Source: Planctomyces sp. SH-PL62
GTDB taxonomy: Bacteria; Planctomycetota; Planctomycetia; Isosphaerales; Isosphaeraceae
Assembly: GCF_001610895.1 (NCBI RefSeq)
Contig: NZ_CP011273.1
Span: 6,076,001 to 6,140,000 of the forward strand
DNA length: 64,000 bases
Direction: 5' to 3'
Both the position numbers and the translations under genes were made by a program. Positions within the stretch are counted from its first letter, which is position 1; the number at the start of each line of letters is the position of its first letter. Under the pieces are notes generated by a model. It did no database searches. It was not told the DNA's origin and saw nothing but the letters and a program-made list of their open reading frames with translations. Below are positions 1 to 64,000 of this stretch, in pieces.

Positions 1-1136
1 CGCCAGCGGCCGCGGTCTTGCTTCAGGGTGAAGTGGTCGTAGCCCCTCTCGACGCGGGCGCCGGCGGTGAGCTTCCAGGAGACCACGGCGCGGGCGAGCT
101 TCTGTTCGAAGCGGATCTCGATGGACTCCGGGACCTCGACCATCCGGGAGGGGGAGCGGCGGTGGGCGTCGCGCTGGCTGGTGATGAAGCGAGGGCGAGG
201 GATCGTGAAGAGCTGGCCCTGATCGTTGATGTGCTGGATCGCGGCGTCGGTCATGAAGCAGTCGTCGTAACCGTCCATGTCCTGAGCGGACCAGACGCGG
301 AAGTAATGCTCGACGAACGCCCGGACCTCTTTCTCGACGGCCGACGCAGGAGCCTCGGCGGCCTCGGATCGGAACGAGGCGGGCCGCGCGACGGGGTCCG
401 GCCTGGGCCGGGGCTCGCCCGGTTCAAGCTCGCGCCAGGCTTCCAGAAGGTCCATGACGTAGCGCTCCACGCGGGGGGCATCGACGGCCTGGTCCTGGAC
501 CTTTGCGCCGAGCGGCGGGACGTGGCTGAACAGCACCGTGCCGCGGATCTTCCCCGTCTTCTTGAGGTATTCGAGGCTGTAGAGCATCTCCTCGCAGAGG
601 TAGCGGCCGGCCTCGTCGGAGAGCTTGACCGCGTGGCCCTTGCCGACGAGCGCCTTCACGAGCGGCTCGACGTCGTACGAGGCGACGAACGCGATCGGGC
701 CGTCGGCCGCGATCCGAGGCGCCTTCGGCTTCTCGCCGGAGTTGTCCGGGAACGGCCAGCGGTCCCGTCGGGCCAGGGCCTCGATCGTGAACGAATCCGG
801 CCTCCCCTGGCCGAACGCGAAGACGGCGACCGGCTTGTGCTCGGCGACCAGGGCTTCCAGCCGCTTGAGAGGCTCGTCCCAGACGACCGGAAGCTGCCGG
901 GCGACGAGCCGATAACCGTTCCACTCGCGGCCGTCGAGCCCCTTGATCCCCTCCCACGACGGGTTCGGGGGCTTGTCCTTGCCGAACGGCTCGAAGCCCG
1001 TCAGCAGGATCACCGGCGGGTCGACCCGCGCCGGCTCGACCCGGGCCAGGCCGGAATCGAGCCCGACGCCGAAGATCGTGGCGAGGAGCAGCAGGCAGGC
1101 CGCGCGAGGCGCGCGGCGGGGGGGCGAAGACGTCAC
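1..1136 (-). CDS. Exported pyroglutamyl-peptidase I-like protein fused to an NTF2/SnoaL-like domain (3' end cut by window edge)
   Basis: Reading the minus strand gives an open frame running off the window at base 1, so the C-terminus is missing. After a hydrophobic signal segment (AACLLLLATIFGVG) comes a peptidase C15 (pyrrolidone-carboxylate peptidase) domain opening with ILLTGFEPFG and NPSWEGI. All three catalytic residues seem present: Glu in TIEALARR, Cys in AGRYLCEE (codon at 594-596) and His in LFSHVPP (codon at 522-524). A Pro/Arg linker follows, then an NTF2-like segment (VEKEVRAFVEHYFRVWSAQDMDGY) up to the edge. C15 enzymes remove N-terminal pyroglutamate and are usually cytosolic; export and the fusion are unusual. 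I chose GTG at 1136 because GGGAG lies 8 bases upstream and it gives a normal signal peptide; an in-frame ATG at 1205 is the alternative. Confidence 0.8.
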   Translation of the reverse strand, partial: MTSSPPRRAPRAACLLLLATIFGVGLDSGLARVEPARVDPPVILLTGFEPFGKDKPPNPSWEGIKGLDGREWNGYRLVARQLPVVWDEPLKRLEALVAEHKPVAVFAFGQGRPDSFTIEALARRDRWPFPDNSGEKPKAPRIAADGPIAFVASYDVEPLVKALVGKGHAVKLSDEAGRYLCEEMLYSLEYLKKTGKIRGTVLFSHVPPLGAKVQDQAVDAPRVERYVMDLLEAWRELEPGEPRPRPDPVARPASFRSEAAEAPASAVEKEVRAFVEHYFRVWSAQDMDGYDDCFMTDAAIQHINDQGQLFTIPRPRFITSQRDAHRRSPSRMVEVPESIEIRFEQKLARAVVSWKLTAGARVERGYDHFTLKQDRGRW

Positions 1137-1270
1137 GGGCGGGGCTCCCGAGGGCTCGGGTCGCGGGGCGGCCCGGCGTCCGGGCCGAGGCCGATCGAAA
1201 GTCATTGGAGCAGAGCGCCGGGCCGGACGCAAGCCGCGCCGGCCCCGGCGTCGGCGCCGACGGCCCCCGA

Positions 1271-1777
1271 TCATTCGACGACGGCCTTCCGCTTCATCGT
1301 GTACGTCCCCTGATAGCCCGCGATATCCCAGGTCCCTTCGAGGATCTGGGCCGAGTCGGACGAGACGGTCCCCTTGTAGCCGACGTCGTGGCTGACGCCG
1401 CCGGTGCCGTCGTACGACTTGACGAATTGGAGCGTCCTCGTCGCGCCGTCGTAGCGGCCCTCCGCCGTGGCGTGGAGCCGGGGCGAACGGTCGTCGCCGA
1501 ACGTATTCGCCTCCCGGATCATCGCCTCGATCCCGTCCCGCTCCTGGAGCAGGAAGGCCGTGAAGGCGACGGGCCTCCGCCCCGAGCCCTCGGGGCACCT
1601 GTACTCGCCCGACCAGATCCCGGACGACGCGCCGGGCTTCGAAGCGCAGCCCTCGCAGCACGCGGCCCCGGACTTCTCCGGCCCGTCGTCGACAACCATC
1701 GCGACCGTCCCGAGGGCCAGGACCGCCGCCGCGACCGCAACCGCTCGCGCGAACCCCGACCGACCTTCTCGGATCAA
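1271..1777 (-). CDS. Small exported protein of unknown function with a Cys-rich CCEGC motif
   Basis: About 168 residues. A hydrophobic segment near the N-terminus (FARAVAVAAAVLALGTVAMVV) is probably a signal peptide or membrane anchor. It is followed by CCEGC and then a beta-rich domain starting WSGEYRCPEG and ending GTWDIAGYQGTYTMKRK, which looks like a small beta-barrel or lipocalin-like fold (inference only). The frame is open far upstream, overlapping the neighbouring plus-strand gene, so the start must be internal. There is no ATG in the right place. A TTG at 1777 is the best candidate, with AGGAG about 16 bases upstream, so the exact start is uncertain. I do not recognise the family. 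Confidence 0.55.
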   Translation of the reverse strand: MIREGRSGFARAVAVAAAVLALGTVAMVVDDGPEKSGAACCEGCASKPGASSGIWSGEYRCPEGSGRRPVAFTAFLLQERDGIEAMIREANTFGDDRSPRLHATAEGRYDGATRTLQFVKSYDGTGGVSHDVGYKGTVSSDSAQILEGTWDIAGYQGTYTMKRKAVVE

Positions 1778-2044
1778 ATTTATCTGGATTTGACTCCTGT
1801 GTCGAAATGATCGAACGTCTCGTCGAACGACCCGGCGGTGCCGCGGGCAGAGGTGACGCCGAAATTCTGGCCGCGGCCTCCGACGTTCGTCGAGAAAAAA
1901 ACTCGGCGACCCGAACTCGAAGGCCCGTCCCGCCTTGACCGACCCTCGCGGTCTCCCATACGATCGGGGCGCCGGGCCCGTCGGGACGGGCGGCCGGCCT
2001 CGGGGCGTCCGAGGGCAGGTTCGACGAGCGCTGAGGAGGGTGGC

Positions 2045-2944
2045 ATGCCGCTGGTCCGGTTCTTCCGCAAGGCCCCGTCGCGGGCCGCGACCGCGACGGC
2101 CTTCGTCCTGGCCTTCGCCGCCGCCTGGCCCTCCCCTTCGGGCGAGGCCCGAGCCGCCGCACTCCAGGTCCCCGGCCAACTCGAGCTGGATCAGGTGTCG
2201 AACTACTCCCACGTCAAGGTGACGCGCGATCGCGGGACGCGGACCCTCTGGTTCGTCCGCGACAACGGCGAGCACGTGGTCGAGAGCAAGCTCGACCTCG
2301 AACGGCCGGACGACCTGCTGATCGAATACACCCGGTTCATGTTCCTTAGCTACGTCTTCCGCCCCGAGCCGCAAAAGGTGCTGATCGTCGGCCTGGGGGG
2401 CGGGTCGATGGTCCATTTCCTCAAGATCCACGACCCCAAGGTCAAGGTGGACGTCGTCGAGATCGACCCCCTGATCGTCAGCATCGCCGACCGCTACTTC
2501 GGCGTGAAGTCGGGCGGCAACGTCGACGTCAAGGTGACCGACGGCCTGGCCTACCTCCAGGAGACCGACGCCAAGTACGACGTCATCTACATGGACGCCT
2601 TCCTCCGGCCCTCGGGCGGCACCGACACGACGGGCGTCCCGCTCCACCTGAAGACGCTGGCCTTCTATGAACAGATGAAGAAGCGGCTCACCCCCGACGG
2701 CGCGGTGGTCTTCAACCTGAACCCGCACCTGTCCATCCGCCAGGACATCCAGACCATCCGCGAGGCGTTCCCGAACACCTACGTCTTCCGACTCCAGGGC
2801 TACGAAGGCTTCGTGGTGATCGCCTCCACCGCCGAGGAACCGATGACCCCCACCGCCATCAGCGCCGAGGCCGCCCGCCTCGACCGTCGGCTCAAGGCCC
2901 CCTTCTCCTTCCGCGCGATGGCCGGCCGCCTCAACCGACGCTGA
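2045..2944 (+). CDS. Exported spermidine-synthase-like protein (SpeE-type methyltransferase fold)
   Basis: 299 residues with an N-terminal signal peptide (about residues 10-38, ending GEARAAA). The rest has the fold of polyamine aminopropyltransferases: IVGLGGGSMVHFL is the nucleotide-binding glycine loop, VDVVEIDPLIVSIA carries the acidic residue after strand beta 2, and YDVIYMDAFL corresponds to the catalytic Asp region. Related fused-membrane and exported SpeE-like proteins are common in bacteria and often do not make spermidine; with a signal peptide, polyamine synthesis in the cytosol is unlikely, so the substrate is unknown. The ATG is preceded by a strong GAGGAGGG ribosome-binding site. 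The gene stands alone, divergent from the small exported protein before it. Confidence 0.8.
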   Translation: MPLVRFFRKAPSRAATATAFVLAFAAAWPSPSGEARAAALQVPGQLELDQVSNYSHVKVTRDRGTRTLWFVRDNGEHVVESKLDLERPDDLLIEYTRFMFLSYVFRPEPQKVLIVGLGGGSMVHFLKIHDPKVKVDVVEIDPLIVSIADRYFGVKSGGNVDVKVTDGLAYLQETDAKYDVIYMDAFLRPSGGTDTTGVPLHLKTLAFYEQMKKRLTPDGAVVFNLNPHLSIRQDIQTIREAFPNTYVFRLQGYEGFVVIASTAEEPMTPTAISAEAARLDRRLKAPFSFRAMAGRLNRR

Positions 2945-3301
2945 CCGCAGGGATGATCACACGCCCGCCTTGATGCGCAAACATTCGCGCCAGGCCGCGA
3001 AGCGGGCTTCCCAGGCCATCGCGATTGAGACTCTTTCCAGGAGCGATCCGCCAAGGCTCCTCACGAAAACGGGGCCGACTTTAAGGTGAAACCGATCGAT
3101 CGGTTCTCAACGAACCATCTGAAGCGAAAAAAGGCATCCGATTTGCTTCAGTGCAGCGGAACTTCCTGTCGCGGAACGTGCGAACGAGTCGCCGTAGACG
3201 CTGGGCGTGGCGGAGGAAGTACGAGGCCCGCGAGGGGAGACCTCGTCGCGGGAGCGAGTCGGGTCGGCGTTTTGATGGATCAAGTGGGGTAATCTGACAT
3301 T
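2945..3301. other. Intergenic region with a small inverted repeat
   Basis: No coding frame is convincing here. The only structure seen is an inverted repeat at 3119-3151 (CTGAAGC ... GCTTCAG, extended to about 10 pairs with one bulge), about 150 bases upstream of the histidine kinase start. It could be an operator or an mRNA hairpin; nothing in the sequence says which. Confidence 0.4.
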
Positions 3302-6022
3302 ATGGATGCCTCCGCGTCGCGGCGTCGCTGGCTTTCCGTCATGGGCGTCCGTCTCCCCCCGACATCCTCGGATGGTCATCGGGACCCCTGCTCGCCCCCC
3401 GGCCCCCGGCGCGGCCGGACGTTCTGGCGGCTCGGGTCGAGGATCGGGAAGCCCGGAGGCGTCCCCCCACCGGGCCGCAGCGGGATCGATTCGGACGCAC
3501 GCGCGTCGGCGTGGCCCCTCTACGCGGCGGGCCTGGCGATGGGGCTGACGGCGGTCGGGCTTCGGTCGGCCTTGCATCCGACGCTGGGTTTGGAATTTCC
3601 GCTGCTGACGTACTTCCCGGTGGTGGTCGCCGCGTCGTGTCTCATGGGCTTCGGCCCCGCCCTGGCGGCGCTCGGCGTGACGGTCGTGGGCGGGCTCTGG
3701 ACGTTGCTTCCGCCGCAACGCGCGATCGGCGTCGGGACGGCTCCGGTCCTGGGGCTGGGGACCTACACCCTGGCGGCGGCAGGGCTCGCCTGGCTGGTGG
3801 CCCGGATGCGGGCCGACCTGCGTCGCTCCGAATCCGCATGGTGCGCCGCGATGGATCGGCAATCGGAGTTGGAAGAGCTTCGCCGGCTCGAACAGGCCGA
3901 GGCGGAACGACTGCGTCGGGAGCAGGAGGCCCTGCGAGAGACGTCCGAGAGCCAGGCCGGACGGCTCGAGGAGCTCCTGAAGGAGCTTCGGGAGAAGAAC
4001 GCGTTCCTGTCGGCGACCCTCCGCCAGGTCCCCTCGGGAATCATCGTGGCCGAGGCCGGCACGTCGAACCTCCTGCTTCGCAACGACGAGGCCGAGCGGA
4101 TCATCCGGGGGAGCCTGCAACCGGGGCTTGGGATGGGGAGCCAGGCCGAGCCGGGGGATCTGATCGGCCGCCGTCCCGACGGCTCGCGCTACGAGCCCGA
4201 CGACTGGCCCCTAAGCCGCTCGCTCCGCAACGGCGAGGTGGTGTCGGACGAGGAGATCGAGCTGGTCTTCGCCGACGGCTCCAGCCGCCGGATCAGCGTC
4301 AACTCGGGTCCGGCGGTCGACGAACATGGGCGGGTGATCGCCGCGGTCGCCGCGCTCGACGACGTGACCGAGCGTCGCGCCGCCGAGACCGCCGCGACCG
4401 AGAGCGAGCGACAGTTCCGGCGGCTCGCCGAGGCCATCCCCCAGATCGTTTACATCACCCGGGCCGACGACACGATCGCCTACCTGAACCGTCGCTGGTT
4501 CGACTACACCGGGGCGTCGAGCGACCACCTCACGACCAAGGACGCCTGGCTGGAGACCGTCCACCCGGACGACGCGCCTCGAATCCGGGCCGCGCGGGCG
4601 AAGTCCAAGGAAGACGGCGGGCCGACCGAAATCGAGTACCGGGTCCGCGGCGCGGGGGGCGAGTACCGCTGGTTCCTGGGCCGGTCGATGTGGATCCGCG
4701 ACGACCGCGGCGCGCTGCTCTCCCGCTTCGGCACGGCGACCGACATCGACGACCGGAAGCGCGCCGAGCAAGCCTCGCGGTTCCTGGCCGACGCCGGGGC
4801 CAAGCTCGCGGCCGTCGTCGACGCCGAGACCACGCTCCGCGAGGTCGCCGGCCTGGCCGTGCCGTTCTTCGCCGACTGGTGCGCCGTCGACGTGCTCGAA
4901 GGTACGGGCGACCTCCGCCGCGTCGCCGTGGCGCACGATTCGCCCCACGCGGCCGGGGTGATCGACCTGGTCTCGCACCGCTACCGGCTCAGGGCCGACA
5001 TGCCTCGCGGCCTCTTCGAAGTCGTCGCCTCCCGAAAACCCGCCCTGATCGAGGAGGTCACCGAGGAACACCTGATCTCCGGCGCCCGCAACCCCGAGCA
5101 CCTGGAGGCCCTCCGCGCGTTCGCCCCGCGATCGTACCTGTGCGTCCCGCTGGTGGGCCGCGAGGGGGTCCTGGGCGCGCTCTCGTTCGCGACCACCCAC
5201 TCCGGCCGCCGCTTCGATCAGACCCACCTCGACCTCGCCGTCGACGTCGCCGGCCGGGCCGCGATCGCGCTGGAGAACGGCCGGCTCTACGACCGGCTCC
5301 GCGAGTCCGACCGCCGCAAGGACGACTTCCTCGCCACCCTCGCCCACGAGCTTCGCAACCCGATGGCGCCGATCCGCAACTCGGTCCAGATCCTCAAGAT
5401 GCGAGGCGACTCCGACCCCGACTCGAAGTGGGCGCGCGAGGTCATCGAGCGGCAGATCGGCCACCTTTCGCGACTCGTGGACGACCTCCTGGACGTGTCG
5501 CGACTCACCCGCGACCGGCTGGAGCTTCGGCTCGAACGGATCGACCTGTCCGAAGCCGTCCACGACGCGGTCGAGACCGCCCGGCCCATCTTCGACGACC
5601 TGGGCCACGACCTGCGGCTCGATCTCCCCGCCGGGCCGCTCCACCTTGACGGCGACCGGACCCGGCTGGCCCAGGTCCTCGCCAACCTGCTGGACAATGC
5701 CGCCAAGTTCTCGCCGCGAGGCACCCGCATCGATCTCGGGATCGCCCGCCGCAACGGCGACGTCGAAATCCTCGTGAAAGACCGCGGGGTCGGCATCCCC
5801 GCCGAGCAGCTCCCCCACGTCTTCGAGATGTTCGCGCAGCTCACCCCGGTCCTCCATCGCCCGCATGCGGGCCTGGGGATCGGCCTCGCCCTGGCCAGGG
5901 GGATCGTCGAGCTGCACCACGGCCACGTCGAGGCCCGGAGCGAAGGCCCCGGTCAGGGGAGCGAATTCCTGGTCCGGCTCCCCCTGGCCCGCGACGACGC
6001 CGAGCCGTTTTCGGCTTCTTGA
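3302..6022 (+). CDS. Membrane-bound sensor histidine kinase (KdpD-like membrane region, PAS, PAS, GAF, HisKA, HATPase_c)
   Basis: 906 residues. Residues about 70-170 hold three to four membrane segments of the DUF4118/KdpD type (LLTYFPVVVAASCLMGFGPA), followed by a Glu/Arg-rich coiled coil to about 235. Two PAS domains follow (about 240-350 and 375-490; second with AYLNRRWFDYTG), then a GAF domain (about 500-660) and the kinase core. The H-box is DDFLATLAHELRNP with phospho-acceptor His682. The N-box LLDNAAKF and G-boxes KDRGVGIP and GLGIGLALARG are intact, so it should autophosphorylate. There is no receiver domain and no response regulator nearby, making it an orphan kinase. The ATG at 3302 has a weak ribosome-binding site; an in-frame ATG at 3341 is possible. 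Confidence 0.92.
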   Translation: MDASASRRRWLSVMGVRLPPTSSDGHRDPCSPPGPRRGRTFWRLGSRIGKPGGVPPPGRSGIDSDARASAWPLYAAGLAMGLTAVGLRSALHPTLGLEFPLLTYFPVVVAASCLMGFGPALAALGVTVVGGLWTLLPPQRAIGVGTAPVLGLGTYTLAAAGLAWLVARMRADLRRSESAWCAAMDRQSELEELRRLEQAEAERLRREQEALRETSESQAGRLEELLKELREKNAFLSATLRQVPSGIIVAEAGTSNLLLRNDEAERIIRGSLQPGLGMGSQAEPGDLIGRRPDGSRYEPDDWPLSRSLRNGEVVSDEEIELVFADGSSRRISVNSGPAVDEHGRVIAAVAALDDVTERRAAETAATESERQFRRLAEAIPQIVYITRADDTIAYLNRRWFDYTGASSDHLTTKDAWLETVHPDDAPRIRAARAKSKEDGGPTEIEYRVRGAGGEYRWFLGRSMWIRDDRGALLSRFGTATDIDDRKRAEQASRFLADAGAKLAAVVDAETTLREVAGLAVPFFADWCAVDVLEGTGDLRRVAVAHDSPHAAGVIDLVSHRYRLRADMPRGLFEVVASRKPALIEEVTEEHLISGARNPEHLEALRAFAPRSYLCVPLVGREGVLGALSFATTHSGRRFDQTHLDLAVDVAGRAAIALENGRLYDRLRESDRRKDDFLATLAHELRNPMAPIRNSVQILKMRGDSDPDSKWAREVIERQIGHLSRLVDDLLDVSRLTRDRLELRLERIDLSEAVHDAVETARPIFDDLGHDLRLDLPAGPLHLDGDRTRLAQVLANLLDNAAKFSPRGTRIDLGIARRNGDVEILVKDRGVGIPAEQLPHVFEMFAQLTPVLHRPHAGLGIGLALARGIVELHHGHVEARSEGPGQGSEFLVRLPLARDDAEPFSAS

Positions 6023-6203
6023 AGAAGTGATACCGAATCGCCTCGATCACCGACCCTTGGGTGCCACGGGTTCGTCCCTGAACCCGGGCCGCAAGGCTTC
6101 GGATGGACACGGGTCCGGGGATGAACCCGCGACGCCCGAGGCCGCTTGGCAAAGGCGAGTGATCAAAGCAATGACGTATGAGGGACCGGGGCCGTCGAAG
6201 CGC

Positions 6204-6476
6204 TCAGGCTCGCGAGGCCGCTCGGAGCGCCTCGCGCTCTCGACGGGTCGCCTCCAGGTCGAACCGCGTCGCCGCCAGCTCGAGCCGATAGCGTTCCAGC
6301 GCATCCTTCGCGATGGTCAGCACGCGCGACCGGAACAGGGCTTGTTCCAGCACGTCGTCCATCATCGGCTCCAGCTCGGCCCGAGCGTCGGGGGGCAGGG
6401 CCCGAATCCTTTCCCGGAGTGCGGCCAGTTCGGCGGGCACGCCCGCCTTCGTCGTTTCAGTGCTCGTCGCGTTCAT
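6204..6476 (-). CDS. Small helical protein of unknown function
   Basis: 90 residues, predicted almost entirely alpha-helical from its Ala/Leu/Glu/Arg composition (ELAALRERIRALPPDA, then FDLEATRREREALRAASRA). It has no signal peptide, membrane segment or Cys, so a cytosolic coiled-coil adaptor is plausible, but no function can be assigned. The frame is open further upstream; I chose ATG 6476 because GGGAG sits about 7 bases before it and the upstream residues look unlike protein. It converges on the histidine kinase gene and is divergent from nothing close. Confidence 0.65.
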   Translation of the reverse strand: MNATSTETTKAGVPAELAALRERIRALPPDARAELEPMMDDVLEQALFRSRVLTIAKDALERYRLELAATRFDLEATRREREALRAASRA

Positions 6477-6610
6477 CGGTGCCGCTCCCAGGTGGTGTCG
6501 ACCCAAATCTAACACGCGAACCTGGGCAAAGACGACGGATCGCGCCGGATTTCCGGCTTCGATAAAGACGGCCGGCCGCACAGTCGGCGCAATCCGTCAG
6601 GCCGGATCGA

Positions 6611-7702
6611 TCAGGGCTTCACGACGGCCTTGCGGAAGGCGTCGAGGAACGCGGTCCCGCCCGATTTGGTGGGGGTCAGGTAGCCCCCTTCGCCGTTCTC
6701 GTTCCAGGCGTAGACCAGCAGCAGACGCTCCGGAGGGGTGCGGTCGGGGTGCGCGTCGAGCCATTTGAGGCCGCGCTCGACGGCTTCGCCGACGGCCTTC
6801 GGCGTCCGGTCGACGTAATAGAGCGACGGCGGCCTGGCGTCTCCGGGCTTCTCCCACGGCCGCATGTCCCAGCCCGCGGTGACGACCGGGACGTAGGGGA
6901 GTGAGTTCTTGCGCGCGAAGCCGTCCCAGACCCCTTCGCTCCCCTCGATCAACTCGGCGAACGGCCGCTCCAGCTCGGGCCCCTTCCGACCCGCGCCGGG
7001 ATAGTTGTAGCCGGTGAACAGGTCGAAACCGCAGGCGGACAGCTCGGCCAGGTCGTCCCAGCCGTGTTCCGGGCCGGGCGTGGCGCAGCCGGCGACCTTC
7101 ACGCCCGCCAGCCCCGCCGCCTTCGCCCGCTTCCTGAGCGCTTCGAACGCCCCGCGCACGGCGTCCGGCGAGCCGAACGCCTTGAGCAGCTCGCGAGGGG
7201 AGAAGAAGATCAGCAGCGGCTCGCCGCCGACCTTCAGGTGTCCGGGCTTCTTGAACTGGTCGATCCAGGCGGCCGACGCCTCGTCCCAGTCGTCGGGGCC
7301 GACCCGGAAGCCGCCGTGATTGGCGACGAGCAGGCAGAACTCCATCCGCTCGCGATTCCCGGCCTGATGGAACAGGCCAAGGGCCTGGTTCAGCGGCACG
7401 ACCTTGTCGGGCCCTTCGGGCCAGTACCAGCAGAAGCTGAAGAAGGCGAGCCCGGCGTCGGCCGCGTAGTCGATCTGCTTCTCCATGATCGCGACGGTGT
7501 CGTCGCGCCAGCCCCAGACGGGTTCGCGATCGGCGAACTCGGTCGTCAACCGCTCGGTGATGTGGTACGTCTTCCCCGACCAGCCGTCGAAGTAGTACGC
7601 CCCGACCTTCGCCCGGGTCTCCACCGCCGGCGGAGCGGCCCTGGTGGGCGAAAGGACGGAGAGCGACGCGGCGACGAGCGCGAACCTCGCGAGCGAACGC
7701 AT
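6611..7702 (-). CDS. Exported glycoside hydrolase family 99-like (WbsX-type) protein
   Basis: 363 residues with signal peptide (MRSLARFALVAASLSVLS, cleavage near ARAA). The mature part begins KVGAYYFDGW, contains AADAGLAFFSFCWYWP, and ends with AWNENGEGGYLTPT. This is the pattern of GH99-like (glycosyltransferase WbsX-associated) TIM-barrel proteins, in which the Asn-Glu and Glu-Gly residues near the C-terminal end line the active site. These proteins are thought to act on mannose-type glycans, but the substrate here cannot be read from sequence. The true start is the ATG at 7702 with GGGAGG 7 to 10 bases upstream; the much longer open frame upstream overlaps the neighbouring NADH dehydrogenase and is spurious. 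Confidence 0.8.
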   Translation of the reverse strand: MRSLARFALVAASLSVLSPTRAAPPAVETRAKVGAYYFDGWSGKTYHITERLTTEFADREPVWGWRDDTVAIMEKQIDYAADAGLAFFSFCWYWPEGPDKVVPLNQALGLFHQAGNRERMEFCLLVANHGGFRVGPDDWDEASAAWIDQFKKPGHLKVGGEPLLIFFSPRELLKAFGSPDAVRGAFEALRKRAKAAGLAGVKVAGCATPGPEHGWDDLAELSACGFDLFTGYNYPGAGRKGPELERPFAELIEGSEGVWDGFARKNSLPYVPVVTAGWDMRPWEKPGDARPPSLYYVDRTPKAVGEAVERGLKWLDAHPDRTPPERLLLVYAWNENGEGGYLTPTKSGGTAFLDAFRKAVVKP

Positions 7703-7878
7703 GGCGGGAGCCTCCCTCGTTCGGCGAGGCCGGCCGACCCCCGCCGGCGGAGACGCCTTCGTCCCCAGACGCCGGTCGCGCGATGCGCCCCGGCGATCGG
7801 TCGACCTCGAACCGACTTCCGGGATAACGCGCGCCCCGGCCGAGGACAACCCCCCGCCCCGGCGTGCGGCGTACGCGG

Positions 7879-9231
7879 TCAGCCCTGGATCGCCTCGGCC
7901 TCGCTCGTGGAGGGGAGGCGGCTGTCGGTCAGGCCCCGGACCAGCGGACCCTCGGCGCGGCCGGTGATGAGCCGAGCCCCGCGGTCGTAGCTGAGGTAGG
8001 ACCAGGCCCACTGGATCACCACCAGCAGCCGGTTGCGGAAGCCGATCAGGAAGAGGACGTGGACGAACAGCCAGAGCATCCAGGCCGGGAAGCCGGAGAA
8101 CTGGAACCTGCCGAGATGGGCCACCGCCGCGCCTCGGCCGATGGTCGCCATCGAGCCCTTGTCGACGTATCGGAACGGCTCCGTCGGCTGGCCACGGAAC
8201 GTCCGGATGATGTTCGCGGCCGCGTGCTTGCCCATCTGCGCGGCGGCGGGGGCCACGCCGGGGACCGGCTTGCCGTCTTGCTCCAGGTGCGCGAGGTCGC
8301 CGATGACGTAGACCTCGGGATGGCCGGGGATGGTCAGGTCGGGCTGGACCATCACCCGCCCGGCGCGGTCGAGCGGCACGCCCAGCGTCCGACCCAGCGG
8401 CGACGCCGCCACGCCGGCCGCCCACAAGACGGTCCGCGACGCGATCCGCTCGTCGCCGATATGGACCCCCTCGGCGTCGATGTGAGTCACGATCGAGCCG
8501 GTGCGCACCTCGACGCCCAGCCCTTCCAGTTGCCTCCTGGCGCTCTCGGAGAGCTTGGGCGAATAGGGGGTCAGAACTCGCGGCGAGCCCTCCACCAGGA
8601 TCACCCGCGCCGTCGCGGGGTCGATGTGGACGAAGTCCTTCGCCAGCGTCATCCGGGCCACGTCGCGAAGGGCGCCGGCCAACTCCACCCCGGTCGGCCC
8701 GCCGCCGACCACCACGAACGTCAGCCACTCGCGCCTCAGCGTCTCGTCGGTCTCGCGCTCGGCGATCTCGAACGCCAGCAGCATCCGACGGCGGATCTCC
8801 AGCGCGTCTTCCACCGACTTCAGGCCCGGCGCGTGCTCCTCCCACTCGGGATGGCCGAAGTACGAATGCGTCGCCCCGGAGGCCAGCACCAGCACGTCGT
8901 ACGGCGCCTCGCCGTCGGCCAGCGTCACCACCCGGCGGTCGAGGTCGATCCCCGTCACGTCCGCCAGCAAGGTCTCCGTGTTCTTCCGCCCTCGCACGAT
9001 CCGACGGATCGGCCCGGCGATGTCGCTGGGGTTCAGCGAGGCCGTCGCCACCTGATACAGCAAGGGCTGGAACAGGTGGTGATTCTGGCGATCAATGACC
9101 GAGACATACGCCGAGGACTTCCGCAGCCCCTTGATCACCGCCAGCCCCGCGAACCCCGCGCCGATCACCACGATCCGACGCGGGCGGTCCCCAAAGGTCC
9201 GCTCATCCGACTTCCGGCCCCAGATGCACAC
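7879..9231 (-). CDS. ndh: Type II NADH dehydrogenase (NDH-2), single-subunit FAD enzyme
   Basis: 450 residues. Two Rossmann motifs are clear: VVIGAGFAGLAVIKGL near the N-terminus for FAD and VVVGGGPTGVELAGAL in the middle for NADH. The C-terminal region has the family motif around QMGKHAAANI and a membrane-binding hydrophobic stretch (FPAWMLWLFVHVLFLIGF) typical of NDH-2. The enzyme passes electrons from NADH to quinone at the inner face of the membrane without pumping protons. The start is GTG at 9231, supported by AAGGAGG with an 8-base spacing. It lies alone between the GH99-like gene and AlgH, all on the minus strand. Confidence 0.93.
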   Translation of the reverse strand: MCIWGRKSDERTFGDRPRRIVVIGAGFAGLAVIKGLRKSSAYVSVIDRQNHHLFQPLLYQVATASLNPSDIAGPIRRIVRGRKNTETLLADVTGIDLDRRVVTLADGEAPYDVLVLASGATHSYFGHPEWEEHAPGLKSVEDALEIRRRMLLAFEIAERETDETLRREWLTFVVVGGGPTGVELAGALRDVARMTLAKDFVHIDPATARVILVEGSPRVLTPYSPKLSESARRQLEGLGVEVRTGSIVTHIDAEGVHIGDERIASRTVLWAAGVAASPLGRTLGVPLDRAGRVMVQPDLTIPGHPEVYVIGDLAHLEQDGKPVPGVAPAAAQMGKHAAANIIRTFRGQPTEPFRYVDKGSMATIGRGAAVAHLGRFQFSGFPAWMLWLFVHVLFLIGFRNRLLVVIQWAWSYLSYDRGARLITGRAEGPLVRGLTDSRLPSTSEAEAIQG

Positions 9232-9374
9232 GGTCGCTGCCTCCTTGAGAGCCGACGACGCTCCAGGACCCGGTCGAGCCCCGCCGCCGTCTCACCCAAT
9301 CATAGAGCCGGACCAAGGCTTTTACAGAGGGCAATCCCTACGGATTGTTCGGAATCAACGAAAACATCCGACCC

Positions 9375-9944
9375 CTAGTTCAATCTGGGGTCTTCAGGAA
9401 GGTTGCGAAGGTTCAGGATGTCGGTGAGGACGGAAGTCCGGAAGTCGCGCAGGGTGGTCCACCAGAGGTCCTGGTCCGCTCCGTCGAAGATCCGGCCCAT
9501 GTTGGCGGGGGCGACGACCCAGGCGTCGTCGGCCAGTTCCTGTTCGAGCTGGCCCGGCGCCCACCCGGAGAAGTTGGCGATGACCAGCGAGGGCTCGATC
9601 TCCTGGGTGATCAGGTGTTGCGACTTGGCGGAGTCGAGCGCGATGTAGACGCCGGAGGCGACCTCCAGGTCGGCCAGCTTGGGCCTGGTGTGGAGGACGA
9701 GTAAGGGGCCGGCGACGGGGCCTCCCAGGTGGAGCGGCTTGTCCCAGGCGAAGTCCTCGTCGAACAGCTTTCCCGCCAGGTCGGCCATCGTGGCGCTGGT
9801 GGGGAGGTTGAGGATGATCCCCCGGGCGCCGTCCCCCTCCGAGTGCTCCAGCACGAGCACGACCGAGCGGGCGAACATCGGCGACTGGAGGTCGGGCGAG
9901 GCGATCAGCAGTCGTCCCTTGAGCGATTTATGGTTCATGTTCAT
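9375..9944 (-). CDS. YqgE/AlgH family protein (UPF0301)
   Basis: 189 residues matching the AlgH/YqgE family: the start SLKGRLLIASPDLQSPMFAR followed by SVVLVLEHSEGDGARGIILN, the middle LHLGGPV, and the late motif ANFSGWAPGQLEQEL are all hallmark segments. The family is widespread and cytosolic; its biochemical role is not settled, and a link to alginate control is from Pseudomonas only. I chose ATG 9944; a second ATG lies two codons later at 9938, and a longer frame upstream to 9983 has poorer composition. It is followed by NDH-2 about 140 bases on, same strand. Confidence 0.9.
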   Translation of the reverse strand: MNMNHKSLKGRLLIASPDLQSPMFARSVVLVLEHSEGDGARGIILNLPTSATMADLAGKLFDEDFAWDKPLHLGGPVAGPLLVLHTRPKLADLEVASGVYIALDSAKSQHLITQEIEPSLVIANFSGWAPGQLEQELADDAWVVAPANMGRIFDGADQDLWWTTLRDFRTSVLTDILNLRNLPEDPRLN

Positions 9945-10034
9945 GCGTCGTCCCGACGTGGAGAAGCGAGGAAGGCGTTCCATCCCCCTTCTACGTCGAG
10001 GCTCCTGGATGGGTTCGTCCGTCCACCGCCTCCG

Positions 10035-11063
10035 CTAGGAGAACATGCTGCCGTGGGGCCGCTGGCAGATGACGAACGTGGTGCATTTCGACAGGTCCTT
10101 CAGCCGCGTCGCGCCGACGTACGCGCAGGCGCTTCGGATGCCCCCGCAGACCTCCTGCATGGTCTCGGCGACGGGTCCCTTGTAGGGGACGCTGACGGCG
10201 CGACCTTCGCAGGCGCGGTAGTCTCGACGGCCGCCGGCGTACTTGTCGAGGGCCTCCCGGCTGGACATCCCGTAGAATTCCAGCGCGATGCGGCGGCCGT
10301 CCTCCTCGACCCACTCCCCCTCGCATTCGTCGTGCCCGGCCAGCATCCCGCCCAGCATCACGAAGTCCGCCCCGGCGGCGAACGCCTTGACGACGTCGCC
10401 GGGGTATCGGCAGCCGCCGTCGGCGCAGACGTGCCCGCGCAGGCCGTGGGCGGCGTCGGCGCACTCGATGATCGCCGAGAGCTGCGGGTAGCCGACGCCG
10501 GTCGTCCGCCGGGTCGTGCAGACGCTCCCCGGCCCGATCCCGATCTTCACGATATCGGCCGCCCCTGATATCAGCAATTCCTGGACCATGTCCGGCGTGG
10601 CGACGTTCCCGGCCATGATCGTCAGCTCCGGGAACGTGTCCCGGATCCGCTTCACCCGCTCCACGAAGTATTTGGTGTAGCCGTTGGCCGCGTCGACGCA
10701 GGCCATCCGCACGTCGGCCTTCCTCTTCACCGCGACGAGCTTGTCGAACTCGTCGTCCTTGAGCCCGACCGTGAAGAAGGTCGAACGCGCGCGGGCCTCG
10801 TCGCCGAAGAAGTCGACGAGCGCGTCCTCCGGGTAATACTTGTGCAGGCAGGTGAGCATCGGAGGGCCGATCGCCCGGGCCATCGCGAACGTCCCCACCG
10901 TGTCCATGTTCGACGCGACGATCGGCACCCCTCGCCACGTCCCGCCGTTCAGGAAGCGATACTCCCGCTCCAGCTCCACCGACGCCCGACTCGGGGCCTC
11001 GGACCGCTTGGGACGGATCAGCACGTCGTCGAAATCGAGCTTGGGATCATTGTCGATGCGCAT
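10035..11063 (-). CDS. guaC: GMP reductase
   Basis: 342 residues, same length as the well-studied enzymes. The N-terminus DFDDVLIRPKRS, the substrate-binding stretch VASNMDTVGTF, and the active-site loop IGPGSVCTTRRTTGVGYPQ with the catalytic Cys are typical. The TTR..TGVGYPQ form of the loop favours GMP reductase over IMP dehydrogenase, and the CBS domains of IMPDH are absent. It converts GMP to IMP with NADPH in purine salvage. ATG start with GAGGA 11 bases upstream. No purine genes lie beside it. Confidence 0.93.
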   Translation of the reverse strand: MRIDNDPKLDFDDVLIRPKRSEAPSRASVELEREYRFLNGGTWRGVPIVASNMDTVGTFAMARAIGPPMLTCLHKYYPEDALVDFFGDEARARSTFFTVGLKDDEFDKLVAVKRKADVRMACVDAANGYTKYFVERVKRIRDTFPELTIMAGNVATPDMVQELLISGAADIVKIGIGPGSVCTTRRTTGVGYPQLSAIIECADAAHGLRGHVCADGGCRYPGDVVKAFAAGADFVMLGGMLAGHDECEGEWVEEDGRRIALEFYGMSSREALDKYAGGRRDYRACEGRAVSVPYKGPVAETMQEVCGGIRSACAYVGATRLKDLSKCTTFVICQRPHGSMFS

Positions 11064-11185
11064 GGAAGAGGAGTCCTCGGGCCCCCAATCGGGCCGGCGG
11101 GGTAACAGCGAATTCCGGGCCGAACCGCGCCGGCCTCCTCGCTTTCCTGAACGTCACGGATCTTTGGGGGACGTCGACGCGAACG

Positions 11186-11210
11186 GTCTCCCCCCTCGCG
11201 GGGGAAGGAC
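11186..11210. repeat. CTTCCCCC-type palindrome, copy 1
   Basis: Contains CCCCCTCGCGGGGG followed by AAGGAC, an imperfect member of the palindrome family found at several gene 3' ends in this window. It lies in the gap downstream of the GH9 gene and upstream of guaC, so it may work as a terminator. Confidence 0.5.
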
Positions 11211-11250
11211 GTTATGAGGTCCCCCGAAAATCCGTGAGGGTCGAGGGTTC

Positions 11251-12921
11251 TTAGCGCCAGACGTCGAGCAGCAGCCACAGCGAAACGGTGCCGTCGATGA
11301 TCGGCTCGTTGGTGGAGAAGTCGGCGAACTCGTCGTGGTAGACGGCGAAGTCCGACTGGAAGGGGGCGAGCGGGTCGTTCTCGAAGGCCGAGAATTTCAG
11401 GGAGTCGTTGATCGCCTTCGTGACCGGGCCGTCGACGAGGCCGCCGACGGGGGACCGGTTGGCGAGGCGGTGGAACATATGATGCGGCCGGCTGGAGGCG
11501 ACCCCCCCCTCGGGGACGCCGATGACGAACGAGACGCCCCAGGGGTTGCGGCCGAAGATCCAGTCGCGGGCCTCGGCGGCCAGGCTCCGGAACTGGTCGT
11601 CGCCGCTCATCTTCTCGTACAGCCGCGCCTGGGTGGCGAACGCGATCACGTCGTTGGTGGAGCACCAGACGATAGGCGTGCCGATGCGATAGGGGTTCTT
11701 CATGGCCCGGTCGCGGATCCGCTCCAGCCCCGTGCGGTAGTAGCCGGCGAGCCTCGCCTTCGCGGCCTCGTCGGCGAACTCGTGGATCCGCCAGTGGCCG
11801 AGGTTGACGTACGGGAAGAACTCGTAGTGGCCGTGCGCGTCGCGGCCCATCCAGGCGTTGTCGCCGGCCTGGTCGGCGTAGTCGAGGGCTTCGGCCAGGT
11901 ATTTCGGCTCGCGGGTCGCCCGGTACAACTCGGCGGCCCCCCATTCGAGGTCGTCGAGATACGTGCTCTCGCCGTAATAATGGGGCGCGAGCACCGGGAC
12001 GGACATCGCGACTCCGGGGCTGTCCTGGGCGAGCTTGTACATCGAGCGGGCCGCGTCGAGGTCCCCCATCAGGGCCATCGTCGCGGCGCATCGGCCCGCG
12101 AGGCTGGCCTTGCCGGTGGAGGCGTTCTTGTACTTCGGCCCCTCGGGCTTGCCGGTCGCGGGCCAGGCGGAGCGAGGCCCGCCGGGGCCCCAGCCGTAGT
12201 CGGAACGGTCGTCGTGCCAGAGCGTCTGGGGCGGGCGATGGTCGCGATCGTCGCCGATCTGGACGTAGATGACGTCGGGCTTCGGATGCAGCTTCTTGAT
12301 GAGCGGCGCGCCGTGGCGGGCCTCGGCCTGCGCCCCTTCGTGCTCGACGAGCCGGAGCGCGGCGACGCAGTACGAGGTGGTGATCATATGCTTGAGCCGG
12401 TCGGCTGCGTCGTGCCAGCCGCCGACGAGATCGACCTTCTCCCCGGTGTTGACGTCGATCGCATCCTGCAAGTGGCACTTCGGCTCACCCGCGATCGGGT
12501 CGTCCCCGCAGCGCTGGATCTGCATGAAGCGGAGCAAGGCGTCCGGGACCCCAGCGTAGGCGTCGGGGCCGATCGCGAACTCGGCCGACTCCGCCGCGCC
12601 GAACCGGACCCGGTACCGCCCCGGTCCGCGGACGGCCGAGAAGTCGAGCCGATAATTGTGCGCGAAGGGCCCCCACGCCCCCTGGTCCGGCCCGATCTCC
12701 GCCGCGAAGTCGCCCACGCGGAACGAGCCCGCCAGCGGCTCCGGCCCGGAAAGGACCGCGATCTTGGGATCGTCCGGCAGGTAGCCGACCTGATTCACCC
12801 GGAGCCACGGGCCCGGCCCCGGCGCGGGGGGCTCGGCGTGGAGCGACCCGCAGACGGCCGATGACGCCACCACGAACACGGCCACGGCCACGGCGAACTT
12901 CCGCTCGGCGAGATGCCTCAT
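11251..12921 (-). CDS. Exported glycoside hydrolase family 9 protein (endoglucanase-like) with N-terminal Ig-like domain
   Basis: 556 residues. Signal peptide (KFAVAVAVFVVASSAVCGS) is followed by a cellulase N-terminal Ig-like domain beginning LRVNQVGYLPDDPKIAVL. The GH9 (alpha/alpha)6 barrel follows: GGWHDAADRLKH carries the catalytic Asp pair, RPHHMFHR matches the conserved His motif, and FSTNEPIIDGTV near the C-terminus holds the catalytic Glu. It should cleave beta-1,4-glucans outside the cytosol, or related polymers. I chose ATG 12921 because it begins the signal peptide; the frame is open upstream to 13227 and overlaps the deformylase gene. Divergent from def. Confidence 0.9.
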   Translation of the reverse strand: MRHLAERKFAVAVAVFVVASSAVCGSLHAEPPAPGPGPWLRVNQVGYLPDDPKIAVLSGPEPLAGSFRVGDFAAEIGPDQGAWGPFAHNYRLDFSAVRGPGRYRVRFGAAESAEFAIGPDAYAGVPDALLRFMQIQRCGDDPIAGEPKCHLQDAIDVNTGEKVDLVGGWHDAADRLKHMITTSYCVAALRLVEHEGAQAEARHGAPLIKKLHPKPDVIYVQIGDDRDHRPPQTLWHDDRSDYGWGPGGPRSAWPATGKPEGPKYKNASTGKASLAGRCAATMALMGDLDAARSMYKLAQDSPGVAMSVPVLAPHYYGESTYLDDLEWGAAELYRATREPKYLAEALDYADQAGDNAWMGRDAHGHYEFFPYVNLGHWRIHEFADEAAKARLAGYYRTGLERIRDRAMKNPYRIGTPIVWCSTNDVIAFATQARLYEKMSGDDQFRSLAAEARDWIFGRNPWGVSFVIGVPEGGVASSRPHHMFHRLANRSPVGGLVDGPVTKAINDSLKFSAFENDPLAPFQSDFAVYHDEFADFSTNEPIIDGTVSLWLLLDVWR

Positions 12922-13117
12922 CACGAATCCCCCCCCTTCCTCTCCCCGGTGTTCACCCAGTTCGGCAGGTTCGAGGATACCACGCCCCCCGCGCGGCGAC
13001 TCGCCTTGTGCCGGGCGTCTCGTCGGGCCATCATCGGGGAAAGGCGAGAACCAGGGGGGCTCGACGGCTCTCGGCCTCGACGAAATTTGGGGACGCCACC
13101 GTGGAGGACGACGGCCG

Positions 13118-13648
13118 ATGCCCGTGCTGAGACAGATCGCGCAACTGGGAAACCCGGTCCTTCGGACGCCGGCCGAGGAGGTCGCGTTCCCGCTCTCGGA
13201 GGAGGTGCGGGAGCTGATCGACGACATGCTGGCGACGCTTCGCGAGGCCGACGGCGTGGGGATCGCCGCGCCCCAGGTCCACGAACCGCTCCAGATCTTC
13301 CTGGTCGCGCCGAAGCCGAACCCGCGCTATCCCGACGCGGTCGAGGAGGCCCCGATCGTCGCGATCAATCCCGAGATCGTGGAGCGCTCGGACGAGATGG
13401 TGAAGGGCTGGGAAGGCTGCCTGAGCATCCCCGGCCTCCGCGGCGAGGTCCCCCGCCATCGGCGGATCGTCGCGCGGTATCGGGACGTCCACGGCGCGGA
13501 GGTCGTCCGCGAGTTCGAGGACTTCGTCGCCCGCATCTTCCAGCACGAGGACGACCACCTGCGGGGCCTGGTCTTCCTCGACCGCCTGGAAAGCCCCCGC
13601 GACGTGGTCGCCGAGCGCGAGTACCGGAGACGGCTCGCGCCCGGCTGA
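13118..13648 (+). CDS. def: Peptide deformylase
   Basis: 176 residues, normal length. All three family motifs are present: GVGIAAPQ (motif I), EGCLSIPG (motif II, metal-binding Cys) and QHEDDHLRG (motif III, HExxH with the two metal His and catalytic Glu). The enzyme removes the formyl group from nascent N-terminal Met. The usual partner fmt is not adjacent. Start ATG has GGAGG about 10 bases upstream. It converges on the small cupin gene with a gap of only 37 bases. Confidence 0.95.
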   Translation: MPVLRQIAQLGNPVLRTPAEEVAFPLSEEVRELIDDMLATLREADGVGIAAPQVHEPLQIFLVAPKPNPRYPDAVEEAPIVAINPEIVERSDEMVKGWEGCLSIPGLRGEVPRHRRIVARYRDVHGAEVVREFEDFVARIFQHEDDHLRGLVFLDRLESPRDVVAEREYRRRLAPG

Positions 13649-13685
13649 CCGGGCGTCGGTTCGATTCAGGTCGGAGTCGATCGGA

Positions 13686-14030
13686 TCACGAGCCGGCGGA
13701 CGCCAGCTTGGTGACCAGGACGACGGAGTCCTCCACCGCGACGAGCGAATGGGGCTCGCGCGGGGTGAGGTGGAGCAGATGACCGGCGGCGAGGTCGTGG
13801 TCGACCCCGCCGACCTTGAAGGCGACCCGGCCGGAGAGGCAATGCACGGTGATCGGCCCCGGGGCGTGGTGCTCCGGGACGTCGGCGCCCTTCGCCAGCG
13901 ACAGCCGCTTCAGCTCGAAGGCTTCGGTCTTCGCCAGGGTCTCGACCTTGCGTCCGCCCGGAGGGGCCGCGGCCCCCCCGAGCAGGTCGATCACGCCGAG
14001 AAACGGTCCAGGTTCGGAATGCGCGGACAT
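13686..14030 (-). CDS. Small cupin-domain protein, last gene of the NO-detoxification operon
   Basis: 114 residues forming a single cupin: PEHHAPGPITVHCLSGRVAF is motif 1 with two His and the central Gly, and LTPREPHSLVAVEDSVVL is motif 2 with the metal His. It therefore likely binds a metal. It starts 39 bases after the qNOR stop codon with a GAGG ribosome-binding site 5 bases before the ATG, so co-transcription with norZ is expected. Similar one-domain cupins are seen near nitrogen-oxide genes, but the role (metal or NO sensing, or enzyme) is unknown here. Confidence 0.85.
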   Translation of the reverse strand: MSAHSEPGPFLGVIDLLGGAAAPPGGRKVETLAKTEAFELKRLSLAKGADVPEHHAPGPITVHCLSGRVAFKVGGVDHDLAAGHLLHLTPREPHSLVAVEDSVVLVTKLASAGS

Positions 14031-14069
14031 GACGACCTCATTTCAGGTGCTGGGGGAATCGGAGACGGC

Positions 14070-16367
14070 TCAGCGGACGGCCGCCTCCTCGACGGGGTAA
14101 GTGCGACCCACGGCGTCGGGCCCGGGTTCGAGCGACCAGCCCCCCTTCAGGCCCAGGACGAACCAGCCCAGGGCCACGATCCCGGCGGCGAAGATCGTGT
14201 CGCCGACCACGCGCATCCAGCGGAGGGTGTGCATGGTGGGCGTCTGCATGAACTCGGCCGAGCGGGCGTACCACATCCCGTGCTCGACGCTCGCCCAGGT
14301 CTGGAGCAGCCCCACCGGGAGAAGGCTGAGCAGGACCATCAGCGCCAGGCCGATGTTGATGGACCAGAAGGCGAACGAGAGCACGCCCGTCTTCCAGGCC
14401 CGGTGGATCGTCAGCCCCTTGAGGCAGAACAGCGTCAGGCCGATCCCCAGCATGCCGTAGACGCCGAAGAGCGCCGTATGGCCGTGGACGGGGGTCGTGT
14501 TCAGCCCCTGCATGTAGTAGAGGGCGATCGGCGGATTGATGAAGAAGCCGAACAGCCCCGCCCCCACCAGGTTCCAGAACGCCACCGAGACGAAGAAGAG
14601 GATCGGCATCCGATAGGCCGAGACCCACGGCCGCACCCGGCTCAGCGACAGGTTCTCATAAGCCTCGAAGCCGATCAGCACCAGAGGCACGACCTCCAGG
14701 GCGCTGAAGATCGCCCCCAGGGCCGTCACCACCGTCGGCGTGCCGGTGAAGTATAGGTGGTGGAACGTGCCGATGATCCCCCCGGAGAGGAAGATCGACG
14801 TCGAGAACAGGACCGCCGCCGCCGCCGTCGACGTCCGCAGCAGGCCCATCCGGGTGAACAGGAACGCGATCACGACCGTCGCGAAGACCTCGAAGAAGCC
14901 CTCGACCCACAGGTGGACGACCCACCACCGCCAGTATTCGGCGATCGCCAGGTTGGTGTGCCGGTGCCACATCAGGCCCGGCGTGTAGAACAGCGGGATC
15001 GCCGCCGAGGCCAGCAGGAAGAGCCCGAGCAGGTGTCGGTTGGTGTCGGGGTGGCGGAACGCCGGCGCGATGGCGCGGACCATCAGCGCCAGCCAGAGGA
15101 ACAGCCCGACCGTCAGGAAGATCTGCCAGAACCTGCCGAGATCCACATATTCATAACCCTGGTGCCCGAACCAGAAGTTGGCGGTGTTCCCCAGCCGCTG
15201 CTGCACCCCCAACCACTGCCCGAACATCGAGCCCACCACGATGATCAGCACGCAGACGAACAGGAAGTCCACGCCCAGCTTCTGGAACTTCGGCTCGTGG
15301 CCGGAGACGGCCGGCGCGATGAACAGCCCCGTGGCCAGCCACGCGGTCGCGATCCAGAAGATGCCGAGCTGCGTGTGCCAGGTCCGCGTCACGCTGTAGG
15401 GGAGCCACTCGGCCAGGGGGAAGCCGTAGAAGCCCGAGCCCTCCACCCCGTAGTGCGCCGTCACCGCCCCCAGGCCCACCTGCACCACCGCCAGCGCGAT
15501 GACCACCCAGAAGTACTTGAGCGTCGCCCGCATCGAGGGGGTCGGGTTCAGGGCCAGGAGCGGGTCCCGCTCGGGGGGCTCGTGGCGGTCCAGATCCTCC
15601 CGCCCGCGCTCGACGGCGAAGTACCAGGCCAGCGCGCCGATGCCGGCCAGGAGCAGCACGAAGCTGGCGACCGACCAGACGATGATCTGGCCCGACGGCC
15701 GGTTCTCGATCAGCGTCTCCGAAGGCCAGTTGTTCGTGTACGTGATCGTCTCGCCCGGGCGCTCGGTCGAGCAGGCCCAGGCCGCCCAGAAGAAGAACGC
15801 CGCCAACTGCGCCCGACGCTCCGGCGTCTTGATCGACGAGGCCGGGATCGCGTACGCGTCGCGCAGCTCGTGCAGCTCCGGGTCGTCGCCGAACAGGGCG
15901 TCGTAGTGCGAGGCGACCGCCGCCATCGCCTGGGCCCGGACCGGCGAGACCGTCACGTCGCCCGTCGCCGGGTCGTACGTGTTGCGGCGGATCTCGCCCT
16001 TGAGCCGCTCTCGAAGGCCCGCGCGAGCCTCGGCGTCGAGCGCCTCATAGTTCGCGGCCCCTTTCTCCACGGCCCAGTGGTCCAGCATCCACGTCAGTTC
16101 GCGATGGAGATAGTCGGCCGACCAGTCCGGCGCGACGTACGCGCCGTGGCCCCAGACCGAGCCCACCTCCTGGCCCCCCATCGACTGCCAGACGTTCTGC
16201 CCCTCCTTCACGTCCTCGCCCGTGAAGAGGACCTTCCCCTCCGTCGTCACCACCCGCTCCGGGACCGGCGGGGCCATCCGATACAGCTCGGTCCCGTAAT
16301 AAATCAGGACCGCGAACGATCCGATGATGACCGTCGCCAACCCCAGCCACAACCTGCCATAGCGCAT
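14070..16367 (-). CDS. norZ: Quinol-dependent nitric oxide reductase (qNOR)
   Basis: 765 residues, the size of single-subunit qNOR, in which a NorC-like N-terminal extension (residues about 30-230, containing GQNVWQSMGGQEVGSVWGHG and HRELTWMLDHW) is fused to a 12-helix NorB core. Core motifs include HTQLGIFWIATAW, the region RWWVVHLWVEGFFEVFA (haem and FeB ligands and the conserved Glu), HHLYFTGTP and GHTALFGVYGMLGIG. It reduces 2 NO to N2O with quinol at the membrane. No nitrite reductase or N2O reductase is in the window, so detoxification rather than full denitrification is the likely role. Start ATG has GGGGAG 6 bases upstream. It follows the truncated haemoglobin gene by about 100 bases. 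Confidence 0.95.
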   Translation of the reverse strand: MRYGRLWLGLATVIIGSFAVLIYYGTELYRMAPPVPERVVTTEGKVLFTGEDVKEGQNVWQSMGGQEVGSVWGHGAYVAPDWSADYLHRELTWMLDHWAVEKGAANYEALDAEARAGLRERLKGEIRRNTYDPATGDVTVSPVRAQAMAAVASHYDALFGDDPELHELRDAYAIPASSIKTPERRAQLAAFFFWAAWACSTERPGETITYTNNWPSETLIENRPSGQIIVWSVASFVLLLAGIGALAWYFAVERGREDLDRHEPPERDPLLALNPTPSMRATLKYFWVVIALAVVQVGLGAVTAHYGVEGSGFYGFPLAEWLPYSVTRTWHTQLGIFWIATAWLATGLFIAPAVSGHEPKFQKLGVDFLFVCVLIIVVGSMFGQWLGVQQRLGNTANFWFGHQGYEYVDLGRFWQIFLTVGLFLWLALMVRAIAPAFRHPDTNRHLLGLFLLASAAIPLFYTPGLMWHRHTNLAIAEYWRWWVVHLWVEGFFEVFATVVIAFLFTRMGLLRTSTAAAAVLFSTSIFLSGGIIGTFHHLYFTGTPTVVTALGAIFSALEVVPLVLIGFEAYENLSLSRVRPWVSAYRMPILFFVSVAFWNLVGAGLFGFFINPPIALYYMQGLNTTPVHGHTALFGVYGMLGIGLTLFCLKGLTIHRAWKTGVLSFAFWSINIGLALMVLLSLLPVGLLQTWASVEHGMWYARSAEFMQTPTMHTLRWMRVVGDTIFAAGIVALGWFVLGLKGGWSLEPGPDAVGRTYPVEEAAVR

Positions 16368-16469
16368 GCTCGCTCCCCTTTCGACCGCCGCGCCCGAGCC
16401 CTCGCCCGGCCGCCTCGACGTTCACGTTGATGGCTGACGCTCCACCGTGAATCCTCAGCCCTGCCCAGC

Positions 16470-16919
16470 TCAGCTCCGCTCGGAATCGAGCCGAGCCTTC
16501 GGCCCGACCAGCCCCAGCGACCTCGTCATCGCCTCGCGCATCCGACGGGCACGCTCAAGGAACGCCTCGGCCTCGGCGGGGGAGCAGACGTCGCGGGTCG
16601 TGGCCTCGAAAAGCGTCACCCAGCGGTCGAAATGCCCGCCGGTCAGCCCGTCGATCCCCTGATGGACCTGCACCGGCCGGCCCTGGTAGCGACCGGTCCC
16701 GCGCATCACCGCCGACCAGAAGTCCACCATCCGACCCAGATGCCGGTCCCAGTCGTCGATATGCTCGGCGAAGATCGGGCCTAAAACAACGTCTTCCTGC
16801 GCCCGACGGTAGAATTCGCCCACCAACTCGCGGATCCGAGCCTCCGTCACCCCGGCGACCGGCTCCGAACCCGGCCCCGCCGCTCGCGCGTACAGACCTG
16901 GTGTGTATGATGTCGTCAC
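16470..16919 (-). CDS. Group III truncated haemoglobin
   Basis: 149 residues. The pattern DDWDRHLGRMVDFWSAVMRG with RYQGRPVQVHQG, then HFDRWVTLFEATTRD carrying the proximal His, is typical of class 3 truncated globins. These bind haem and are linked to NO or oxygen chemistry. It is the first gene of the minus-strand operon with norZ and the cupin and is transcribed from the promoter shared with the NsrR-type regulator. I prefer GTG at 16919, which has GGGGAGG 8 bases upstream; the longer frame to 16961 adds an unconvincing Gly/Arg stretch. Confidence 0.9.
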   Translation of the reverse strand: MTTSYTPGLYARAAGPGSEPVAGVTEARIRELVGEFYRRAQEDVVLGPIFAEHIDDWDRHLGRMVDFWSAVMRGTGRYQGRPVQVHQGIDGLTGGHFDRWVTLFEATTRDVCSPAEAEAFLERARRMREAMTRSLGLVGPKARLDSERS

Positions 16920-16990
16920 GACCTCGCCCTCCCCGCTCAGGCCGCCCCGATCGCCTCGCACTCGTCGCGAACGTGCCGGCCGAGCCTTTT

Positions 16991-17013
16991 AATCTGCATT
17001 CGACATGCATATT
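16991..17013. promoter_or_regulatory. Predicted NsrR-type operator (9-5-9 inverted repeat)
   Basis: AATCTGCAT, five bases, ATGCATATT: arms match at 8 of 9 positions and the total length of 23 bases with TGCAT/ATGCA half-sites agrees with the NsrR consensus known from proteobacteria. It lies between the divergent haemoglobin-norZ-cupin operon and the regulator gene and overlaps an AT-rich TATTATT stretch that could be a -10 element. Occupied operator would therefore block both directions and be released by NO. Confidence 0.7.
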
Positions 17014-17089
17014 ATTGAGCCGGCGGGGCCGTGTCAATCGGGCGCTGGGGCGCGAGCCCGGACTGGAGACGAAGGAGCGACGGTCGACC

Positions 17090-17560
17090 ATGCACTTGAC
17101 GCAGTTCTCGGACTACGCCATGAGAGCGGTACTGTACCTGGGGAGTCGCGGCGACCGATTGGCGTCGGTCGAGGAGATCAGCCGCGCCTACGGGATCTCC
17201 CGGCATCATCTGGTGCGGGTGGCCCAGACGTTGACGGAGCTGGGGGTGGTGACGGCCCAACGCGGCCGCGGCGGAGGGATGCGCCTGGCCATGCAGCCCT
17301 CGGCGATCAACATCGGCTGGCTGATCCGCAGCACCGAGCCCCATTTCGACATCGTGGAATGCTTCCGTCCCGAGTCCAACACCTGCCCCATCGCCCCCGC
17401 ATGCGGCCTCAAGGGGGCCCTGCATCGGGCGCGCGACGCGTTCCTCGCCGTCCTCGACGAATACACGCTCGACCAGTTCCTGACCCGCAAGGACGAGCTG
17501 ATCCCCCTCCTCGACCTCGCCCTGGCTCGCAAGCCCGAGCCGAAGCCCGACGCAGACTGA
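17090..17560 (+). CDS. nsrR: Rrf2-family transcriptional regulator, NsrR type (NO-sensing Fe-S repressor)
   Basis: 156 residues. The N-terminal winged helix MHLTQFSDYAMRAVLYLGSR and the recognition region SRHHLVRVAQTLTELGVV are typical of NsrR. The GRGGGMRLA wing follows. Three cysteines occur in ECFRPESNTCPIAPACGL, matching the C-X8-C-X5-C cluster of NsrR proteins that ligate an Fe-S centre destroyed by NO. It is divergent from the haemoglobin/qNOR/cupin operon, which it presumably represses through the palindrome at 16991. Start ATG 17090 has GAAGGAG upstream; the longer open frame to 16901 runs through the operator and is rejected. Confidence 0.9.
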   Translation: MHLTQFSDYAMRAVLYLGSRGDRLASVEEISRAYGISRHHLVRVAQTLTELGVVTAQRGRGGGMRLAMQPSAINIGWLIRSTEPHFDIVECFRPESNTCPIAPACGLKGALHRARDAFLAVLDEYTLDQFLTRKDELIPLLDLALARKPEPKPDAD

Positions 17561-17612
17561 GCGTCGGGACCGGACGAAACACATCATGCCTGCGCAAGCA
17601 TTCCTTCACACC

Positions 17613-17660
17613 TGATGGGGGAAGGTGGTCCGGAGGGCCGGACGAGGGGGCCCCTCGTCG
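17613..17660. repeat. Composite GGGGGAAGG palindromic repeat between convergent genes
   Basis: GGGGGAAGGTGGTCCGGAGG continues into GGCCGGACGAGGGGG, then a perfect palindrome GACGAGGGGGCCCCTCGTC (17641-17659). It lies between the convergent nsrR and TPR genes, so a bidirectional terminator role is plausible. The same composite unit recurs at 23228. Confidence 0.55.
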
Positions 17661-17815
17661 CGGACGACGCGAGGCTGCGACGGCCTTCACGCGCGTCGCC
17701 CTCGGCTTCCAGGACTTCGTCGCATTCGGGAAACGGCCGCCCGTCGACGCGGGCGAGGACGTGAGGACGCGGGGTCGCCTCTTCGCCGGAGGGGGGCGGC
17801 TCGGGCGCGGAGCGG

Positions 17816-18538
17816 TCAGCAGGGCTCGTCGCCCACCTTGCGACGGCAGACGGCGCCGCGGGCGGAATCGCCGGCGGCGAGGAAGATGGTGGTCATCCGG
17901 CGCAGGCAACAGCGGCACGACACGCCGTCGAGGTCGATGCCCCGAAGCAGGTCGTACGCCTCCTCGCGACGTCCCGCGTGATCGAGGAGCGTGGCGAGCG
18001 AGATCCGGTACAGGGCCACATCCGGGGCCAACTCGCACGCCCTCGCGACGAACGGCAGGGCGGCCTCGGCGGGACGTCCCAGACGCCGCACGTAGAACGC
18101 CGCGCCGAAATGGGCCTCGGCGTGCTCGGGAAGGCGGCGGATCAGCTCCAGGCAGACGTCCAGGGCCGGGCCGTACTCGCCCAGGTAGCCCAGGCCGGCG
18201 GCGATAGCCGGCATCAGCCGCTCCGGGCATCGGTCGTCCTCCGCCAACGCCTGATACACCGCCAGCGCCGGGCCGGGATGGCCCGTCCTCGCCAGGGTCT
18301 CGGCCAGGATGCAACTCGTCGACGGATCGAACGGGACCAGCGCCTGCGCCGTCTCCAACGCGTCGCGAGCCCCCGAAAAGTCCCCGGCGCGATGCCGCAA
18401 GAGCCCCACGAACCGCCAGAGCAGACCGTTCTCCCCCTCCCTCGCCAGCGCCTGCTCCGCCAGATCGCCGGCCTCGTCCATCTCCCCGGCCCCCGCCAGC
18501 TCGAAGCAACGCTTCAGGATCTCCCCGCCCTGGCTCAT
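17816..18538 (-). CDS. Tetratricopeptide-repeat protein with a Cys-rich C-terminus
   Basis: 240 residues, mostly TPR-like helical pairs (for example GDFSGARDALETAQALVPFD and LLWRFVGLLRH), cytosolic because no signal peptide or membrane segment is seen. The end is unusual: GVSCRCCLRRM then AVCRRKVGDEPC gives five Cys in the last 35 residues, which could bind metal or an Fe-S centre. The function is not recognised. I chose ATG 18538, which has AGGGGGAC before it, over the longer frame that starts within the upstream palindrome. The Fur-like box about 60 bases upstream suggests iron-dependent control. Confidence 0.75.
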   Translation of the reverse strand: MSQGGEILKRCFELAGAGEMDEAGDLAEQALAREGENGLLWRFVGLLRHRAGDFSGARDALETAQALVPFDPSTSCILAETLARTGHPGPALAVYQALAEDDRCPERLMPAIAAGLGYLGEYGPALDVCLELIRRLPEHAEAHFGAAFYVRRLGRPAEAALPFVARACELAPDVALYRISLATLLDHAGRREEAYDLLRGIDLDGVSCRCCLRRMTTIFLAAGDSARGAVCRRKVGDEPC

Positions 18539-18597
18539 GGCTGACGTCCCCCTGGTCACGATTTCCCCATCCCGATCCCGCCGCCGCGGGCATTGCA

Positions 18598-18616
18598 ATT
18601 GAGATTCAGTCTCAAT
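18598..18616. promoter_or_regulatory. Fur-like 19-base palindrome
   Basis: ATTGAGATTCAGTCTCAAT is a perfect 7-5-7 inverted repeat resembling Fur boxes of the form AATGAGAATCATTCTCATT. A second partly overlapping TATGAGATCTTATCA stretch follows directly (18617-18631), as in sites that bind two dimers. It is about 60 bases upstream of the TPR protein start. Assignment to Fur is by resemblance only. Confidence 0.55.
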
Positions 18617-18903
18617 ATGAGATCTTATCATCCTCGGCGCCGGGTGGGCTTGTCAAGGCGCAGGCACCTTCCCGGCCGTTGAAAAAGGGTCGAAAATCCT
18701 CACGAGCCCGAGCGTCCCACACGCCCACGCATCAACGATGTTTTACATCCACGCGTCTTCACCTAATTCCATCGGCCTAATAAATACGGTCTCGGAATTT
18801 CGACGCCGACCCCGTCCGGACGACCGCGCGAATTCGGCGCATCTTTGGTTTTAAAAAGAGTTTACAGACGACCGACAAAATCTTCGGGCGTCGAGGAAAG
18901 TCC

Positions 18904-18934
18904 TTGATAAGCCGCGCGCCGACCGTGTTATAAT
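18904..18934 (+). promoter_or_regulatory. Candidate sigma-70 promoter for the first DUF1559 module
   Basis: TTGATA at 18904 and TATAAT at 18929 with a 19-base spacer (18 if TTATAA is taken as the -10). It is about 115 bases upstream of the ATG at 19058, in an AT-rich region. The spacer is slightly long for an ideal promoter. Confidence 0.55.
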
Positions 18935-19057
18935 TGGGCTGCACCGCAGGACATGGGCCGTCGACCCGGCCCGGCTCCTCTCCCGTCCATTCCCAAACGT
19001 TTCCGCACGCCGTTTTCTCGTCACGTCACTCGTCCTCGTCAAGTGGAGTGATTCGTC

Positions 19058-20071
19058 ATGCGCCGAACGTCTCGAGATCGATCGGCCTTCACGCTGATCG
19101 AGCTGCTGGTGGTGATCGCGATCATCGCCGTCCTCATCGCGCTTCTGCTCCCGGCCGTGCAGTCGGCGCGGGAGGCGGCGCGACGGGCCCAGTGCGTCAA
19201 CAACCTGAAGCAGATCGGGCTGGGGCTGCACAACTACCACGACACCTGGGGGGTGTTCCCTCCGGGCGAGGGCTACGGCGCCATCGCGGTGAACGTGGCG
19301 ATGCTGCCGTACGTGGAGCAGCAGGCGTTGTACGCCTCGTTCAATTCGGGCATCGACAACCGTTGGCTCTGGACGCTCGCCGAGAACACGACCGTGCTGC
19401 GTGCCCGGGTGGCCGGATACAACTGCCCGTCCGAGGTCTACACCGACCGTTCCAGCGACGGTTGGAATACGTATGCGGTGAACTACGCCTGGAACGCCGG
19501 CACGTGGTGGCCCCGCACCCAGAGCTGGGACGGCGTCTTCGGCCGGACCTACGACGACGACGGCGCCGTGCAGCCGTTCTCGCGGACCAACATCACGTTC
19601 GCCTCGATCCCCGACGGCTCCAGCAACACCCTGCTCTGCGCCGAGGTCGCCAACGGCCCGTTGAACGCGGGCGCGGCGCGGACCCGGGTCTCCGACTGCT
19701 ACGAGGTCCGGGGCCTGACCCGCACCTCCACCGTCGCGCAGGCGACGGCCGCCGCCAACGCCGTCGACTGGGCCCAAGGTCCGATCCCCTGGGCCGGCGG
19801 CTGGCGGTACAAGGGCTATCCCTGGGTCGAGGGGAGCATGTGGCGGAGCTGGTTCAACACCATCCGCACCCCCAACCAGACCTGCCTCACGATGGACGAC
19901 CAGTCGTGGTGGTACATCATGAAACCCGCCTCGTCGTACCACCCCGGCGTGGTCAACGCGGCCCTCTGCGACGGCAGCGTCAAGGCGTTCAAGAGTTCGG
20001 TCAGCCAGGCCGTCTGGATGGGCCTGAGCACCCGCGCCGGCAGCGAGGTCCTCTCGTCCGACTCCTACTGA
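19058..20071 (+). CDS. DUF1559 prepilin-like protein, module 1
   Basis: 337 residues. Short basic leader, then a type IV prepilin/pseudopilin N-terminus ([20 protein letters not shown]) and the family block [20 protein letters not shown] with NYHDTW. The C-terminus has the planctomycete H-X9-DG motif [12 protein letters not shown]. The residue before the Phe cleavage site is Ala instead of the usual Gly, so processing by prepilin peptidase may be weak. The family is hugely expanded in planctomycetes and sits at the cell envelope; the exact role is unknown. It is followed 58 bases later by a mini-lipoprotein, and the pair is duplicated downstream. Start ATG has GTGGAGTG upstream. Confidence 0.92.
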
Positions 20072-20129
20072 TCGACCGGGCGGCGACGCCCCGCATCCTC
20101 GATCCCCTTTCGCGAGAGGAGACTCCCCC

Positions 20130-20339
20130 TTGAAGAATCGTTCCGCCTCCGCCTCCGCGGCGATGCTGGCCCTGGCGACCGCCCTGCTCCTCGCGCCGCT
20201 GGTCCCCGGCTGCGGCGGCGAGGCCGAGCCCCCGCCGATCCAGGCCGACGATCTCGAAGCCCTCCAGAAGAAGCAGCAGGAGATCATCCAGAAGGAATAC
20301 GGCCCCAAGGCCGGAAAGTCCGGCGCCAAAAAGTCCTGA
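20130..20339 (+). CDS. Mini-lipoprotein of module 1 (TTG start)
   Basis: 69 residues starting at TTG, with GAGAGGAG about 10 bases upstream. Signal peptide ends in the lipobox LVPGC followed by GGEAEPPPIQADD, so the mature lipoprotein is only about 40 residues long. It has a Gln/Lys helix (ALQKKQQEIIQKEYG) and a basic tail. It follows the DUF1559 gene and closely resembles the protein at 21960, showing the two genes move as a unit. Probably an envelope-anchored partner of the pseudopilin-like protein (inference). Confidence 0.8.
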   Translation: MKNRSASASAAMLALATALLLAPLVPGCGGEAEPPPIQADDLEALQKKQQEIIQKEYGPKAGKSGAKKS

Positions 20340-20836
20340 ATCGAAGACGACCGCCGCCGCGCCCCCGCGCGGCGGCGGCCCCCTCCCTCGCCCCCGCACG
20401 CCTCCACGCCCCCATCAACACATTTCGACGCGACCGACCGATCCCACCTTTTTCGTCGACTCGAACGGTTGACGCCACGCCCGTCCGAGAGTATCTTAAA
20501 CTCTTAAGGTGGTCGTTCCGCTTTTCCGCAGGCGGCTCGACCGCCCGACGCCGGGCACGGATTGCGTCACATCGACTCCGACGTCGGCGGACGCAAGTTC
20601 TGATGGTCGAAAGTCCTCTCCAGACGCCCGGCCGACTTCCACCCTGAATTCCCCTGCCTTGGCATCTCGTCTCGTCGACGTCGAGGCCCGCGCCGCATTC
20701 GATCGCGCGGCCGACGTCGTCCCCCGGGGCGGGCGCCGGACCATCGACGCCAAGAACATGCAGTCGTGTGCATAACCATGTTTTTTCGTGGTCTTCCGTC
20801 GATCCCGGGCGCGCCCCTTCGTGGAGCGATCGTCTC
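20340..20836. other. Intergenic region between the two DUF1559 modules
   Basis: 497 bases. Starts with a strong GC hairpin (20351-20378, CCGCCGCCGCGC ... GCGCGGCGGCGG, no T-tract), then a sigma-70 promoter (20469-20497). The following roughly 330 bases form a long 5' leader in which I see no convincing ORF or known riboswitch. Confidence 0.5.
20469..20497 (+). promoter_or_regulatory. Sigma-70 promoter for the second DUF1559 module
   Basis: TTGACG, a 17-base spacer, then TATCTT. It overlaps the start of an inverted repeat CTTAAA/CTTAAG (20495-20508). It shows module 2 can be transcribed independently of module 1. Confidence 0.6.
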
Positions 20837-21856
20837 ATGTCCACCCCGATTCGTCGTCGACAGGGCTTCACCCTGATCGAGCTGCTCGTCGTCATCGCCA
20901 TCATCGCGGTCCTCATCGCCCTGCTCCTCCCGGCCGTCCAGTCGGCCCGCGAGGCGGCCCGACGCTCCCAGTGCGTCAACAACCTGAAGCAGATCGGCCT
21001 GGGCGTCCACAACTACCACGACACCTGGAACCTGCTGCCCCCGGGCGAGAATTACGGCGGCCTGTCGCCGCACCTCTCGATCCTGCCCCACATGGAGCAG
21101 CAGGCCCTGTTCTCCGCCTTCAACACGGGCATCAACAACGGCGGCGGCCTCTGGACCTTCGCCGAGAACTTCACCGCCCTCCGGGGACGGGTCGCGACCT
21201 ACAGCTGCCCCTCCGAAGTCTACAGCGACCGCGCCAGCGACGGCTACGACACCTGGGCGGCCAACTACGCCTGGAACAGCGGCACCTGGTGGCCCCGCAC
21301 CCAGAGCTGGGACGGCGTCTTCGGCCGGGTCATGAACGACGGCGACCCCGCGTTGCAGCCGTTCTCCCGCGCCGAGATCTCGCTCGCCAAGATCAACGAC
21401 GGCACGAGCAACACCCTGCTGGTCGCCGAAGTGGCCGCCGGCCCGCTCGTCTCCTCGGCCGGCCGGACCCGCGTCTCCGACTGCTACGAGGTCCGGGGCC
21501 TGACCCGCACCTCGACCGTCGACCAGGCGACGGCCGCCGCCAACGCCATCGACTGGGCTCGCGGCCCCATCGCCTGGGCCGGCGGCTGGCGGTACAAGGG
21601 CTACCCCTGGGTCGAAGGCAGCATCTGGCGGAGCTGGTTCAACACCATCCTCACGCCCAACAAGATCTGCGCCACGATGGACGACCAGTCGTGGTGGTAC
21701 ATCATGAAGCCCGCCTCGTCGTACCACCCGGGCGTGGTCAACGCGGCCCTCTGCGACGGCAGCGTCAAGGCGTTCAAGGACTCGGTCAATCAGCAGGTCT
21801 GGATGGGTCTCAGCACCCGGATCGGCGGCGAGGTCATCTCGGCGGATTCCTACTGA
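20837..21856 (+). CDS. DUF1559 prepilin-like protein, module 2
   Basis: 339 residues, very similar to the product of 19058 along its whole length (shared blocks such as [31 protein letters not shown] and [15 protein letters not shown]). The prepilin signal [14 protein letters not shown] has the canonical Gly before Phe, unlike its sister. H-X9-DG is present as [12 protein letters not shown]. Recent tandem duplication is the simplest explanation. ATG 20837 has GGAGCG upstream; the longer frame from 20768 begins in the leader. A lipoprotein gene follows about 100 bases later. Confidence 0.92.
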
Positions 21857-21959
21857 GTCGGCCCGAACCTCGACCCCGGAGGCCCGCCCTGCGCCATACC
21901 ATGCCGCGGCGGCCGGGCCTCCAGATCCTTCCAAGCCCTTTCCGTCAGGAGTTCGTCCC

Positions 21960-22157
21960 TTGAAGAAGCCTCCCGTCCTCGCCACCCTGGGCCTGGCCGC
22001 CGTCGTCTCCCTGGGAGCCTTCGTCGTCGGCTGCGGCGGCGAGCCCGAGCCCCCGCCGATGAAGGCCGAGGATTTCCCGGCCATCCAGCAGAAGCAGCAG
22101 GACATCCTGCAGCGCGAACGCGGCGGCGCCGCCAAGACCTCCAAGAAAGCCCAGTAA
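21960..22157 (+). CDS. Mini-lipoprotein of module 2 (TTG start)
   Basis: 65 residues from a TTG codon with CAGGAG upstream, as in its sister gene at 20130. Lipobox FVVGC followed by GGEPEPPPMKAEDF, then IQQKQQDILQRERG and a basic tail. The conserved segments are the GCGGE.EPPP block and the Gln-rich helix. Conserved use of the weak TTG start in both copies may hold its level below that of the DUF1559 partner. The terminator directly after it ends the module. Confidence 0.82.
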   Translation: MKKPPVLATLGLAAVVSLGAFVVGCGGEPEPPPMKAEDFPAIQQKQQDILQRERGGAAKTSKKAQ

Positions 22158-22196
22158 TCGAACCGCCCTTCGCGCCGGACCCGGCGTCGATCGACG

Positions 22197-22242
22197 ACGT
22201 AGACGCCCCGCGGCCATCCGCCCGCGGGGCGTCTACGTTTTT
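22197..22242 (+). terminator. Rho-independent terminator after DUF1559 module 2
   Basis: ACGTAGACGCCCCGCGG, a nine-base loop, CCGCGGGGCGTCTACGT, then TTTT: a perfect 17-pair stem with a T-tract, 40 bases after the mini-lipoprotein stop. It also faces the end of the minus-strand gene at 22266 and could serve both. Confidence 0.9.
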
Positions 22243-22265
22243 CCGCCGCCCGCCGTCGGCCGACC

Positions 22266-23042
22266 TCACTTGTTCAGGAAGTCCTCCGCCTTGCCGAGAA
22301 ACCGGGCGGCGCCGTCGACGTCGATCTGGAAGACGAAGTCGCGGCCGACGATCAGCTCCGGGGTCGAAGGGCGACGGGTGAGGACGTGGAAGACGTCGGT
22401 GTCCTCGGGCGTCTCGTCGAGGACGTGGGAGTGCACCCCCTCCGGCTTGCCGATGCTGACCGCGTTGTGAAGCCGCCGTTCGGCCGCGATCGTCGAGCCG
22501 TCGGCCGTGACGAGGTAGCGGACTTCGCCCCCCAGCGACCCGACGCCGGCCCGCGTCGGAGCGGGGACCACGTACACCCACCAGCGCCCCTCGTCGGCCG
22601 GGAGCACCGCGACGTTATACGGCCGGCGCTCATGGTCGTCGTCGGCGAAGTCCTTGTGGGCGACGTCGATCGCCCGGGCCGCCCTCAGGAAGAAATCCAC
22701 GTCCTTCGTCGCCGGCGACTTCTCCTCCACGACGAACACGTCGGGCTTGTCCCCCTGCGTCGCCTCATAGGCCACGAGGAACGATTCGCCCGACTCGTCG
22801 AGCCGGCCGAAAGCGACCGTCCACCCCTTGTCCGTCTTGCGGGCGATGTAGCGGCCGACCGTCCCCTCCTTCGGCCCCTTCGCCTGGAGGGCGTCCGACG
22901 CATGCCAGGCCGCCGCGTCATACCCGGCGAGGTCTCGCCCCCGCGCGGTGATCGCGGCCAGCTCCTCCCGCGAAGGGGGCGTCTTCGCTCGCGGTGGTTC
23001 CTGGATCGCGGCCACGGCCCAAATCGCCAGCATCGCAAGCAT
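22266..23042 (-). CDS. Exported protein of unknown function
   Basis: 258 residues with a short N-terminal hydrophobic segment (MLAMLAIWAVAAIQEPP) likely to be a signal peptide. The mature part has alternating beta-type stretches (GRWWVYVVPAPTR, EVRYLVTADGSTIAAERRLH) and a late HSHVLDETPEDTDVFHVL region. No known catalytic motif is seen; it might be a degenerate exported beta-sandwich. Start ATG 23042 has GGGGG upstream. It lies between the DUF1559 modules (convergent, sharing a terminator) and the repeat-rich gap. I do not recognise the family. Confidence 0.75.
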   Translation of the reverse strand: MLAMLAIWAVAAIQEPPRAKTPPSREELAAITARGRDLAGYDAAAWHASDALQAKGPKEGTVGRYIARKTDKGWTVAFGRLDESGESFLVAYEATQGDKPDVFVVEEKSPATKDVDFFLRAARAIDVAHKDFADDDHERRPYNVAVLPADEGRWWVYVVPAPTRAGVGSLGGEVRYLVTADGSTIAAERRLHNAVSIGKPEGVHSHVLDETPEDTDVFHVLTRRPSTPELIVGRDFVFQIDVDGAARFLGKAEDFLNK

Positions 23043-23179
23043 GAATCAGCCCCCGATTACAAGGAAGAGGGATCGGCCCGGGGCAGGATAATCGCCGCAA
23101 CCCCGCCGCCAGGCCGACCCGATCTCGAGGCCGACCGATCAAACGAACCCCTCCACCCCTCGCCGCGGGAGTGACGAGG

Positions 23180-23508
23180 GTGCAACGAGCACGAGGCCGT
23201 CGGAATCCGAGTCCGGACCATAAAGCCCTTCGCCCTCGCGCGGGAAGGTGGCCCGAAGGGCCGGATGAGGGGGGGACGAGCAGCAAGACCGTCGGCGTTA
23301 TGGTCGGCCGGATCGTGAGCTCCGACGGTTCTCGTGCTGGTCTTCCCCCTCATCTGACTCCTGCGGGGTCTGTCTTCCCCCGCGAGGGGGGAAGACTTTC
23401 ATCGCATGGAAGCCGTCGGCGTTTCAAGCGGCCGGACTGCGAATTCCGACGGCTCCATGTGCTCGTCCTCCTCGTCATCACGCCCTTCCCCCGCGAGCGG
23501 GGAAGACC
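23180..23508. repeat. Cluster of three related repeat units carrying CTTCCCCC palindromes
   Basis: Three imperfect copies of a unit of about 60 bases with the core CCGTCGG...CCGnnTCCGG...: near 23190-23225 (one orientation), 23283-23340 and 23406-23470 (opposite orientation). Each is followed or preceded by a palindrome: 23228-23274 (GCGCGGGAAGGTGGCCCGAA then GGGCCGGATGAGGG), 23341-23396 and 23484-23504. It fills the gap (23043-23544) between two minus-strand genes and has no coding frame. REP/BIME-like intergenic DNA is the best description. Confidence 0.65.
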
Positions 23509-23544
23509 GTTCCAGCCCGCCTTACGACCAGACGACCTCGGTTC

Positions 23545-24036
23545 TCAGTCGCCCGAGGCGTGGGCCTGCATCGCCGCCTTCCGGCTCGGCTTGTAGGTCC
23601 CCGGCGGGACGCGGAAGGAGATGGCCAGGCGGTTCCAGGAGTTGATGAGGACCACGGCCCAGGTGAGGTCGGCCAGTTCCTTCTCGTTGAAATGACGACG
23701 GGTCTCCTCATAGACCTCGTCGGAAACCCCTTCGGAGACGCGGGTCACGGCCTCGGTCCAGGCCAGCGCGGCGCGCTCGCGGTCGGTGTAGAACGGGGTC
23801 TCGCGCCAGGCGCTCAGGGCGTAGAGCCGCTGCTCGGTCTCGCCGTGGGCCCGGGCGTCCTGGGTGTGCATGTCCAGGCAGAAGGCGCAGCCGTTGATCT
23901 GCGAGGCGCGGGTCTTCACCAACTCCAGCAACGACGACTCCAGGCCGCAGGCCGCGAGATGGCCGCCGATGGCGTAGAGGCCCCTGATCGGCTCGGGGGC
24001 GAGCTTGGCATAGTCCAGGCGGGCTTCCATGATCAT
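23545..24036 (-). CDS. Carboxymuconolactone decarboxylase-family (AhpD-like) protein
   Basis: 163 residues. The CxxC redox motif with following His, INGCAFCLDMHTQDAR, is the signature of AhpD-like proteins, and HFNEKELADLTWAVVLINSW is the usual C-terminal helix. Such proteins act as thiol-based peroxidase partners or hydroperoxidases in the cytosol. The CxxC makes a redox role more likely than decarboxylation. I take the ATG at 24036, with GGAG 4 bases before, or the ATG at 24030 two codons later; the upstream open frame to 24504 is probably noise. Confidence 0.85.
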   Translation of the reverse strand: MIMEARLDYAKLAPEPIRGLYAIGGHLAACGLESSLLELVKTRASQINGCAFCLDMHTQDARAHGETEQRLYALSAWRETPFYTDRERAALAWTEAVTRVSEGVSDEVYEETRRHFNEKELADLTWAVVLINSWNRLAISFRVPPGTYKPSRKAAMQAHASGD

Positions 24037-24589
24037 GCGTCTCCAGGGAAAGTGGGGGCGGGCCGGAGGTCCGGCTCGTCGGGATTCAGATCGGCGTCCA
24101 CGGCGAGGATGGCGACCTTCCGGGCGCGTCTCCACCCTCTCGCCCATGTCGTCCACCTCCGTCGCGATTCCGCGACAAGGACGCCACGCGCGCCGATTCT
24201 GTGACGACCGCTCGCGAAGTCCCGAAATCGGGCCCCCGAATCGACACCCCTCACTTAACGCCACCAGTTCGAGGGGATCGGGAGAGAGCGATCGGAGTGC
24301 CACGGGTCCTCCGAAAGGATTCCGCCGGAACTCGGTGGAGTTCGGTGAGGAGTCTCCCCGAATCTCCATCCGCCGAAAGCGCGCCATGGTCTCAGCAGGG
24401 GGCCGTGCGCCCCGAGCCGCTCCGAAGCTGCGGCGATCGAGACCAGGCGGCGAATCGCTTCGGAATCGCGATCGAAAACGCCGAACGAAGCCAATTTCTG
24501 CCAACCCGCAAACCTTTATCCGACAGAATGATACCGTGATAATCCTGCCTGCCGAAGCCGCGCCGACGAACCCAATCGAAGCCGACGCC
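24037..24589. other. Intergenic region without recognised features
   Basis: 553 bases between two minus-strand genes. Frames open through it have no family-like segments and unusual composition. The stretch CGGAACTCGGTGGAGTTCGG (about 24327-24346) is locally self-complementary, but I see no clear RNA gene, promoter or repeat. Confidence 0.4.
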
Positions 24590-25075
24590 TCAGCGCGGGA
24601 TCGTCAGCGATTCGTAGACGTCGGCGTCGAGGTCGAGGAGGCCGACGGTGAAGGTCTGGGCGCGGTAGAGGGCGCCGGGGTTGATGAATCGGGTGGGGCC
24701 TTGCCGCTCGTCGCGACGGACGTGGGTGTGGCCGGAGAAGAAGTAGTCGGGGGCCTCGGCGGTCAGACGCTGGACCTCCTGCCGCGAGTCGCCGTGGGTG
24801 ACGGCGATCCGGCGGCCTCCCAGCTCGATCAGCCCCCCCCACTCCAGGCAGGTCGCGCCGGCCTGACGGATGGCCCGGCGCAGGGCGTCGACGTCGTAGT
24901 CGCAGTTGCCGAAGACCAGGAACGCCGGGGCGCCGACGCATTCGAGGGCCACCTCCGGCGTGGTCAGGTCGCCGCAATGGATCAAGGCCTCGGCCCCGGC
25001 GGTGAGGAGGGTGGCGACCGCCGACCTCGTCCGCGCGACCTGATCATGGGTGTCCGAAAGGATGCCGATACGCAT
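24590..25075 (-). CDS. YfcE/MJ0936-type phosphodiesterase (calcineurin-like metallophosphatase)
   Basis: 161 residues with all metal-binding motifs of the family in order: SDTHDQ, HCGDLT, GNCDYD, THGDSRQ and SGHTHVRR, which together bind two metal ions. Enzymes of this type cleave small phosphodiesters in the cytosol; the natural substrate is seldom known. The final residues LYRAQTFTVGLLDLD match the usual C-terminal strand. ATG start. Its 5' side faces a gap upstream of a small plus-strand ORF. Confidence 0.9.
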   Translation of the reverse strand: MRIGILSDTHDQVARTRSAVATLLTAGAEALIHCGDLTTPEVALECVGAPAFLVFGNCDYDVDALRRAIRQAGATCLEWGGLIELGGRRIAVTHGDSRQEVQRLTAEAPDYFFSGHTHVRRDERQGPTRFINPGALYRAQTFTVGLLDLDADVYESLTIPR

Positions 25076-25454
25076 GGACCGCTCGTCCCCACCCGCCCCG
25101 GCCAGGCCCCCATCCCGCCCGGGCCGGCCCGATCCGGCCGACGACCGGGCCCGCCCTCCGCCGAGCCTGCATGGTGGCGGCGGAGAACCCCCGAAACAAG
25201 AGATTTCCGGGGAATTCCACGTCGCTGGGCTGGCGGATTTTTTCAGCGACGACTACAGTTAGATTAGAGTCAATAGACCTCTCGAAACAACGAGAGGCGT
25301 CGACTCCGCACCCGTCGCGTCGGTGGGTGCGCGGTTCGCTCGGCGGAACGAGCGGCCGCGGGGGGCGTGAACCCGTCGCGGGACCTGTCGGTCCCTGATT
25401 TGCGTCGAGTCCACCATCCCCAGGGTTTTCCCGCGCCGCGCGGGGAGGTGTCCC
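25076..25454. other. Intergenic region
   Basis: 379 bases between the divergent phosphodiesterase and small ORF. A short AT-rich stretch (25240-25275, TTTTTCAGCGACGACTACAG then TTAGATTAGAGTC) may hold promoters; nothing else stands out. Confidence 0.35.
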
Positions 25455-25730
25455 ATGTCGACTGGAATGAAGATGCGCGCCAACAAGACCATCAAGAAGA
25501 CGATGACTCGCGAGGCCGAGGCCCCGACGCCGGCCGTCGTCCCGGAGCCGATCGCCGAGACGGCCCCCTTGACCCACGTGGTCGGCAAGCCGGCCGAGGT
25601 CGAGCCGACCGAGTACGCCGCCTCGCCCGCCGAGGCCCCCGAGTCCGCCGTCCGCAGCGCCGAGGCCCCCGACGCCGGGTACGGCCGCTGCACCGAGTCG
25701 TCGGACTGGGAAAACCGAGGCCGAAGCTGA
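25455..25730 (+). CDS. Small Pro/Glu/Ala-rich protein, probably expressed
   Basis: 91 residues: a basic start (MKMRANKTIKKTMTREAE) then a low-complexity Ala/Pro/Glu stretch with no hydrophobic segment; likely disordered. Support for a real gene is a strong GGGGAGG ribosome-binding site 6 to 7 bases before the ATG and a palindrome (GCCAGGACGTCCTGGC, 25751-25766, followed by TTTC) 20 bases after the stop that may terminate it. No family is recognised. Confidence 0.45.
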   Translation: MSTGMKMRANKTIKKTMTREAEAPTPAVVPEPIAETAPLTHVVGKPAEVEPTEYAASPAEAPESAVRSAEAPDAGYGRCTESSDWENRGRS

Positions 25731-26212
25731 CGCTGGAACGGAGCGGTCGGGCCAGGACGTCCTGGCTTTCCCGAAGGCCCCACCGCACCGTCCCACCGGC
25801 GAGCCGCTGGCTTCCGCCTGAAGCTCCAAAGGCCCTCGCCGGTCGAGCGAAATCCCCACGGACCTCAGGAAATCCCCCCAACCAACGGCCGAGGCCCACC
25901 GCCTCGGCCGTTGCTCGTTCCAGGCCGACCGCCGCGAGCCCCCCTCCCGGATGATCGTCGCGCGACCACCCGGATCGCCGCGCGATCAGCCCCCCGACGC
26001 CTCGCTCCCCCCCCGGCCGAACCTCCGAGGCCGAATCAGGCCGCGCCGCGACCTCGAACGGATCGGCGCGCGATCTGCATAAGTCTATTTCGATGGGACA
26101 AGACGCCCTCGCGACGAGCGGCGTCCAGGCCCATAGGATCGACGAGGGCTCCGTGCCGAACCGGCCGGGGTTTCCCTCGCCCTTCGACATCCCGTGATGT
26201 CAGGAGGTTCCA
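25731..26212. other. Intergenic region with two palindromes
   Basis: 482 bases upstream of hsp20. Holds GCCAGGACGTCCTGGC (25751-25766) and a perfect 12-pair hairpin AACGGCCGAGGC/GCCTCGGCCGTT (25884-25912). No CIRCE element or other known heat-shock operator is visible. Confidence 0.45.
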
Positions 26213-26743
26213 ATGGCTACGCAACACGGAATCATGGAGAAGCCGAAGACCGAGACCAGTTCGGCGACCAAGCCCGCCCCCCAGGCCGCCACGCCCGTGA
26301 CCAGGCGTCCGGACGCGTCCGCCCCCGCGGGGTGGGAACCGATCCGCCGGATGCGCGAGGAGCTCGACCGGCTCTTCGAGCAGACCTTCGGCGGCTGGCC
26401 CGTCCTGTTCGAGGCCCCGACGGCGAATGATCGCTGGGGGCTCGAACTCCTGGAAAAAGACGACGCCCTGATCGTCCGCGCCGAGGCCCCCGGCTTCGAG
26501 ACCGACGACTTCGACGTCCAGGTCAAGCACGACCATCTCATGCTCCGGGCCTTCCACAAGACCGAGCCCAAGATGGAAGGGGACGTCCGAGAATGGAGCC
26601 GACGCGAACTCTACCGGTCGGTGCCGCTCCCCTCGGGGATCGACGCCTCCCGCGTCGAGGCCGACTACCACAACGGCGTCCTGACCGTCACCCTCCCCAA
26701 GCCGGCCGAGTGCCAGCCCAAGCGGATCACCGTCAAGGGCTGA
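26213..26743 (+). CDS. Small heat-shock protein, Hsp20/alpha-crystallin family
   Basis: 176 residues. Variable N-terminal arm of about 60 residues (Ala/Pro/Thr-rich), then WEPIRRMREELDRLFEQTF and an alpha-crystallin domain (LIVRAEAPGFETDDFDVQV ... VEADYHNGVLTVTLPK), the second stretch being the classic A-x-x-x-N-G-V-L motif. An ATP-independent cytosolic holdase. The perfect AGGAGG ribosome-binding site 5 bases before the ATG suggests strong translation. It converges on lldP with a hairpin between. Confidence 0.93.
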   Translation: MATQHGIMEKPKTETSSATKPAPQAATPVTRRPDASAPAGWEPIRRMREELDRLFEQTFGGWPVLFEAPTANDRWGLELLEKDDALIVRAEAPGFETDDFDVQVKHDHLMLRAFHKTEPKMEGDVREWSRRELYRSVPLPSGIDASRVEADYHNGVLTVTLPKPAECQPKRITVKG

Positions 26744-26767
26744 TCCCCAAGGGCTGATCCCGGCCCC

Positions 26768-26802
26768 CGGCCGCCCCGGCGTTCATCCCGCCGGGACGGC
26801 CG
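26768..26802. terminator. Hairpin between convergent hsp20 and lldP
   Basis: CGGCCGCCCCGGCG / CGCCGGGACGGCCG, 13 of 14 pairs with a 7-base loop, overlapping the stop codon of lldP. There is no T-tract, so termination efficiency is uncertain. Confidence 0.5.
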
Positions 26803-28464
26803 CGAGGGCGGGGGCGAACCGAGCGACCAGCCAGACCACGGCCGCCACGCAGGCGACCATCGCCAGGCTGTGCCGGAACGCGGCTCGCAGGACCACGCCC
26901 TCGCGACCCACCTCTCCCGTCGCGGCCGCGGCCACCACGATCGACGCCGCCGCGATCATCTTCCCCATCGCCCCGCCCGACGAATTCGCGGCCCCCATCA
27001 AGATCGGCGACAGATCGAGATGCGTCGCCGTGATCCGCTGGAGGTTGCCGAACAGGACGTTGCTAGACGTGATCGAACCCGTCAGCGCCGTCCCCAACCA
27101 GCCCAGCAGCGTCCCGAACACCGGGTAGAGTTCGCGTCCCGCGCGAGTGAACGCCAGGCCCAGCACGGCGTCCATCCCCGAGTACCGCGTGACGTACCCC
27201 AGGGCCAGCATGCAAAGGATGGCGAGCGCCGCCGTCCGCATCCGTCGCAGCGTCCCCAGCATGATCCGGGCCTGCCGGCTCGGCCCCGCCCCATCGCCAG
27301 GCCGCCGACCACCGCCGCCAGCCACACCGCCGTCCCGATCGCCGAGAGCGGGCTCACGTCCAGCACCGCCGTCTCCAGGTCGGCCGTCGTCGGGACCGCG
27401 CGGCCCGTCACCGCCTCACCCCTCGCGACCTTCTGATGCAGCACCCCCACCTGCGGCTTCCACGACCAGCGGGCGTCCAGCCACCCCTTGACCGATGGAG
27501 TCCCCCACGCCTCGACCGCCGGCGCCACCCAGACCATCACCCCGATCGTCAACAGGACGAACGGCAACCAGCCGGCGGCCACCTCCCGGATCGAGAGCCG
27601 CCGGGCCTCCCCCTCGCCCCCCTCCGCGTCGTCCTCCTCGAATCGCCAGGGTCGTCGCGGTTTCCACAGCCGAAGCGCGACCACCCCGGCGGCCAGGCTC
27701 GCAGCGGCCGAGGCGATCGAGACCAGCTCGACCCCGACGAACCGGGCCCAGAGGAGTTGGACCGTCGCATACGTCCCCCCGACCGCCAGCAACGGGGGCC
27801 AGGCGCCGAACGCCCGCCGAGGCCCGGCCACGATCGCCGAGAGCCAGAACGGGGCCGCCAGCGTCGTCAGGAACAGGAGCCTCGACGTGGTCACGCTGAG
27901 CGCCTCCACGTCCATCCCGGAGACCGCGCCCAGGGTCGTCAGCGGGATGCCCACGCTCCCCCAGCTCACCGACGCCGTGTTGGCCACCAGGGCCAGCACG
28001 GCGGCCTGGAGCGGCCGGAACCCCAGCCCCGCCAGGAACGCCGAGGCGATCGCCACCGGGGCCCCGAACCCCGCGCAGCCCTCCAAAAAGCTGCCGAACG
28101 AGAAGGCCACCAGCACCGCCTGGACCCGACGGTCGGGCGAGAGCCGCGCGATCGACGCCTTCATCAACTCGAACCGGCCGGTCGCCACCGCCAGGTCGTA
28201 CAGGAACATCGCCGCCACGATCAGGTAGACGATCCGGATCAGCGCGAAGACCGCCCCCGTCCCGGCCGCCGCCGCCGCCATCGACCAGGGCATCCCGAAC
28301 CCCAGGACGGCCGTCGCCAGGGCCGTCGCCAACGCCGCCGCCGCCGCCGTCCAGGCCGGGACCCGATTCGAGACCAGCAGCCCCATCAGCGTCAGGATCG
28401 GCAGGGCCGCGAGCAGCGTCGAGATCGGCCAGCTCCCGATCGGGTCGTAATTCTGTGTCCACAT
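26783..28464 (-). CDS. lldP: L-lactate permease (frameshifted as given)
   Basis: The N-terminal part, from [19 protein letters not shown] to about residue 395, and the C-terminal part, containing [19 protein letters not shown], both match lactate permease but lie in different frames. The switch is near 27284-27292, inside GGGGCGGGGCC on the coding strand, and one missing base restores a protein of about 560 residues, the family's normal length with 12 to 14 membrane segments. It would import lactate or glycolate with protons. Because the same one-base loss affects other genes in the window, sequencing error is more likely than a true pseudogene. ATG 28464 starts at the conserved family N-terminus. 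Confidence 0.85.
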
Positions 28465-28711
28465 CGGCCGAGAACCCCCAGGGCGCCGGGCCGCCCGCCT
28501 CGAATCGCGTTGGAACGGCCGCCACATTAATAGATGATGAGGCCCGCCGAAAGGGCCCCCCGGAACCCCGACGACCGATCCGCCCGAGCCTTTGCCAGGG
28601 GAGCAGGCTTGACCACGGCGCGAACCGGAGGTTAAGGTGAAACCAGTGTTTCGTCGCTACGACCGCGCGCCCTCTCCGGCCCGCGCCGGGCGTCTGGGAA
28701 GGAGTCGACGG

Positions 28712-29053
28712 GTGCTAATCGAGATCTCGACGCGACACGGCGAGCTGACCCCGGCCCAGCGGCAACGCCTGCAAGAAAAAGCGGAAAAGTTGACCAGATT
28801 CGGCCGACTCATGTCGATCGAGATCGCGACCTCGCAAGAGAAAGCGATCTGGAACGTGGAGTTTCAGGTCTCCGCCGAACATAAGAACGACTTCGTGGCC
28901 ACCGAAAGCGGCCCGACGCTCGAAGCGGCGGCGGACCAGTGCCTGCACAAGATCGAGACCCAGCTTCGGCGATTCAAAGAGAAGTCGCAGAACCACAAGG
29001 GCGACGTCCCTCAGGGCGGGGATCCCTCGCGATCGGTCGGCGAGATCGACTGA
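28712..29053 (+). CDS. hpf: Ribosome hibernation-promoting factor / YfiA family (short form)
   Basis: 113 residues: IEISTRHGELTPAQRQRLQE, WNVEFQVSAEHKNDFVA and ATESGPTLEAAADQCLHKIE fit the S30AE/HPF fold, which binds the decoding region of idle 30S subunits. The C-terminal domain of long HPF is absent. I prefer GTG at 28712, with AAGGAG 7 bases upstream; the open frame continues to 28637 but those residues are Arg/Pro-rich. It heads the hpf-ptsN-ptsH-ptsI cluster, an arrangement similar to that around rpoN in proteobacteria, though rpoN itself is not here. Confidence 0.88.
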   Translation: MLIEISTRHGELTPAQRQRLQEKAEKLTRFGRLMSIEIATSQEKAIWNVEFQVSAEHKNDFVATESGPTLEAAADQCLHKIETQLRRFKEKSQNHKGDVPQGGDPSRSVGEID

Positions 29054-29287
29054 TCCAGGCGGGCCCGGACCGGAGAGGAACCACCCCGAGACGCGTTCTG
29101 TCGTAGAAACAACTCCCGACGCCTCCCGCTCCGATCAGAGCGGACCCCGGATCTCGGCCTCGCCGACTCCGAAGGCGGCCGGGACCCGGACGCACCGCCC
29201 CCCCTTCGAATGGTTCGTGAGGGCGCGGGGGCGGGGCCGGGATGAAGAGGAAGCGATCGGCCTGGCGGCCCGTCGATGGAGGGGCTG

Positions 29288-29758
29288 ATGAAGTTATTGG
29301 ATTTCGTGGTCCGGGACAGCATCATCGTGGACCTGAAGGCCACGACGAAGGAAGAAGCGATCCGGGAGATGGTCGCCGGCCTGAATACGGCCGGGCAGCT
29401 CCCCGACGGCGAGGTGGAGAGCGTCATCCGCGCCATCCTGAACCGCGAGGAGCTGGGCTCCACCGGGATCGGCATGGGCGTGGCGGTCCCCCACACCCGG
29501 CATCAGACGCTCCAGCGGCTGATCGGCACCGTGGCCCTCTCGCCCCAAGGGGTCGATTTCGCGGCCCTGGACGACGAGCCGGTCGACATCTTCTTCCTGC
29601 TGGTGTCGCCCCACAACCAACCCGGCGACCACCTGCGGGCGCTCGAGAACATCTCCCGACACCTTAAGGACGAGCGCTTCGTGAGCTTCCTGCGGCAGTC
29701 GAAATCGCCGCAGGACGTGGTCGAGGTCCTGGAAGAGGCCGACGGGGCCGCCGTCTGA
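29288..29758 (+). CDS. ptsN: PTS nitrogen-regulatory IIA protein (EIIA-Ntr)
   Basis: 156 residues of the PTS EIIA type 2 domain. GIGMGVAVPHTRH contains the phospho-acceptor His69. ILNREELGSTGIG and DIFFLLVSPHNQPGDHL match the family. It should receive phosphate from HPr and act as a regulator rather than in sugar transport, since no IIB/IIC partner lies near. ATG 29288 is preceded by GGAGGGG; an ATG four codons upstream (29276) is less well placed. An 18-pair hairpin separates it from ptsH. Confidence 0.92.
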   Translation: MKLLDFVVRDSIIVDLKATTKEEAIREMVAGLNTAGQLPDGEVESVIRAILNREELGSTGIGMGVAVPHTRHQTLQRLIGTVALSPQGVDFAALDDEPVDIFFLLVSPHNQPGDHLRALENISRHLKDERFVSFLRQSKSPQDVVEVLEEADGAAV

Positions 29759-29775
29759 CGTCTTGACGACACCCG

Positions 29776-29823
29776 CGCCGGTTGCGACGCCCCCTCCAGA
29801 TCGGGGGGGCGTCGCAACCGGCG
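29776..29823. promoter_or_regulatory. Long perfect hairpin between ptsN and ptsH
   Basis: CGCCGGTTGCGACGCCCC paired with GGGGCGTCGCAACCGGCG, 18 perfect pairs and a loop of about 12 bases. There is no T-tract, so it may act as an RNA stabiliser, attenuator or partial terminator separating expression of ptsN from ptsH-ptsI. Confidence 0.6.
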
Positions 29824-29927
29824 GGACGAACCGCGAACGACACGAAACAACTCGCCGCGACGGTACGGCCCTCGGGCCGGCGGGCCGCACCGCCGGGAGC
29901 CGCGGAATCCGATCGCCTTCGGCGCGC

Positions 29928-30278
29928 ATGCCGATCGAGCCGCTGATGATCCACGAAACGACCGTCGCCCGCCGCTGGATCGAGATCCTCAACAGTCTAG
30001 GGCTCCACTTGCGGCCCGCCGACAAGTTCGTGAAGCTCGCGCTGAGGTATCGTTCGGACGTGCGCGTCCACTACAACGGCGGCTGCTTCAACGGCAAGAG
30101 CATCCTCGACCTCACCTCGCTGGCCGCCGAATGCGGCACGCGGATGGAAGTCGAGGCCCGCGGCCCCGACGCCGAGGAAGCCGTGGCCGCCCTGGCCGCC
30201 CTGGCGGAAGCCCGGTTCTACGAGGACGACGACGGCGAGCCCCTCGGCGCGCCGGCGGACGCGGAGCCGCCCCGATGA
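29928..30278 (+). CDS. ptsH: HPr-family phosphocarrier protein
   Basis: 116 residues. NSLGLHLRPADKFVKLALRY contains the active His27 (GLHARPA in most HPr) and NGKSILDLTSL the Ser58 position phosphorylated by HPr kinase in some bacteria; no HPr kinase gene is in the window. It passes phosphate from EI (downstream) to EIIA-Ntr (upstream). The C-terminal tail is acidic. ATG 29928 is chosen; ATG 29946 is an alternative, and neither has a strong ribosome-binding site. Its stop overlaps an ATG (ATGA, 30275) that is in another frame from the EI core. Confidence 0.85.
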   Translation: MPIEPLMIHETTVARRWIEILNSLGLHLRPADKFVKLALRYRSDVRVHYNGGCFNGKSILDLTSLAAECGTRMEVEARGPDAEEAVAALAALAEARFYEDDDGEPLGAPADAEPPR

Positions 30279-32214
30279 CCTTGGGGATCGACGGCACATC
30301 CTGGCGCGGAGACGGCGGGCCGTCGCGAGGGCCCTCGCCCGAGCCGGCGTCCTCCGGCGAACCGCCCCGGCCGCGGCCCGCCCCCCGCCGACGCCGGCCC
30401 CCCACGACCCCGCCCCGGAGCAGGTCTTCCAGGGGATCGGCGTGAGCCCCGGGATCGCCATCGGGCCGGTGGTGGTGCTGGACCCCCAGGGGATGCGGCT
30501 CCCGCCGCGCAAGATCGCCCCCGAGGCCGTCCCCGGCGAGGTCGCGCGGCTCGAGCAGGCGCTCGCCGCCGCCGCCGCCGAGGGCGCGCAGGCCGAGGCC
30601 GAGGCCCGCCAGCGCCTGGGCCCGCAATACGCCGAGATCCTCGCCGCCCACGCGGCCATGATCGAGGACCCCCAGCTCCGGGCCGACGCCCGCGCCCGGA
30701 TCGAGCAGCACCGGATCTCGGCCGAGCACGCCGTCATCGAGGTCCTCGAAGGCCACGCCGACCGGCTCGAACGCCTCAGCGACTCGCACCTCGCGGCGCG
30801 GGCCGCCGACGTCCGGGACATCGAGGCCCGGATCGTCGGCCAGCTCGTCGGCCTGAGGCCGGGCTCGTTCCTGGACGACCTGGCGACCCCCTCCGTGGTC
30901 CTGGCCCACGACCTGACGCCCAGCGACGCGGCCCAGCTCGACCCCCGCCGGGTCCTGGGATTCGCCACCGAGTCCGGGGGCCGGGCCAGCCACACCGCGA
31001 TCGTCGCGGCGGCCCTGGAGATCCCCGCCGTCGCCGGGATGGGGGCCGTGCTCGTCCACGCCCGCTCGGCCCGCCAGGCGGTCCTCGACGGCGAGGAAGG
31101 GCTGGTCGTGCTCGACCCCTCCCCCGCCACGCTGGCCCGCTACCGCGCCGCGGCCGAGGCCCGGTCGGCCCGCTACCGCACCTTCTCGGAGGAGTCGAGC
31201 CTCCCGGCCGTGACCCTCGACGGCGTCGAGATCGCCCTCTGGGGGAACATCGAGTTCGTCGAGGAGGCGACCGCCTGCCGGAAGTGGGGCGCCGCCGGGA
31301 TCGGCTTGTACCGCACCGAGTTCCTCTACCTGCGCTCCGCCGCCGCCCCCACCGAGGAGGAGCAGTACGAAGCCTACGCGGAGGTCGTCCGCTCGCTCCA
31401 GGGCCGGCCGGTCGTGATCCGGACCCTCGACCTGGGCGCCGACAAGCTGGCCGCCAGCGTCGGCGGCCTCGGGGCCGAGTCCAATCCCGCCCTGGGCCTG
31501 CGCAGCCTCCGCTTCTCGCTGCGGCGTCCGGAACTGTTCCGCACCCAGCTCCGGGCCCTGCTCCGCGCCTCGGCGCTGGGGGACCTGCGGATCCTCCTCC
31601 CCCTGGTCACCACGCTCGACGAGCTTCGCCGCGCCCGCGACCTGCTGGGCGAAGTCGCCGCCGAACTCCGCGCCGAGGGCCGGTCGCTCCGCGAGGGCCT
31701 GCTGCTGGGGATCATGGTGGAGGTGCCGGCGTCCGCCCTCATGGCCGACCGTTTCGCAAAGGAGGTGGACTTCTTCTCGATCGGGACCAACGACCTGATC
31801 CAGTACACCCTGGCCGTCGATCGCACCAACGAGACCGTCGCCCACCTCTACAACGCCGCCGACCCGGCGGTCCTCCGCCTGATCGCCAAGGTGGTCGAGG
31901 CCGCCGCCGCCAGGGGCATCCCCTGCGGGGTCTGCGGCTCGATGGGGGGCGAGTTGCTCTACACCCTCTTCCTCCTGGGGCTGGGGGTGCGCGAGCTGAG
32001 CATGCCGCCGCACCAGCTGCCGGAGGTCCGTCGCCTGATCCGCGGCATCCGAGCCGACCACGCGCGGGCCGTCGCCGCCCGCGCCCTCGAACTCGACACC
32101 GCCGGCGAGGTCCTCGACCTGCTGAAGTCCGCCCTGAAGCCGGCCGACGCGGCCGAGCCGGAACCGACCGGATCCGAGGACCGAGACCGACCCGCGATCG
32201 AAGCGACCCCCTGA
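30275..32214 (+). CDS. ptsI: PTS enzyme I, phosphoenolpyruvate-protein phosphotransferase (probable frameshift near the start)
   Basis: Reading from GTG 30442 gives 590 residues with the whole EI core: GGRASHTAIVA with phospho-His (codon at 30991), GIGLYRTEFLYL, DFFSIGTNDLIQYTL and the catalytic Cys in GVCGSMGGE (codon at 31933). The residues before that GTG (EQVFQGIGVSPGIAIG) are also family-like, so the true start lies upstream. The natural candidate is the ATG at 30275 overlapping the ptsH stop, which needs one base restored, best in the run of six C at 30381-30386. It uses PEP to phosphorylate HPr. Without correction, translation would start at 30442 and lose a few N-terminal residues. 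Confidence 0.88.
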
Positions 32215-32519
32215 CGTCCCCCGGGTTCCCCCGGGCCCCCGGCCGCGCGACGCGGAGCCGGGGCCGCCCGCCGGTGATACTGACCCCGAAGCCGAAACCC
32301 GAACGAGATCGACCCGAGCCGAGACGCCTCACGACGCCCCCCGCGACCAGACGCCCCGCGTTCAAGCCCCCGACGCCCCCAGGGCCCCGAGCCCCGACCC
32401 GTCGAGCGGAATGAACCTCTCCCCCGGCCCCGGATCCGTCCGGGCCGCGACCGCACCGCTCCGGGACGCCGAGCCTCGTGAACGTGGATCGACCGATCGA
32501 CCGAAGCCGCCGCATCTTT

Positions 32520-33197
32520 ATGAGCCAAGCCGTCAAGGTCCGCCTCCGATTCGCCAAGCGCGGCGACCTCCGCCTGACCAGCCACCACGACCTCATGCGC
32601 TGCTTCGAGCGGCTGATGCGGCGGGCGGCGATCCCGGTGGCCGCCACCCAGGGCTTCTCGCCCCGCCCCAAGATCACCTTCGCCCTGGCGATGGGCCTGG
32701 GGATCGCCGGGCTCCGCGAGGTCGTGGACGTCGAGCTGAGCGAACCGATCGAGCTCGACGACTTGCCGGCCCGCCTGGCCTCGACCTCGCCCCCGGGCCT
32801 CGAATGGCTGGAAGCCGAGGCGATGGAGCCCCACTCGCCCCCCCCTCGGCCCGCCTGGGTCGAGTATGAACTGCCGATCCCCGAAGATCGCCGGGAAGGC
32901 CTGGCGACCGCCCTCGAATCCCTGCTGGAGAGCGACAGCCGCATCGTGACCCGGCGTCGACCGGACCGGAAGCGCGACGTCGAATTCGACCTCCGACCGC
33001 TCCTGCTCGACGCCCGCCTGAACGACGAAGGGACCTTTCTCGCCCGTTTGAAGGCCTCGCCCGAAGGCTCGGCGCGCCCCGAGGAAGTCCTCGAATGCCT
33101 CGGCGTCCGCGACCTCCTCGACGGCGGCGCCTTCCTGACGCGCACCCACGTGGAACTGGCCGGCCGAGTCGAGCCGAGCCCGACCGAGCTCACCTGA
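32520..33197 (+). CDS. DUF2344 (TIGR03936) protein, radical-SAM linked family
   Basis: 225 residues: VRLRFAKRGDLRLTSHHDLM and TQGFSPRPKITFALAMGLG are the family's hallmark segments. Members usually stand next to, or fuse with, a radical SAM protein and lie upstream of RNase E/G, as here, where the RNase gene follows after 166 bases; the radical SAM partner is absent. Role unknown, possibly in RNA or ribosome processing. I use ATG 32520, which begins at the conserved core; a GTG at 32478 would add 14 residues. Confidence 0.85.
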   Translation: MSQAVKVRLRFAKRGDLRLTSHHDLMRCFERLMRRAAIPVAATQGFSPRPKITFALAMGLGIAGLREVVDVELSEPIELDDLPARLASTSPPGLEWLEAEAMEPHSPPPRPAWVEYELPIPEDRREGLATALESLLESDSRIVTRRRPDRKRDVEFDLRPLLLDARLNDEGTFLARLKASPEGSARPEEVLECLGVRDLLDGGAFLTRTHVELAGRVEPSPTELT

Positions 33198-33363
33198 ACG
33201 ACCGAAACGAATCGCATCGAATCGCATCGAGCCGAGACGGGGCCGCCCCGCTTCGCCAGGCCCTCCGGCCGCGAAGCCCCGGGTCGACCCCCAACCGCCG
33301 GGCCGCCGAGGCCCGGACGAACGATACAATCCCCGCTAACCGCGATCACCCGGAAGACAGCGC

Positions 33364-36300
33364 ATGAAGAAAGAAATGCTGATCAACGTCCTCCAGCCGG
33401 AGGAGTGCCGGATCGCCATCATCGAGAACGGCGTCCTGGAAGAACTCTACGTCGAGCGCACCAGCCACGAGAGTTACACCGGCAACATCTATAAAGGCAA
33501 GATCGTCAACCTCGAACCGGCCATCCAGGCCGCGTTCGTCGACTTCTCGGTCGGCCGCAACGGCTTCCTCCACGTCTCCGACGTCGAGGCCCAGTATTAC
33601 GACCGCCCCGGCGCCGAAGGGGACGAGCCCGAGCCCCCCGCCGGCCCCTCCGCGGACGGCGGCAACGGCGGCGGGGCCGGCCCCGCGCCCGCGACCGAGA
33701 CCGGGGCCGCGAGCCCCGCCGGGATCGCGAGCCCCGCCGCGATCGCCCCGCCCGCGAACGGCCCGACCTCTCGATCAAGGGCCGTCGCGACCGCTCCGAG
33801 CAGCCCCGGAGCTTCGGCGAGGGACTCGACGACGCGCGCGGGTTCGCCCCCCGCCGCCGCCCGAGCCCCCCCGCGAGCCCGAGTTCCGCGACGACGAGGG
33901 CCGAGGCCCCGGCCGCCCCCGCGAGGCCGGCCCGACCTCCTGGTCCAAGTCCGTCGAGTACGGCCGCGAGCGCGACGTGGAGGACGTCGAGGCGACCGAG
34001 TCCCGCTGGGATCGGACCCGCCGCGAGGAACCCGAACCGTTCGACCCCGACCTCCCCCCCAGCCGCACCGCCCGCCGCCGCGAGCCGGCCCCGACGCCGC
34101 CCCCGCCCCCGGCGGGACGCGAACGCGAGCGCGAGGCCGGGTCCGACTTCGGCTTCCCTCGCGACGAGCGAGGCCGCCCCCGCTCCCTCTTCGGCGAGCC
34201 CGAGGCCCCGGCGCCCCGAGAGTTCGGCGGCGACGTCGAGCCCGAAGGCGAGACCGAGTCCGACGCCTCCCCGTCCGCCCGCCGCGAGCGCGAGCCGCGT
34301 CGAGGCCGCGGCCGGGGACGCACGCGTCCGGCCCAGCCCGTGGACGAAGAGGCCGCCGAGCCCTCCGAGTTCGAGGCCGCGGCCCCGGTCGAGGAGTTCC
34401 CGGACGTCGACTCCGAGGAGCCCCCGCGCCGTCGCGGCGGCCGCGCCGCCATCCGCTCCCGGGGCGGCGACCGGCCCGAGCCCGACCGCCCTCGCGAGAT
34501 CACGCACGTCACGCCTCCCACCCCCGCCGAGCCCCCGCGCAGGGCGGCCCGGCAGGCCGTCGAACCCGAAATCCCCTCCTACCGCCCCGCCGCCGAGCGC
34601 GCCCCCGAGCCCGAGCGGGAACGCGAGCGGGATCGTCCCAGTCGTCCCGCCGCCGCCGAACGTCCCGCCGCGGCCGAACGTCCCGCCGCCGCCGAGACCG
34701 AAGCGGAGCGAAGCCGACACCGGGCCCACGACCGCGCCGGCGAGCCCGGCTACGTCCCCCGTCGCGAGCGGCTGCGGGCGACCGACTTCGACTTCGGCGA
34801 CCGTCCGGGCCCCGGCGAGCGCGCCTATGAGCCCGTCGAGGACGACGACCTTCGCGGCTTCGGCGCGGGGGTCGACGACGATCTCATCGACGTCGACTCG
34901 GACGTCGAAGGTGAGGCGGACTCCGAGGGCGAGGCCGCCGCGGGCCGTCCCGAAGGTCGCGACCGCCGCCGCCGCCGCCGCCGGGGACGCCGCCGCGACC
35001 GCGAGCGGCCGGAATCCCTGGAAGCCTCGGCGACGGGCGAGTCGGATCTGGAAGCCGACGACCTCGCCGAAGGGGACCTCGACGAGATCGTCTCGTTCCG
35101 CGAGCCCGCCCCGGCCTACGGCCGCGGCCGAGGCGTCCCCGACCACCTCGAGGACGAGGACGTCGAGGATCTCGACGACCTGATCGGCGACGCCGACGAC
35201 CTCCACGATCACGACCACGACGAGCCCGTCCGGGCCGCCGTCGAGGAAGAGATCGACCCCGAGCTCGAGCAGGAGATCCGCAAGGAGATCGAGGAGATCG
35301 AGGAGCTGGAGCGCGAGATGGGCCTCCGCGGGCCGATCGAGGCCCGCCCCCGCCGCGGCGACAAGGCCGAGGGCGGCCGCTCCCCCCGCGGTCGCGGCCA
35401 GGTCAAGCCGCCGATCCAGGAGATCTTCCGCCGCGGCGACGAGGTCCTGGTCCAGGTCATCAAGGAGAGCATCGGCACCAAGGGGCCGACCCTCTCCACC
35501 TACATCAGCATCCCCGGCCGCTACCTGGTGCTGATGCCCGGCCTCAACCGCGTCGGCGTCTCCCGCAAGATCGTCGACGAGGGCCAGCGCCGCAAGCTCC
35601 GCGAGATCATGCACGAGCTGAACCCGCCCAAGGGGCTCGGCTTCATCGTCCGCACCGCCGGCCTGGAGCGCACCAAGCGCGAGCTGGCCCGCGACCTGGC
35701 CTACCTGCTGCGGCTCTGGAAGGTCATCCTCCGCCGCATCAAGAAGGCCAAGAGCCCGGCGCCGATCTACCAGGAATCGGACATGATCACCCGGACCATC
35801 CGGGACGTGTTCACCTCCGAGATCGACACCATCTGGATCGACGAGCCGGCCGCCTTCGAGCGCGCCCAGGAGTTCCTCCGCGTGGTCATGCCCCGGTTCG
35901 CCAACCGGGTCAAGCTCTACGACGAGAAGATCCCCCTGTTCCACAAGTACGGCATCGAGGACGAGATCGCCAAGATCCAGCGCCGGCACGTGCCGCTGCC
36001 GGAAGGGGGCTCGATCGTCATCGACCAGACCGAGGCCCTCGTGGCGATCGACGTCAACTCGGGCAACTTCCGGGTCGAGGACGACGCCGAGCGCACGGCC
36101 TACGAGATGAACCTGCGGGCCGCCAAGGAGATCGCCCGCCAGCTCCGGCTCCGCGACCTCGGCGGCGTCATCGTCAACGACTTCATCGACATGCGCGAGG
36201 AGCGGCACCGCCGGGGCGTCGAGCGCGCCCTCCGCGAGGCCATCAAGCGCGACCGGGCCCGCACCAAGGTCCTCCGCATGAGCGCCTTCGGCCTCATCGA

Positions 36301-36679
36301 GATGACCCGCCAGCGGATCCGGCCCAGCCTCAAGCGGTCGGTCTACGAGGACTGCCCGAACTGCGGCGGCGCCGGCGTCGTCAAGTCGGCCGAGAGCATG
36401 GCCATCGACGTCATGCGGATCATCGCCCTGGCCTCGCATCGCGAGGACGTGCGGCGGATCCAGGTCACCGTGGCCCCGGCCGTGGCGACCTATCTCAACA
36501 ACCGCAAGCGGAAGGTGATCGCCCGCATCGAAGCCGAGACCGGCCTGTGCGTCTCGATCCACTTCAAGGAAGGCGTCGGCGCCGAGCACCTCCACATCGA
36601 GTGCCACGACGCCAACAGCGGCGAGATCCGGCTCTTCCCGGCCCCCGCCCACGGCCATCACCACCGCCGCGGCCACTGA
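33364..36679 (+). CDS. rng: Ribonuclease E/G family endoribonuclease with about 600-residue insert in the S1 domain (two frameshifts as given)
   Basis: The N-terminus MLINVLQPEECRIAIIENG and YKGKIVNLEPAIQAAFVDF is the first part of the RNase E S1 domain; the rest, IQEIFRRGDEVLVQVIKES with YLVLMPGLNRVGVSRKI, resumes about 600 residues later. Between them is an acidic/Arg-rich low-complexity region. Catalytic Asp residues are in AIDVNSGNFR and VNDFIDMREE, and CPNCGGAG is the zinc-link Cys pair. Frame changes at about 33744-33770 and 33846-33870 each need one base restored: segment SIKGRRDRSEQPRSFGEGLD lies in one frame and EPPREPEFRDDEGRGPGRP in the next, both protein-like. The corrected protein has about 1105 residues and should process rRNA and mRNA. 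Confidence 0.88.
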
Positions 36680-36708
36680 GCCCGGCGACCCCGCCACACC
36701 ACCCCATC

Positions 36709-36736
36709 CCCCCCTCGCGCCCCGGCGCGAGGGGGG
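36709..36736. terminator. Palindrome at the 3' end of the RNase gene
   Basis: CCCCCCTCGCGC paired with GCGCGAGGGGGG, loop CCCG, 30 bases after the stop; a second weaker pairing (GGCCTTCCCCCC with GGGGGGGAGGCC, 36753-36792) follows before hemB. No T-tract. Related in base content to the CTTCCCCC palindrome family. Confidence 0.5.
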
Positions 36737-36836
36737 CGATCCCAAACCCCACGGCCTTCCCCCCTCGCCTCGTTTCGCCAGGGGGGGAGGCCGTTTGGAT
36801 TCGCACCCGGAAAGACTCCCACCGAGGATCGCCCCC

Positions 36837-37841
36837 ATGTTCGATCCCACCGCCGGCTTCCCCACCCACCGCCCCCGACGGCTCCGCGGCCACCCCCGGC
36901 TCCGCGACCTCGTCCGCGAGAACGTCCTGACCCGGGACGACCTGATCTACCCCCTGTTCGTCTATCACGGGACGAACCTCAGCCGCGAGATCCCCTCGAT
37001 GCCCGGCCAGCGGCAATGGTCGCTCGACCGCCTGGGCGAACTGATCGACGAGGTCGTCGAGCTGAAGATCCCCGGCGTGATGCTGTTCGGAATCCCCGAG
37101 CGCAAGGACGCCCTAGGCTCCGCCGCGCTCCGGGACGACGGGCTCGTCCAGCAGGCGATCCGCCTCATCAAGAAGCGCTCGCCCGAACTGCTGACGATCA
37201 CCGACCTCTGCTTCTGCGAGTACACCGATCACGGCCATTGCGGCCCGCTGGTCGAGGTCGCCGGCCGGATGGACGTCGACAACGACGCCACGCTGCCGCT
37301 TTTGGCCGAGCAGGCCGTGAGCCACGCGAAGGCCGGGGCCGACGTCATCGCCCCGTCCGGCATGATGGACGGCATGGTCCGGGCCATCCGCGGCGGGCTC
37401 GACGCCTCGGGGTTCGCGCACGTCCCGATCATGTCGTACGCGTCGAAGTTCGCCAGCGCCTACTACGGCCCGTTCCGCGACGCGGCCGAGAGCGCCCCGA
37501 GCTTCGGCGACCGCCGGGGCTATCAGATGGACCCGGCCAACGGCGACGAGGCGGTCCGCGAGGCCGCCATCGACCTGGCCGAAGGCGCCGACGTCATCAT
37601 GGTCAAGCCCGCGCTGGCCTACCTGGACGTCGCCCGCCGCCTCAAGGACGCGTTCGGCGTCCCCCTGGCCGCTTACAACGTCTCGGGCGAGTACGCCATG
37701 ATCAAGGCCGCCGCCGAGCGCGGCTGGATCGACGAGCGGCGGATCGTCCTGGAGACCCTCACCGGCTTCAAGCGCGCCGGGATCGACATGATCCTCACGT
37801 ATCACGCCCCTGACGTCGCCCGATGGCTCCAGCAAGGTTGA
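36837..37841 (+). CDS. hemB: Delta-aminolevulinic acid dehydratase (porphobilinogen synthase)
   Basis: 334 residues. DLCFCEYTDHGHCG is the zinc-binding Cys-rich motif of the Zn-dependent class. Schiff-base lysines are in SYASKFASAYYGPFRDA and in IMVKPALAYLDV. The enzyme joins two 5-aminolevulinates to porphobilinogen in haem/tetrapyrrole synthesis. ATG 36837 has CGAGG upstream; an in-frame codon at 36795 is possible but adds an unlikely leader. The hemL gene starts only 10 bases after the stop, so the two form an operon. Confidence 0.95.
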   Translation: MFDPTAGFPTHRPRRLRGHPRLRDLVRENVLTRDDLIYPLFVYHGTNLSREIPSMPGQRQWSLDRLGELIDEVVELKIPGVMLFGIPERKDALGSAALRDDGLVQQAIRLIKKRSPELLTITDLCFCEYTDHGHCGPLVEVAGRMDVDNDATLPLLAEQAVSHAKAGADVIAPSGMMDGMVRAIRGGLDASGFAHVPIMSYASKFASAYYGPFRDAAESAPSFGDRRGYQMDPANGDEAVREAAIDLAEGADVIMVKPALAYLDVARRLKDAFGVPLAAYNVSGEYAMIKAAAERGWIDERRIVLETLTGFKRAGIDMILTYHAPDVARWLQQG

Positions 37842-37851
37842 GCGCCCGATC

Positions 37852-39189
37852 ATGAGCACCCCCAGCACCCCGACGACCCCCGCCCTCTCCCGCCCCGACT
37901 ACCAGCTCCCGAAGAGCTCGGCGGCCTTCGCCCGCGCGCGCAAGGTGATCCCCGGCGGCGTGAACAGCCCCGCGCGGGCCTTCGGCGGCGTCGGCGGCGA
38001 GCCCCCCTTCATGGCCAGGGCCGAGGGCTCCTACCTCTTCGACGTCGACGGCCACCGCTACATCGACTACATCGGCTCGTGGGGCCCGATGATCGTCGGC
38101 CACGTCCACCCGGCGGTGAAGGCGGCGGTCGCCGGGGCGCTCGAGCTGGGCTCCAGCTTCGGCGCGCCGACGGAGCGCGAGGCCGAGATCGCCGAGGCCG
38201 TCGTCGCCGCCGTCCCCTCCATCGAAATGTGCCGATTCGTCTCCTCGGGGACCGAGGCGACGATGTCCGCGATCCGCCTGGCGCGGGGCTTCACCGGGCG
38301 CGACAAGCTCGTCAAGATGGCCGGCTGCTACCACGGCCACGCCGACTGCCTGCTGGTCCAGGCCGGCTCGGCCGCGACCACCCTCGGCCACCCCGACAGC
38401 CCCGGCGTCACCGCCGGCGCGACGGCCGACACCTTGCTCTCCCCGTTCAACGACGCCGAGGCCGTCGAACGGCTCCTGGAGGCCAACCCCGGCCAGGTCG
38501 CGGCGGTCCTGCTGGAGCCGATCGCCGGCAACATGGGCCTCGTCCCGCCCCGGCCCGGCTACCTGGAGAAGCTCCGCGAGCTGACCACGAAGCATGGGAC
38601 GCTGCTGATCTTCGACGAGGTCATGACCGGCTTCCGGGTCTCCCACGGCGGCGCCCAGGAACTCTTCGGCGTCACGCCCGACCTCACCGCGCTGGGCAAG
38701 ATCATCGGCGGCGGACTCCCCGCGGCGGCCTACGGCGGGTCGAAGGAGATCATGTCCCGCGTCTCCCCCTCCGGGGCGATCTACCAGGCGGGGACCCTTT
38801 CCGGCAACCCGCTGGCGATGGCCGCCGGCCTGGCCACGCTGCGGCTCCTGCGCGAGCCCGGCGTCTACGACCGCCTCGAAGCCCTCTCCGCGAGGCTCGC
38901 CGACGGCCTCGAACAAGCCGCCCGCGAGGCCGGCGTCCCGCACGTCGTCCAGCGCGTCGGGAGCATGCTCACCCTCTTCTTCCACGACGGCCCGGTCCAC
39001 GACTACGACGACGCCAGGCGGTCGGACACGGCCCTCTTCGCCCGCTTCTTCTGGGAGATGCTCGCCCGGGGCGTCTACCTCCCCTGCAGCCAGTTCGAAG
39101 CCGCCTTCGTCTCCGCCGCCCACTCCGAAGCCGACGTCGACCACACCATCGCCGCGGCCCGCGAATCCCTGGCCGCCGCCGTCGCCTGA
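37852..39189 (+). CDS. hemL: Glutamate-1-semialdehyde 2,1-aminomutase
   Basis: 445 residues. PGGVNSPARAF is the typical N-terminal motif, FVSSGTEATMSAIRLARGFT binds cofactor phosphate, and LTALGKIIGGGLPAAAYGG carries the PLP Lys. The enzyme makes 5-aminolevulinate in the C5 pathway and feeds directly into HemB encoded 10 bases upstream. ATG start. A palindrome at 39212-39240 lies between it and the convergent PEP-CTERM gene. Confidence 0.96.
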   Translation: MSTPSTPTTPALSRPDYQLPKSSAAFARARKVIPGGVNSPARAFGGVGGEPPFMARAEGSYLFDVDGHRYIDYIGSWGPMIVGHVHPAVKAAVAGALELGSSFGAPTEREAEIAEAVVAAVPSIEMCRFVSSGTEATMSAIRLARGFTGRDKLVKMAGCYHGHADCLLVQAGSAATTLGHPDSPGVTAGATADTLLSPFNDAEAVERLLEANPGQVAAVLLEPIAGNMGLVPPRPGYLEKLRELTTKHGTLLIFDEVMTGFRVSHGGAQELFGVTPDLTALGKIIGGGLPAAAYGGSKEIMSRVSPSGAIYQAGTLSGNPLAMAAGLATLRLLREPGVYDRLEALSARLADGLEQAAREAGVPHVVQRVGSMLTLFFHDGPVHDYDDARRSDTALFARFFWEMLARGVYLPCSQFEAAFVSAAHSEADVDHTIAAARESLAAAVA

Positions 39190-39211
39190 CCCCCCGCATC
39201 CGCGCCTCGTC

Positions 39212-39240
39212 GTCCTTCCCCCGGCGCGGAGGGGAAGGAC
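39212..39240. terminator. CTTCCCCC palindrome between convergent hemL and PEP-CTERM genes
   Basis: GTCCTTCCCC, nine-base loop, GGGGAAGGAC: perfect 10-pair arms. Placement between convergent genes fits a bidirectional terminator. Confidence 0.55.
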
Positions 39241-39250
39241 GCCGACGCGG

Positions 39251-39931
39251 TCAGGCCCGCCGGCGGACGGCGGCGAGCAGGCCGACGGCTCCCAGGGCGA
39301 GCAGCGCGACGGAGTGCGGCTCGGGGACGACGCGCAGGGTCCGGTTGCGGCCGATGGCGACGAGGACGTCGTTGCTCGTGTCGCCGTCGCCGTCGTCGGC
39401 GAACACGTCGAATGGGAGAGGGCCGGAGAGGATCGTCCCGTAGGCGAACGGGATCGTCACGCCGTCGGCGTCGAAGTTCAACCCGGCCTTGCCGTAGAGC
39501 CTCCCGAACGCCGGGCCGACCAGCTCCCACTCCATCAGGAGGTCCCGCACGTCGGCCGACGTCACCTCGCCCGAGGCGTCGCGGACGATGTTGGTCAGTT
39601 CGCCGCCGAGGAACGCGACGTTCGGGCTGATCGTGAACGGGCCGAAGTCGGTCGGCTTGGTCCCCTGCAACACCCCCGTCGCGTTCACGAAGGCGACCGT
39701 GGTCGGCGCCGAGGGATCGTTGATCGCCGGATCCAGCTCGAACGTCAGGTCGCCGATCGCCTGGAAGGGGATGAAGGGGGTGTCGACGGGACCCGGATTG
39801 AACGGCCCCCCCGCCACCAGGGAGAACTCGAAGTCGGCGACGACCCGGCGGGTGAACGTCGTCATCTCGCCCAGGGCGACCGTCGGGAGCGCCAGGAAGG
39901 CGGCCGCGCAGAGTGGCAGATATCGTCGCAT
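39251..39931 (-). CDS. Exported PEP-CTERM sorting-domain protein
   Basis: 226 residues: signal peptide (MRRYLPLCAAAFLALPTVAL), a beta-rich middle (EFSLVAGGPFNPGPVDTPF and others), and a C-terminal VPEPHSVALLALGAVGLLAA followed by VRRRA. That is the PEP motif, hydrophobic helix and basic tail recognised by exosortase. The acidic DDGDGDTSNDVLV segment may bind calcium. Attached ligand or function is unknown. ATG 39931 has AAGGAG at 8 bases; the upstream GTG/ATG (39940, 39937) lie too close to it. Confidence 0.85.
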   Translation of the reverse strand: MRRYLPLCAAAFLALPTVALGEMTTFTRRVVADFEFSLVAGGPFNPGPVDTPFIPFQAIGDLTFELDPAINDPSAPTTVAFVNATGVLQGTKPTDFGPFTISPNVAFLGGELTNIVRDASGEVTSADVRDLLMEWELVGPAFGRLYGKAGLNFDADGVTIPFAYGTILSGPLPFDVFADDGDGDTSNDVLVAIGRNRTLRVVPEPHSVALLALGAVGLLAAVRRRA

Positions 39932-40160
39932 CGTCATCACTCCTTCGTTCGAGACGTGTGGCCCGATGTGGTCCGCCGGCGTCGGTGGTCGACTCGCGGC
40001 CGATCGAGGCTAGCGTCATGAAGGGGTGGCTGCAATGGCGAGCCCGGCCGATTCAATACGTTTTTCGCGCATTTCGTCCCGCTTGATTCAGATTCGTCCG
40101 ACTTCACCATCCTTATTTCGTTCATTTGGGACGATGACGCGCGCTTTTGACGAGGTCTCG

Positions 40161-42335
40161 TCAGGCGTCCGTCGGCGTCCCGGCGCGGAGGAGTCGGAGG
40201 GCGTTGGCGACGACGAGGAGGGTGGTGCCGACGTCGGCGAGGATGGCCATCCACATGTTGGCGATCCCGAACAGGGCGAGGACCAGGACCACGGCCTTGA
40301 CGCCGATGGCCAGGGCGATGTTCTGGTGGATCATGCGGAGGGTGGCGCGGCCGTGGCGGACGAGCCAGGGGAGCTGGCGGAGGTCGTCGGCCATGAGGAC
40401 GACGTCGGCGGTCTCCAGGGCGGCGCCGCTGGAGACGCCCCCCAGCGCGATGCTGACGCGGGCGGCGGCCAGGGCCGGGGCGTCGTTGACGCCGTCGCCC
40501 ACCATGCCGGTCGGGCCGTGGGCGGCGGTGTATTCGTCGATGGCCCGGACCTTGTCGGCCGGGAGCAGCTCGGCGCGCTGCTCGCCGACGCCCAGCTCGC
40601 GCGCCATGGCGGCGGCGGCGCGGGGGTTGTCGCCGGTCAGCATGACGGTGCGGAGGCCCAGGGCGTGCAGCTCGGCCACCACGGCGGCGGCCTCCGGGCG
40701 GGGGCGGTCGGCCAGTCGGATCCAGCCCAGGGGGGCGGTCGCGGTGGTCACGGCGACCTCGGTGCCGACCCGGCCCTCGGCGCGGCCCATCTCGTCGTGG
40801 AACTCGGGCTGGCAGAGGCCGACCTCGTCGATGTAGCGGTGGCTCCCCAGGTGGTATTCCTCGGCGTCGATCCGTCCCAGGGCGCCCTTGCCGGGGATCG
40901 CCGTGTAGTCGTCGGCGGGGGGGACGTCCAGCCGCAGCTCGCGGGCGTGGCGGGCGATCGCCTTCCCCAGGACGTGCCCGCCCCGGTCCCCCAGCGCCGC
41001 GGCGATCCGCAGCACGTGCGACTCATCCCCCAGGCCCGAGGCGACGACCTCCACGACGTCCGGCCGCCCCAGGGTCAGCGTGCCGGTCTTGTCGAACGCG
41101 ATCGCGCGGAGCTTCCCCACCGCCTCCAGGAACTCGCCCCCCTTGATCAGCACCCCGCGCCGGGCCGCGGCGGCCAGGCCGCTGACCACCGCCACCGGGG
41201 TCGCGATCACCAGGGCGCACGGGCAGGAGATCACCAGGACGACCAGGGCCTTGGCCGACCATTCCAGGAACGTCGGCCAGGCGGCGCCCCCGGTCCCCCA
41301 CGCGAAGGCGGGCGGGACCACGGCCGTGAGCAGCGCGACGACCACCACCAACGGCGTATACCAGCGGGCGAACTGGGAGATCCGCCGCTCCACCGGCGCC
41401 CTCCCGGCCTGCGCGGCGCGGACCTGGTCGACGATCCGGCTGACCAGGGCCTCCTCGATCGTCCCCGAGGCCTCGACCTCGATGGTCCCTTCGCCGTTGA
41501 TCGTGCCGGCGTAGACCGGATCGCCGGGGCCGCGCTCGACGGGCGTCGACTCGCCGGTGATCGCCTTCTGGTCGACCGTCGAGCGGCCCTTCAGCACGGA
41601 GCCGTCGATCGGGATCTGGTCGCCCGAGCGGACGAGGAGACGGTCCCCCTTCTCGATCCGGTCGACGGCGATCGTCTCGACGTCCTCGCCGACGATCCGC
41701 TCGGCGGTCGGCGGCGCGACTTCGAGCAGGCGTCGGATCGCGCGGCGGGCGCGGGCGACGCTCAGGGCTTCGAGCGACTCCGAGACGCCGAACAGGAACG
41801 CGACGGTCGCCGCCTCGTCCCACTGGCCCAGCGCCACGGCCCCCGCGATCGCCAGGGTCATCAGGGCGTCGATGTCGAGCCGGAGCCGGGCCATCGACTT
41901 CACGGCGCGGGGGAACAGCCAGAGGCCCCCGGCGGCGATCGCCAGGGCGCAGCAGGCCGTCGAGGCCCTCTCGGCCGTCGCCGCCGAGAGCCCCAACGCG
42001 GTCCCGAAGTAGTGCAGGAGCATCCCCGCGGAGAGGGCGACGCCCGACGCCGCGGTCGACGCCGTCATCCCCCGCCGCGACCACCACGAGGGGGGTGCCT
42101 CGGCTTCCGGCTCGCCGACCAGCGTCGTCGCCAGCCCGCTCCGATCGGTCACCTGCGCCGCCAGCCGCCTGGGGTCGACCCGCGAGGCGTCGTACTCGAC
42201 GGTCATCAGGCCGTTGATCAGGTCAAAGCCCAGGTTCTCGACCCCCGGCGCCCCCTTCAGGACGGCTCGGAGTTGCCCGACCTCATGCTCGCAATCCAGC
42301 CCGCGAACCTGGAACGTGCACCGCGAACGACTCAT
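40161..42335 (-). CDS. P1B-type heavy-metal translocating ATPase (Zn/Cd/Pb type predicted)
   Basis: 724 residues. An HMA domain at the N-terminus has GLDCEHEV in place of CxxC, so the second metal Cys is missing and replaced by an acidic site. Membrane segments, TGES phosphatase loop (KAITGEST), CPC at 371-373, the phosphorylated Asp415 in FDKTGTLT, and GDGVNDAPAL are all intact. CPC with the late NMWMAILADVGTTL segment fits the Zn/Cd/Pb class. The usual HP dipeptide of the nucleotide domain (SEHPLA) reads GGHVLGKAI, with Pro replaced by Val. It exports metal ions. ATG has GAGG 8 bases upstream. Confidence 0.92.
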   Translation of the reverse strand: MSRSRCTFQVRGLDCEHEVGQLRAVLKGAPGVENLGFDLINGLMTVEYDASRVDPRRLAAQVTDRSGLATTLVGEPEAEAPPSWWSRRGMTASTAASGVALSAGMLLHYFGTALGLSAATAERASTACCALAIAAGGLWLFPRAVKSMARLRLDIDALMTLAIAGAVALGQWDEAATVAFLFGVSESLEALSVARARRAIRRLLEVAPPTAERIVGEDVETIAVDRIEKGDRLLVRSGDQIPIDGSVLKGRSTVDQKAITGESTPVERGPGDPVYAGTINGEGTIEVEASGTIEEALVSRIVDQVRAAQAGRAPVERRISQFARWYTPLVVVVALLTAVVPPAFAWGTGGAAWPTFLEWSAKALVVLVISCPCALVIATPVAVVSGLAAAARRGVLIKGGEFLEAVGKLRAIAFDKTGTLTLGRPDVVEVVASGLGDESHVLRIAAALGDRGGHVLGKAIARHARELRLDVPPADDYTAIPGKGALGRIDAEEYHLGSHRYIDEVGLCQPEFHDEMGRAEGRVGTEVAVTTATAPLGWIRLADRPRPEAAAVVAELHALGLRTVMLTGDNPRAAAAMARELGVGEQRAELLPADKVRAIDEYTAAHGPTGMVGDGVNDAPALAAARVSIALGGVSSGAALETADVVLMADDLRQLPWLVRHGRATLRMIHQNIALAIGVKAVVLVLALFGIANMWMAILADVGTTLLVVANALRLLRAGTPTDA

Positions 42336-42383
42336 CGGCTCAACCTCGTCGTCTTCACCGAAGCCCGCCCCCGAACCGGCCGG

Positions 42384-42415
42384 TTGCGGCGATCTCTCTC
42401 ATGATACGGTATAAT
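42384..42415 (+). promoter_or_regulatory. Weak candidate promoter upstream of the RicT-like gene
   Basis: A perfect TATAAT at 42410 with a poor -35 (TTGCGG, spacer 20), 50 bases upstream of the ATG at 42464, in the region shared with the divergent metal ATPase. The -10 is convincing, the -35 is not. Confidence 0.35.
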
Positions 42416-42463
42416 CCCTACCCGGTAAGGGGAACGACCGACGAGGCCGAGAAGGGTCGACTC

Positions 42464-43222
42464 ATGGATGCGGAAACCGAGGCCGGATCGGGAGGCGAAG
42501 GCGGACGCGAAGTCGAGGCCGAATGCCTGGTCCGCTACGGGCTGGCGGGTCGGGTCGGCTGGTTCGCGGTCGACGCCGAGCTGCCGAGCCTCCCGGAACG
42601 GGGCGAGTCGATCGTGGTCCGGTCGAGCCGGGGGGTCGAGCTGGGCGAGGTCCTCTCGGCCGAGGCCGCGGGGCGAGGCCGGGCGGGCGAGGACTCGGTC
42701 GGCGTCTTCCGCGTGCTCCGTCGGGCCGACGCCGACGACCTCGCGCGGGCCGACGAGGCGGGGGGGCTCCGCGAGTCGCGGTTCGAACTCTGCCGACGGA
42801 TCGCCGAGGAGGCGGGCTGGCCGCTGGAACTGGTCGACGTGGAACCGTTGCTGGACCTCTCGACGGTCCTCCACGTCCTGACCTTCGACGACCTGGACCC
42901 GGCCCCGGTCCGGGCTCGATTCCGGGTCGCCTGCGACTTCGACGTCTTCCTCGAAGACCTGACCGACGCCGACGCGACGGGCGCTCCCGAGCCCGAGCCC
43001 GCGCCCGCGACGGCCGAGAAGCGTTGCGGCGACTGCGACTGCGGCGGCGGGGGCTGTTCGAAGAAGGCCGCGAAGACCCGCGCCGACGCCCCCGAGGCCC
43101 TCCCCAAGCCCGGCGGCTGCTCGACGGCCACCGGCGGCGGCTGCTCGTCGTGCGGGGTCGCGGCGCTGAAGAATCGATCGCGCCGGGGGGCGGGCGTCGG
43201 ATCAGGGAACGTCGACGAGTAG
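42464..43222 (+). CDS. PSP1-domain (RicT/YaaT-like) protein with Cys-rich tail
   Basis: 252 residues. VVRSSRGVELGEVLSAEAAG, the FRVLRRADADDLARADE block, and RIAEEAGWPLELVDVEPLLD match the PSP1 domain of RicT (YaaT), a member of the Bacillus Y-complex that holds Fe-S clusters and guides RNase Y. The tail has two Cys clusters (RCGDCDCGGGGCSKK and GGCSTATGGGCSSCG), unlike the typical core, suggesting metal binding. ATG 42464 with GAAGGG before it. Its last 21 bases overlap the end of the convergent Ser/Thr kinase gene. Confidence 0.8.
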   Translation: MDAETEAGSGGEGGREVEAECLVRYGLAGRVGWFAVDAELPSLPERGESIVVRSSRGVELGEVLSAEAAGRGRAGEDSVGVFRVLRRADADDLARADEAGGLRESRFELCRRIAEEAGWPLELVDVEPLLDLSTVLHVLTFDDLDPAPVRARFRVACDFDVFLEDLTDADATGAPEPEPAPATAEKRCGDCDCGGGGCSKKAAKTRADAPEALPKPGGCSTATGGGCSSCGVAALKNRSRRGAGVGSGNVDE

Positions 43223-46200
43223 CGGGACGGGGCGGGCGTCGGGGCGGCCGGCTTCGAGAATGCCGGCGGCGTCGAGCGCCGCCTGAAGCTCGATCCGGAC
43301 CGGATCGAACGCCGGATCACGCTGGAACCAGCGCTCATACTTGGGATTGGCGTCGACGGCGTTCTTCAGATGCTTCGCCGCGACCGCGATCCACTTGCGG
43401 TTGGAGACCGCGCCGATGGCCTCGACGACCGCCATCGTATAGTTGGCGCGGCCCTGCGAGCCGACCCCGGCCAGCGCCAGGTCGAGGACCTTGCGAGCCA
43501 GCTTGTGGGCCTCGTCGAATCGGTTGTACGAGGCGAACAGGATGCAGGCGTAGTGCAGCGCGTCCAGCCGCTCGGGGGCGAACCGCGCGTAGTCGGCCAG
43601 GCGAGGGTCGGCCAGCACGCGGTCCAGGCCCTCCTTGGCCTCGAAGGCGCGGTCGCGACAGATCGCCAGGCACATCCGGTCGACCTGGGCGAGGAGGTTG
43701 GCGGGGTCGAGCGCCAGGATCTTCTCGACCTCGAAGGCGGCGAGCGCCAGCCGGCGCGGGTCCAGCGGGAGATGGGGCCGGAGGGGCCCGTCGGGGTCGG
43801 AGCCCGCCTCGCGGATCCGGGAGGCGAGGACCGCGCGGGCGTCCAGCTCGCCGGGGGCGACGTTCGCGGGCTCGTCCAGCGCCGGACGATCGCTGTCCGG
43901 CGGAGCGGGCGTCAGGGGGAGGTTCCGGCCGGTCGTCGGCGACTCGTCGGCCGGTCCCGACGGGGCCTGGAGGAACCGCCTCGGGAGCACGCTCCTGAGC
44001 AGCTCATAGCGGCGGATGTCCTGTTCGAGACCGTCCAGGGCGGACCCCTCGGCGCGGATGAAGGCGCGGGTCTGGACGAACTCGGCGCGGTCGGGGGCCG
44101 AGTCGATCGCCTGGTTGCACTGGTCGAGGGCCTCGTCGTCGCGGTCCAGCTTCAGGAGGCAGCTCGCATAGTACCCGCGGAGGACGGCGTTGCCGGGCCG
44201 TCGGCGGACGCATTCTTCCATGTGGGTCGCGGCCTCTCCCCAGCGGGCCAGGGTGAAGGCGACGACCGCCGAGCGGTAGCGGCCCCAGAAGGAATCGGGG
44301 CGAAGGGCGAGCAGGTCTTGATAGCGGGCCGAGGCCCGTCGCACGGCGGCCGGGGCCGACTTCGGGTTCTCCTCGCCGTCGATCTCGGCGGCGACCCCGT
44401 CGAGATAGGCGTCGATCCAGCGGGGCGTCGAGCCCGCGCCCCGCGCCTCGGCCTCGGCCTCGCTCGCGCCGTCGCCGATCTGGGCGGTGAGCCTCTCGCG
44501 GAGTTGCCGCAGGGCGACCGGCCGGCGCTCCCCGCGGGCGCGGTCGAGCGTGGTCCGGGCGCGGCGCCAGTCCTTGGGGGAGTCGGGCCGGAGGGCCAGG
44601 ACCCGACCGTAGCGGAGGGCCTGCTCCATCAGCCAGAGTTCCAGGTCGTCGCGATCGGCGTCGGGCAAGAGTCGGACGGAGGCCCGCGTCCGCCAGTCGC
44701 CGTCGTCCAGGACGTCGTACTGCCGCAGCGCGCGGAGGGCGACGGCCGTCGTCTCCGAGTCGCCTCGCCGAGCCGGAGCGGCCTCGCCCGGACGCTGGAA
44801 GGCGAAGACGCGGGCGTCCGGTTCGTCGTAGGCGCTCGCCAGCGTGTGCAGGGCCTGGCGGCGGCCCTCGGCCTCCGGCTCGCCGCCCCGGCCGACGACG
44901 AACGCCGCGGCGAGCGTCGCGGCGAAGGCCAGGACGACGGCGGCGGTGGTCAGGGTCCGGCGGCGGCGGCGGGCCCATTTGGCGAGGGCGTGCCCCCGCG
45001 AGGGCTCGGGCGCGAAGGCGAGCGGCCGGTCGGCGCGCCAGCGGTCCAGGTCCTCGGCCAGCTCCAGGCCCCTCGCGTGCCGGGCCGAAGGGTCGGCCTG
45101 GAGGTCGTAGGTCAGGATGGCGCGGAGGCCGGCGGGGAGCTTCCGCCCCGCCGCCGCCTCGGCCCGCCGCACCACCCAGACGGCCCGCTCCCGGGTCGCG
45201 GCGCAGCGGCGGGCGGCCTCGAGGAACGCGGAGCGGCGGCCCGGCCGGGGCGCGTCGGCGTCGGCGGCCGGCGACCATCCCGTCAGGGCCTCCAGCAGCA
45301 CCATGCCCAGCGAATAGACGTCGGCCCGATGCGCCCGGTCGTCGTCCGGCGGGGAGGGACGGCCGCCGCCTGCGCTCGCCGTCGCCAGCGTCAGCAGCCG
45401 TTCGGGCGCCATGTAGGCCAGCGTGCCGCCGGCGTCGGCCGCCGAGCCGCCGGGCTCGACGTGCGACCAGTCCTGGGCCAGGTTGAAGTCCAGCAGCATC
45501 GGCGTGCCGTCGGCCGCGATCAGGATGTTCGACGGCTTCACGTCGCCGTGGGCCACCCCCCGTCGGCGGGCGTGGTCGAGCGCCTCGGCGAGCCGGGCGG
45601 TCGTCCAGGCGAAGGCGTGGGGGTCGGTCATCCTCCGCAGGATCGCGCGAGTGGGGCCGGAGTCTCCGGTCTTCGGGAACTCGGGCGCCGAAACGGCGTC
45701 CAGATCGTCGAGGAACCGGGAACGGCCCGGCCGCGCGTGCCGCCGCCGTTCGAGGACCGTCGAGAGCGCCGCGCCGCCGAGGAAGGGCATGGCGATCAGT
45801 TGCAGCGCCCCGTCGTCGACCTCGGCGTGGGTGAGGATCTCGACGATGTTCGGGTGCCGCGCGCGGGCCAGGAGCCACGGCTCGCGGGTCGGCTTGGTCG
45901 TGACCTTGATGACGACGGGGCGGTCTTCCAGGTCCGCCCGGCGGGCGAGGAAGACCCGCGCGAAGCCGCCCCGGCCGATCTCCCGCTCCAGCACGTAAGG
46001 GCCGATCTCGTCGCCGGCCAGGGGGAGGAGATCGTCGGCGTCGACGCCGTCGTCGTGACCGCCCGGTCGGTCCAGGAACGATTCGGGAAAGGCGGCGTCG
46101 AGGTCGAGGAGCCGCTCCAGCGAGCGCCGGTGTTCGGGGAAGCGGGCCAGGTAGGTCGACTTCGCAGGCGCCAGCCCGGCCGCGAGCGCGAGGCGGTACT

Positions 46201-46414
46201 CGCGGTAGATCAGCTCGACGACGCGGTCGGGCGACCAGCCCCGGCCGTCGCGGAGGTAGGATTCGGCCGGGGGCGAATCGCCCCGCTCCCAGCGGTCGGC
46301 CAGGTCGGCGAGCGCCTCGTGGAACTCGCGGGAGAGGTCGTCGGACGAGGGCGACTCGGCCGCGCCGGGCGTCGTCAGGAGCATCGAGGAGCCCCCGTCC
46401 GTCGTCACGCCCAT
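43202..46414 (-). CDS. Large membrane Ser/Thr protein kinase with TPR-like periplasmic part
   Basis: 1070 residues. Residues about 30-115 form a helical N-terminal domain typical of planctomycete kinases. The kinase domain (about 135-440) has GRGGFARVFLA (ATP loop), VVIKVT (Lys) and GVAHGDVKPSNIL (catalytic loop). The Mg-binding triad reads DFN (LLDFNLA) in place of DFG. One membrane helix (about 483-508, TLTTAAVVLAFAATLAAAFV) separates it from a helical, TPR-like C-terminal half. ATG overlaps the stop of the upstream ECF sigma gene by 10 bases, with a GGAGG site within that gene, so they are translationally coupled. Confidence 0.92.
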   Translation of the reverse strand: MGVTTDGGSSMLLTTPGAAESPSSDDLSREFHEALADLADRWERGDSPPAESYLRDGRGWSPDRVVELIYREYRLALAAGLAPAKSTYLARFPEHRRSLERLLDLDAAFPESFLDRPGGHDDGVDADDLLPLAGDEIGPYVLEREIGRGGFARVFLARRADLEDRPVVIKVTTKPTREPWLLARARHPNIVEILTHAEVDDGALQLIAMPFLGGAALSTVLERRRHARPGRSRFLDDLDAVSAPEFPKTGDSGPTRAILRRMTDPHAFAWTTARLAEALDHARRRGVAHGDVKPSNILIAADGTPMLLDFNLAQDWSHVEPGGSAADAGGTLAYMAPERLLTLATASAGGGRPSPPDDDRAHRADVYSLGMVLLEALTGWSPAADADAPRPGRRSAFLEAARRCAATRERAVWVVRRAEAAAGRKLPAGLRAILTYDLQADPSARHARGLELAEDLDRWRADRPLAFAPEPSRGHALAKWARRRRRTLTTAAVVLAFAATLAAAFVVGRGGEPEAEGRRQALHTLASAYDEPDARVFAFQRPGEAAPARRGDSETTAVALRALRQYDVLDDGDWRTRASVRLLPDADRDDLELWLMEQALRYGRVLALRPDSPKDWRRARTTLDRARGERRPVALRQLRERLTAQIGDGASEAEAEARGAGSTPRWIDAYLDGVAAEIDGEENPKSAPAAVRRASARYQDLLALRPDSFWGRYRSAVVAFTLARWGEAATHMEECVRRRPGNAVLRGYYASCLLKLDRDDEALDQCNQAIDSAPDRAEFVQTRAFIRAEGSALDGLEQDIRRYELLRSVLPRRFLQAPSGPADESPTTGRNLPLTPAPPDSDRPALDEPANVAPGELDARAVLASRIREAGSDPDGPLRPHLPLDPRRLALAAFEVEKILALDPANLLAQVDRMCLAICRDRAFEAKEGLDRVLADPRLADYARFAPERLDALHYACILFASYNRFDEAHKLARKVLDLALAGVGSQGRANYTMAVVEAIGAVSNRKWIAVAAKHLKNAVDANPKYERWFQRDPAFDPVRIELQAALDAAGILEAGRPDARPVPLLVDVP

Positions 46415-47259
46415 CCCCGGGCCTCCATCCGCTCCCGCGCCGCGTCGATGATCCGCCGCACGGTCTTCTCGTGGATCCCCAGCCGCTCGGCGATCTCGTC
46501 GATGGTCCGGCCCTCGTGGCGGAGCGTCAGGATCTCGACCTCGCGGGCGGGGCGGCCGGCGGTCAGGAGCGCCAGCCGGTCGCTGGCCTGGACGTTCTGG
46601 CTGGGCGACGGGTCGGGGGCGGGGACGTCCAGGGCGTACTCGCGCTCGCCCCGGCGGATGTACAGCGGCTTCTCGCGGTCGACGGCGTACTTCCCGGTCC
46701 GGGTCAGCCGCCGGTCCTGCTCGAAGACCTTGTTGCGGGCCACGCCGGCGAGGAACCCCCGCAGGTGCCGCGCGTTCTCGAACTCCCGAGAGCCGTCCTT
46801 CAGGTCGGTGAAGAAGCTTTGCCAGACCGCCTGGACGAAGTCCATCGAGTCGAACTGGTTGCGCAGCCGCCGGGGGAGCCGGTCGCGCACGATCAGCCGG
46901 ACCTCGCTTTCGAACCGGCCGACGAAGGTCCGGATCGCCTCGTCGTCCCCGGCGCGGGCGCGGGCGATCAGCTCCGGGACGTCTCGCGAGACGTCCGACT
47001 CGGCGTCGTCGTCCTCGCGATCAGGCTCGCGATCGACCTCGTCCGCCCCGCCGTCATCCGTCGGCTTCTGCACTGGTTCGTCCCCCTCGACGTGGAACGC
47101 GCCGGCCTTGATCCGCGAGCAGAGGACGACGCCCCCCCCTCGGACCGCTTCTTCCAGGAATCGCCGCCCATCCGAGAGCCGAGACGTCTTGCGAGGGACC
47201 CCCGCCGCGCGCGCGATCGACTGGGAATGGTCGGCCGCATAACGCATGGAGGCACTCAT
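46405..47259 (-). CDS. ECF-type sigma factor paired with the Ser/Thr kinase
   Basis: 284 residues. An unusual acidic N-terminal extension of about 90 residues is followed by sigma region 2 (DFVQAVWQSFFTDLKDGS and FENARHLRGFLAGVARNKV) and region 4 (EILTLRHEGRTIDEIAERLG then IHEKTVRRIID). This class in planctomycetes usually sits next to a Ser/Thr kinase that may control it by phosphorylation instead of an anti-sigma factor. The gene overlaps the kinase gene by 10 bases. ATG 47259 has AAGG just upstream. No anti-sigma gene is seen. Confidence 0.9.
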   Translation of the reverse strand: MSASMRYAADHSQSIARAAGVPRKTSRLSDGRRFLEEAVRGGGVVLCSRIKAGAFHVEGDEPVQKPTDDGGADEVDREPDREDDDAESDVSRDVPELIARARAGDDEAIRTFVGRFESEVRLIVRDRLPRRLRNQFDSMDFVQAVWQSFFTDLKDGSREFENARHLRGFLAGVARNKVFEQDRRLTRTGKYAVDREKPLYIRRGEREYALDVPAPDPSPSQNVQASDRLALLTAGRPAREVEILTLRHEGRTIDEIAERLGIHEKTVRRIIDAARERMEARGWA

Positions 47260-47653
47260 CGCCGCCTTGATAGTTAATTAAACCACCTTCCCCCGCCCCT
47301 TTCCAGCGGATTCTCGGGAATTCGACGGCGGCTCCCGATCGTGGCGCATCTGCCGATTACGCGAGCCGGCTTCCTATACGGAGGAGTTGCCCAGGAGCTA
47401 CCGCGTGCGGATAGGCCGGGGCGACGCGAGTTCCGCCAAAAAAATCAAAAAGCGATGTCCGGTTTGATCGGGCGATTGCAACTAGTGATGCGTTGCTCCT
47501 TCCAGGGTTGGAGGCGATGGACGCGAGACAGACGCAAGGTGGCTTTCGGAGCCTTCTCCACGTCTCAGCCCCCTCCCCAGGAGCGTCAGCCGACGACCGC
47601 TTGACGTATCCAAGACGCACCACGAAACAGCGACCAGGGCCGGGAGAACGTTC
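47260..47653. other. Divergent intergenic region between two sigma-factor genes
   Basis: 394 bases, more A/T-rich near 47265-47285 (TTGATAGTTAATTAAACC), which may hold the ECF-kinase promoter. No clear consensus promoter for the sigma-70 gene, repeats or RNA are seen. Confidence 0.4.
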
Positions 47654-48579
47654 ATGTCTCGCACCCATGCGATGGACTGCGGCGTTTCGCACGATCTTCA
47701 AACCTACCTCCACGACATCAACGAAGTGTCGCTGCTCACGGCCGCCGACGAGCGAGGGCTGGCCCAGGCGATCGCCTGCGGCGACAAGGACGCCCGCACC
47801 CGGATGATCTCGGCCAACCTCCGGCTGGTCGTGCGGATCGCCCGCGACTACCAGGGCCGCGGGATGTCCCTGGACGACCTCATCGGCGAGGGGAACCTCG
47901 GCCTGATCCGCGCCGCCGAGGAGTTCGACCCCAAGTTCGGCACCCGGTTCAGCACCTACGCCGGCTACTGGATCAAGCAGGCCATCCGCCACGCCCTGAT
48001 CAACACCACCACCACGATCCGGATCCCGGCCCACATGGTCGGCCTGCTGACCAAGTGGCGCCGCGCCGAGCGGGCGCTCACCCGCGAGCTGGGCCGCGCC
48101 CCGGGCTTCGAGGAGATCGCCGGCCACCTAGGCCTGACCGAGATGCAGAAGTCGCTGGTCGCCAAAGCCCGGCGGGCCAACCAGGTGAAGCTGGAGAGCG
48201 GCGTGGCCGACGAGGACGACTACTGGTCGCCCGACGACTCGGTCGACCCCGACGACGGCCCGACCGCCGAGCTTGAGGCCGGCGACGACCGCGCCGACCT
48301 GCTCCGCCGCATGAAGGTCCTGGACGAACGCGAGCGGATGGTCCTGACCTATCGCTACGGCCTCGACGGCGTCGCCCCGCTGACCCTCAAGGAGATCGGC
48401 GAGCGGCTGGGCGTCACCCGCGAGTGGGTCCGCAAGATCGAGATCCGCGCCGTCCGCAAGCTCGACGCGCCGGAGCCCGCCGCGCCCGCCGCCGCCCCCT
48501 CGCCGGCGTCCCCCCGCGGCGCCGTCGCCGCCTCGCCGTCTTCGCCCCGCCCCAGGCCGCCGTCGCCGCCGCCAGCTGA
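47654..48579 (+). CDS. Sigma-70 family RNA polymerase sigma factor, group 2/3 (C-terminal frameshift as given)
   Basis: About 275 residues of clear sigma-70 sequence: region 1.2 (DLQTYLHDINEVSLLTAADE), region 2 (NLRLVVRIARDYQGRG, DDLIGEGNLGLIRAAEEFDP, FSTYAGYWIKQAIRHALIN), region 3 and region 4 (LTLKEIGERLGVTREWVRKI). It lacks the long region 1.1 of RpoD, so it is an alternative sigma factor. After the core the frame stays open for 1.5 kb through the next gene, which is implausible. Restoring one base in the C runs at 48495-48499 or 48510-48515 gives a stop at 48579 after a short Ala/Arg-rich tail, and I use that end. Confidence 0.85.
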
Positions 48580-48677
48580 ACCGGCCCCCCGCGATCGCTC
48601 GCTCGACGGGCCCTCCTCTTGCCCCGCGCCTCTGCTCCTGCTCCAATCGGGGGCGGGATTCTCCGGAGGAGGCGGCG

Positions 48678-50213
48678 ATGCGGCGGAAGGCGAGACGAGG
48701 CGGGATCGACGGCGCCCTGATCGCCCTGGTCGCGGCGTCCGCCATGCTCGTCCAGGCCGACCTCGACGCCCCGCCGCGATACGACGGCGCGGGCTACGCC
48801 GTGCTGGCCACCTCGCTCCTGGAAGGCCGGGGCTACCGGGCGATCGACCATCCCGACGCCCCCCGGCACGCCCACTTCCCCCCCGGCTATCCCGCCTTCC
48901 TGGCGACCGTCTGGACGGCGGCGGGCGTCTCCGACCGCGCGGCCCACGCGGCCTCGATCGCCTGCGCGATCGCCGCCACGGTCGCCGCCTGGGCCTGGTT
49001 CCGCACCATGTTCCGACGCCCCGTCGCGCTCGCCCTGGGCCTGGCCCTGGCGACCAACTGGGCCTGGACCCGCACCGGCTCGGGCATCCAGTCCGAGCCC
49101 CTGTACGAACTGCTCGGCGGGCTGGCCCTGCTCGTCTCGGCCTCCGTGAGAGGGCCGGGTCGCGAGGCCGTTCGCGGCCTGATGCTGGGCGCGCCCCTCG
49201 GCGCGGCGGTGCTGACGCGGCACGTCGGCGTGGGGCTGGTCGTCGCGGCGTTCCTGGACCTGGGCCTTCGCGGGCGTCGGCGGGCGCTGGCGACGGCGAT
49301 GATCGCGACCGGGCTGATCGTCGCCCCCTGGATCGCCTGGTCGGCGATGGTCGGCCGGGAGGGGGCGGGGCGGACGCAGGCGGGGCTCCTGCTGGCGTCG
49401 GATCGGGGTCTTGCGGCGACCGTCCGGGAGCAGGCCGCGTTCTACGCCGGGCGGATTCCCGACCAGTTGACGGCCCCGGTCGTCGAGGTCGCCACGGTCT
49501 TCGGCCGATCGGGGCCGATCCGAGCGGCGGCCCTGGCCTGGGCGATGCTCGCGACGGCGATCGTCCTGGGCGGCTGGATCGTCGCCCTGGCGAATCCGCG
49601 ACGGAGGCTCGCGGGGCTGGTCGGGCTGGTGACGCTCGGCCTGCTGCTGGTCTGGCCGTACACCGAAGCGGGGCGGTTCCTGATCCCCCTGATCCCCGCG
49701 CTGCTGGTCGGCGCCCTCGAGGGCCTGGCGCGGGGCCTTCGGGGCCTGCGGTTCCGAAGGTCGCGGTCGCGGACGATCGCGGCGCGGCTCGTGCTGCTCG
49801 CGGCGATCCCGTACACGGCCTACTCGGCGGCCACCGCCGATCGTCGAATCCGCGCCGATCGCGACCCGGCGTTCGACGCGGCCTGCGCCTGGCTTCGCGA
49901 CGAGGCCGACCGACCCGGCCCCGTCCTGACCCGCCACCCCGGCGAGGTCTTCCTGCGCACCGGACGCCCGGCGCTCGAAGTCGAGACCTCCGAACGTCCC
50001 GGGGGCCGCGACGCCGACCCCGAAGCGGTCGCCGCGACGATCCGCCGGCACGGCGTCGCCTATCTCCTCGTCGACTCCGACCGCTACGCCCGCGCGGTCG
50101 CCTCCCCCCTTGAGCGGTTCGTCGCCGAACGCCCGGACGCGACCCGCCAGGTCCTCTCCATCGGCGGCGTCCGCGTCCTTGAGACCAACAGCCCCCTCAA
50201 GCCGAGAGACTGA
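48678..50213 (+). CDS. Membrane GT-C family glycosyltransferase (ArnT/PMT-like)
   Basis: 511 residues with about ten membrane segments. The first loop YDGAGYAVLATSLLEGRGY plus HAHFPPGYPAF resembles the conserved acidic catalytic loop of the GT39/ArnT/PMT group, which transfer sugars from polyprenyl phosphate on the outer face of the membrane. A C-terminal soluble portion (about 390-511) follows. Substrates unknown. ATG has GGAGGAGG upstream. It overlaps no other real gene; the frame-2 extension of the sigma gene across it is spurious. Confidence 0.8.
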   Translation: MRRKARRGGIDGALIALVAASAMLVQADLDAPPRYDGAGYAVLATSLLEGRGYRAIDHPDAPRHAHFPPGYPAFLATVWTAAGVSDRAAHAASIACAIAATVAAWAWFRTMFRRPVALALGLALATNWAWTRTGSGIQSEPLYELLGGLALLVSASVRGPGREAVRGLMLGAPLGAAVLTRHVGVGLVVAAFLDLGLRGRRRALATAMIATGLIVAPWIAWSAMVGREGAGRTQAGLLLASDRGLAATVREQAAFYAGRIPDQLTAPVVEVATVFGRSGPIRAAALAWAMLATAIVLGGWIVALANPRRRLAGLVGLVTLGLLLVWPYTEAGRFLIPLIPALLVGALEGLARGLRGLRFRRSRSRTIAARLVLLAAIPYTAYSAATADRRIRADRDPAFDAACAWLRDEADRPGPVLTRHPGEVFLRTGRPALEVETSERPGGRDADPEAVAATIRRHGVAYLLVDSDRYARAVASPLERFVAERPDATRQVLSIGGVRVLETNSPLKPRD

Positions 50214-50332
50214 CGCCCCGCCCTCGCCCCCGCCGCCTCCCAGGCTCATGCGCGACGACATCGACGGCCGCATGAGGGGGCGAGGGGCGCGATGGACGTG
50301 GCGACTTCGGTTCATATGCGATGGCGATCCCC

Positions 50333-51505
50333 TCAGCCCTCGCTTGCGAACGGCTCGCGAGGGAGTGGGTGGACGACGGGTTCGGCCTGGGCCTGGATGC
50401 GGGCGATCTCGGCTTCGAGGCGCGCGACGGCGTCGCGGCCGTCGAGGACTTCGAGCGTGGTCTCGGTGACGTGTCGGCCGTCGACGGGGAGCGTGACGAC
50501 GCGGCCTCGGGCCTGTTCGAAGGGGCGGGGGTTGGGGTAGTTGACGCCCGGCTCCAGGCCGGTGACGTAGCCGTCGCGGAGGCCGCCGGTGTTCTTCCAG
50601 AGGCTGAAGCACGGCAGGCCGTCGACCCCGTAGCGGAGCGCCACGGCCCTGTCCCCCACGCGGTTGCGGAGCATGACGGCCGTGCGACCGGCCTCGGCGT
50701 GCAGCTCGCAGAAATAGACCTGCTCGGCGAAACCGGGCTCGGGCGGGCCGTAGGCGTCGTAGGTCGCCAGGCCCTCGACCGCGCGAGGGTTGCGCGGGAC
50801 GACCGTCTTGAGGGGGGCGACGAACCGCGAGCCTTCCTCCAGATGGGGCGGGCCGAAGTTCCAGTGATAGAGGATTTGCATGTCGACAGGTTGATCCTTC
50901 ACGTTCGCGAACTCGTCGCGCACCGTCGCCGCGTTCGAGCCCGGCGTGGTCGTGTAGCTCGTCGTCAGCTCGACGCCGCCGCCGAACAGGAACGACTCCG
51001 TCACCCGGCCTTCCACCGTGATCGCATGAGGCGGCTCCAGGTCGACGTGCACGGCGACGTACCACGCCGGGATGTTGCCGATCCGGCCGTGCAGCGGATA
51101 GAGGGCGTCCCCCTCGCGATACGGCGCGCCGTTGTTGGTCAGCCCGCAGCGCACCATCAGCTCGTCGAAGCCCTCCAGCCAGCCGATGCCGCCGAAGTCG
51201 TGGGGCTGGACGAGCGCCGGATGGACCGGGCCGTCGCTCGTGGGCGAGTCCCAACCCACGCGCTCGCCGCCGAGCGACGCCCGCCAGAGGCCCATGCCCC
51301 GCGTCGCCGCGATCGAGATCGACAGCGCGCCGTTGTCCACCCGGATCAGGTCCACGCCGTCGCGACGCCCGCCGCGCAGCCGCCGCTTGGACACCGTGCA
51401 ACCCCGCAAGGCCGCCGGCCCCAGGTCCGCGCCGTCGAGCGTGAAGTCCTCGACCCAGAAGTCCCGCTTCGCGTCCGTCAGCACGAAAGTCCGTCGCTCA
51501 CCCAT
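50333..51505 (-). CDS. DUF4432 family protein (aldose 1-epimerase-like fold)
   Basis: 390 residues matching DUF4432: VDNGALSISIAATRGMGLWRA, GWLEGFDELMVRCGL, LHGRIGNIPAWYV and ILYHWNFGPPHLEEGSRFVA. These are galactose mutarotase-like beta-sandwich proteins thought to act on sugars; the His and Glu residues in the middle and C-terminal half could be catalytic, but activity is not established. No signal peptide. ATG 51505 with GGTGGGG before it; the frame is open upstream to 51568 but the extra residues are low complexity. Confidence 0.85.
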   Translation of the reverse strand: MGERRTFVLTDAKRDFWVEDFTLDGADLGPAALRGCTVSKRRLRGGRRDGVDLIRVDNGALSISIAATRGMGLWRASLGGERVGWDSPTSDGPVHPALVQPHDFGGIGWLEGFDELMVRCGLTNNGAPYREGDALYPLHGRIGNIPAWYVAVHVDLEPPHAITVEGRVTESFLFGGGVELTTSYTTTPGSNAATVRDEFANVKDQPVDMQILYHWNFGPPHLEEGSRFVAPLKTVVPRNPRAVEGLATYDAYGPPEPGFAEQVYFCELHAEAGRTAVMLRNRVGDRAVALRYGVDGLPCFSLWKNTGGLRDGYVTGLEPGVNYPNPRPFEQARGRVVTLPVDGRHVTETTLEVLDGRDAVARLEAEIARIQAQAEPVVHPLPREPFASEG

Positions 51506-51745
51506 CGCCCCACCGCCTCGCAACTCTCCCCGTCGCCCTCGCCGCGCCCCCGGCGGCGCTCGCGGCAACAGAGTTTCGCATCATTATTCGATCGTTTGGC
51601 GCACGCTTCGCAATTACAGCCTGGCGAAAGTCAAGCGTAATCCGCGGCGCGGGCCGACGCCAGTCGCCGACGCCCCCCGCGATTGACGCCTTCTCCTCGA
51701 TAACCCACCGCGACCCTCGTCGCGGCACTCATGGAGCCGACCTCG

Positions 51746-52510
51746 ATGAACCGCATCCGATCCGCGACCCGCAAGCTTCGCCTGGCCCTGGAGAGCCTGG
51801 AAACCCGCGTCACCCCGGCCGTCATCAACCCGATCGCCGCATGGGCCGGCGGGCTCCGGGCGCCGTCCCCCATCGTGTCCAACCTCGACCCGAACGCGAC
51901 CCCGGTCGGCGGCGTGGGGGACGGGAGTCTGACCCCCAACTTCCCGGGCGGGACCACCGACCCCACGACCCCCGGGATCCCCAACACCCCCAACCCCAAC
52001 TTCCCATTCCGCACCACTTTCCTCCGCTTCGGGCCGGGCGGCGCCACCACCCCGGGAAGCGGCTCGCCCATCCCCGGCGGGACCATCACCCCGCCGAACG
52101 TCACCGTTCCCAACCCCAACTTCAACAACTCGTTCCTGCGGACCGGGAACCTGACGCCCAACTTCCCGGGCGGGACCACCGACCCCACGACCCCCGGGAT
52201 CCCCAACACCCCCAACCCCAACTTCCCGTTCCGCACCACCTTCCTCCGCTCCAACTTCCTGGGCGGCGGCTTCGGGACCCCCGGCACGATCGGCGGCGGG
52301 AATGTGAACTTCGGGGGAGGCGGCGGAACCATCACCACGCCCGGCGTGAACGTGCCGAGCACCACCTTCCAGTTCAACAACTCGTTCCTGCGGACCGGGA
52401 ACCCGAGCACCGGCGTCACCACGCCCGGCGTGACGCTCCCCGGCACCCCGATCGGGACCACGCCGGGCTCGCTCGGCACGCCCGGATTGACCTTCCCGGG
52501 TTCCCTGTAA
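51746..52510 (+). CDS. Repeat-containing surface protein with planctomycete-type leader
   Basis: 254 residues. The N-terminus LALESLETRVTPAV is the leader seen on many planctomycete extracellular proteins. The remainder is Pro/Thr/Gly/Asn-rich and includes a unit LTPNFPGGTTDPTTPGIPNT plus PNPNFPFRTTFLR that occurs twice (DNA about 51919-52032 and 52144-52252), with a third FNNSFLRTGN-type spacer repeated. Likely disordered and exposed. I use ATG 51746, which has GGAG 9 bases before it, over ATG 51731. Confidence 0.75.
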   Translation: MNRIRSATRKLRLALESLETRVTPAVINPIAAWAGGLRAPSPIVSNLDPNATPVGGVGDGSLTPNFPGGTTDPTTPGIPNTPNPNFPFRTTFLRFGPGGATTPGSGSPIPGGTITPPNVTVPNPNFNNSFLRTGNLTPNFPGGTTDPTTPGIPNTPNPNFPFRTTFLRSNFLGGGFGTPGTIGGGNVNFGGGGGTITTPGVNVPSTTFQFNNSFLRTGNPSTGVTTPGVTLPGTPIGTTPGSLGTPGLTFPGSL

Positions 52511-52558
52511 GCGTTTCGACTTCCCTTTCCCGCACCGCGGACGTAACCTGAAACTCGG

Positions 52559-52595
52559 CCCGCCGGCGCCCTTCGCGCCGGCGGGTTCGTCTTTT
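52559..52595 (+). terminator. Rho-independent-type terminator after the repeat protein gene
   Basis: CCCGCCGGCGC, loop CCTTC, GCGCCGGCGGG, then TTCGTCTTTT. An 11-pair perfect stem followed by a T-rich tail, 50 bases after the stop. Confidence 0.75.
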
Positions 52596-52613
52596 CCCCC
52601 GGACGGCCGCCCC

Positions 52614-52955
52614 ATGACGCCTCCGACCGACCCGCCGACCACGACTCCCCTGCCGGCGAACGTCGCCCGGCTGCTGGATCTCGCCTATCAGGCGCACGTC
52701 GGGACGCCGGACGCCTCGCCGCCGTCGGCCGTGACGATCGTCGACGGCGCCGTCGCGGCGACCGTCAGCGGCAACGGCGAGGGGGACTTCGCGTCGTTCC
52801 TCGACTCCCTCCGCGCCCTGGGCATGCAGGTCCAGTCCTCCCACGAGGCCACCTGGGCCGTGGCCGGCATGCTGCCGCTCGCCCAGCTCCCCGCCGCCGC
52901 GAGGCTCCCCCAGGTGCGGAGCATCGCCCCTCGGATCGCCCCCCGGACTTCCTGA
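52614..52955 (+). CDS. Small protein of unknown function
   Basis: 113 residues. A Pro/Thr start is followed by VARLLDLAYQAHV, VDGAVAATVSGNGEGDFASF, LDSLRALGMQVQSSHEATWA and VAGMLPLAQLPAAARLPQVRS. The alternation of beta and alpha segments with a final LPQV-type motif is reminiscent of short alpha/beta modules found beside planctomycete surface or subtilase-like proteins, but I cannot assign it. No signal peptide. Its position after a terminator suggests its own promoter. Confidence 0.6.
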   Translation: MTPPTDPPTTTPLPANVARLLDLAYQAHVGTPDASPPSAVTIVDGAVAATVSGNGEGDFASFLDSLRALGMQVQSSHEATWAVAGMLPLAQLPAAARLPQVRSIAPRIAPRTS

Positions 52956-53143
52956 GACGGCGTCCCGGCCCCGCTCGTCCCCCGTCCGGCTCGACCGGGC
53001 GAGGCCGGAATCCGCGCGCAATCCGGGGCCGACACTGGACCACCGCCCGCCGGAGGACTATGACTGACATGATGAGCGATCGTCGCGATCCTGCGGCGTC
53101 CCGGGTCGTCGATCCCTCTCCCGTCCGCCACGAGAGCCCATCC

Positions 53144-54210
53144 ATGCCAACTCCTTTCGCCAAAGCGTTCGCGATCCTCGCGGCCTTCGGGCTGGCGTCG
53201 GCCTCCCTGGCCCTCTGTCAGACCCCCGCGCCGACGGCGCCGACGGCGCCCCCACCCCCCAGGCTCCGGCAGCCCCCCTGGCCGCCGCCCCGACTCCGGC
53301 ACCCTCGCAGGCCCCGACGGCCGCCCCCGCGCAGGCCGAGGGCTTCCAGCCCTCGACGCCGGCCGAGAAGGCGATCGTCGCGCGGGTCCTCGAGATCGCC
53401 AAGGCCTATGAGGCCGGGGACGCCCAGGCGCTGACCGCCCTGTACACCGACGACGCGGTAGTCGTCGACCCCGACGGCTACGAGACCCGGGGCAAGGACG
53501 AGATCGCCGCGATGTACGGCGAGGCGTTCGTGGACGCCGGCGAGTTGAAGCTGGACGCCCACGTCGATGAAATCCGCTTCCTCACCCCGGACGTCGCGCG
53601 CGTCGAGGGTCGGTCGCGGCTCTCCTCACCCGCCGCCGACGCCGCCGACTACGCGCGGTACAGCGGCCTGCTGGTCCAGAAGGACGGCGCGTGGCGACTG
53701 GCCGAGCTTCGCGAGTATCCCGCGTTCGTCGAAGACGTGTCGCCTCACGAGCGGCTCAAGGATCTGGAATGGATGGTCGGCGACTGGGTCAACGAGGGCG
53801 AGCGCGACAAGGTCACCGCCGAGATCAAGTGGGCGGAGAATCACAGCTACCTGATTCGCACCTATTCGGCCGAGATCGACGGCCGGAAGGAGTCGTCGGG
53901 CACGATGTTCATCGGCTGGGACCCCCAGTCGGGCCAGATCAAGTCGTGGCTGTTCGACTCTCAGGGGGGCCGGGGCGAGGGCGTCTGGACCCGCACCGCA
54001 GAGAACCAGTGGGTCGTGAAGTCCCACGGCGTCCTCCGCAACGGCCTGCCGACCTCGTCCACCCAGATCCACACGATCCTCAACAAGGACTCCGTGAAGA
54101 CCGACTCGATCGACCGAATCCTCGGCGGCCAGGTCGCCGACGACATCCTCGACATCGTCATGGTCCACAAGGCCCCCGCCCCGGGCGGCGGTGCCACGAA
54201 GCCGAAGTGA
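53144..54210 (+). CDS. Exported NTF2-like (DUF4440/SgcJ type) protein plus C-terminal domain (frameshifted as given)
   Basis: Signal peptide MPTPFAKAFAILAAFGLASA then a Pro/Ala linker in which the frame changes. The second frame carries an NTF2-like domain (VLEIAKAYEAGDAQALTALY with DDAVVVDPDGYETRGKDEI) and a beta-rich domain (DLEWMVGDWVNEGERDKVTA, MFIGWDPQSGQIKSWLFDS), giving about 355 residues when one base is restored at 53240-53254, a region of C runs (CCCCC, CCCCCC). Such small-molecule-binding domains are common in exported planctomycete proteins. As sequenced, translation would stop soon after 53430. Function unknown. Confidence 0.8.
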
Positions 54211-54337
54211 TCCCGCGCCCCGCGCGGCGGCTCGCCTCGCCGCGCGGAGCCACGCCGACACCGCTCCCAGGAATCCCTCTGGCCCGAACAACCGCACGGA
54301 TCGCGGACGTCTTCCCCGTGCTGTGCGAGGCTTGGTC

Positions 54338-56797
54338 ATGTTCAGGCACCGTCTCCTCTGCTCGATCGCCGGTCTCCTCGTCGTCCTCATCGCCGACGAC
54401 GCCTTCGCCCAGCGCGGCGGCATGCGCGGCGGAGGAGGCCGCCCCGGCGGCGGGGCCCGCGCAGGCGGCGGCATGGCACGCCCCGGCGGCGGGGCCCGTC
54501 CGGGAGGCGGCATGTCCCGTCCCGGCGGCATGACCCGCCCGTCAATGCCGATGAATCGACCCGCGACGCCGGGGAACCGACCCGGCGGCATGACCCGCCC
54601 CGGCGGTGGCATCGGCGGCGGAATGCCCAGCCGCCCCGGCGGCGGCATGCGGCCTCCCGGCGGCGTCGGCGGCGGAATGCCGAACCGGCCTGGCGGCGTC
54701 GGCGGCGGAATGCCTAATCGCCCCGGCGGCGGCGGTGGGCTACCTAATCGGCCCGGCGGGGGCATGCGGCCCCCCGGCGGCGGTGTCGGCGGAATGCCCA
54801 ATCGCCCCGGCGGCGGCGGTGGGCTGCCCAATCGACCGGGCGGCGGCGTCGGCGGCGGAATGCCGAACCGGCCGGGCGGCGGCGTCGGCGGATTGCCCAA
54901 TCGCCCCGGCGGCATGCGGCCTCCCGGCGGCGGCGTCGGCGGCGGTTCGCCCAACCGGCCAGGCGGCGGTGTCGGCGGCGGTTTGCCCAACCGACCGGGC
55001 GGCGGCGTCGGCGGATTGCCCAATCGCCCCGGCGGCATGCGGCCTCCCGGCGGCGGTTTGCCCAACCGGCCCGGCGGCGGCGTCGGCGGATTGCCCAACA
55101 GGCCAGGCGGCGGAGATGGCGGCTTTCCCAATCGGCCCGGCACTGGCGGCGGCTTTCCCAACCGGCCCGGCGGCGGCCGGCCCAACTGGGGCGACGTCAA
55201 CCGGCCCGGCGGCGGCTTTCCCAATCGCCCCGGCGGCGGCGGTGGGGGACTGCCCAATCGGCCCGGCGGCGGCGGTCGGCCCAACTGGGGCGACATCAAT
55301 CGCCCCGGCGGCGGTCGGCCCAACTGGGGCGACGTCAACCGGCCCGGCGGCGGCGGTCGGCCCAACTGGGGCAACGTCAACCGACCCGGCGGCAACCGGC
55401 CGGGATGGGGTGGTTCGACCAATATCAACAACATAAATAACATCAATAACATCAATAACACCAACATCGTCAACAACTCCAACCGGTGGGGCGGCGGCGG
55501 CTGGGGCGGCGGCGGCTGGGGCGGCAACGGCTGGGGCGGCGGCGGCTGGGGTGGCGGCGGTTGGGGCGGCGGCGGTTGGGGCGGCGGCGGCTGGGGTCCC
55601 GGAGCCTGGGGCGGCAACTGGTATCGGGGCGGCTGGGGCGGCAACGGCTTCTGGACCGGCTTCGGCGCGGGCGCCTTGACCTCGTTCGGCCTGGGGGCCA
55701 TGAACAGCTGGTTCCGGCCCACCGTCATCGGCATGCCGGTCGTCACCACGATGGGGGTCTACGATTACTTCCCGACGTGGAGCGTGGGCGCCTACGATTC
55801 GTGGGGCCTGGGGACCGTCGCCACCAGCGCCGTCTACAGCGACTACACGAACCCCTATTACGCCGCCGTCGTCGCGGCCCAGCCGGTCCAGGCGCAGCAG
55901 GCTGCGCCGGTCTACGATTACTCGCAGCCGATCAACGTGGCCGCCGCGCCCCCCGACCCGTCCGTGGCGACGACCAGCGAGCAGATCTTCTCCGCCTCCC
56001 GCGAGGCGTTCAAATCCGGCGACTACGCCCAGGCGCTGACCCTGGTCGACCAGGTGTTGGCGAAGACGCCCGACGCGCCCGTCATCCATGAATTCCGCGC
56101 CCTGGTCCTGTTCGCGACGGGCGAGTATGACAAGTCGGCGGCGGTCCTCTACGCGGTCCTCTCGGCCGGCCCCGGCTGGAACTGGGAGACGCTCGTCGGC
56201 CTGTACGCGGACGTCGGCACGTATACGAACCAGATCCGGGCGCTCGAGGCCGTCGTCAAGTCGCGGCCCGACGACGCCTCGCCCCACTTCCTGCTGGCCT
56301 ACCATTACATGGTCCAGGGCCACAAGGAAGCGGCCGCGGCCCAGTTCGAGGAAGTCGTCCGGCGGAACCCCGGCGACGACCTTTCCGCCGCCTTCGTCAA
56401 GGCCCTCAAGAAGGTGGGCGAGTTGTCCGCGACCCCGGCCGCCCCCGACGCGTCCCCCCCGCCGTCGGACGCGAAAGACGAGGACCATCCCGAGGACGTC
56501 GAGCCCCCCCCACCCCCTCCGGCGAACCTGCTGGGGAAGTGGAAGGCCAAGCCCGCCCCCGACGTGACGATCTCCCTGAACCTCGAAGAGGACGGCGTCT
56601 TCACCTGGGAGGTCGACGCCAAGGGCGAGAAGCAGACCCTCACCGGCATGGCCGGCTACAAGGACGACACCCTGGGCCTCTTCCAGCAAGACGGCCCGCC
56701 GCTCGCCGGCAAGATCGTCCAGGCCCAGCCCGACTCCTTCACCTTCAGCCCCGCCGGCACCGGAGACAAGGGCCCCGCCCTGACCTTCACCCGCTGA
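54338..56797 (+). CDS. Exported Gly/Pro/Asn-repeat protein with C-terminal TPR domain
   Basis: 819 residues. Signal peptide (LLCSIAGLLVVLIADDAFA) then about 330 residues of repeats such as GGGVGGLPNRPGG and GMRPPGGG, a short Asn-rich stretch (NINNINNINNINNTN, DNA about 55420-55480), then GW-rich repeats (GGGGWGGGGWGG, about 55490-55610). From about residue 540 a helical TPR-like region (REAFKSGDYAQALTLVDQVL, then EYDKSAAVLYAVLSAGPGW and ASPHFLLAYHYMVQGHKEAA) and a final beta domain (LLGKWKAKPAPDVTISLN) follow. It is probably outer-envelope or extracellular. Repeat number may vary between strains. Confidence 0.8.
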   Translation: MFRHRLLCSIAGLLVVLIADDAFAQRGGMRGGGGRPGGGARAGGGMARPGGGARPGGGMSRPGGMTRPSMPMNRPATPGNRPGGMTRPGGGIGGGMPSRPGGGMRPPGGVGGGMPNRPGGVGGGMPNRPGGGGGLPNRPGGGMRPPGGGVGGMPNRPGGGGGLPNRPGGGVGGGMPNRPGGGVGGLPNRPGGMRPPGGGVGGGSPNRPGGGVGGGLPNRPGGGVGGLPNRPGGMRPPGGGLPNRPGGGVGGLPNRPGGGDGGFPNRPGTGGGFPNRPGGGRPNWGDVNRPGGGFPNRPGGGGGGLPNRPGGGGRPNWGDINRPGGGRPNWGDVNRPGGGGRPNWGNVNRPGGNRPGWGGSTNINNINNINNINNTNIVNNSNRWGGGGWGGGGWGGNGWGGGGWGGGGWGGGGWGGGGWGPGAWGGNWYRGGWGGNGFWTGFGAGALTSFGLGAMNSWFRPTVIGMPVVTTMGVYDYFPTWSVGAYDSWGLGTVATSAVYSDYTNPYYAAVVAAQPVQAQQAAPVYDYSQPINVAAAPPDPSVATTSEQIFSASREAFKSGDYAQALTLVDQVLAKTPDAPVIHEFRALVLFATGEYDKSAAVLYAVLSAGPGWNWETLVGLYADVGTYTNQIRALEAVVKSRPDDASPHFLLAYHYMVQGHKEAAAAQFEEVVRRNPGDDLSAAFVKALKKVGELSATPAAPDASPPPSDAKDEDHPEDVEPPPPPPANLLGKWKAKPAPDVTISLNLEEDGVFTWEVDAKGEKQTLTGMAGYKDDTLGLFQQDGPPLAGKIVQAQPDSFTFSPAGTGDKGPALTFTR

Positions 56798-56822
56798 AAC
56801 GCGCCGTCGAAGGCTCGCCCGA

Positions 56823-56852
56823 CGATCCTTCCCCCGCGCGGGGGAAGGATCG
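56823..56852. terminator. Perfect 30-base CTTCCCCC palindrome between convergent genes
   Basis: CGATCCTTCCCCCGC paired with GCGGGGGAAGGATCG, no unpaired base on either arm. It lies between the convergent Gly-rich protein and esterase genes, so termination from both sides is likely. Confidence 0.65.
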
Positions 56853-56876
56853 AACGCGCCAGCATGTCACCCCGAT

Positions 56877-57779
56877 TCAGGGCTTGGGGGCGAGGAGCTT
56901 CGTCGACCGGAGCCATTCCTCGCACCGCTGGGGCCAGGTCGAGCAGGGGTGGGCGCTGGGCCTCAGGCCGAATCCGTGGCCGCCGGATGCGTAGATGTGC
57001 AGTTCGGCGGGAACCCCGGCCTTCTTGAGGGCCGAGTACATGAGGACGCTGTTCATCGGGCTCACCTCGTCGTCGCCGGCGTGGGCGAGGAACATCGGCG
57101 GCGTCTCGTCCGTGACGCGGGCGACCGGGTTGTCGGCCTCTTCCGGGTTCTCCATGCCGCCGGGGTAGACGAGGACGGCGAAGTCGGGCCTCGGGCTAAC
57201 CTGGTCGACCGCGTCCGTCGAGGGATAGGCCGGCTCGTGGAACCGCGTCGAGGCGGCGGCCGACAGATGGCCTCCGGCCGAGAAGCCCAGCACGCCGATC
57301 CGGCTCGGGTCGAGCTTCCACTCCGCGGCCTTGCTCCGCACCAGCCTGACCGCGCGCTGGACGTCCATCAGGGGCTGGATCGGCTTCTGGCCGTCGGGCG
57401 TCCCCTCCCGGCGCGGGACCCGGTACTTCAGGACGATCCCGGTCACGCCGATCGAGTTCAGCCAGGTCGCGACCTCGTCGCCTTCCAGGTCCATCGCGAG
57501 AATGTGATAGCCGCCCCCCGGGCAGATCACCACCGACGCGCCGGTGTCCTTCTCCGGGGCCGGGCGATAGACCGTCAGGGTCGGGTGCGAGACGTTCGCC
57601 AGCCGCTTGATCGGCGTCTCGTCCAGATACTTCTCCGGCCCGATCGTCCCCACCTCGCCCGGCGCGGGACCCGGCCAGACGTCCAGGACCAGGGGCGCGG
57701 GAGGATCGGCGGCCGTCGCCGCCGGGGCGTTCAGGCCGAGCAAGGCGATAAGGCCGATTCCAAGCTTCAGGCGACTCAT
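56877..57779 (-). CDS. Exported alpha/beta hydrolase (esterase, acetyl-xylan-esterase-like)
   Basis: 300 residues with a signal peptide (LGIGLIALLGLNAPAATA). The fold is an esterase of the BD-FAE/acetyl xylan esterase group: VVICPGGGYHILAMD is the oxyanion loop, GVLGFSAGGHLSAAA carries the nucleophile Ser, HAGDDEVSP the acid and ASGGHGFGL the His. It probably deacylates carbohydrate esters outside the cytosol. ATG has GAGGAG at 9 bases. Confidence 0.9.
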   Translation of the reverse strand: MSRLKLGIGLIALLGLNAPAATAADPPAPLVLDVWPGPAPGEVGTIGPEKYLDETPIKRLANVSHPTLTVYRPAPEKDTGASVVICPGGGYHILAMDLEGDEVATWLNSIGVTGIVLKYRVPRREGTPDGQKPIQPLMDVQRAVRLVRSKAAEWKLDPSRIGVLGFSAGGHLSAAASTRFHEPAYPSTDAVDQVSPRPDFAVLVYPGGMENPEEADNPVARVTDETPPMFLAHAGDDEVSPMNSVLMYSALKKAGVPAELHIYASGGHGFGLRPSAHPCSTWPQRCEEWLRSTKLLAPKP

Positions 57780-57958
57780 GACGGACGACTCCTCGGGTCC
57801 GAAAGGAACGGCCCGACCGCGCGGCCGAGGCCGAAACGTGGATGCGAACTCGCCTTGCGGCGATCGCGTCCTTCGTTTTTAATCGCGGCCCTCATCTCGA
57901 AGCAAGCGGGACGCCCTCCCACGGCCCCGATCCTTACCCAACATAAGGAATTCCGCGC

Positions 57959-58210
57959 ATGACGCCGCTGCTCGCCTACTTCGGCCCGGAGACCGTCCTG
58001 CCGGCCACGTCCATCGTCGCCACGATCCTCGGCGTGGCCCTGATGCTGGGCAAGAACTCGCTCCGCTGGGGCGTCGGCCTCGTCAAGACCGCCGTCGACG
58101 CCTGCCTCCGCCGCAAGGCGAGCCCCGGGGCGTCGAACACGACCACCAAGGCCCCCCACTTCGCCAAAACCGCCAGGCCGCGCGTGAAGGACGACGTCAC
58201 GGCCCGCTGA
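57959..58210 (+). CDS. Small protein with one hydrophobic segment, unknown function
   Basis: 83 residues: a short N-terminal hydrophobic stretch (LPATSIVATILGVALML) that could be a membrane anchor, then a basic tail (AVDACLRRKASPG, TARPRVKDDVTAR). The ATG has TAAGGAA at good distance, and the upstream region is AT-rich, so it is likely expressed. A hairpin follows (GGCCGCCGCCTC with GAGGCGACGGCC, about 58246-58274). No family recognised. Confidence 0.6.
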   Translation: MTPLLAYFGPETVLPATSIVATILGVALMLGKNSLRWGVGLVKTAVDACLRRKASPGASNTTTKAPHFAKTARPRVKDDVTAR

Positions 58211-58342
58211 GGCCGCGCGGGCGGGTTCGCGGATCAACGACGAAAGGCCGCCGCCTCGGGGAGAGGCGACGGCCCTTGCTTGGTCGACGTCGATTCGGCC
58301 GATCCGAGCCCGAGCCCGCGTGGGGCTCGGGACGCGGTCGGA

Positions 58343-61300
58343 TCAGGAGCAGCCCATGCTGTTGCCGCAGTTGAAGCAGCGGTAGCAGGTCCCGCAGCGG
58401 ACGGTCAGGGCACCGCAATTGTCGCAGGCCGGGGCGTCGCTCTGGAACGAGGCGAACTGGCGGTCCTGGATGGCCAGCTCCGGCTGGATCGACTGGGGCA
58501 GCGTCGCCGGCTGCTTGCCCGGCGCGGCGCCCAGGACGGCCTCGGCGTGCTCGAGGTCGGCGATCGTGGCCGAGCGGTGGCCGTTGACCTTGAGGACGGG
58601 GGTGGACGACCCGACGGCCTCGACGACCGTCTGGGCCGCGGGCTCCTCGGCCCCTCGGTTCGGGGAGTTGGCCTCGCGGTAGCCGGAGATGAACTCCATG
58701 CCGAGCCAGCGGAAGATGTAGTCGGCGATGCTCTTGGCGATCGGGATGTCCGGGTTCTTGGTGAACCCGGCGGGCTCGAACCGGCTGTGGGCGAACTTGT
58801 TGACGAAGACCTCGAGCGGCACGCCGTATTGCAGGCCGATCGAGATCGAGGTCCCCAGCACGTCCATCAGGCCGCCGATGGTCGAGCCTTCCTTGGCCAT
58901 CGTGATGAACAGCTCGCCGGGGCGGCCGTCGGGGTAGAAGCCGACGTTGATGTAGCCCTCATGCCCCTGGATGTCGAACTTGTGCGTGATGCTCCGCCGG
59001 GTGTGCGGCAACCGCTCGCGCCGGGGCTTGGTGGCGACCGTCGCCGGCGAGGTCGTCTGCACGGGCTTCAGCGACTCGACCGCGATCGGGGCCGGTTCGG
59101 GGACGACGGCCGCGGCCGCCGCGGCCTTGTCGGCCTCGCCCTTCTCGGACTTGGTCGAGACCGGCTGGCTCCCCTTGGAGCCGTCGCGGTAGATCGCCAG
59201 GGCCTTGAGGCCGAGCTTCCAGCCTTCCAGGTAGGTGTTGCGGATATCCTCGACGGTCGCCTCGTTCGGCAGGTTGCACGTCTTGGAGATCGCACCCGAG
59301 AGGAACGGCTGGACCGCCGCCATCATCCGCAGGTGGCCCCGGTAGTGGATGCTCCGGCCCCCCTGGGGCGGGGCGAAGGCGCAGTCGAAGACGGGCAGGT
59401 GCTCGTCCTTCAGGCTGGGGGCGCCCTCGATGGTGTCGTGGGCGTCGATGTAGTCCAGCATCCCGCGGATCTCGGGCTCGTCGTAGCCGAGCTTGCGGAG
59501 CGAGGCGGGGACCGTCTGGTTGACGATCTTGAGCATGCCGCCGCCGGCCAGCAGCTTGTACTTGACCAGGGCGATGTCGGGCTCGATGCCGGTGGTGTCG
59601 CAGTCCATCATGAAGGCGATGGTGCCCGTGGGCGCCAGCACCGTCACCTGGCTGTTGCGGAAACCGTTGGCGCGGCCGACCTCCAGGCACTCGTCCCAGA
59701 TCCGGTGCGCGGCCGACCGGACGGCCTCGGGGGCCGCCTCGTCGAGGGCGTAGGCCGCCTCGCGGTGCATCTCCATGACATGGAGCATCGGCTCGCGGTT
59801 GATCGCGAAGCCGTCGAACGGCCCGACCCGGCCGGCGTGCTCGGCGCTGGTCAGGTAGGACTGGCCGTGCATGACGGCCGTGATCGCCGCGGCCACCGCC
59901 CGGCCCTCATCGGAGTCGTACGGCAGGCCCGACGACATCAGGAGGCTTCCCAGGTTGGCGAAGCCCAACCCCAGGGGGCGGAACTTGTGGCTGTTGGCGG
60001 CGATCTTCTGCGTGGGATAGCTGGCGTGGTCGACCAGGATCTCCTGCGCCGTGATGAAGACCCGCACCGCCGCGCGGAACCGCTCCACGTCGAACGCACC
60101 GTCCGCGTCCACGAACCGGACCAGGTTCAGCGAGGCCAGGTTGCACGCCGAATCGTCGACGAACATGTACTCGCTGCACGGGTTCGAGGAGTTGATCGGC
60201 GCCGTGTTCGGGCAGGTGTGCCAGCGCTGGATCGTGTCTTCGTACTGCATGCCGGGGTCGCCGCAGAGCCAGGTCCCCTCGGCGATCCGATCCAGCAGCA
60301 TCTCGGCCTTGTAGGTGTCCACCGGCCGTCCCGAGAGGACCGCCGTGGTGGTCCACTCGCCGTCGTTCTCGGCGGCGTCCAGGAAGGCGTCGGAGCAGCG
60401 GACCGAGAGGTTGGCGTTCTGGAACAGGACGGAGCTATAGGCGTCGCCGTTGAAGTTCGCCTCATACCCCTGCTGGATCAGGGCTTGCGCCTTGGCCTCC
60501 TCCTTGATCTTGCACTCGATGAAATCGAGGATGTCCGGGTGCCAGCACTTCAGGGTCTGCATCTTGGCGGCGCGACGGGTCTTGCCCCCCGACTTCACCA
60601 CGCCGGCGACAGCGTCGTACACCCGCATGAAGCTGACCGGCCCCGAGGGCGTGCCGCCGCCGGCGAGCTTCTCGCGGCTGGACCGAAGCGTCGACAGGTC
60701 GGTGCCGGTCCCGGAGCCGAACTTGAACAGCATGGCCTCGCTGTGCGCGAGCCGCATGATGCCGTCCATGTCGTCGGAGACGCTCTGGATGAAGCAGGCC
60801 GAGGACTGGGGCGTCTCATACGCGTTGGACGCGGCGACGACCGTCCGGGTCTCCTCGTCCCAGCGCCAGTTGTTGGCCGGGCCGGCGATCCCGTAGGCGT
60901 GGAACAGGCCGACGTTGAACCAGACCGGGGAGTTGAACGACCCGTACTGGTTCAGGCAGAGCGCGGAAAGCTCGTCGTAGAACCGCTCCGAGTCTTCCGG
61001 CGTCGCGAAGTAGCCGTCCTCGCGGCCCCAGTCGGCGATCGTCCGGGTGACGCGGTCGACGAGTTGGCGGACCGAGTACTCGCGCTTCCCCTCGGCGGGC
61101 GAGCCGTTGCCGCCGGAGACGTCGCCGTAGAAGTACTTGCTGACCACGACGTTGGTCGCGAGCTGACTCCAGGCCTTGGGGATCTCGCAGTCCAGCTGCT
61201 CGAAGATCGCCCGCCCCCGCTCGTCCTTGATGGCCGCCGACCGGGAGTCCCACTCCACCTGATCGTACGGGCTCACCCCCTCGGTGCTGAACACGCGAGG

Positions 61301-61411
61301 AACCACCATCCCCGAACATCCCCGGGCCTGATCCTTCGCCTTCGCCGACGCTCCCTCGGGCTGTTGCTGTTCCACAGAGGTCGTCCCCTCCCGTCGTCCT
61401 GCTCTCGACAT
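58343..61411 (-). CDS. nrdJ: Vitamin B12-dependent (class II) ribonucleotide reductase
   Basis: 1022 residues, expected size. ASSACFIQSVSD and NSSNPCSEYMFVDDSACNLA hold conserved active-site Cys and the NPCSE motif, FGSGTGTDLSTLRSS and the barrel motifs follow, and the C-terminus ends with a zinc-type cluster CDNCGALTVRCGTCYRCFN. It makes deoxyribonucleotides using adenosylcobalamin radicals and needs no oxygen. I use ATG 61411, with GGGGGAG 9 bases upstream; TTG 61444 is less likely. Its promoter lies 60 bases upstream. No cobalamin riboswitch was seen. Confidence 0.96.
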   Translation of the reverse strand: MSRAGRREGTTSVEQQQPEGASAKAKDQARGCSGMVVPRVFSTEGVSPYDQVEWDSRSAAIKDERGRAIFEQLDCEIPKAWSQLATNVVVSKYFYGDVSGGNGSPAEGKREYSVRQLVDRVTRTIADWGREDGYFATPEDSERFYDELSALCLNQYGSFNSPVWFNVGLFHAYGIAGPANNWRWDEETRTVVAASNAYETPQSSACFIQSVSDDMDGIMRLAHSEAMLFKFGSGTGTDLSTLRSSREKLAGGGTPSGPVSFMRVYDAVAGVVKSGGKTRRAAKMQTLKCWHPDILDFIECKIKEEAKAQALIQQGYEANFNGDAYSSVLFQNANLSVRCSDAFLDAAENDGEWTTTAVLSGRPVDTYKAEMLLDRIAEGTWLCGDPGMQYEDTIQRWHTCPNTAPINSSNPCSEYMFVDDSACNLASLNLVRFVDADGAFDVERFRAAVRVFITAQEILVDHASYPTQKIAANSHKFRPLGLGFANLGSLLMSSGLPYDSDEGRAVAAAITAVMHGQSYLTSAEHAGRVGPFDGFAINREPMLHVMEMHREAAYALDEAAPEAVRSAAHRIWDECLEVGRANGFRNSQVTVLAPTGTIAFMMDCDTTGIEPDIALVKYKLLAGGGMLKIVNQTVPASLRKLGYDEPEIRGMLDYIDAHDTIEGAPSLKDEHLPVFDCAFAPPQGGRSIHYRGHLRMMAAVQPFLSGAISKTCNLPNEATVEDIRNTYLEGWKLGLKALAIYRDGSKGSQPVSTKSEKGEADKAAAAAAVVPEPAPIAVESLKPVQTTSPATVATKPRRERLPHTRRSITHKFDIQGHEGYINVGFYPDGRPGELFITMAKEGSTIGGLMDVLGTSISIGLQYGVPLEVFVNKFAHSRFEPAGFTKNPDIPIAKSIADYIFRWLGMEFISGYREANSPNRGAEEPAAQTVVEAVGSSTPVLKVNGHRSATIADLEHAEAVLGAAPGKQPATLPQSIQPELAIQDRQFASFQSDAPACDNCGALTVRCGTCYRCFNCGNSMGCS

Positions 61412-61473
61412 CGGCTCAAGCTCCCCCGGGGATTTCGCGACCAAGATCGATGCGGGACGAGGAATTTCGCCCC

Positions 61474-61502
61474 ATTATAATCGATCGTTGTCCACTAGTC
61501 CA
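61474..61502 (-). promoter_or_regulatory. Sigma-70 promoter for nrdJ
   Basis: On the minus strand: TGGACT, 17-base spacer, TATAAT. The -10 is perfect and the predicted transcript start is about 55 bases before the ATG at 61411. Confidence 0.7.
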
Positions 61503-61910
61503 GATGTACATTCCGGCCGCCATAACGTCGGTCTTTCGGGTCGCGCGACTTGAATCGACGCCTCGATCCGGTCGGACGATTCGCGAGGAAGGCGGGAGGC
61601 GAAGGACTCCCAGGAAATGACGTCCTCGACAGTTCCTCGACGGCGGCGGTTCGTTCGCGAATCGGCTCGCTTCCAAAAATGCGCGCGCCACCGGATGCGG
61701 GCGCAAAAAAAGTGCCAACCTCGCACCGAACGCGCCGGGCGCGGGCGGAAGATGTGGGAAAGGCGTCGAATCAGGAAAACGACCTCCATCCCCCGCTCGC
61801 TTTGCCTCTCCAGTCGGCATGGGATGAGCCTTACAACACCGGGACGTCGGCTCGATCGGGATCAGGCCGCCTCATCTGGAGTATGGTGCGAAAAAACCTC
61901 GCCCATGGCG

Positions 61911-61955
61911 AAAAAAAGAACGCCCGCGTCGGCGAAAGGGCCGGACGCGGGCGTT
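61911..61955 (-). terminator. Rho-independent terminator of rplU
   Basis: On the minus strand: AACGCCCGCGTC, 13-base loop, GACGCGGGCGTT, then CTTTTTTT. A perfect 12-pair stem with a long T-tract, 40 bases after the rplU stop, so rplU is not co-transcribed with nrdJ. Confidence 0.92.
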
Positions 61956-61997
61956 TGGATTTCGAAGGTGGTCGGATCAGAATGCCGTGCGGGCCGT

Positions 61998-62315
61998 TCA
62001 GGAGGCGTTGGCGACGGCGGTGATCTGGACCGTGGTGTAGGGCTGGCGGTGGCCGCGACGGCGGCGCATGTTCTTGCGGCGGCGGAACTTCTGGATGATG
62101 ATCTTCTTGGCGCGGAACTGGTTGACGATCTTCGCCGTCACCTTGGCCCCGTCGATGACGGGGGCGCCGATGGTCGGCTCGCCTTCGCCTGCGATCAGGA
62201 GGACCTTGCCGAAGATCAGCTCGTCGCCGGCCGTGCCCTGGCGACGGTCGACCTGGATGAAGTCGCCTTCGGAAACGCGATACTGGTGGGAACCGTCTTC
62301 AAAAACAGCGTACAT
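61998..62315 (-). CDS. rplU: 50S ribosomal protein L21
   Basis: 105 residues: MYAVFEDGSHQYRVSEGDFI at the start and KIIIQKFRRRKNMRRRRGHR followed by QPYTTVQI at the end are typical of L21. In most bacteria rpmA (L27) follows directly; here a terminator follows and nrdJ is next, so the usual rplU-rpmA pair is broken. ATG start. Confidence 0.97.
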   Translation of the reverse strand: MYAVFEDGSHQYRVSEGDFIQVDRRQGTAGDELIFGKVLLIAGEGEPTIGAPVIDGAKVTAKIVNQFRAKKIIIQKFRRRKNMRRRRGHRQPYTTVQITAVANAS

Positions 62316-62714
62316 GGTCTTTCCGAAGCTCCTGGGCGGACGTCGGCCCGCGCTCGACGAGTACGGGTGCTCGGGATCGCCCGCCCCCGACCTCTTCTTC
62401 CCTTACGATGGTTCGCCTTCGCCGCGCGGAATCCCCTCCGAGCGAGAAGAAAACGCAAGCATAGCCTACAGAAGGGCCCCCGATCAAGAGACATCGCCGC
62501 GCGCCAACCGTCAAAATCCGCACGCCCCGGCCGATGCGGCGCATCCCCTCGCCCGAAACGGGCCGTCGCGCCCTGATGCCCCCGCCTTCCGGCCCGCGTT
62601 AACCTGATCCTGGGGAAATCTCGCGAAATCCCGGAAACCTGGGCCCGTTCCGGCGACTCCTCGCATGGGAGGGGTCGAGGGCTTCGAGACTTCGAGGTGG
62701 GGACGGGTGGGCCG
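62316..62714. other. Divergent intergenic region between rplU and the last ECF sigma gene
   Basis: 399 bases. Holds the rplU promoter (62458-62487) and a leader of about 140 bases that could fold, but no known ribosomal-protein autoregulatory structure can be identified by eye. Confidence 0.4.
62458..62487 (-). promoter_or_regulatory. Candidate promoter for rplU
   Basis: On the minus strand: TTGATC, 18-base spacer, TATGCT. Both boxes are close to consensus; the leader to the ATG at 62315 is about 135 bases. Confidence 0.5.
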
Positions 62715-64000
62715 ATGACCAGATCACGCTCGATGCCGGGGGGCCTCCGGGCCCTGTTCACCGGCGGCACCGCGACGGGAATGACGGATAATCAGTTGCT
62801 GGAACGGTTTCGGTCGCGATCCGGGGTTTCGGACCCGGCGGCCGAGACAGCATTCGGGGCGCTGGTGGACCGTCACGCGGCGATGGTCTGGGGGGTCTGC
62901 CGGCGCGGGCTGGCGGATCGAGGCGACGCCGAGGACGCATTCCAGGCCACGTTCCTGGTGCTCGTCCGCAAGGCCGCCTCAGTCCGGGTCGACGATCGAG
63001 GCTCCGTCGGGCGCTGGCTTTACGGCGTCGCCCGTCGGGTGGCGAGTCGGCAACGACGAGACGCCGCGCGACGCCCAACGGCGGCCCATCCGGCGGCCGG
63101 CGACGATCCCGCGCTCGTCGCCGAGCGTCGGGAGGCGTGCGCCATCGTCTCGGCGGAGCTGGACCGGCTCCCCTCGAAGTATCGACGCCCGATCGAGTTG
63201 TGCGACTACGAGGGCCTGACCTACGAGCAGGCGGGGCTCTCCCTGGGCTGGCCGCCCGCGACGATCAAGAGCCGACTCGCCCGAGGCCGCCTGCGGCTCC
63301 GGGGCCGGCTCGCCCGCCGAGGGCTCGCGCCCCTGGCGGCGACCGTCGCGGCCGAGTTGGCTCGGGAATGCCGCGCCGGCGTCTCGTCGGCCCTTCTCCA
63401 CTCCACCCCTCGCGTCGCGACGATCGCCTCGGGCCTGGTCCCGTCGGCCGTCGCCCGCCTCGCCGAAGGAGCGATCCAGACCATGCTGTGGACCAAGCTC
63501 AAGCCCCTGATCGTGCTCGTGTCGGTCGGCCTCGGTACGTCGTCCCTGGCCTTCGCCTGGACGTCGCGGAAGGGAGCGCCCGAGTCGCCCCCGCCGCCGG
63601 CCGCCGCGCCCGAGTTCCGCCAGGACCAAGCGGCCGACGCCCCGGACGCCCGCTGGAACCGTCGGCTCCCCGACGGGACGCGATTGGAGGTCGTGGCCGT
63701 GTCGTCCATCCCCGCCGGTCCCGACAGTTGGTGGAGCCCGGACGGCCGCTGAAGTCCCTGGAGTTCGATCCGAAGCCTCAGGACGATGAGTCGGAACCGG
63801 CGACCGTCGCCGAGGAAGGGCCCCCCCGGCGAGCTGTCGTGTACCGCATCGTCGATCAGCCCCGGGACGGCAGGATCGACGCGTCGATCGACGGAGCGCG
63901 GACCTATCGGGGCGAGACCGTCCGAACGCCGCAAGGTGAGCCGTCGCTCGAACTGGAGGCGATCCGGGTGATCATGGCCGTGGAGGCCCCCAGCCTGACC
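62715..64000 (+). CDS. ECF sigma factor fused to a membrane helix and exported C-terminal domain (frameshift; cut by window edge)
   Basis: Sigma region 2 (DAEDAFQATFLVLVRKAASV, VGRWLYGVARRVASRQRR) and region 4 (LPSKYRRPIELCDYEGLTYE, LSLGWPPATIKSRLARGRLR) cover residues about 25-190. A helix (LIVLVSVGLGTSSLAFAWTS) follows, so the rest is outside the cytosol. At about 63740-63750 the frame changes: one missing base restores LKSLEFDPKPQDDESEPATV and beyond, open to the window end, instead of a stop at 63752. Membrane-tethered ECF fusions are a planctomycete speciality, with the exported part probably a sensor. ATG 62715 is preceded by GGTGGG; the later ATG at 62781 is possible. Confidence 0.82.

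Follow-up and report, generated by a model that had tools for sequence, protein, structure and literature searches.

NsrR regulons have been described in gamma- and betaproteobacteria, Bacillus and Streptomyces (Rodionov 2005, PMC1274295), where an Rrf2-family repressor is combined with a palindrome of the consensus gATGyAT-N5-ATrCATc and with NO-detoxifying targets, which include norB in some species and among which the flavohaemoglobin Hmp is the best conserved. The NsrR site of B. subtilis hmp overlaps the promoter (PMC1274295). In Legionella, an operon encoding the cyanoglobin-type GlbN and a ferredoxin reductase is the predicted sole NsrR target, and the passages describing it mention neither a qNOR nor a cupin (PMC1274295, PMC3820574). 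Campylobacter jejuni Ctb, labelled as a group III globin in PDB entry 2ig3, is NO-inducible under NssR of the Crp/Fnr family (PMC3820574, PMC1274295), and the NO function of group III truncated globins has been called uncertain (PMC3820574). Among the listed titles and abstract beginnings of open-licence PMC papers, none points to an NsrR regulon of a planctomycete, and a study of a mat community reports nsrR, among the phyla it compares, only in its two studied phyla (PMC10866078).

The 64,000-nucleotide stretch of Planctomyces sp. SH-PL62 DNA analysed here (the window) very probably carries, as judged from its sequence, an NsrR-type regulon of an Isosphaeraceae planctomycete, in which a globin–qNOR–cupin operon would be controlled by repression that NO lifts. 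The locus shares with the described regulons an Rrf2 repressor, a palindrome of the same type and NO-detoxifying targets, and its site overlaps a promoter as in B. subtilis hmp. It differs in its host phylum, Planctomycetota, and in having a group III truncated globin where Hmp is the best-conserved target elsewhere. A truncated globin under NsrR is a likeness to the Legionella glbN operon and an NO-linked group III globin is a likeness to Ctb, whose regulator, however, is not an Rrf2 repressor. Circuits of this type are already known, and it is the planctomycete case that is new.

The regulator gene (17090-17560, + strand, 156 aa) is divergent from an operon on the - strand consisting of the genes for a group III truncated haemoglobin (16470-16919, 149 aa), a quinol-type nitric oxide reductase (qNOR; 14070-16367, 765 aa) and a small cupin protein (13686-14030, 114 aa), with one inverted repeat in between. 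ORFs together with family and structure searches confirm these genes and coordinates, as given in a preliminary description of the locus. The GTG start of the globin gene at 16919 was picked in the light of related sequences; the ORF as called mechanically starts at 16961. The globin matches Bac_globin with 33.6 bits (cut-off 21), and its best solved structure is the C. jejuni group III globin 2ig3 (E 7e-12), followed by Chlamydomonas THB1 (2.2e-4) and HbN-type globins; the Bac_globin match and the proximity to 2ig3 assign it as a predicted group III truncated haemoglobin. Y37, H60 and H86 (149-aa numbering) align with Tyr, His and His of 2ig3, and we take them to be positions B10, E7 and F8. 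The qNOR scores 873 bits with qNOR structures (residues 3-744) versus about 85 bits with the two other NorB chains found, and contains a COX1-type core (PF00115, 208 bits) and an N-terminal cytochrome c-like extension (PF22085, NorB_cytochrome_c-like, 249 bits). Its conserved His and Glu stretches align with those of qNOR structures. NO dismutase is a near relative of qNOR. The cupin matches Cupin_2 with 36.9 bits, and homologs are found at the regulon loci of five genomes (G002, G003, G005, G019 and G014).

The best solved-structure match of the regulator is NsrR of S. coelicolor (E 6.9e-23), and its membership of the Rrf2 family is indicated by Pfam Rrf2 (114.7 bits, cut-off 30) and TIGR00738 (106.2 bits, cut-off 73.3). 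It scores 122.5 bits with the NCBIfam NsrR model, below the curated cut-off of 182, and so the protein is named NsrR-type rather than NCBIfam NsrR. The same model has matches in 9 of 14 control genomes (including E. coli and B. subtilis), above the cut-off in only 1. Both E. coli and B. subtilis are described as having NsrR (PMC1274295), and hence the cut-off excludes at least one of them. The NCBIfam RirA model gives 119.6 bits (curated cut-off 193), close to the NsrR score, and both models match all 12 orthologs, as would be expected if the regulator sensed iron or cluster status like RirA or IscR, with NO induction as a side effect at most. A quick tree does not separate NsrR and RirA cleanly; E. 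coli NsrR and the window clade are joined by a branch with an SH-aLRT value of 82 that also contains a RirA-like row. Cys91, Cys99 and Cys105, the NsrR three-Cys motif recognised in the preliminary description, are invariant in 12/12 orthologs, as are Asp8, Arg12 and Asn97; the window regulator also has Arg60. Asp8, Arg12 and Asn97, together with the three Cys residues, hold the NsrR cluster or couple it to DNA binding (PMC5411485). RirA carries Asn8 and lacks the NsrR ligand Asp8 (PMC10510648), whereas position 8 is Asp in every one of the 12 orthologs. Moreover, NO genes, the cupin and a one-haem protein make up the targets identified in relatives, a set that does not extend to the genes opposite nsrR in G006 and G011, and no iron-uptake or isc/suf gene is recognised among them. 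Asp8 and the kind of targets thus make a RirA- or IscR-like regulator very unlikely and favour the NsrR type.

The inverted repeat at 16991-17013, which has the 9-5-9 form AATCTGCAT-N5-ATGCATATT with TCGAC as N5 and 8 of 9 positions paired, is the single repeat that had been noted between regulator and operon. A general repeat search at the settings used lists no repeat between nsrR and globin. The whole window contains 33 9-5-9 repeats of like quality, among which this putative operator is the only one to have 13 or more A or T among its 23 bases. Dinucleotide shuffling of 16920-17089 (170 bp) yields a repeat as good in 113 of 2000 cases. The pattern AATNTGCAT-N5-ATGCANATT has a single exact match in the 6.8-Mb genome, namely the window operator, and the next two places differ from it at 3 positions. 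The repeat taken alone is within chance, and a chance repeat is rejected because the conservation of the predicted operator in relatives puts it beyond chance.

The resemblance to the proteobacterial NsrR site holds for the core of the window operator and not outside it, and the sites of most relatives deviate at one core position. The core TGYAT-N5-ATRCA shows 0 mismatches to the published consensus, and there are 3 over the 14 specified positions. The outer half-site bases are AATC or AATT in most sites here versus AAGA in E. coli hmp and ytfE. When 15 sites are written out, 10 have one core mismatch: 8 carry C in place of the consensus R at one core position, and 2 deviate at another. Several sites read ATCCAT, unlike the published consensus. 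Control stretches upstream of E. coli genes give exact consensus sites at hmp and ytfE and an hcp site with 3 mismatches.

Among 59 genomes (the window genome and relatives), the regulator is present in 12, and the repeat precedes nsrR in all of them. A close globin homolog is found in 7 of the 59, all within these 12 (Fisher p 2.3e-6, relatedness ignored), and the site precedes the operon of the globin in 7/7; G031 has neither globin nor qNOR at the thresholds used. The search for the same site in related genomes, proposed in the preliminary description, covered 22 genomes, 12 with an nsrR ortholog and 10 without. Thirteen places have at most one mismatch, 11 of them before nsrR and 2 before NO-gene operons, and one place with 2 mismatches precedes a qNOR. 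The 12 nsrR sites served to derive the pattern, which leaves the three trans copies, one of them with 2 mismatches, as its only independent occurrences. They lie before an operon of haem protein, globin and qNOR 1.28 Mb from nsrR (G002), before globin–qNOR–cupin on a contig other than that of nsrR (G014), and before a qNOR on another contig of a draft genome (G018). The genomes without an ortholog contain five further 2-mismatch places, and the one examined has no NO gene nearby. The findings as a whole suggest that, in close relatives, qNOR is under the control of a distant Rrf2 protein. Named relatives with the site include Paludisphaera soli JC670, where globin, qNOR and cupin would be its targets, and Singulisphaera acidiphila DSM 18658, where the one-haem protein would be. 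In the contig collection, the 14 planctomycete loci nearest to the window's regulator (L141-L154) all have such a site, and repeats before NsrR homologs in other phyla range from perfect (L210, L213) to none found.

By computation, the predicted operator and the -10 box of a conserved promoter of sigma-70 type overlap. The putative promoter of the globin operon on the - strand consists of a -35 box TTGACA (17032-17037), exact in 15 of 19 aligned rows, and a -10 box TAATAT (17009-17014), exact in 18 of 19, with a spacing of 16 or 17 in the rows with a visible -35 box. A consensus scan of 16850-17150 gives it as the sole promoter-like site (shuffle mean 0.0), and no site is found in the Acidobacteriota locus L157 taken for promoter comparison. 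On the + strand, TATTAT (17010-17015), which the consensus scan did not find, may be a -10 box of an nsrR promoter, and TTTTAA (16987-16992) might serve as a poor -35 box, in which case the spacer would hold most of the operator. The conserved block thus holds both TAATAT and TATTAT, and this, along with the shuffle frequency given above, could mean that the repeat is a mere overlap of two divergent promoters with incidental symmetry. However, the copies away from nsrR in G002, G014 and G018 keep both half-sites though no intact nsrR is read from them, the G014 copy being less independent since an nsrR remnant adjoins it. In addition, a scan of 56 one-haem family loci finds the motif (at most 2 mismatches) in the 7 that are nearest to the query and in none of the remaining 49. 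As the trans copies retain both halves, we reject promoter overlap as a full account of the repeat and regard it as extremely unlikely. Since the operator lies on the -10 box, it is likely that repression occurs by occlusion and is lifted when NO damages the Fe-S cluster.

Computation on the sequence alone thus provides the gene identities, the conserved predicted operator, the promoter overlap and the further copies in trans ahead of the same NO genes. By analogy with characterised NsrR proteins, the regulator dimer would hold a [4Fe-4S] cluster, to which one subunit would contribute Cys91, Cys99 and Cys105 and its partner Asp8. On binding to 16991-17013, the cluster-loaded dimer would mask both the -10 box and the point where transcription of the operon is expected to begin, near 17002 on the - strand and inside the operator. 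The operator would also lie within the possible promoter of nsrR itself, so that both operon and nsrR would be kept low without NO. Attack of NO on the cluster would release the regulator from DNA, allowing the operon to be transcribed. The membrane qNOR would then convert NO to N2O with quinol electrons, and NO in the cytoplasm would be bound, or oxidised to nitrate, by the globin.

As qNOR is a respiratory-type enzyme, the operon might serve respiration of external NO or partial denitrification more than detoxification, which is compatible with NsrR-type control. Of the remaining denitrification enzymes, the genome-wide search covered Cu nitrite reductase alone and gave none. The globin shares the operon with qNOR and the regulator family is one of stress-type repressors, and so a mainly respiratory role seems unlikely. 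In agreement with the preliminary description, no other denitrification gene is recognised by eye among the reading frames called at 5000-32000. Its view of a self-contained NO-defence circuit is not supported in that form, because the same genome has a flavohaemoglobin gene opposite a different Rrf2, likely a further NO defence, as well as a third locus where an NsrR-like Rrf2 occurs alongside a Tll0287-like protein and a cupin.

The NsrR regulon, known from comparative genomics of Proteobacteria, Bacillus and Streptomyces, is hereby extended to Planctomycetota with predicted operators, and group III truncated globins are linked to NO reduction through a predicted operator, beyond gene neighbourhood. 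The preliminary description regarded the globin class as seldom tied to NsrR, a view weakened by 7 of 65 non-planctomycete loci (about 3 independent sets) with a window-like globin near an NsrR homolog, in some alphaproteobacteria and one myxobacterial bin. Plasmid p2 of the alphaproteobacterium Rhizorhabdus dicambivorans, typed as conjugative, likewise has an annotated group III truncated globin, an Rrf2, a cupin and a qNOR in one cluster, with identities to the window of 44% over 84 residues for the globin, 52% for the Rrf2 and 33% for the cupin. It differs in adding hmpA and a DUF1971 gene and in that cupin and qNOR follow on the side of the regulator.

In sister lineages (Singulisphaera and kin), the same NsrR-type site precedes a probably secreted one-haem (CxxCH) protein of about 450 residues. 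The window genome has a copy with 50% identity away from the regulon, with no site found before it and no match to Pfam. Three members compared with Pfam and NCBIfam give a single Redoxin match at E 0.22, and one member compared with PDB sequences gives nothing up to E 1. An AlphaFold model has a pLDDT of 68.9 (below 50 in the haem stretch, residues 160-249) and a pTM of 0.72, and a Foldseek search of PDB with it yields no match at E <= 0.001, the best being 1.1. We tentatively raise the possibility that this protein represents a new family of extracytoplasmic NO-handling enzymes or sensors, in which case NO defence would span several compartments, with the haem protein outside, qNOR in the membrane and the globin inside. 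The regulon gives a first functional lead for this widespread planctomycete haem protein family, which has no Pfam or NCBIfam name.

The Rrf2 regulator gene of the window (17090-17560, + strand) is divergent from a − strand operon of a group III truncated globin (16470-16919), a quinol-type nitric oxide reductase (qNOR; 14070-16367) and a 114-residue cupin with one Cupin_2 domain (13686-14030). The globin has a Bac_globin score of 33.6 bits and, among solved structures, is closest to the Campylobacter jejuni group III globin. Its start was set to GTG at 16919 because the matching codon, as judged by eye, opens the globin in relatives. The qNOR gives 873 bits to qNOR structures, compared with about 85 bits for the other two NorB chains found. 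A peptide deformylase gene (13118-13648) convergent with the cupin gene and a TPR protein gene (17816-18631) past the regulator do not look like parts of the system. The window occupies C1:6076001-6140000 of the genome (G000), which has a size of 6.78 Mb and whose genus code is common to five of the 58 related genomes.

The best solved relative of the window regulator is Streptomyces coelicolor NsrR (E 6.9e-23). The NCBIfam models of NsrR and RirA give 122.5 bits (cut-off 182) and 119.6 bits (cut-off 193), respectively, and therefore neither curated name is reached. The NsrR cut-off was reached in just one of 14 control genomes, E. coli and B. subtilis both matching the model. Twelve orthologs have at least 67% identity, the next best match in the 59 genomes having 40%, and Cys91, Cys99, Cys105, Asp8, Arg12, Arg60 and Asn97 are invariant across them. 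In S. coelicolor NsrR, three Cys residues and Asp8 are described as the cluster ligands, and Asp8 forms a pair with Arg12, which together with Asn97 couples the cluster to DNA binding (PMC5411485); the wing residue Arg60 is described as contacting DNA (PMC9338935), and position 8 of RirA is given as Asn (PMC10510648). The putative assignment of the window regulator as NsrR-type rather than RirA rests on Asp8 and on the targets.

In a quick tree of 102 rows, which raised long-branch warnings, 15 planctomycete rows, that of the window regulator among them, form a clade (SH-aLRT 96) adjoined by one Acidobacteriota protein (support 90), and a wider group with a weak support of 82 unites this clade with E. 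coli NsrR, 36 of the 44 Pseudomonadota rows and the RirA-like row, a Sinorhizobium protein (L247) that has Asn8 and is probably RirA. The remaining planctomycete Rrf2 rows, including three paralogs of the window genome, are placed elsewhere, and one more planctomycete bin (L208) groups with Verrucomicrobiota. The ortholog is present in 12 of the 59 genomes, all belonging to family f1 (12 of its 37), and this distribution would fit a history of gain by transfer followed by losses.

Repeats of the 9-5-9 type and of such quality number 33 across the window, and a comparable one also arises in 113 of 2000 shuffles of the intergenic stretch. The operator repeat at 16991-17013 is by itself weak evidence, and its weight comes from comparison across genomes. 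The pattern AATNTGYAT-N5-ATSCATATT, with at most two mismatches, was found at 20 places in 22 genomes chosen from the 59 (12 with and 10 without the ortholog), and the reversed control pattern gave two matches in total over the same genomes. The search in relatives proposed in the preliminary description bore out its inverted repeat: each of the 12 ortholog-bearing genomes has one place before its regulator gene (nsrR). Three further places, trans copies in G002, G014 and G018 listed with one, zero and two mismatches, precede NO genes away from nsrR. Since the pattern was drawn from the nsrR sites themselves, these three trans copies are the independent evidence for the site. The G002 copy lies before haem protein, globin and qNOR genes 1.28 Mb from nsrR, which adjoins a cupin gene there. 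The G018 copy lies on another contig of a draft genome before qNOR and then a Tll0287-like protein, and the G014 copy lies before globin, qNOR and cupin on a contig other than that of nsrR. An apparent nsrR remnant (about 8927-9166 of the locus L131, + strand) is next to the G014 copy, as if the regulator gene had once stood there. The last five places, at two mismatches each, come from genomes that lack the ortholog; the one examined, in G028, has no NO gene nearby. In genome_contigs, such a site is also present at all 14 planctomycete loci nearest the window regulator (L141-L154), several being from the same genomes.

Promoters were aligned in 19 rows, of which 12 are nsrR sites, three are the trans copies and four come from further bins; L157, tried as a twentieth row, was dropped as having no site. 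In the direction of the target operon, 15 rows have an exact TTGACA and 18 an exact TAATAT, with a spacing of 16 or 17 bases, the −10 count being partly built in, as rows were picked for having the site, and the −35 count not. The −35 box is poor in two rows, G006 and the G018 trans copy (TTGCAA). In the window, TTGACA (17032-17037) and TAATAT (17009-17014) form the sole promoter found in a consensus scan of 16850-17150, and five bases of TAATAT are common to the operator. Because of this overlap, a repressor at 16991-17013 would mask the expected transcription start together with the greater part of the −10 box. By analogy with characterised NsrR proteins, damage of the cluster by NO would release the repressor; the account of the locus is, as a whole, drawn from sequence.

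Close homologs of the window globin (55-100% identity) are present in seven of the 59 genomes, a match in G025 being left out as weak (E 3.9e-6, 44% over 76 residues). The regulator, which 12 genomes have, is present in all seven (Fisher p 2.3e-6, relatedness ignored), and the site precedes the globin operon in all seven. The globin tracks the regulator. G001 and G004, of the window's own genus, have no regulator, globin or site. The target set varies between genomes: a protein with a CxxCH motif (the one-haem protein) is the only target found in G031, and the gene opposite nsrR in G006 and G011 was not matched to any identified target. In G034, a degraded qNOR (L047 4440-5264, + strand) adjoins the regulator and the one-haem protein. 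The qNOR is more widespread, being present in 23 of the 59 genomes (E ≤ 1e-30). In five ortholog-less genomes (G007:C115, G026:C48, G028:C1, G037:C1 and G041:C102), it faces, by position, a distant Rrf2 protein with 26-31% identity, and so the qNOR regulator appears to have been exchanged in other planctomycetes. Two of these five proteins (L237 and L238) are far from the window clade in the tree.

The NsrR regulons that Rodionov and co-workers described are those of Proteobacteria, Bacillus and Streptomyces; norB is a target in some species, and the truncated globin glbN is one in Legionella (PMC1274295). The window locus matches this scheme but differs in phylum. In a check of the scoring, E. 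coli hmp and ytfE were each preceded by an exact match to the published consensus, and hcp by one with three mismatches. The earlier statement that this globin class is seldom tied to NsrR has to be softened, a similar globin lying by an NsrR homolog at seven of 65 non-planctomycete loci (L165, L170, L171, L176 and L199-L201). These amount to about three independent cases, since the regulators of the first three are nearly identical and those of the last three wholly so. A Rhizorhabdus plasmid likewise has Rrf2, cupin and qNOR genes grouped with one annotated as a group III globin.

The window genome also encodes a flavohaemoglobin (L253 5655-6896, + strand) opposite a different Rrf2 type (about 5027-5440, − strand) at G000:C1 about 5466000-5467900, and hence there seems to be a second NO circuit. 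At about 1367700-1369200 of the same contig (L056 8210-9701, − strand), a second NsrR-like Rrf2 scores 89 bits with the NsrR model, under the cut-off, and after it come a Tll0287-like protein and a cupin that resembles that of the window (46%). Tll0287-like proteins repeatedly adjoin a qNOR, one-haem protein or Rrf2 gene in planctomycetes, in three cases (L132 9586-10113, + strand; L136 9714-10253, + strand; L056 8633-9205, − strand).

In Singulisphaera acidiphila DSM 18658, Singulisphaera sp. GP187 and others, nsrR is faced first by the gene of the one-haem protein (L145 5468-6829 and L146 5470-6828, both − strand), which is about 450 residues long and has a single CxxCH; a further copy is at L042 7615-8955 (− strand). 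A hydrophobic stretch near its start, read by eye, suggests that it is probably secreted. Searches of three members against Pfam and NCBIfam returned no family, and a PDB search with one member returned no relative. It is present in 46 of the 59 relatives, and 33 of 294 genomes sampled across the phylum have it. Among 56 loci scanned, the site (at most two mismatches) is present at seven, which are all seven full-length copies at least 59% identical to the query. The window genome's own copy (C1:5206459-5207697, + strand; L060/L137), with 50% identity, and a fragment with 72% identity in G020, which lacks the regulator, have no site. In several Isosphaeraceae, this uncharacterised planctomycete family lies under the NsrR-type site. 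The Acidobacteriota locus sister to the planctomycete regulators (L157) also holds a one-haem relative (37%), and other Rrf2 genes are close to one-haem copies in G040 and G054.
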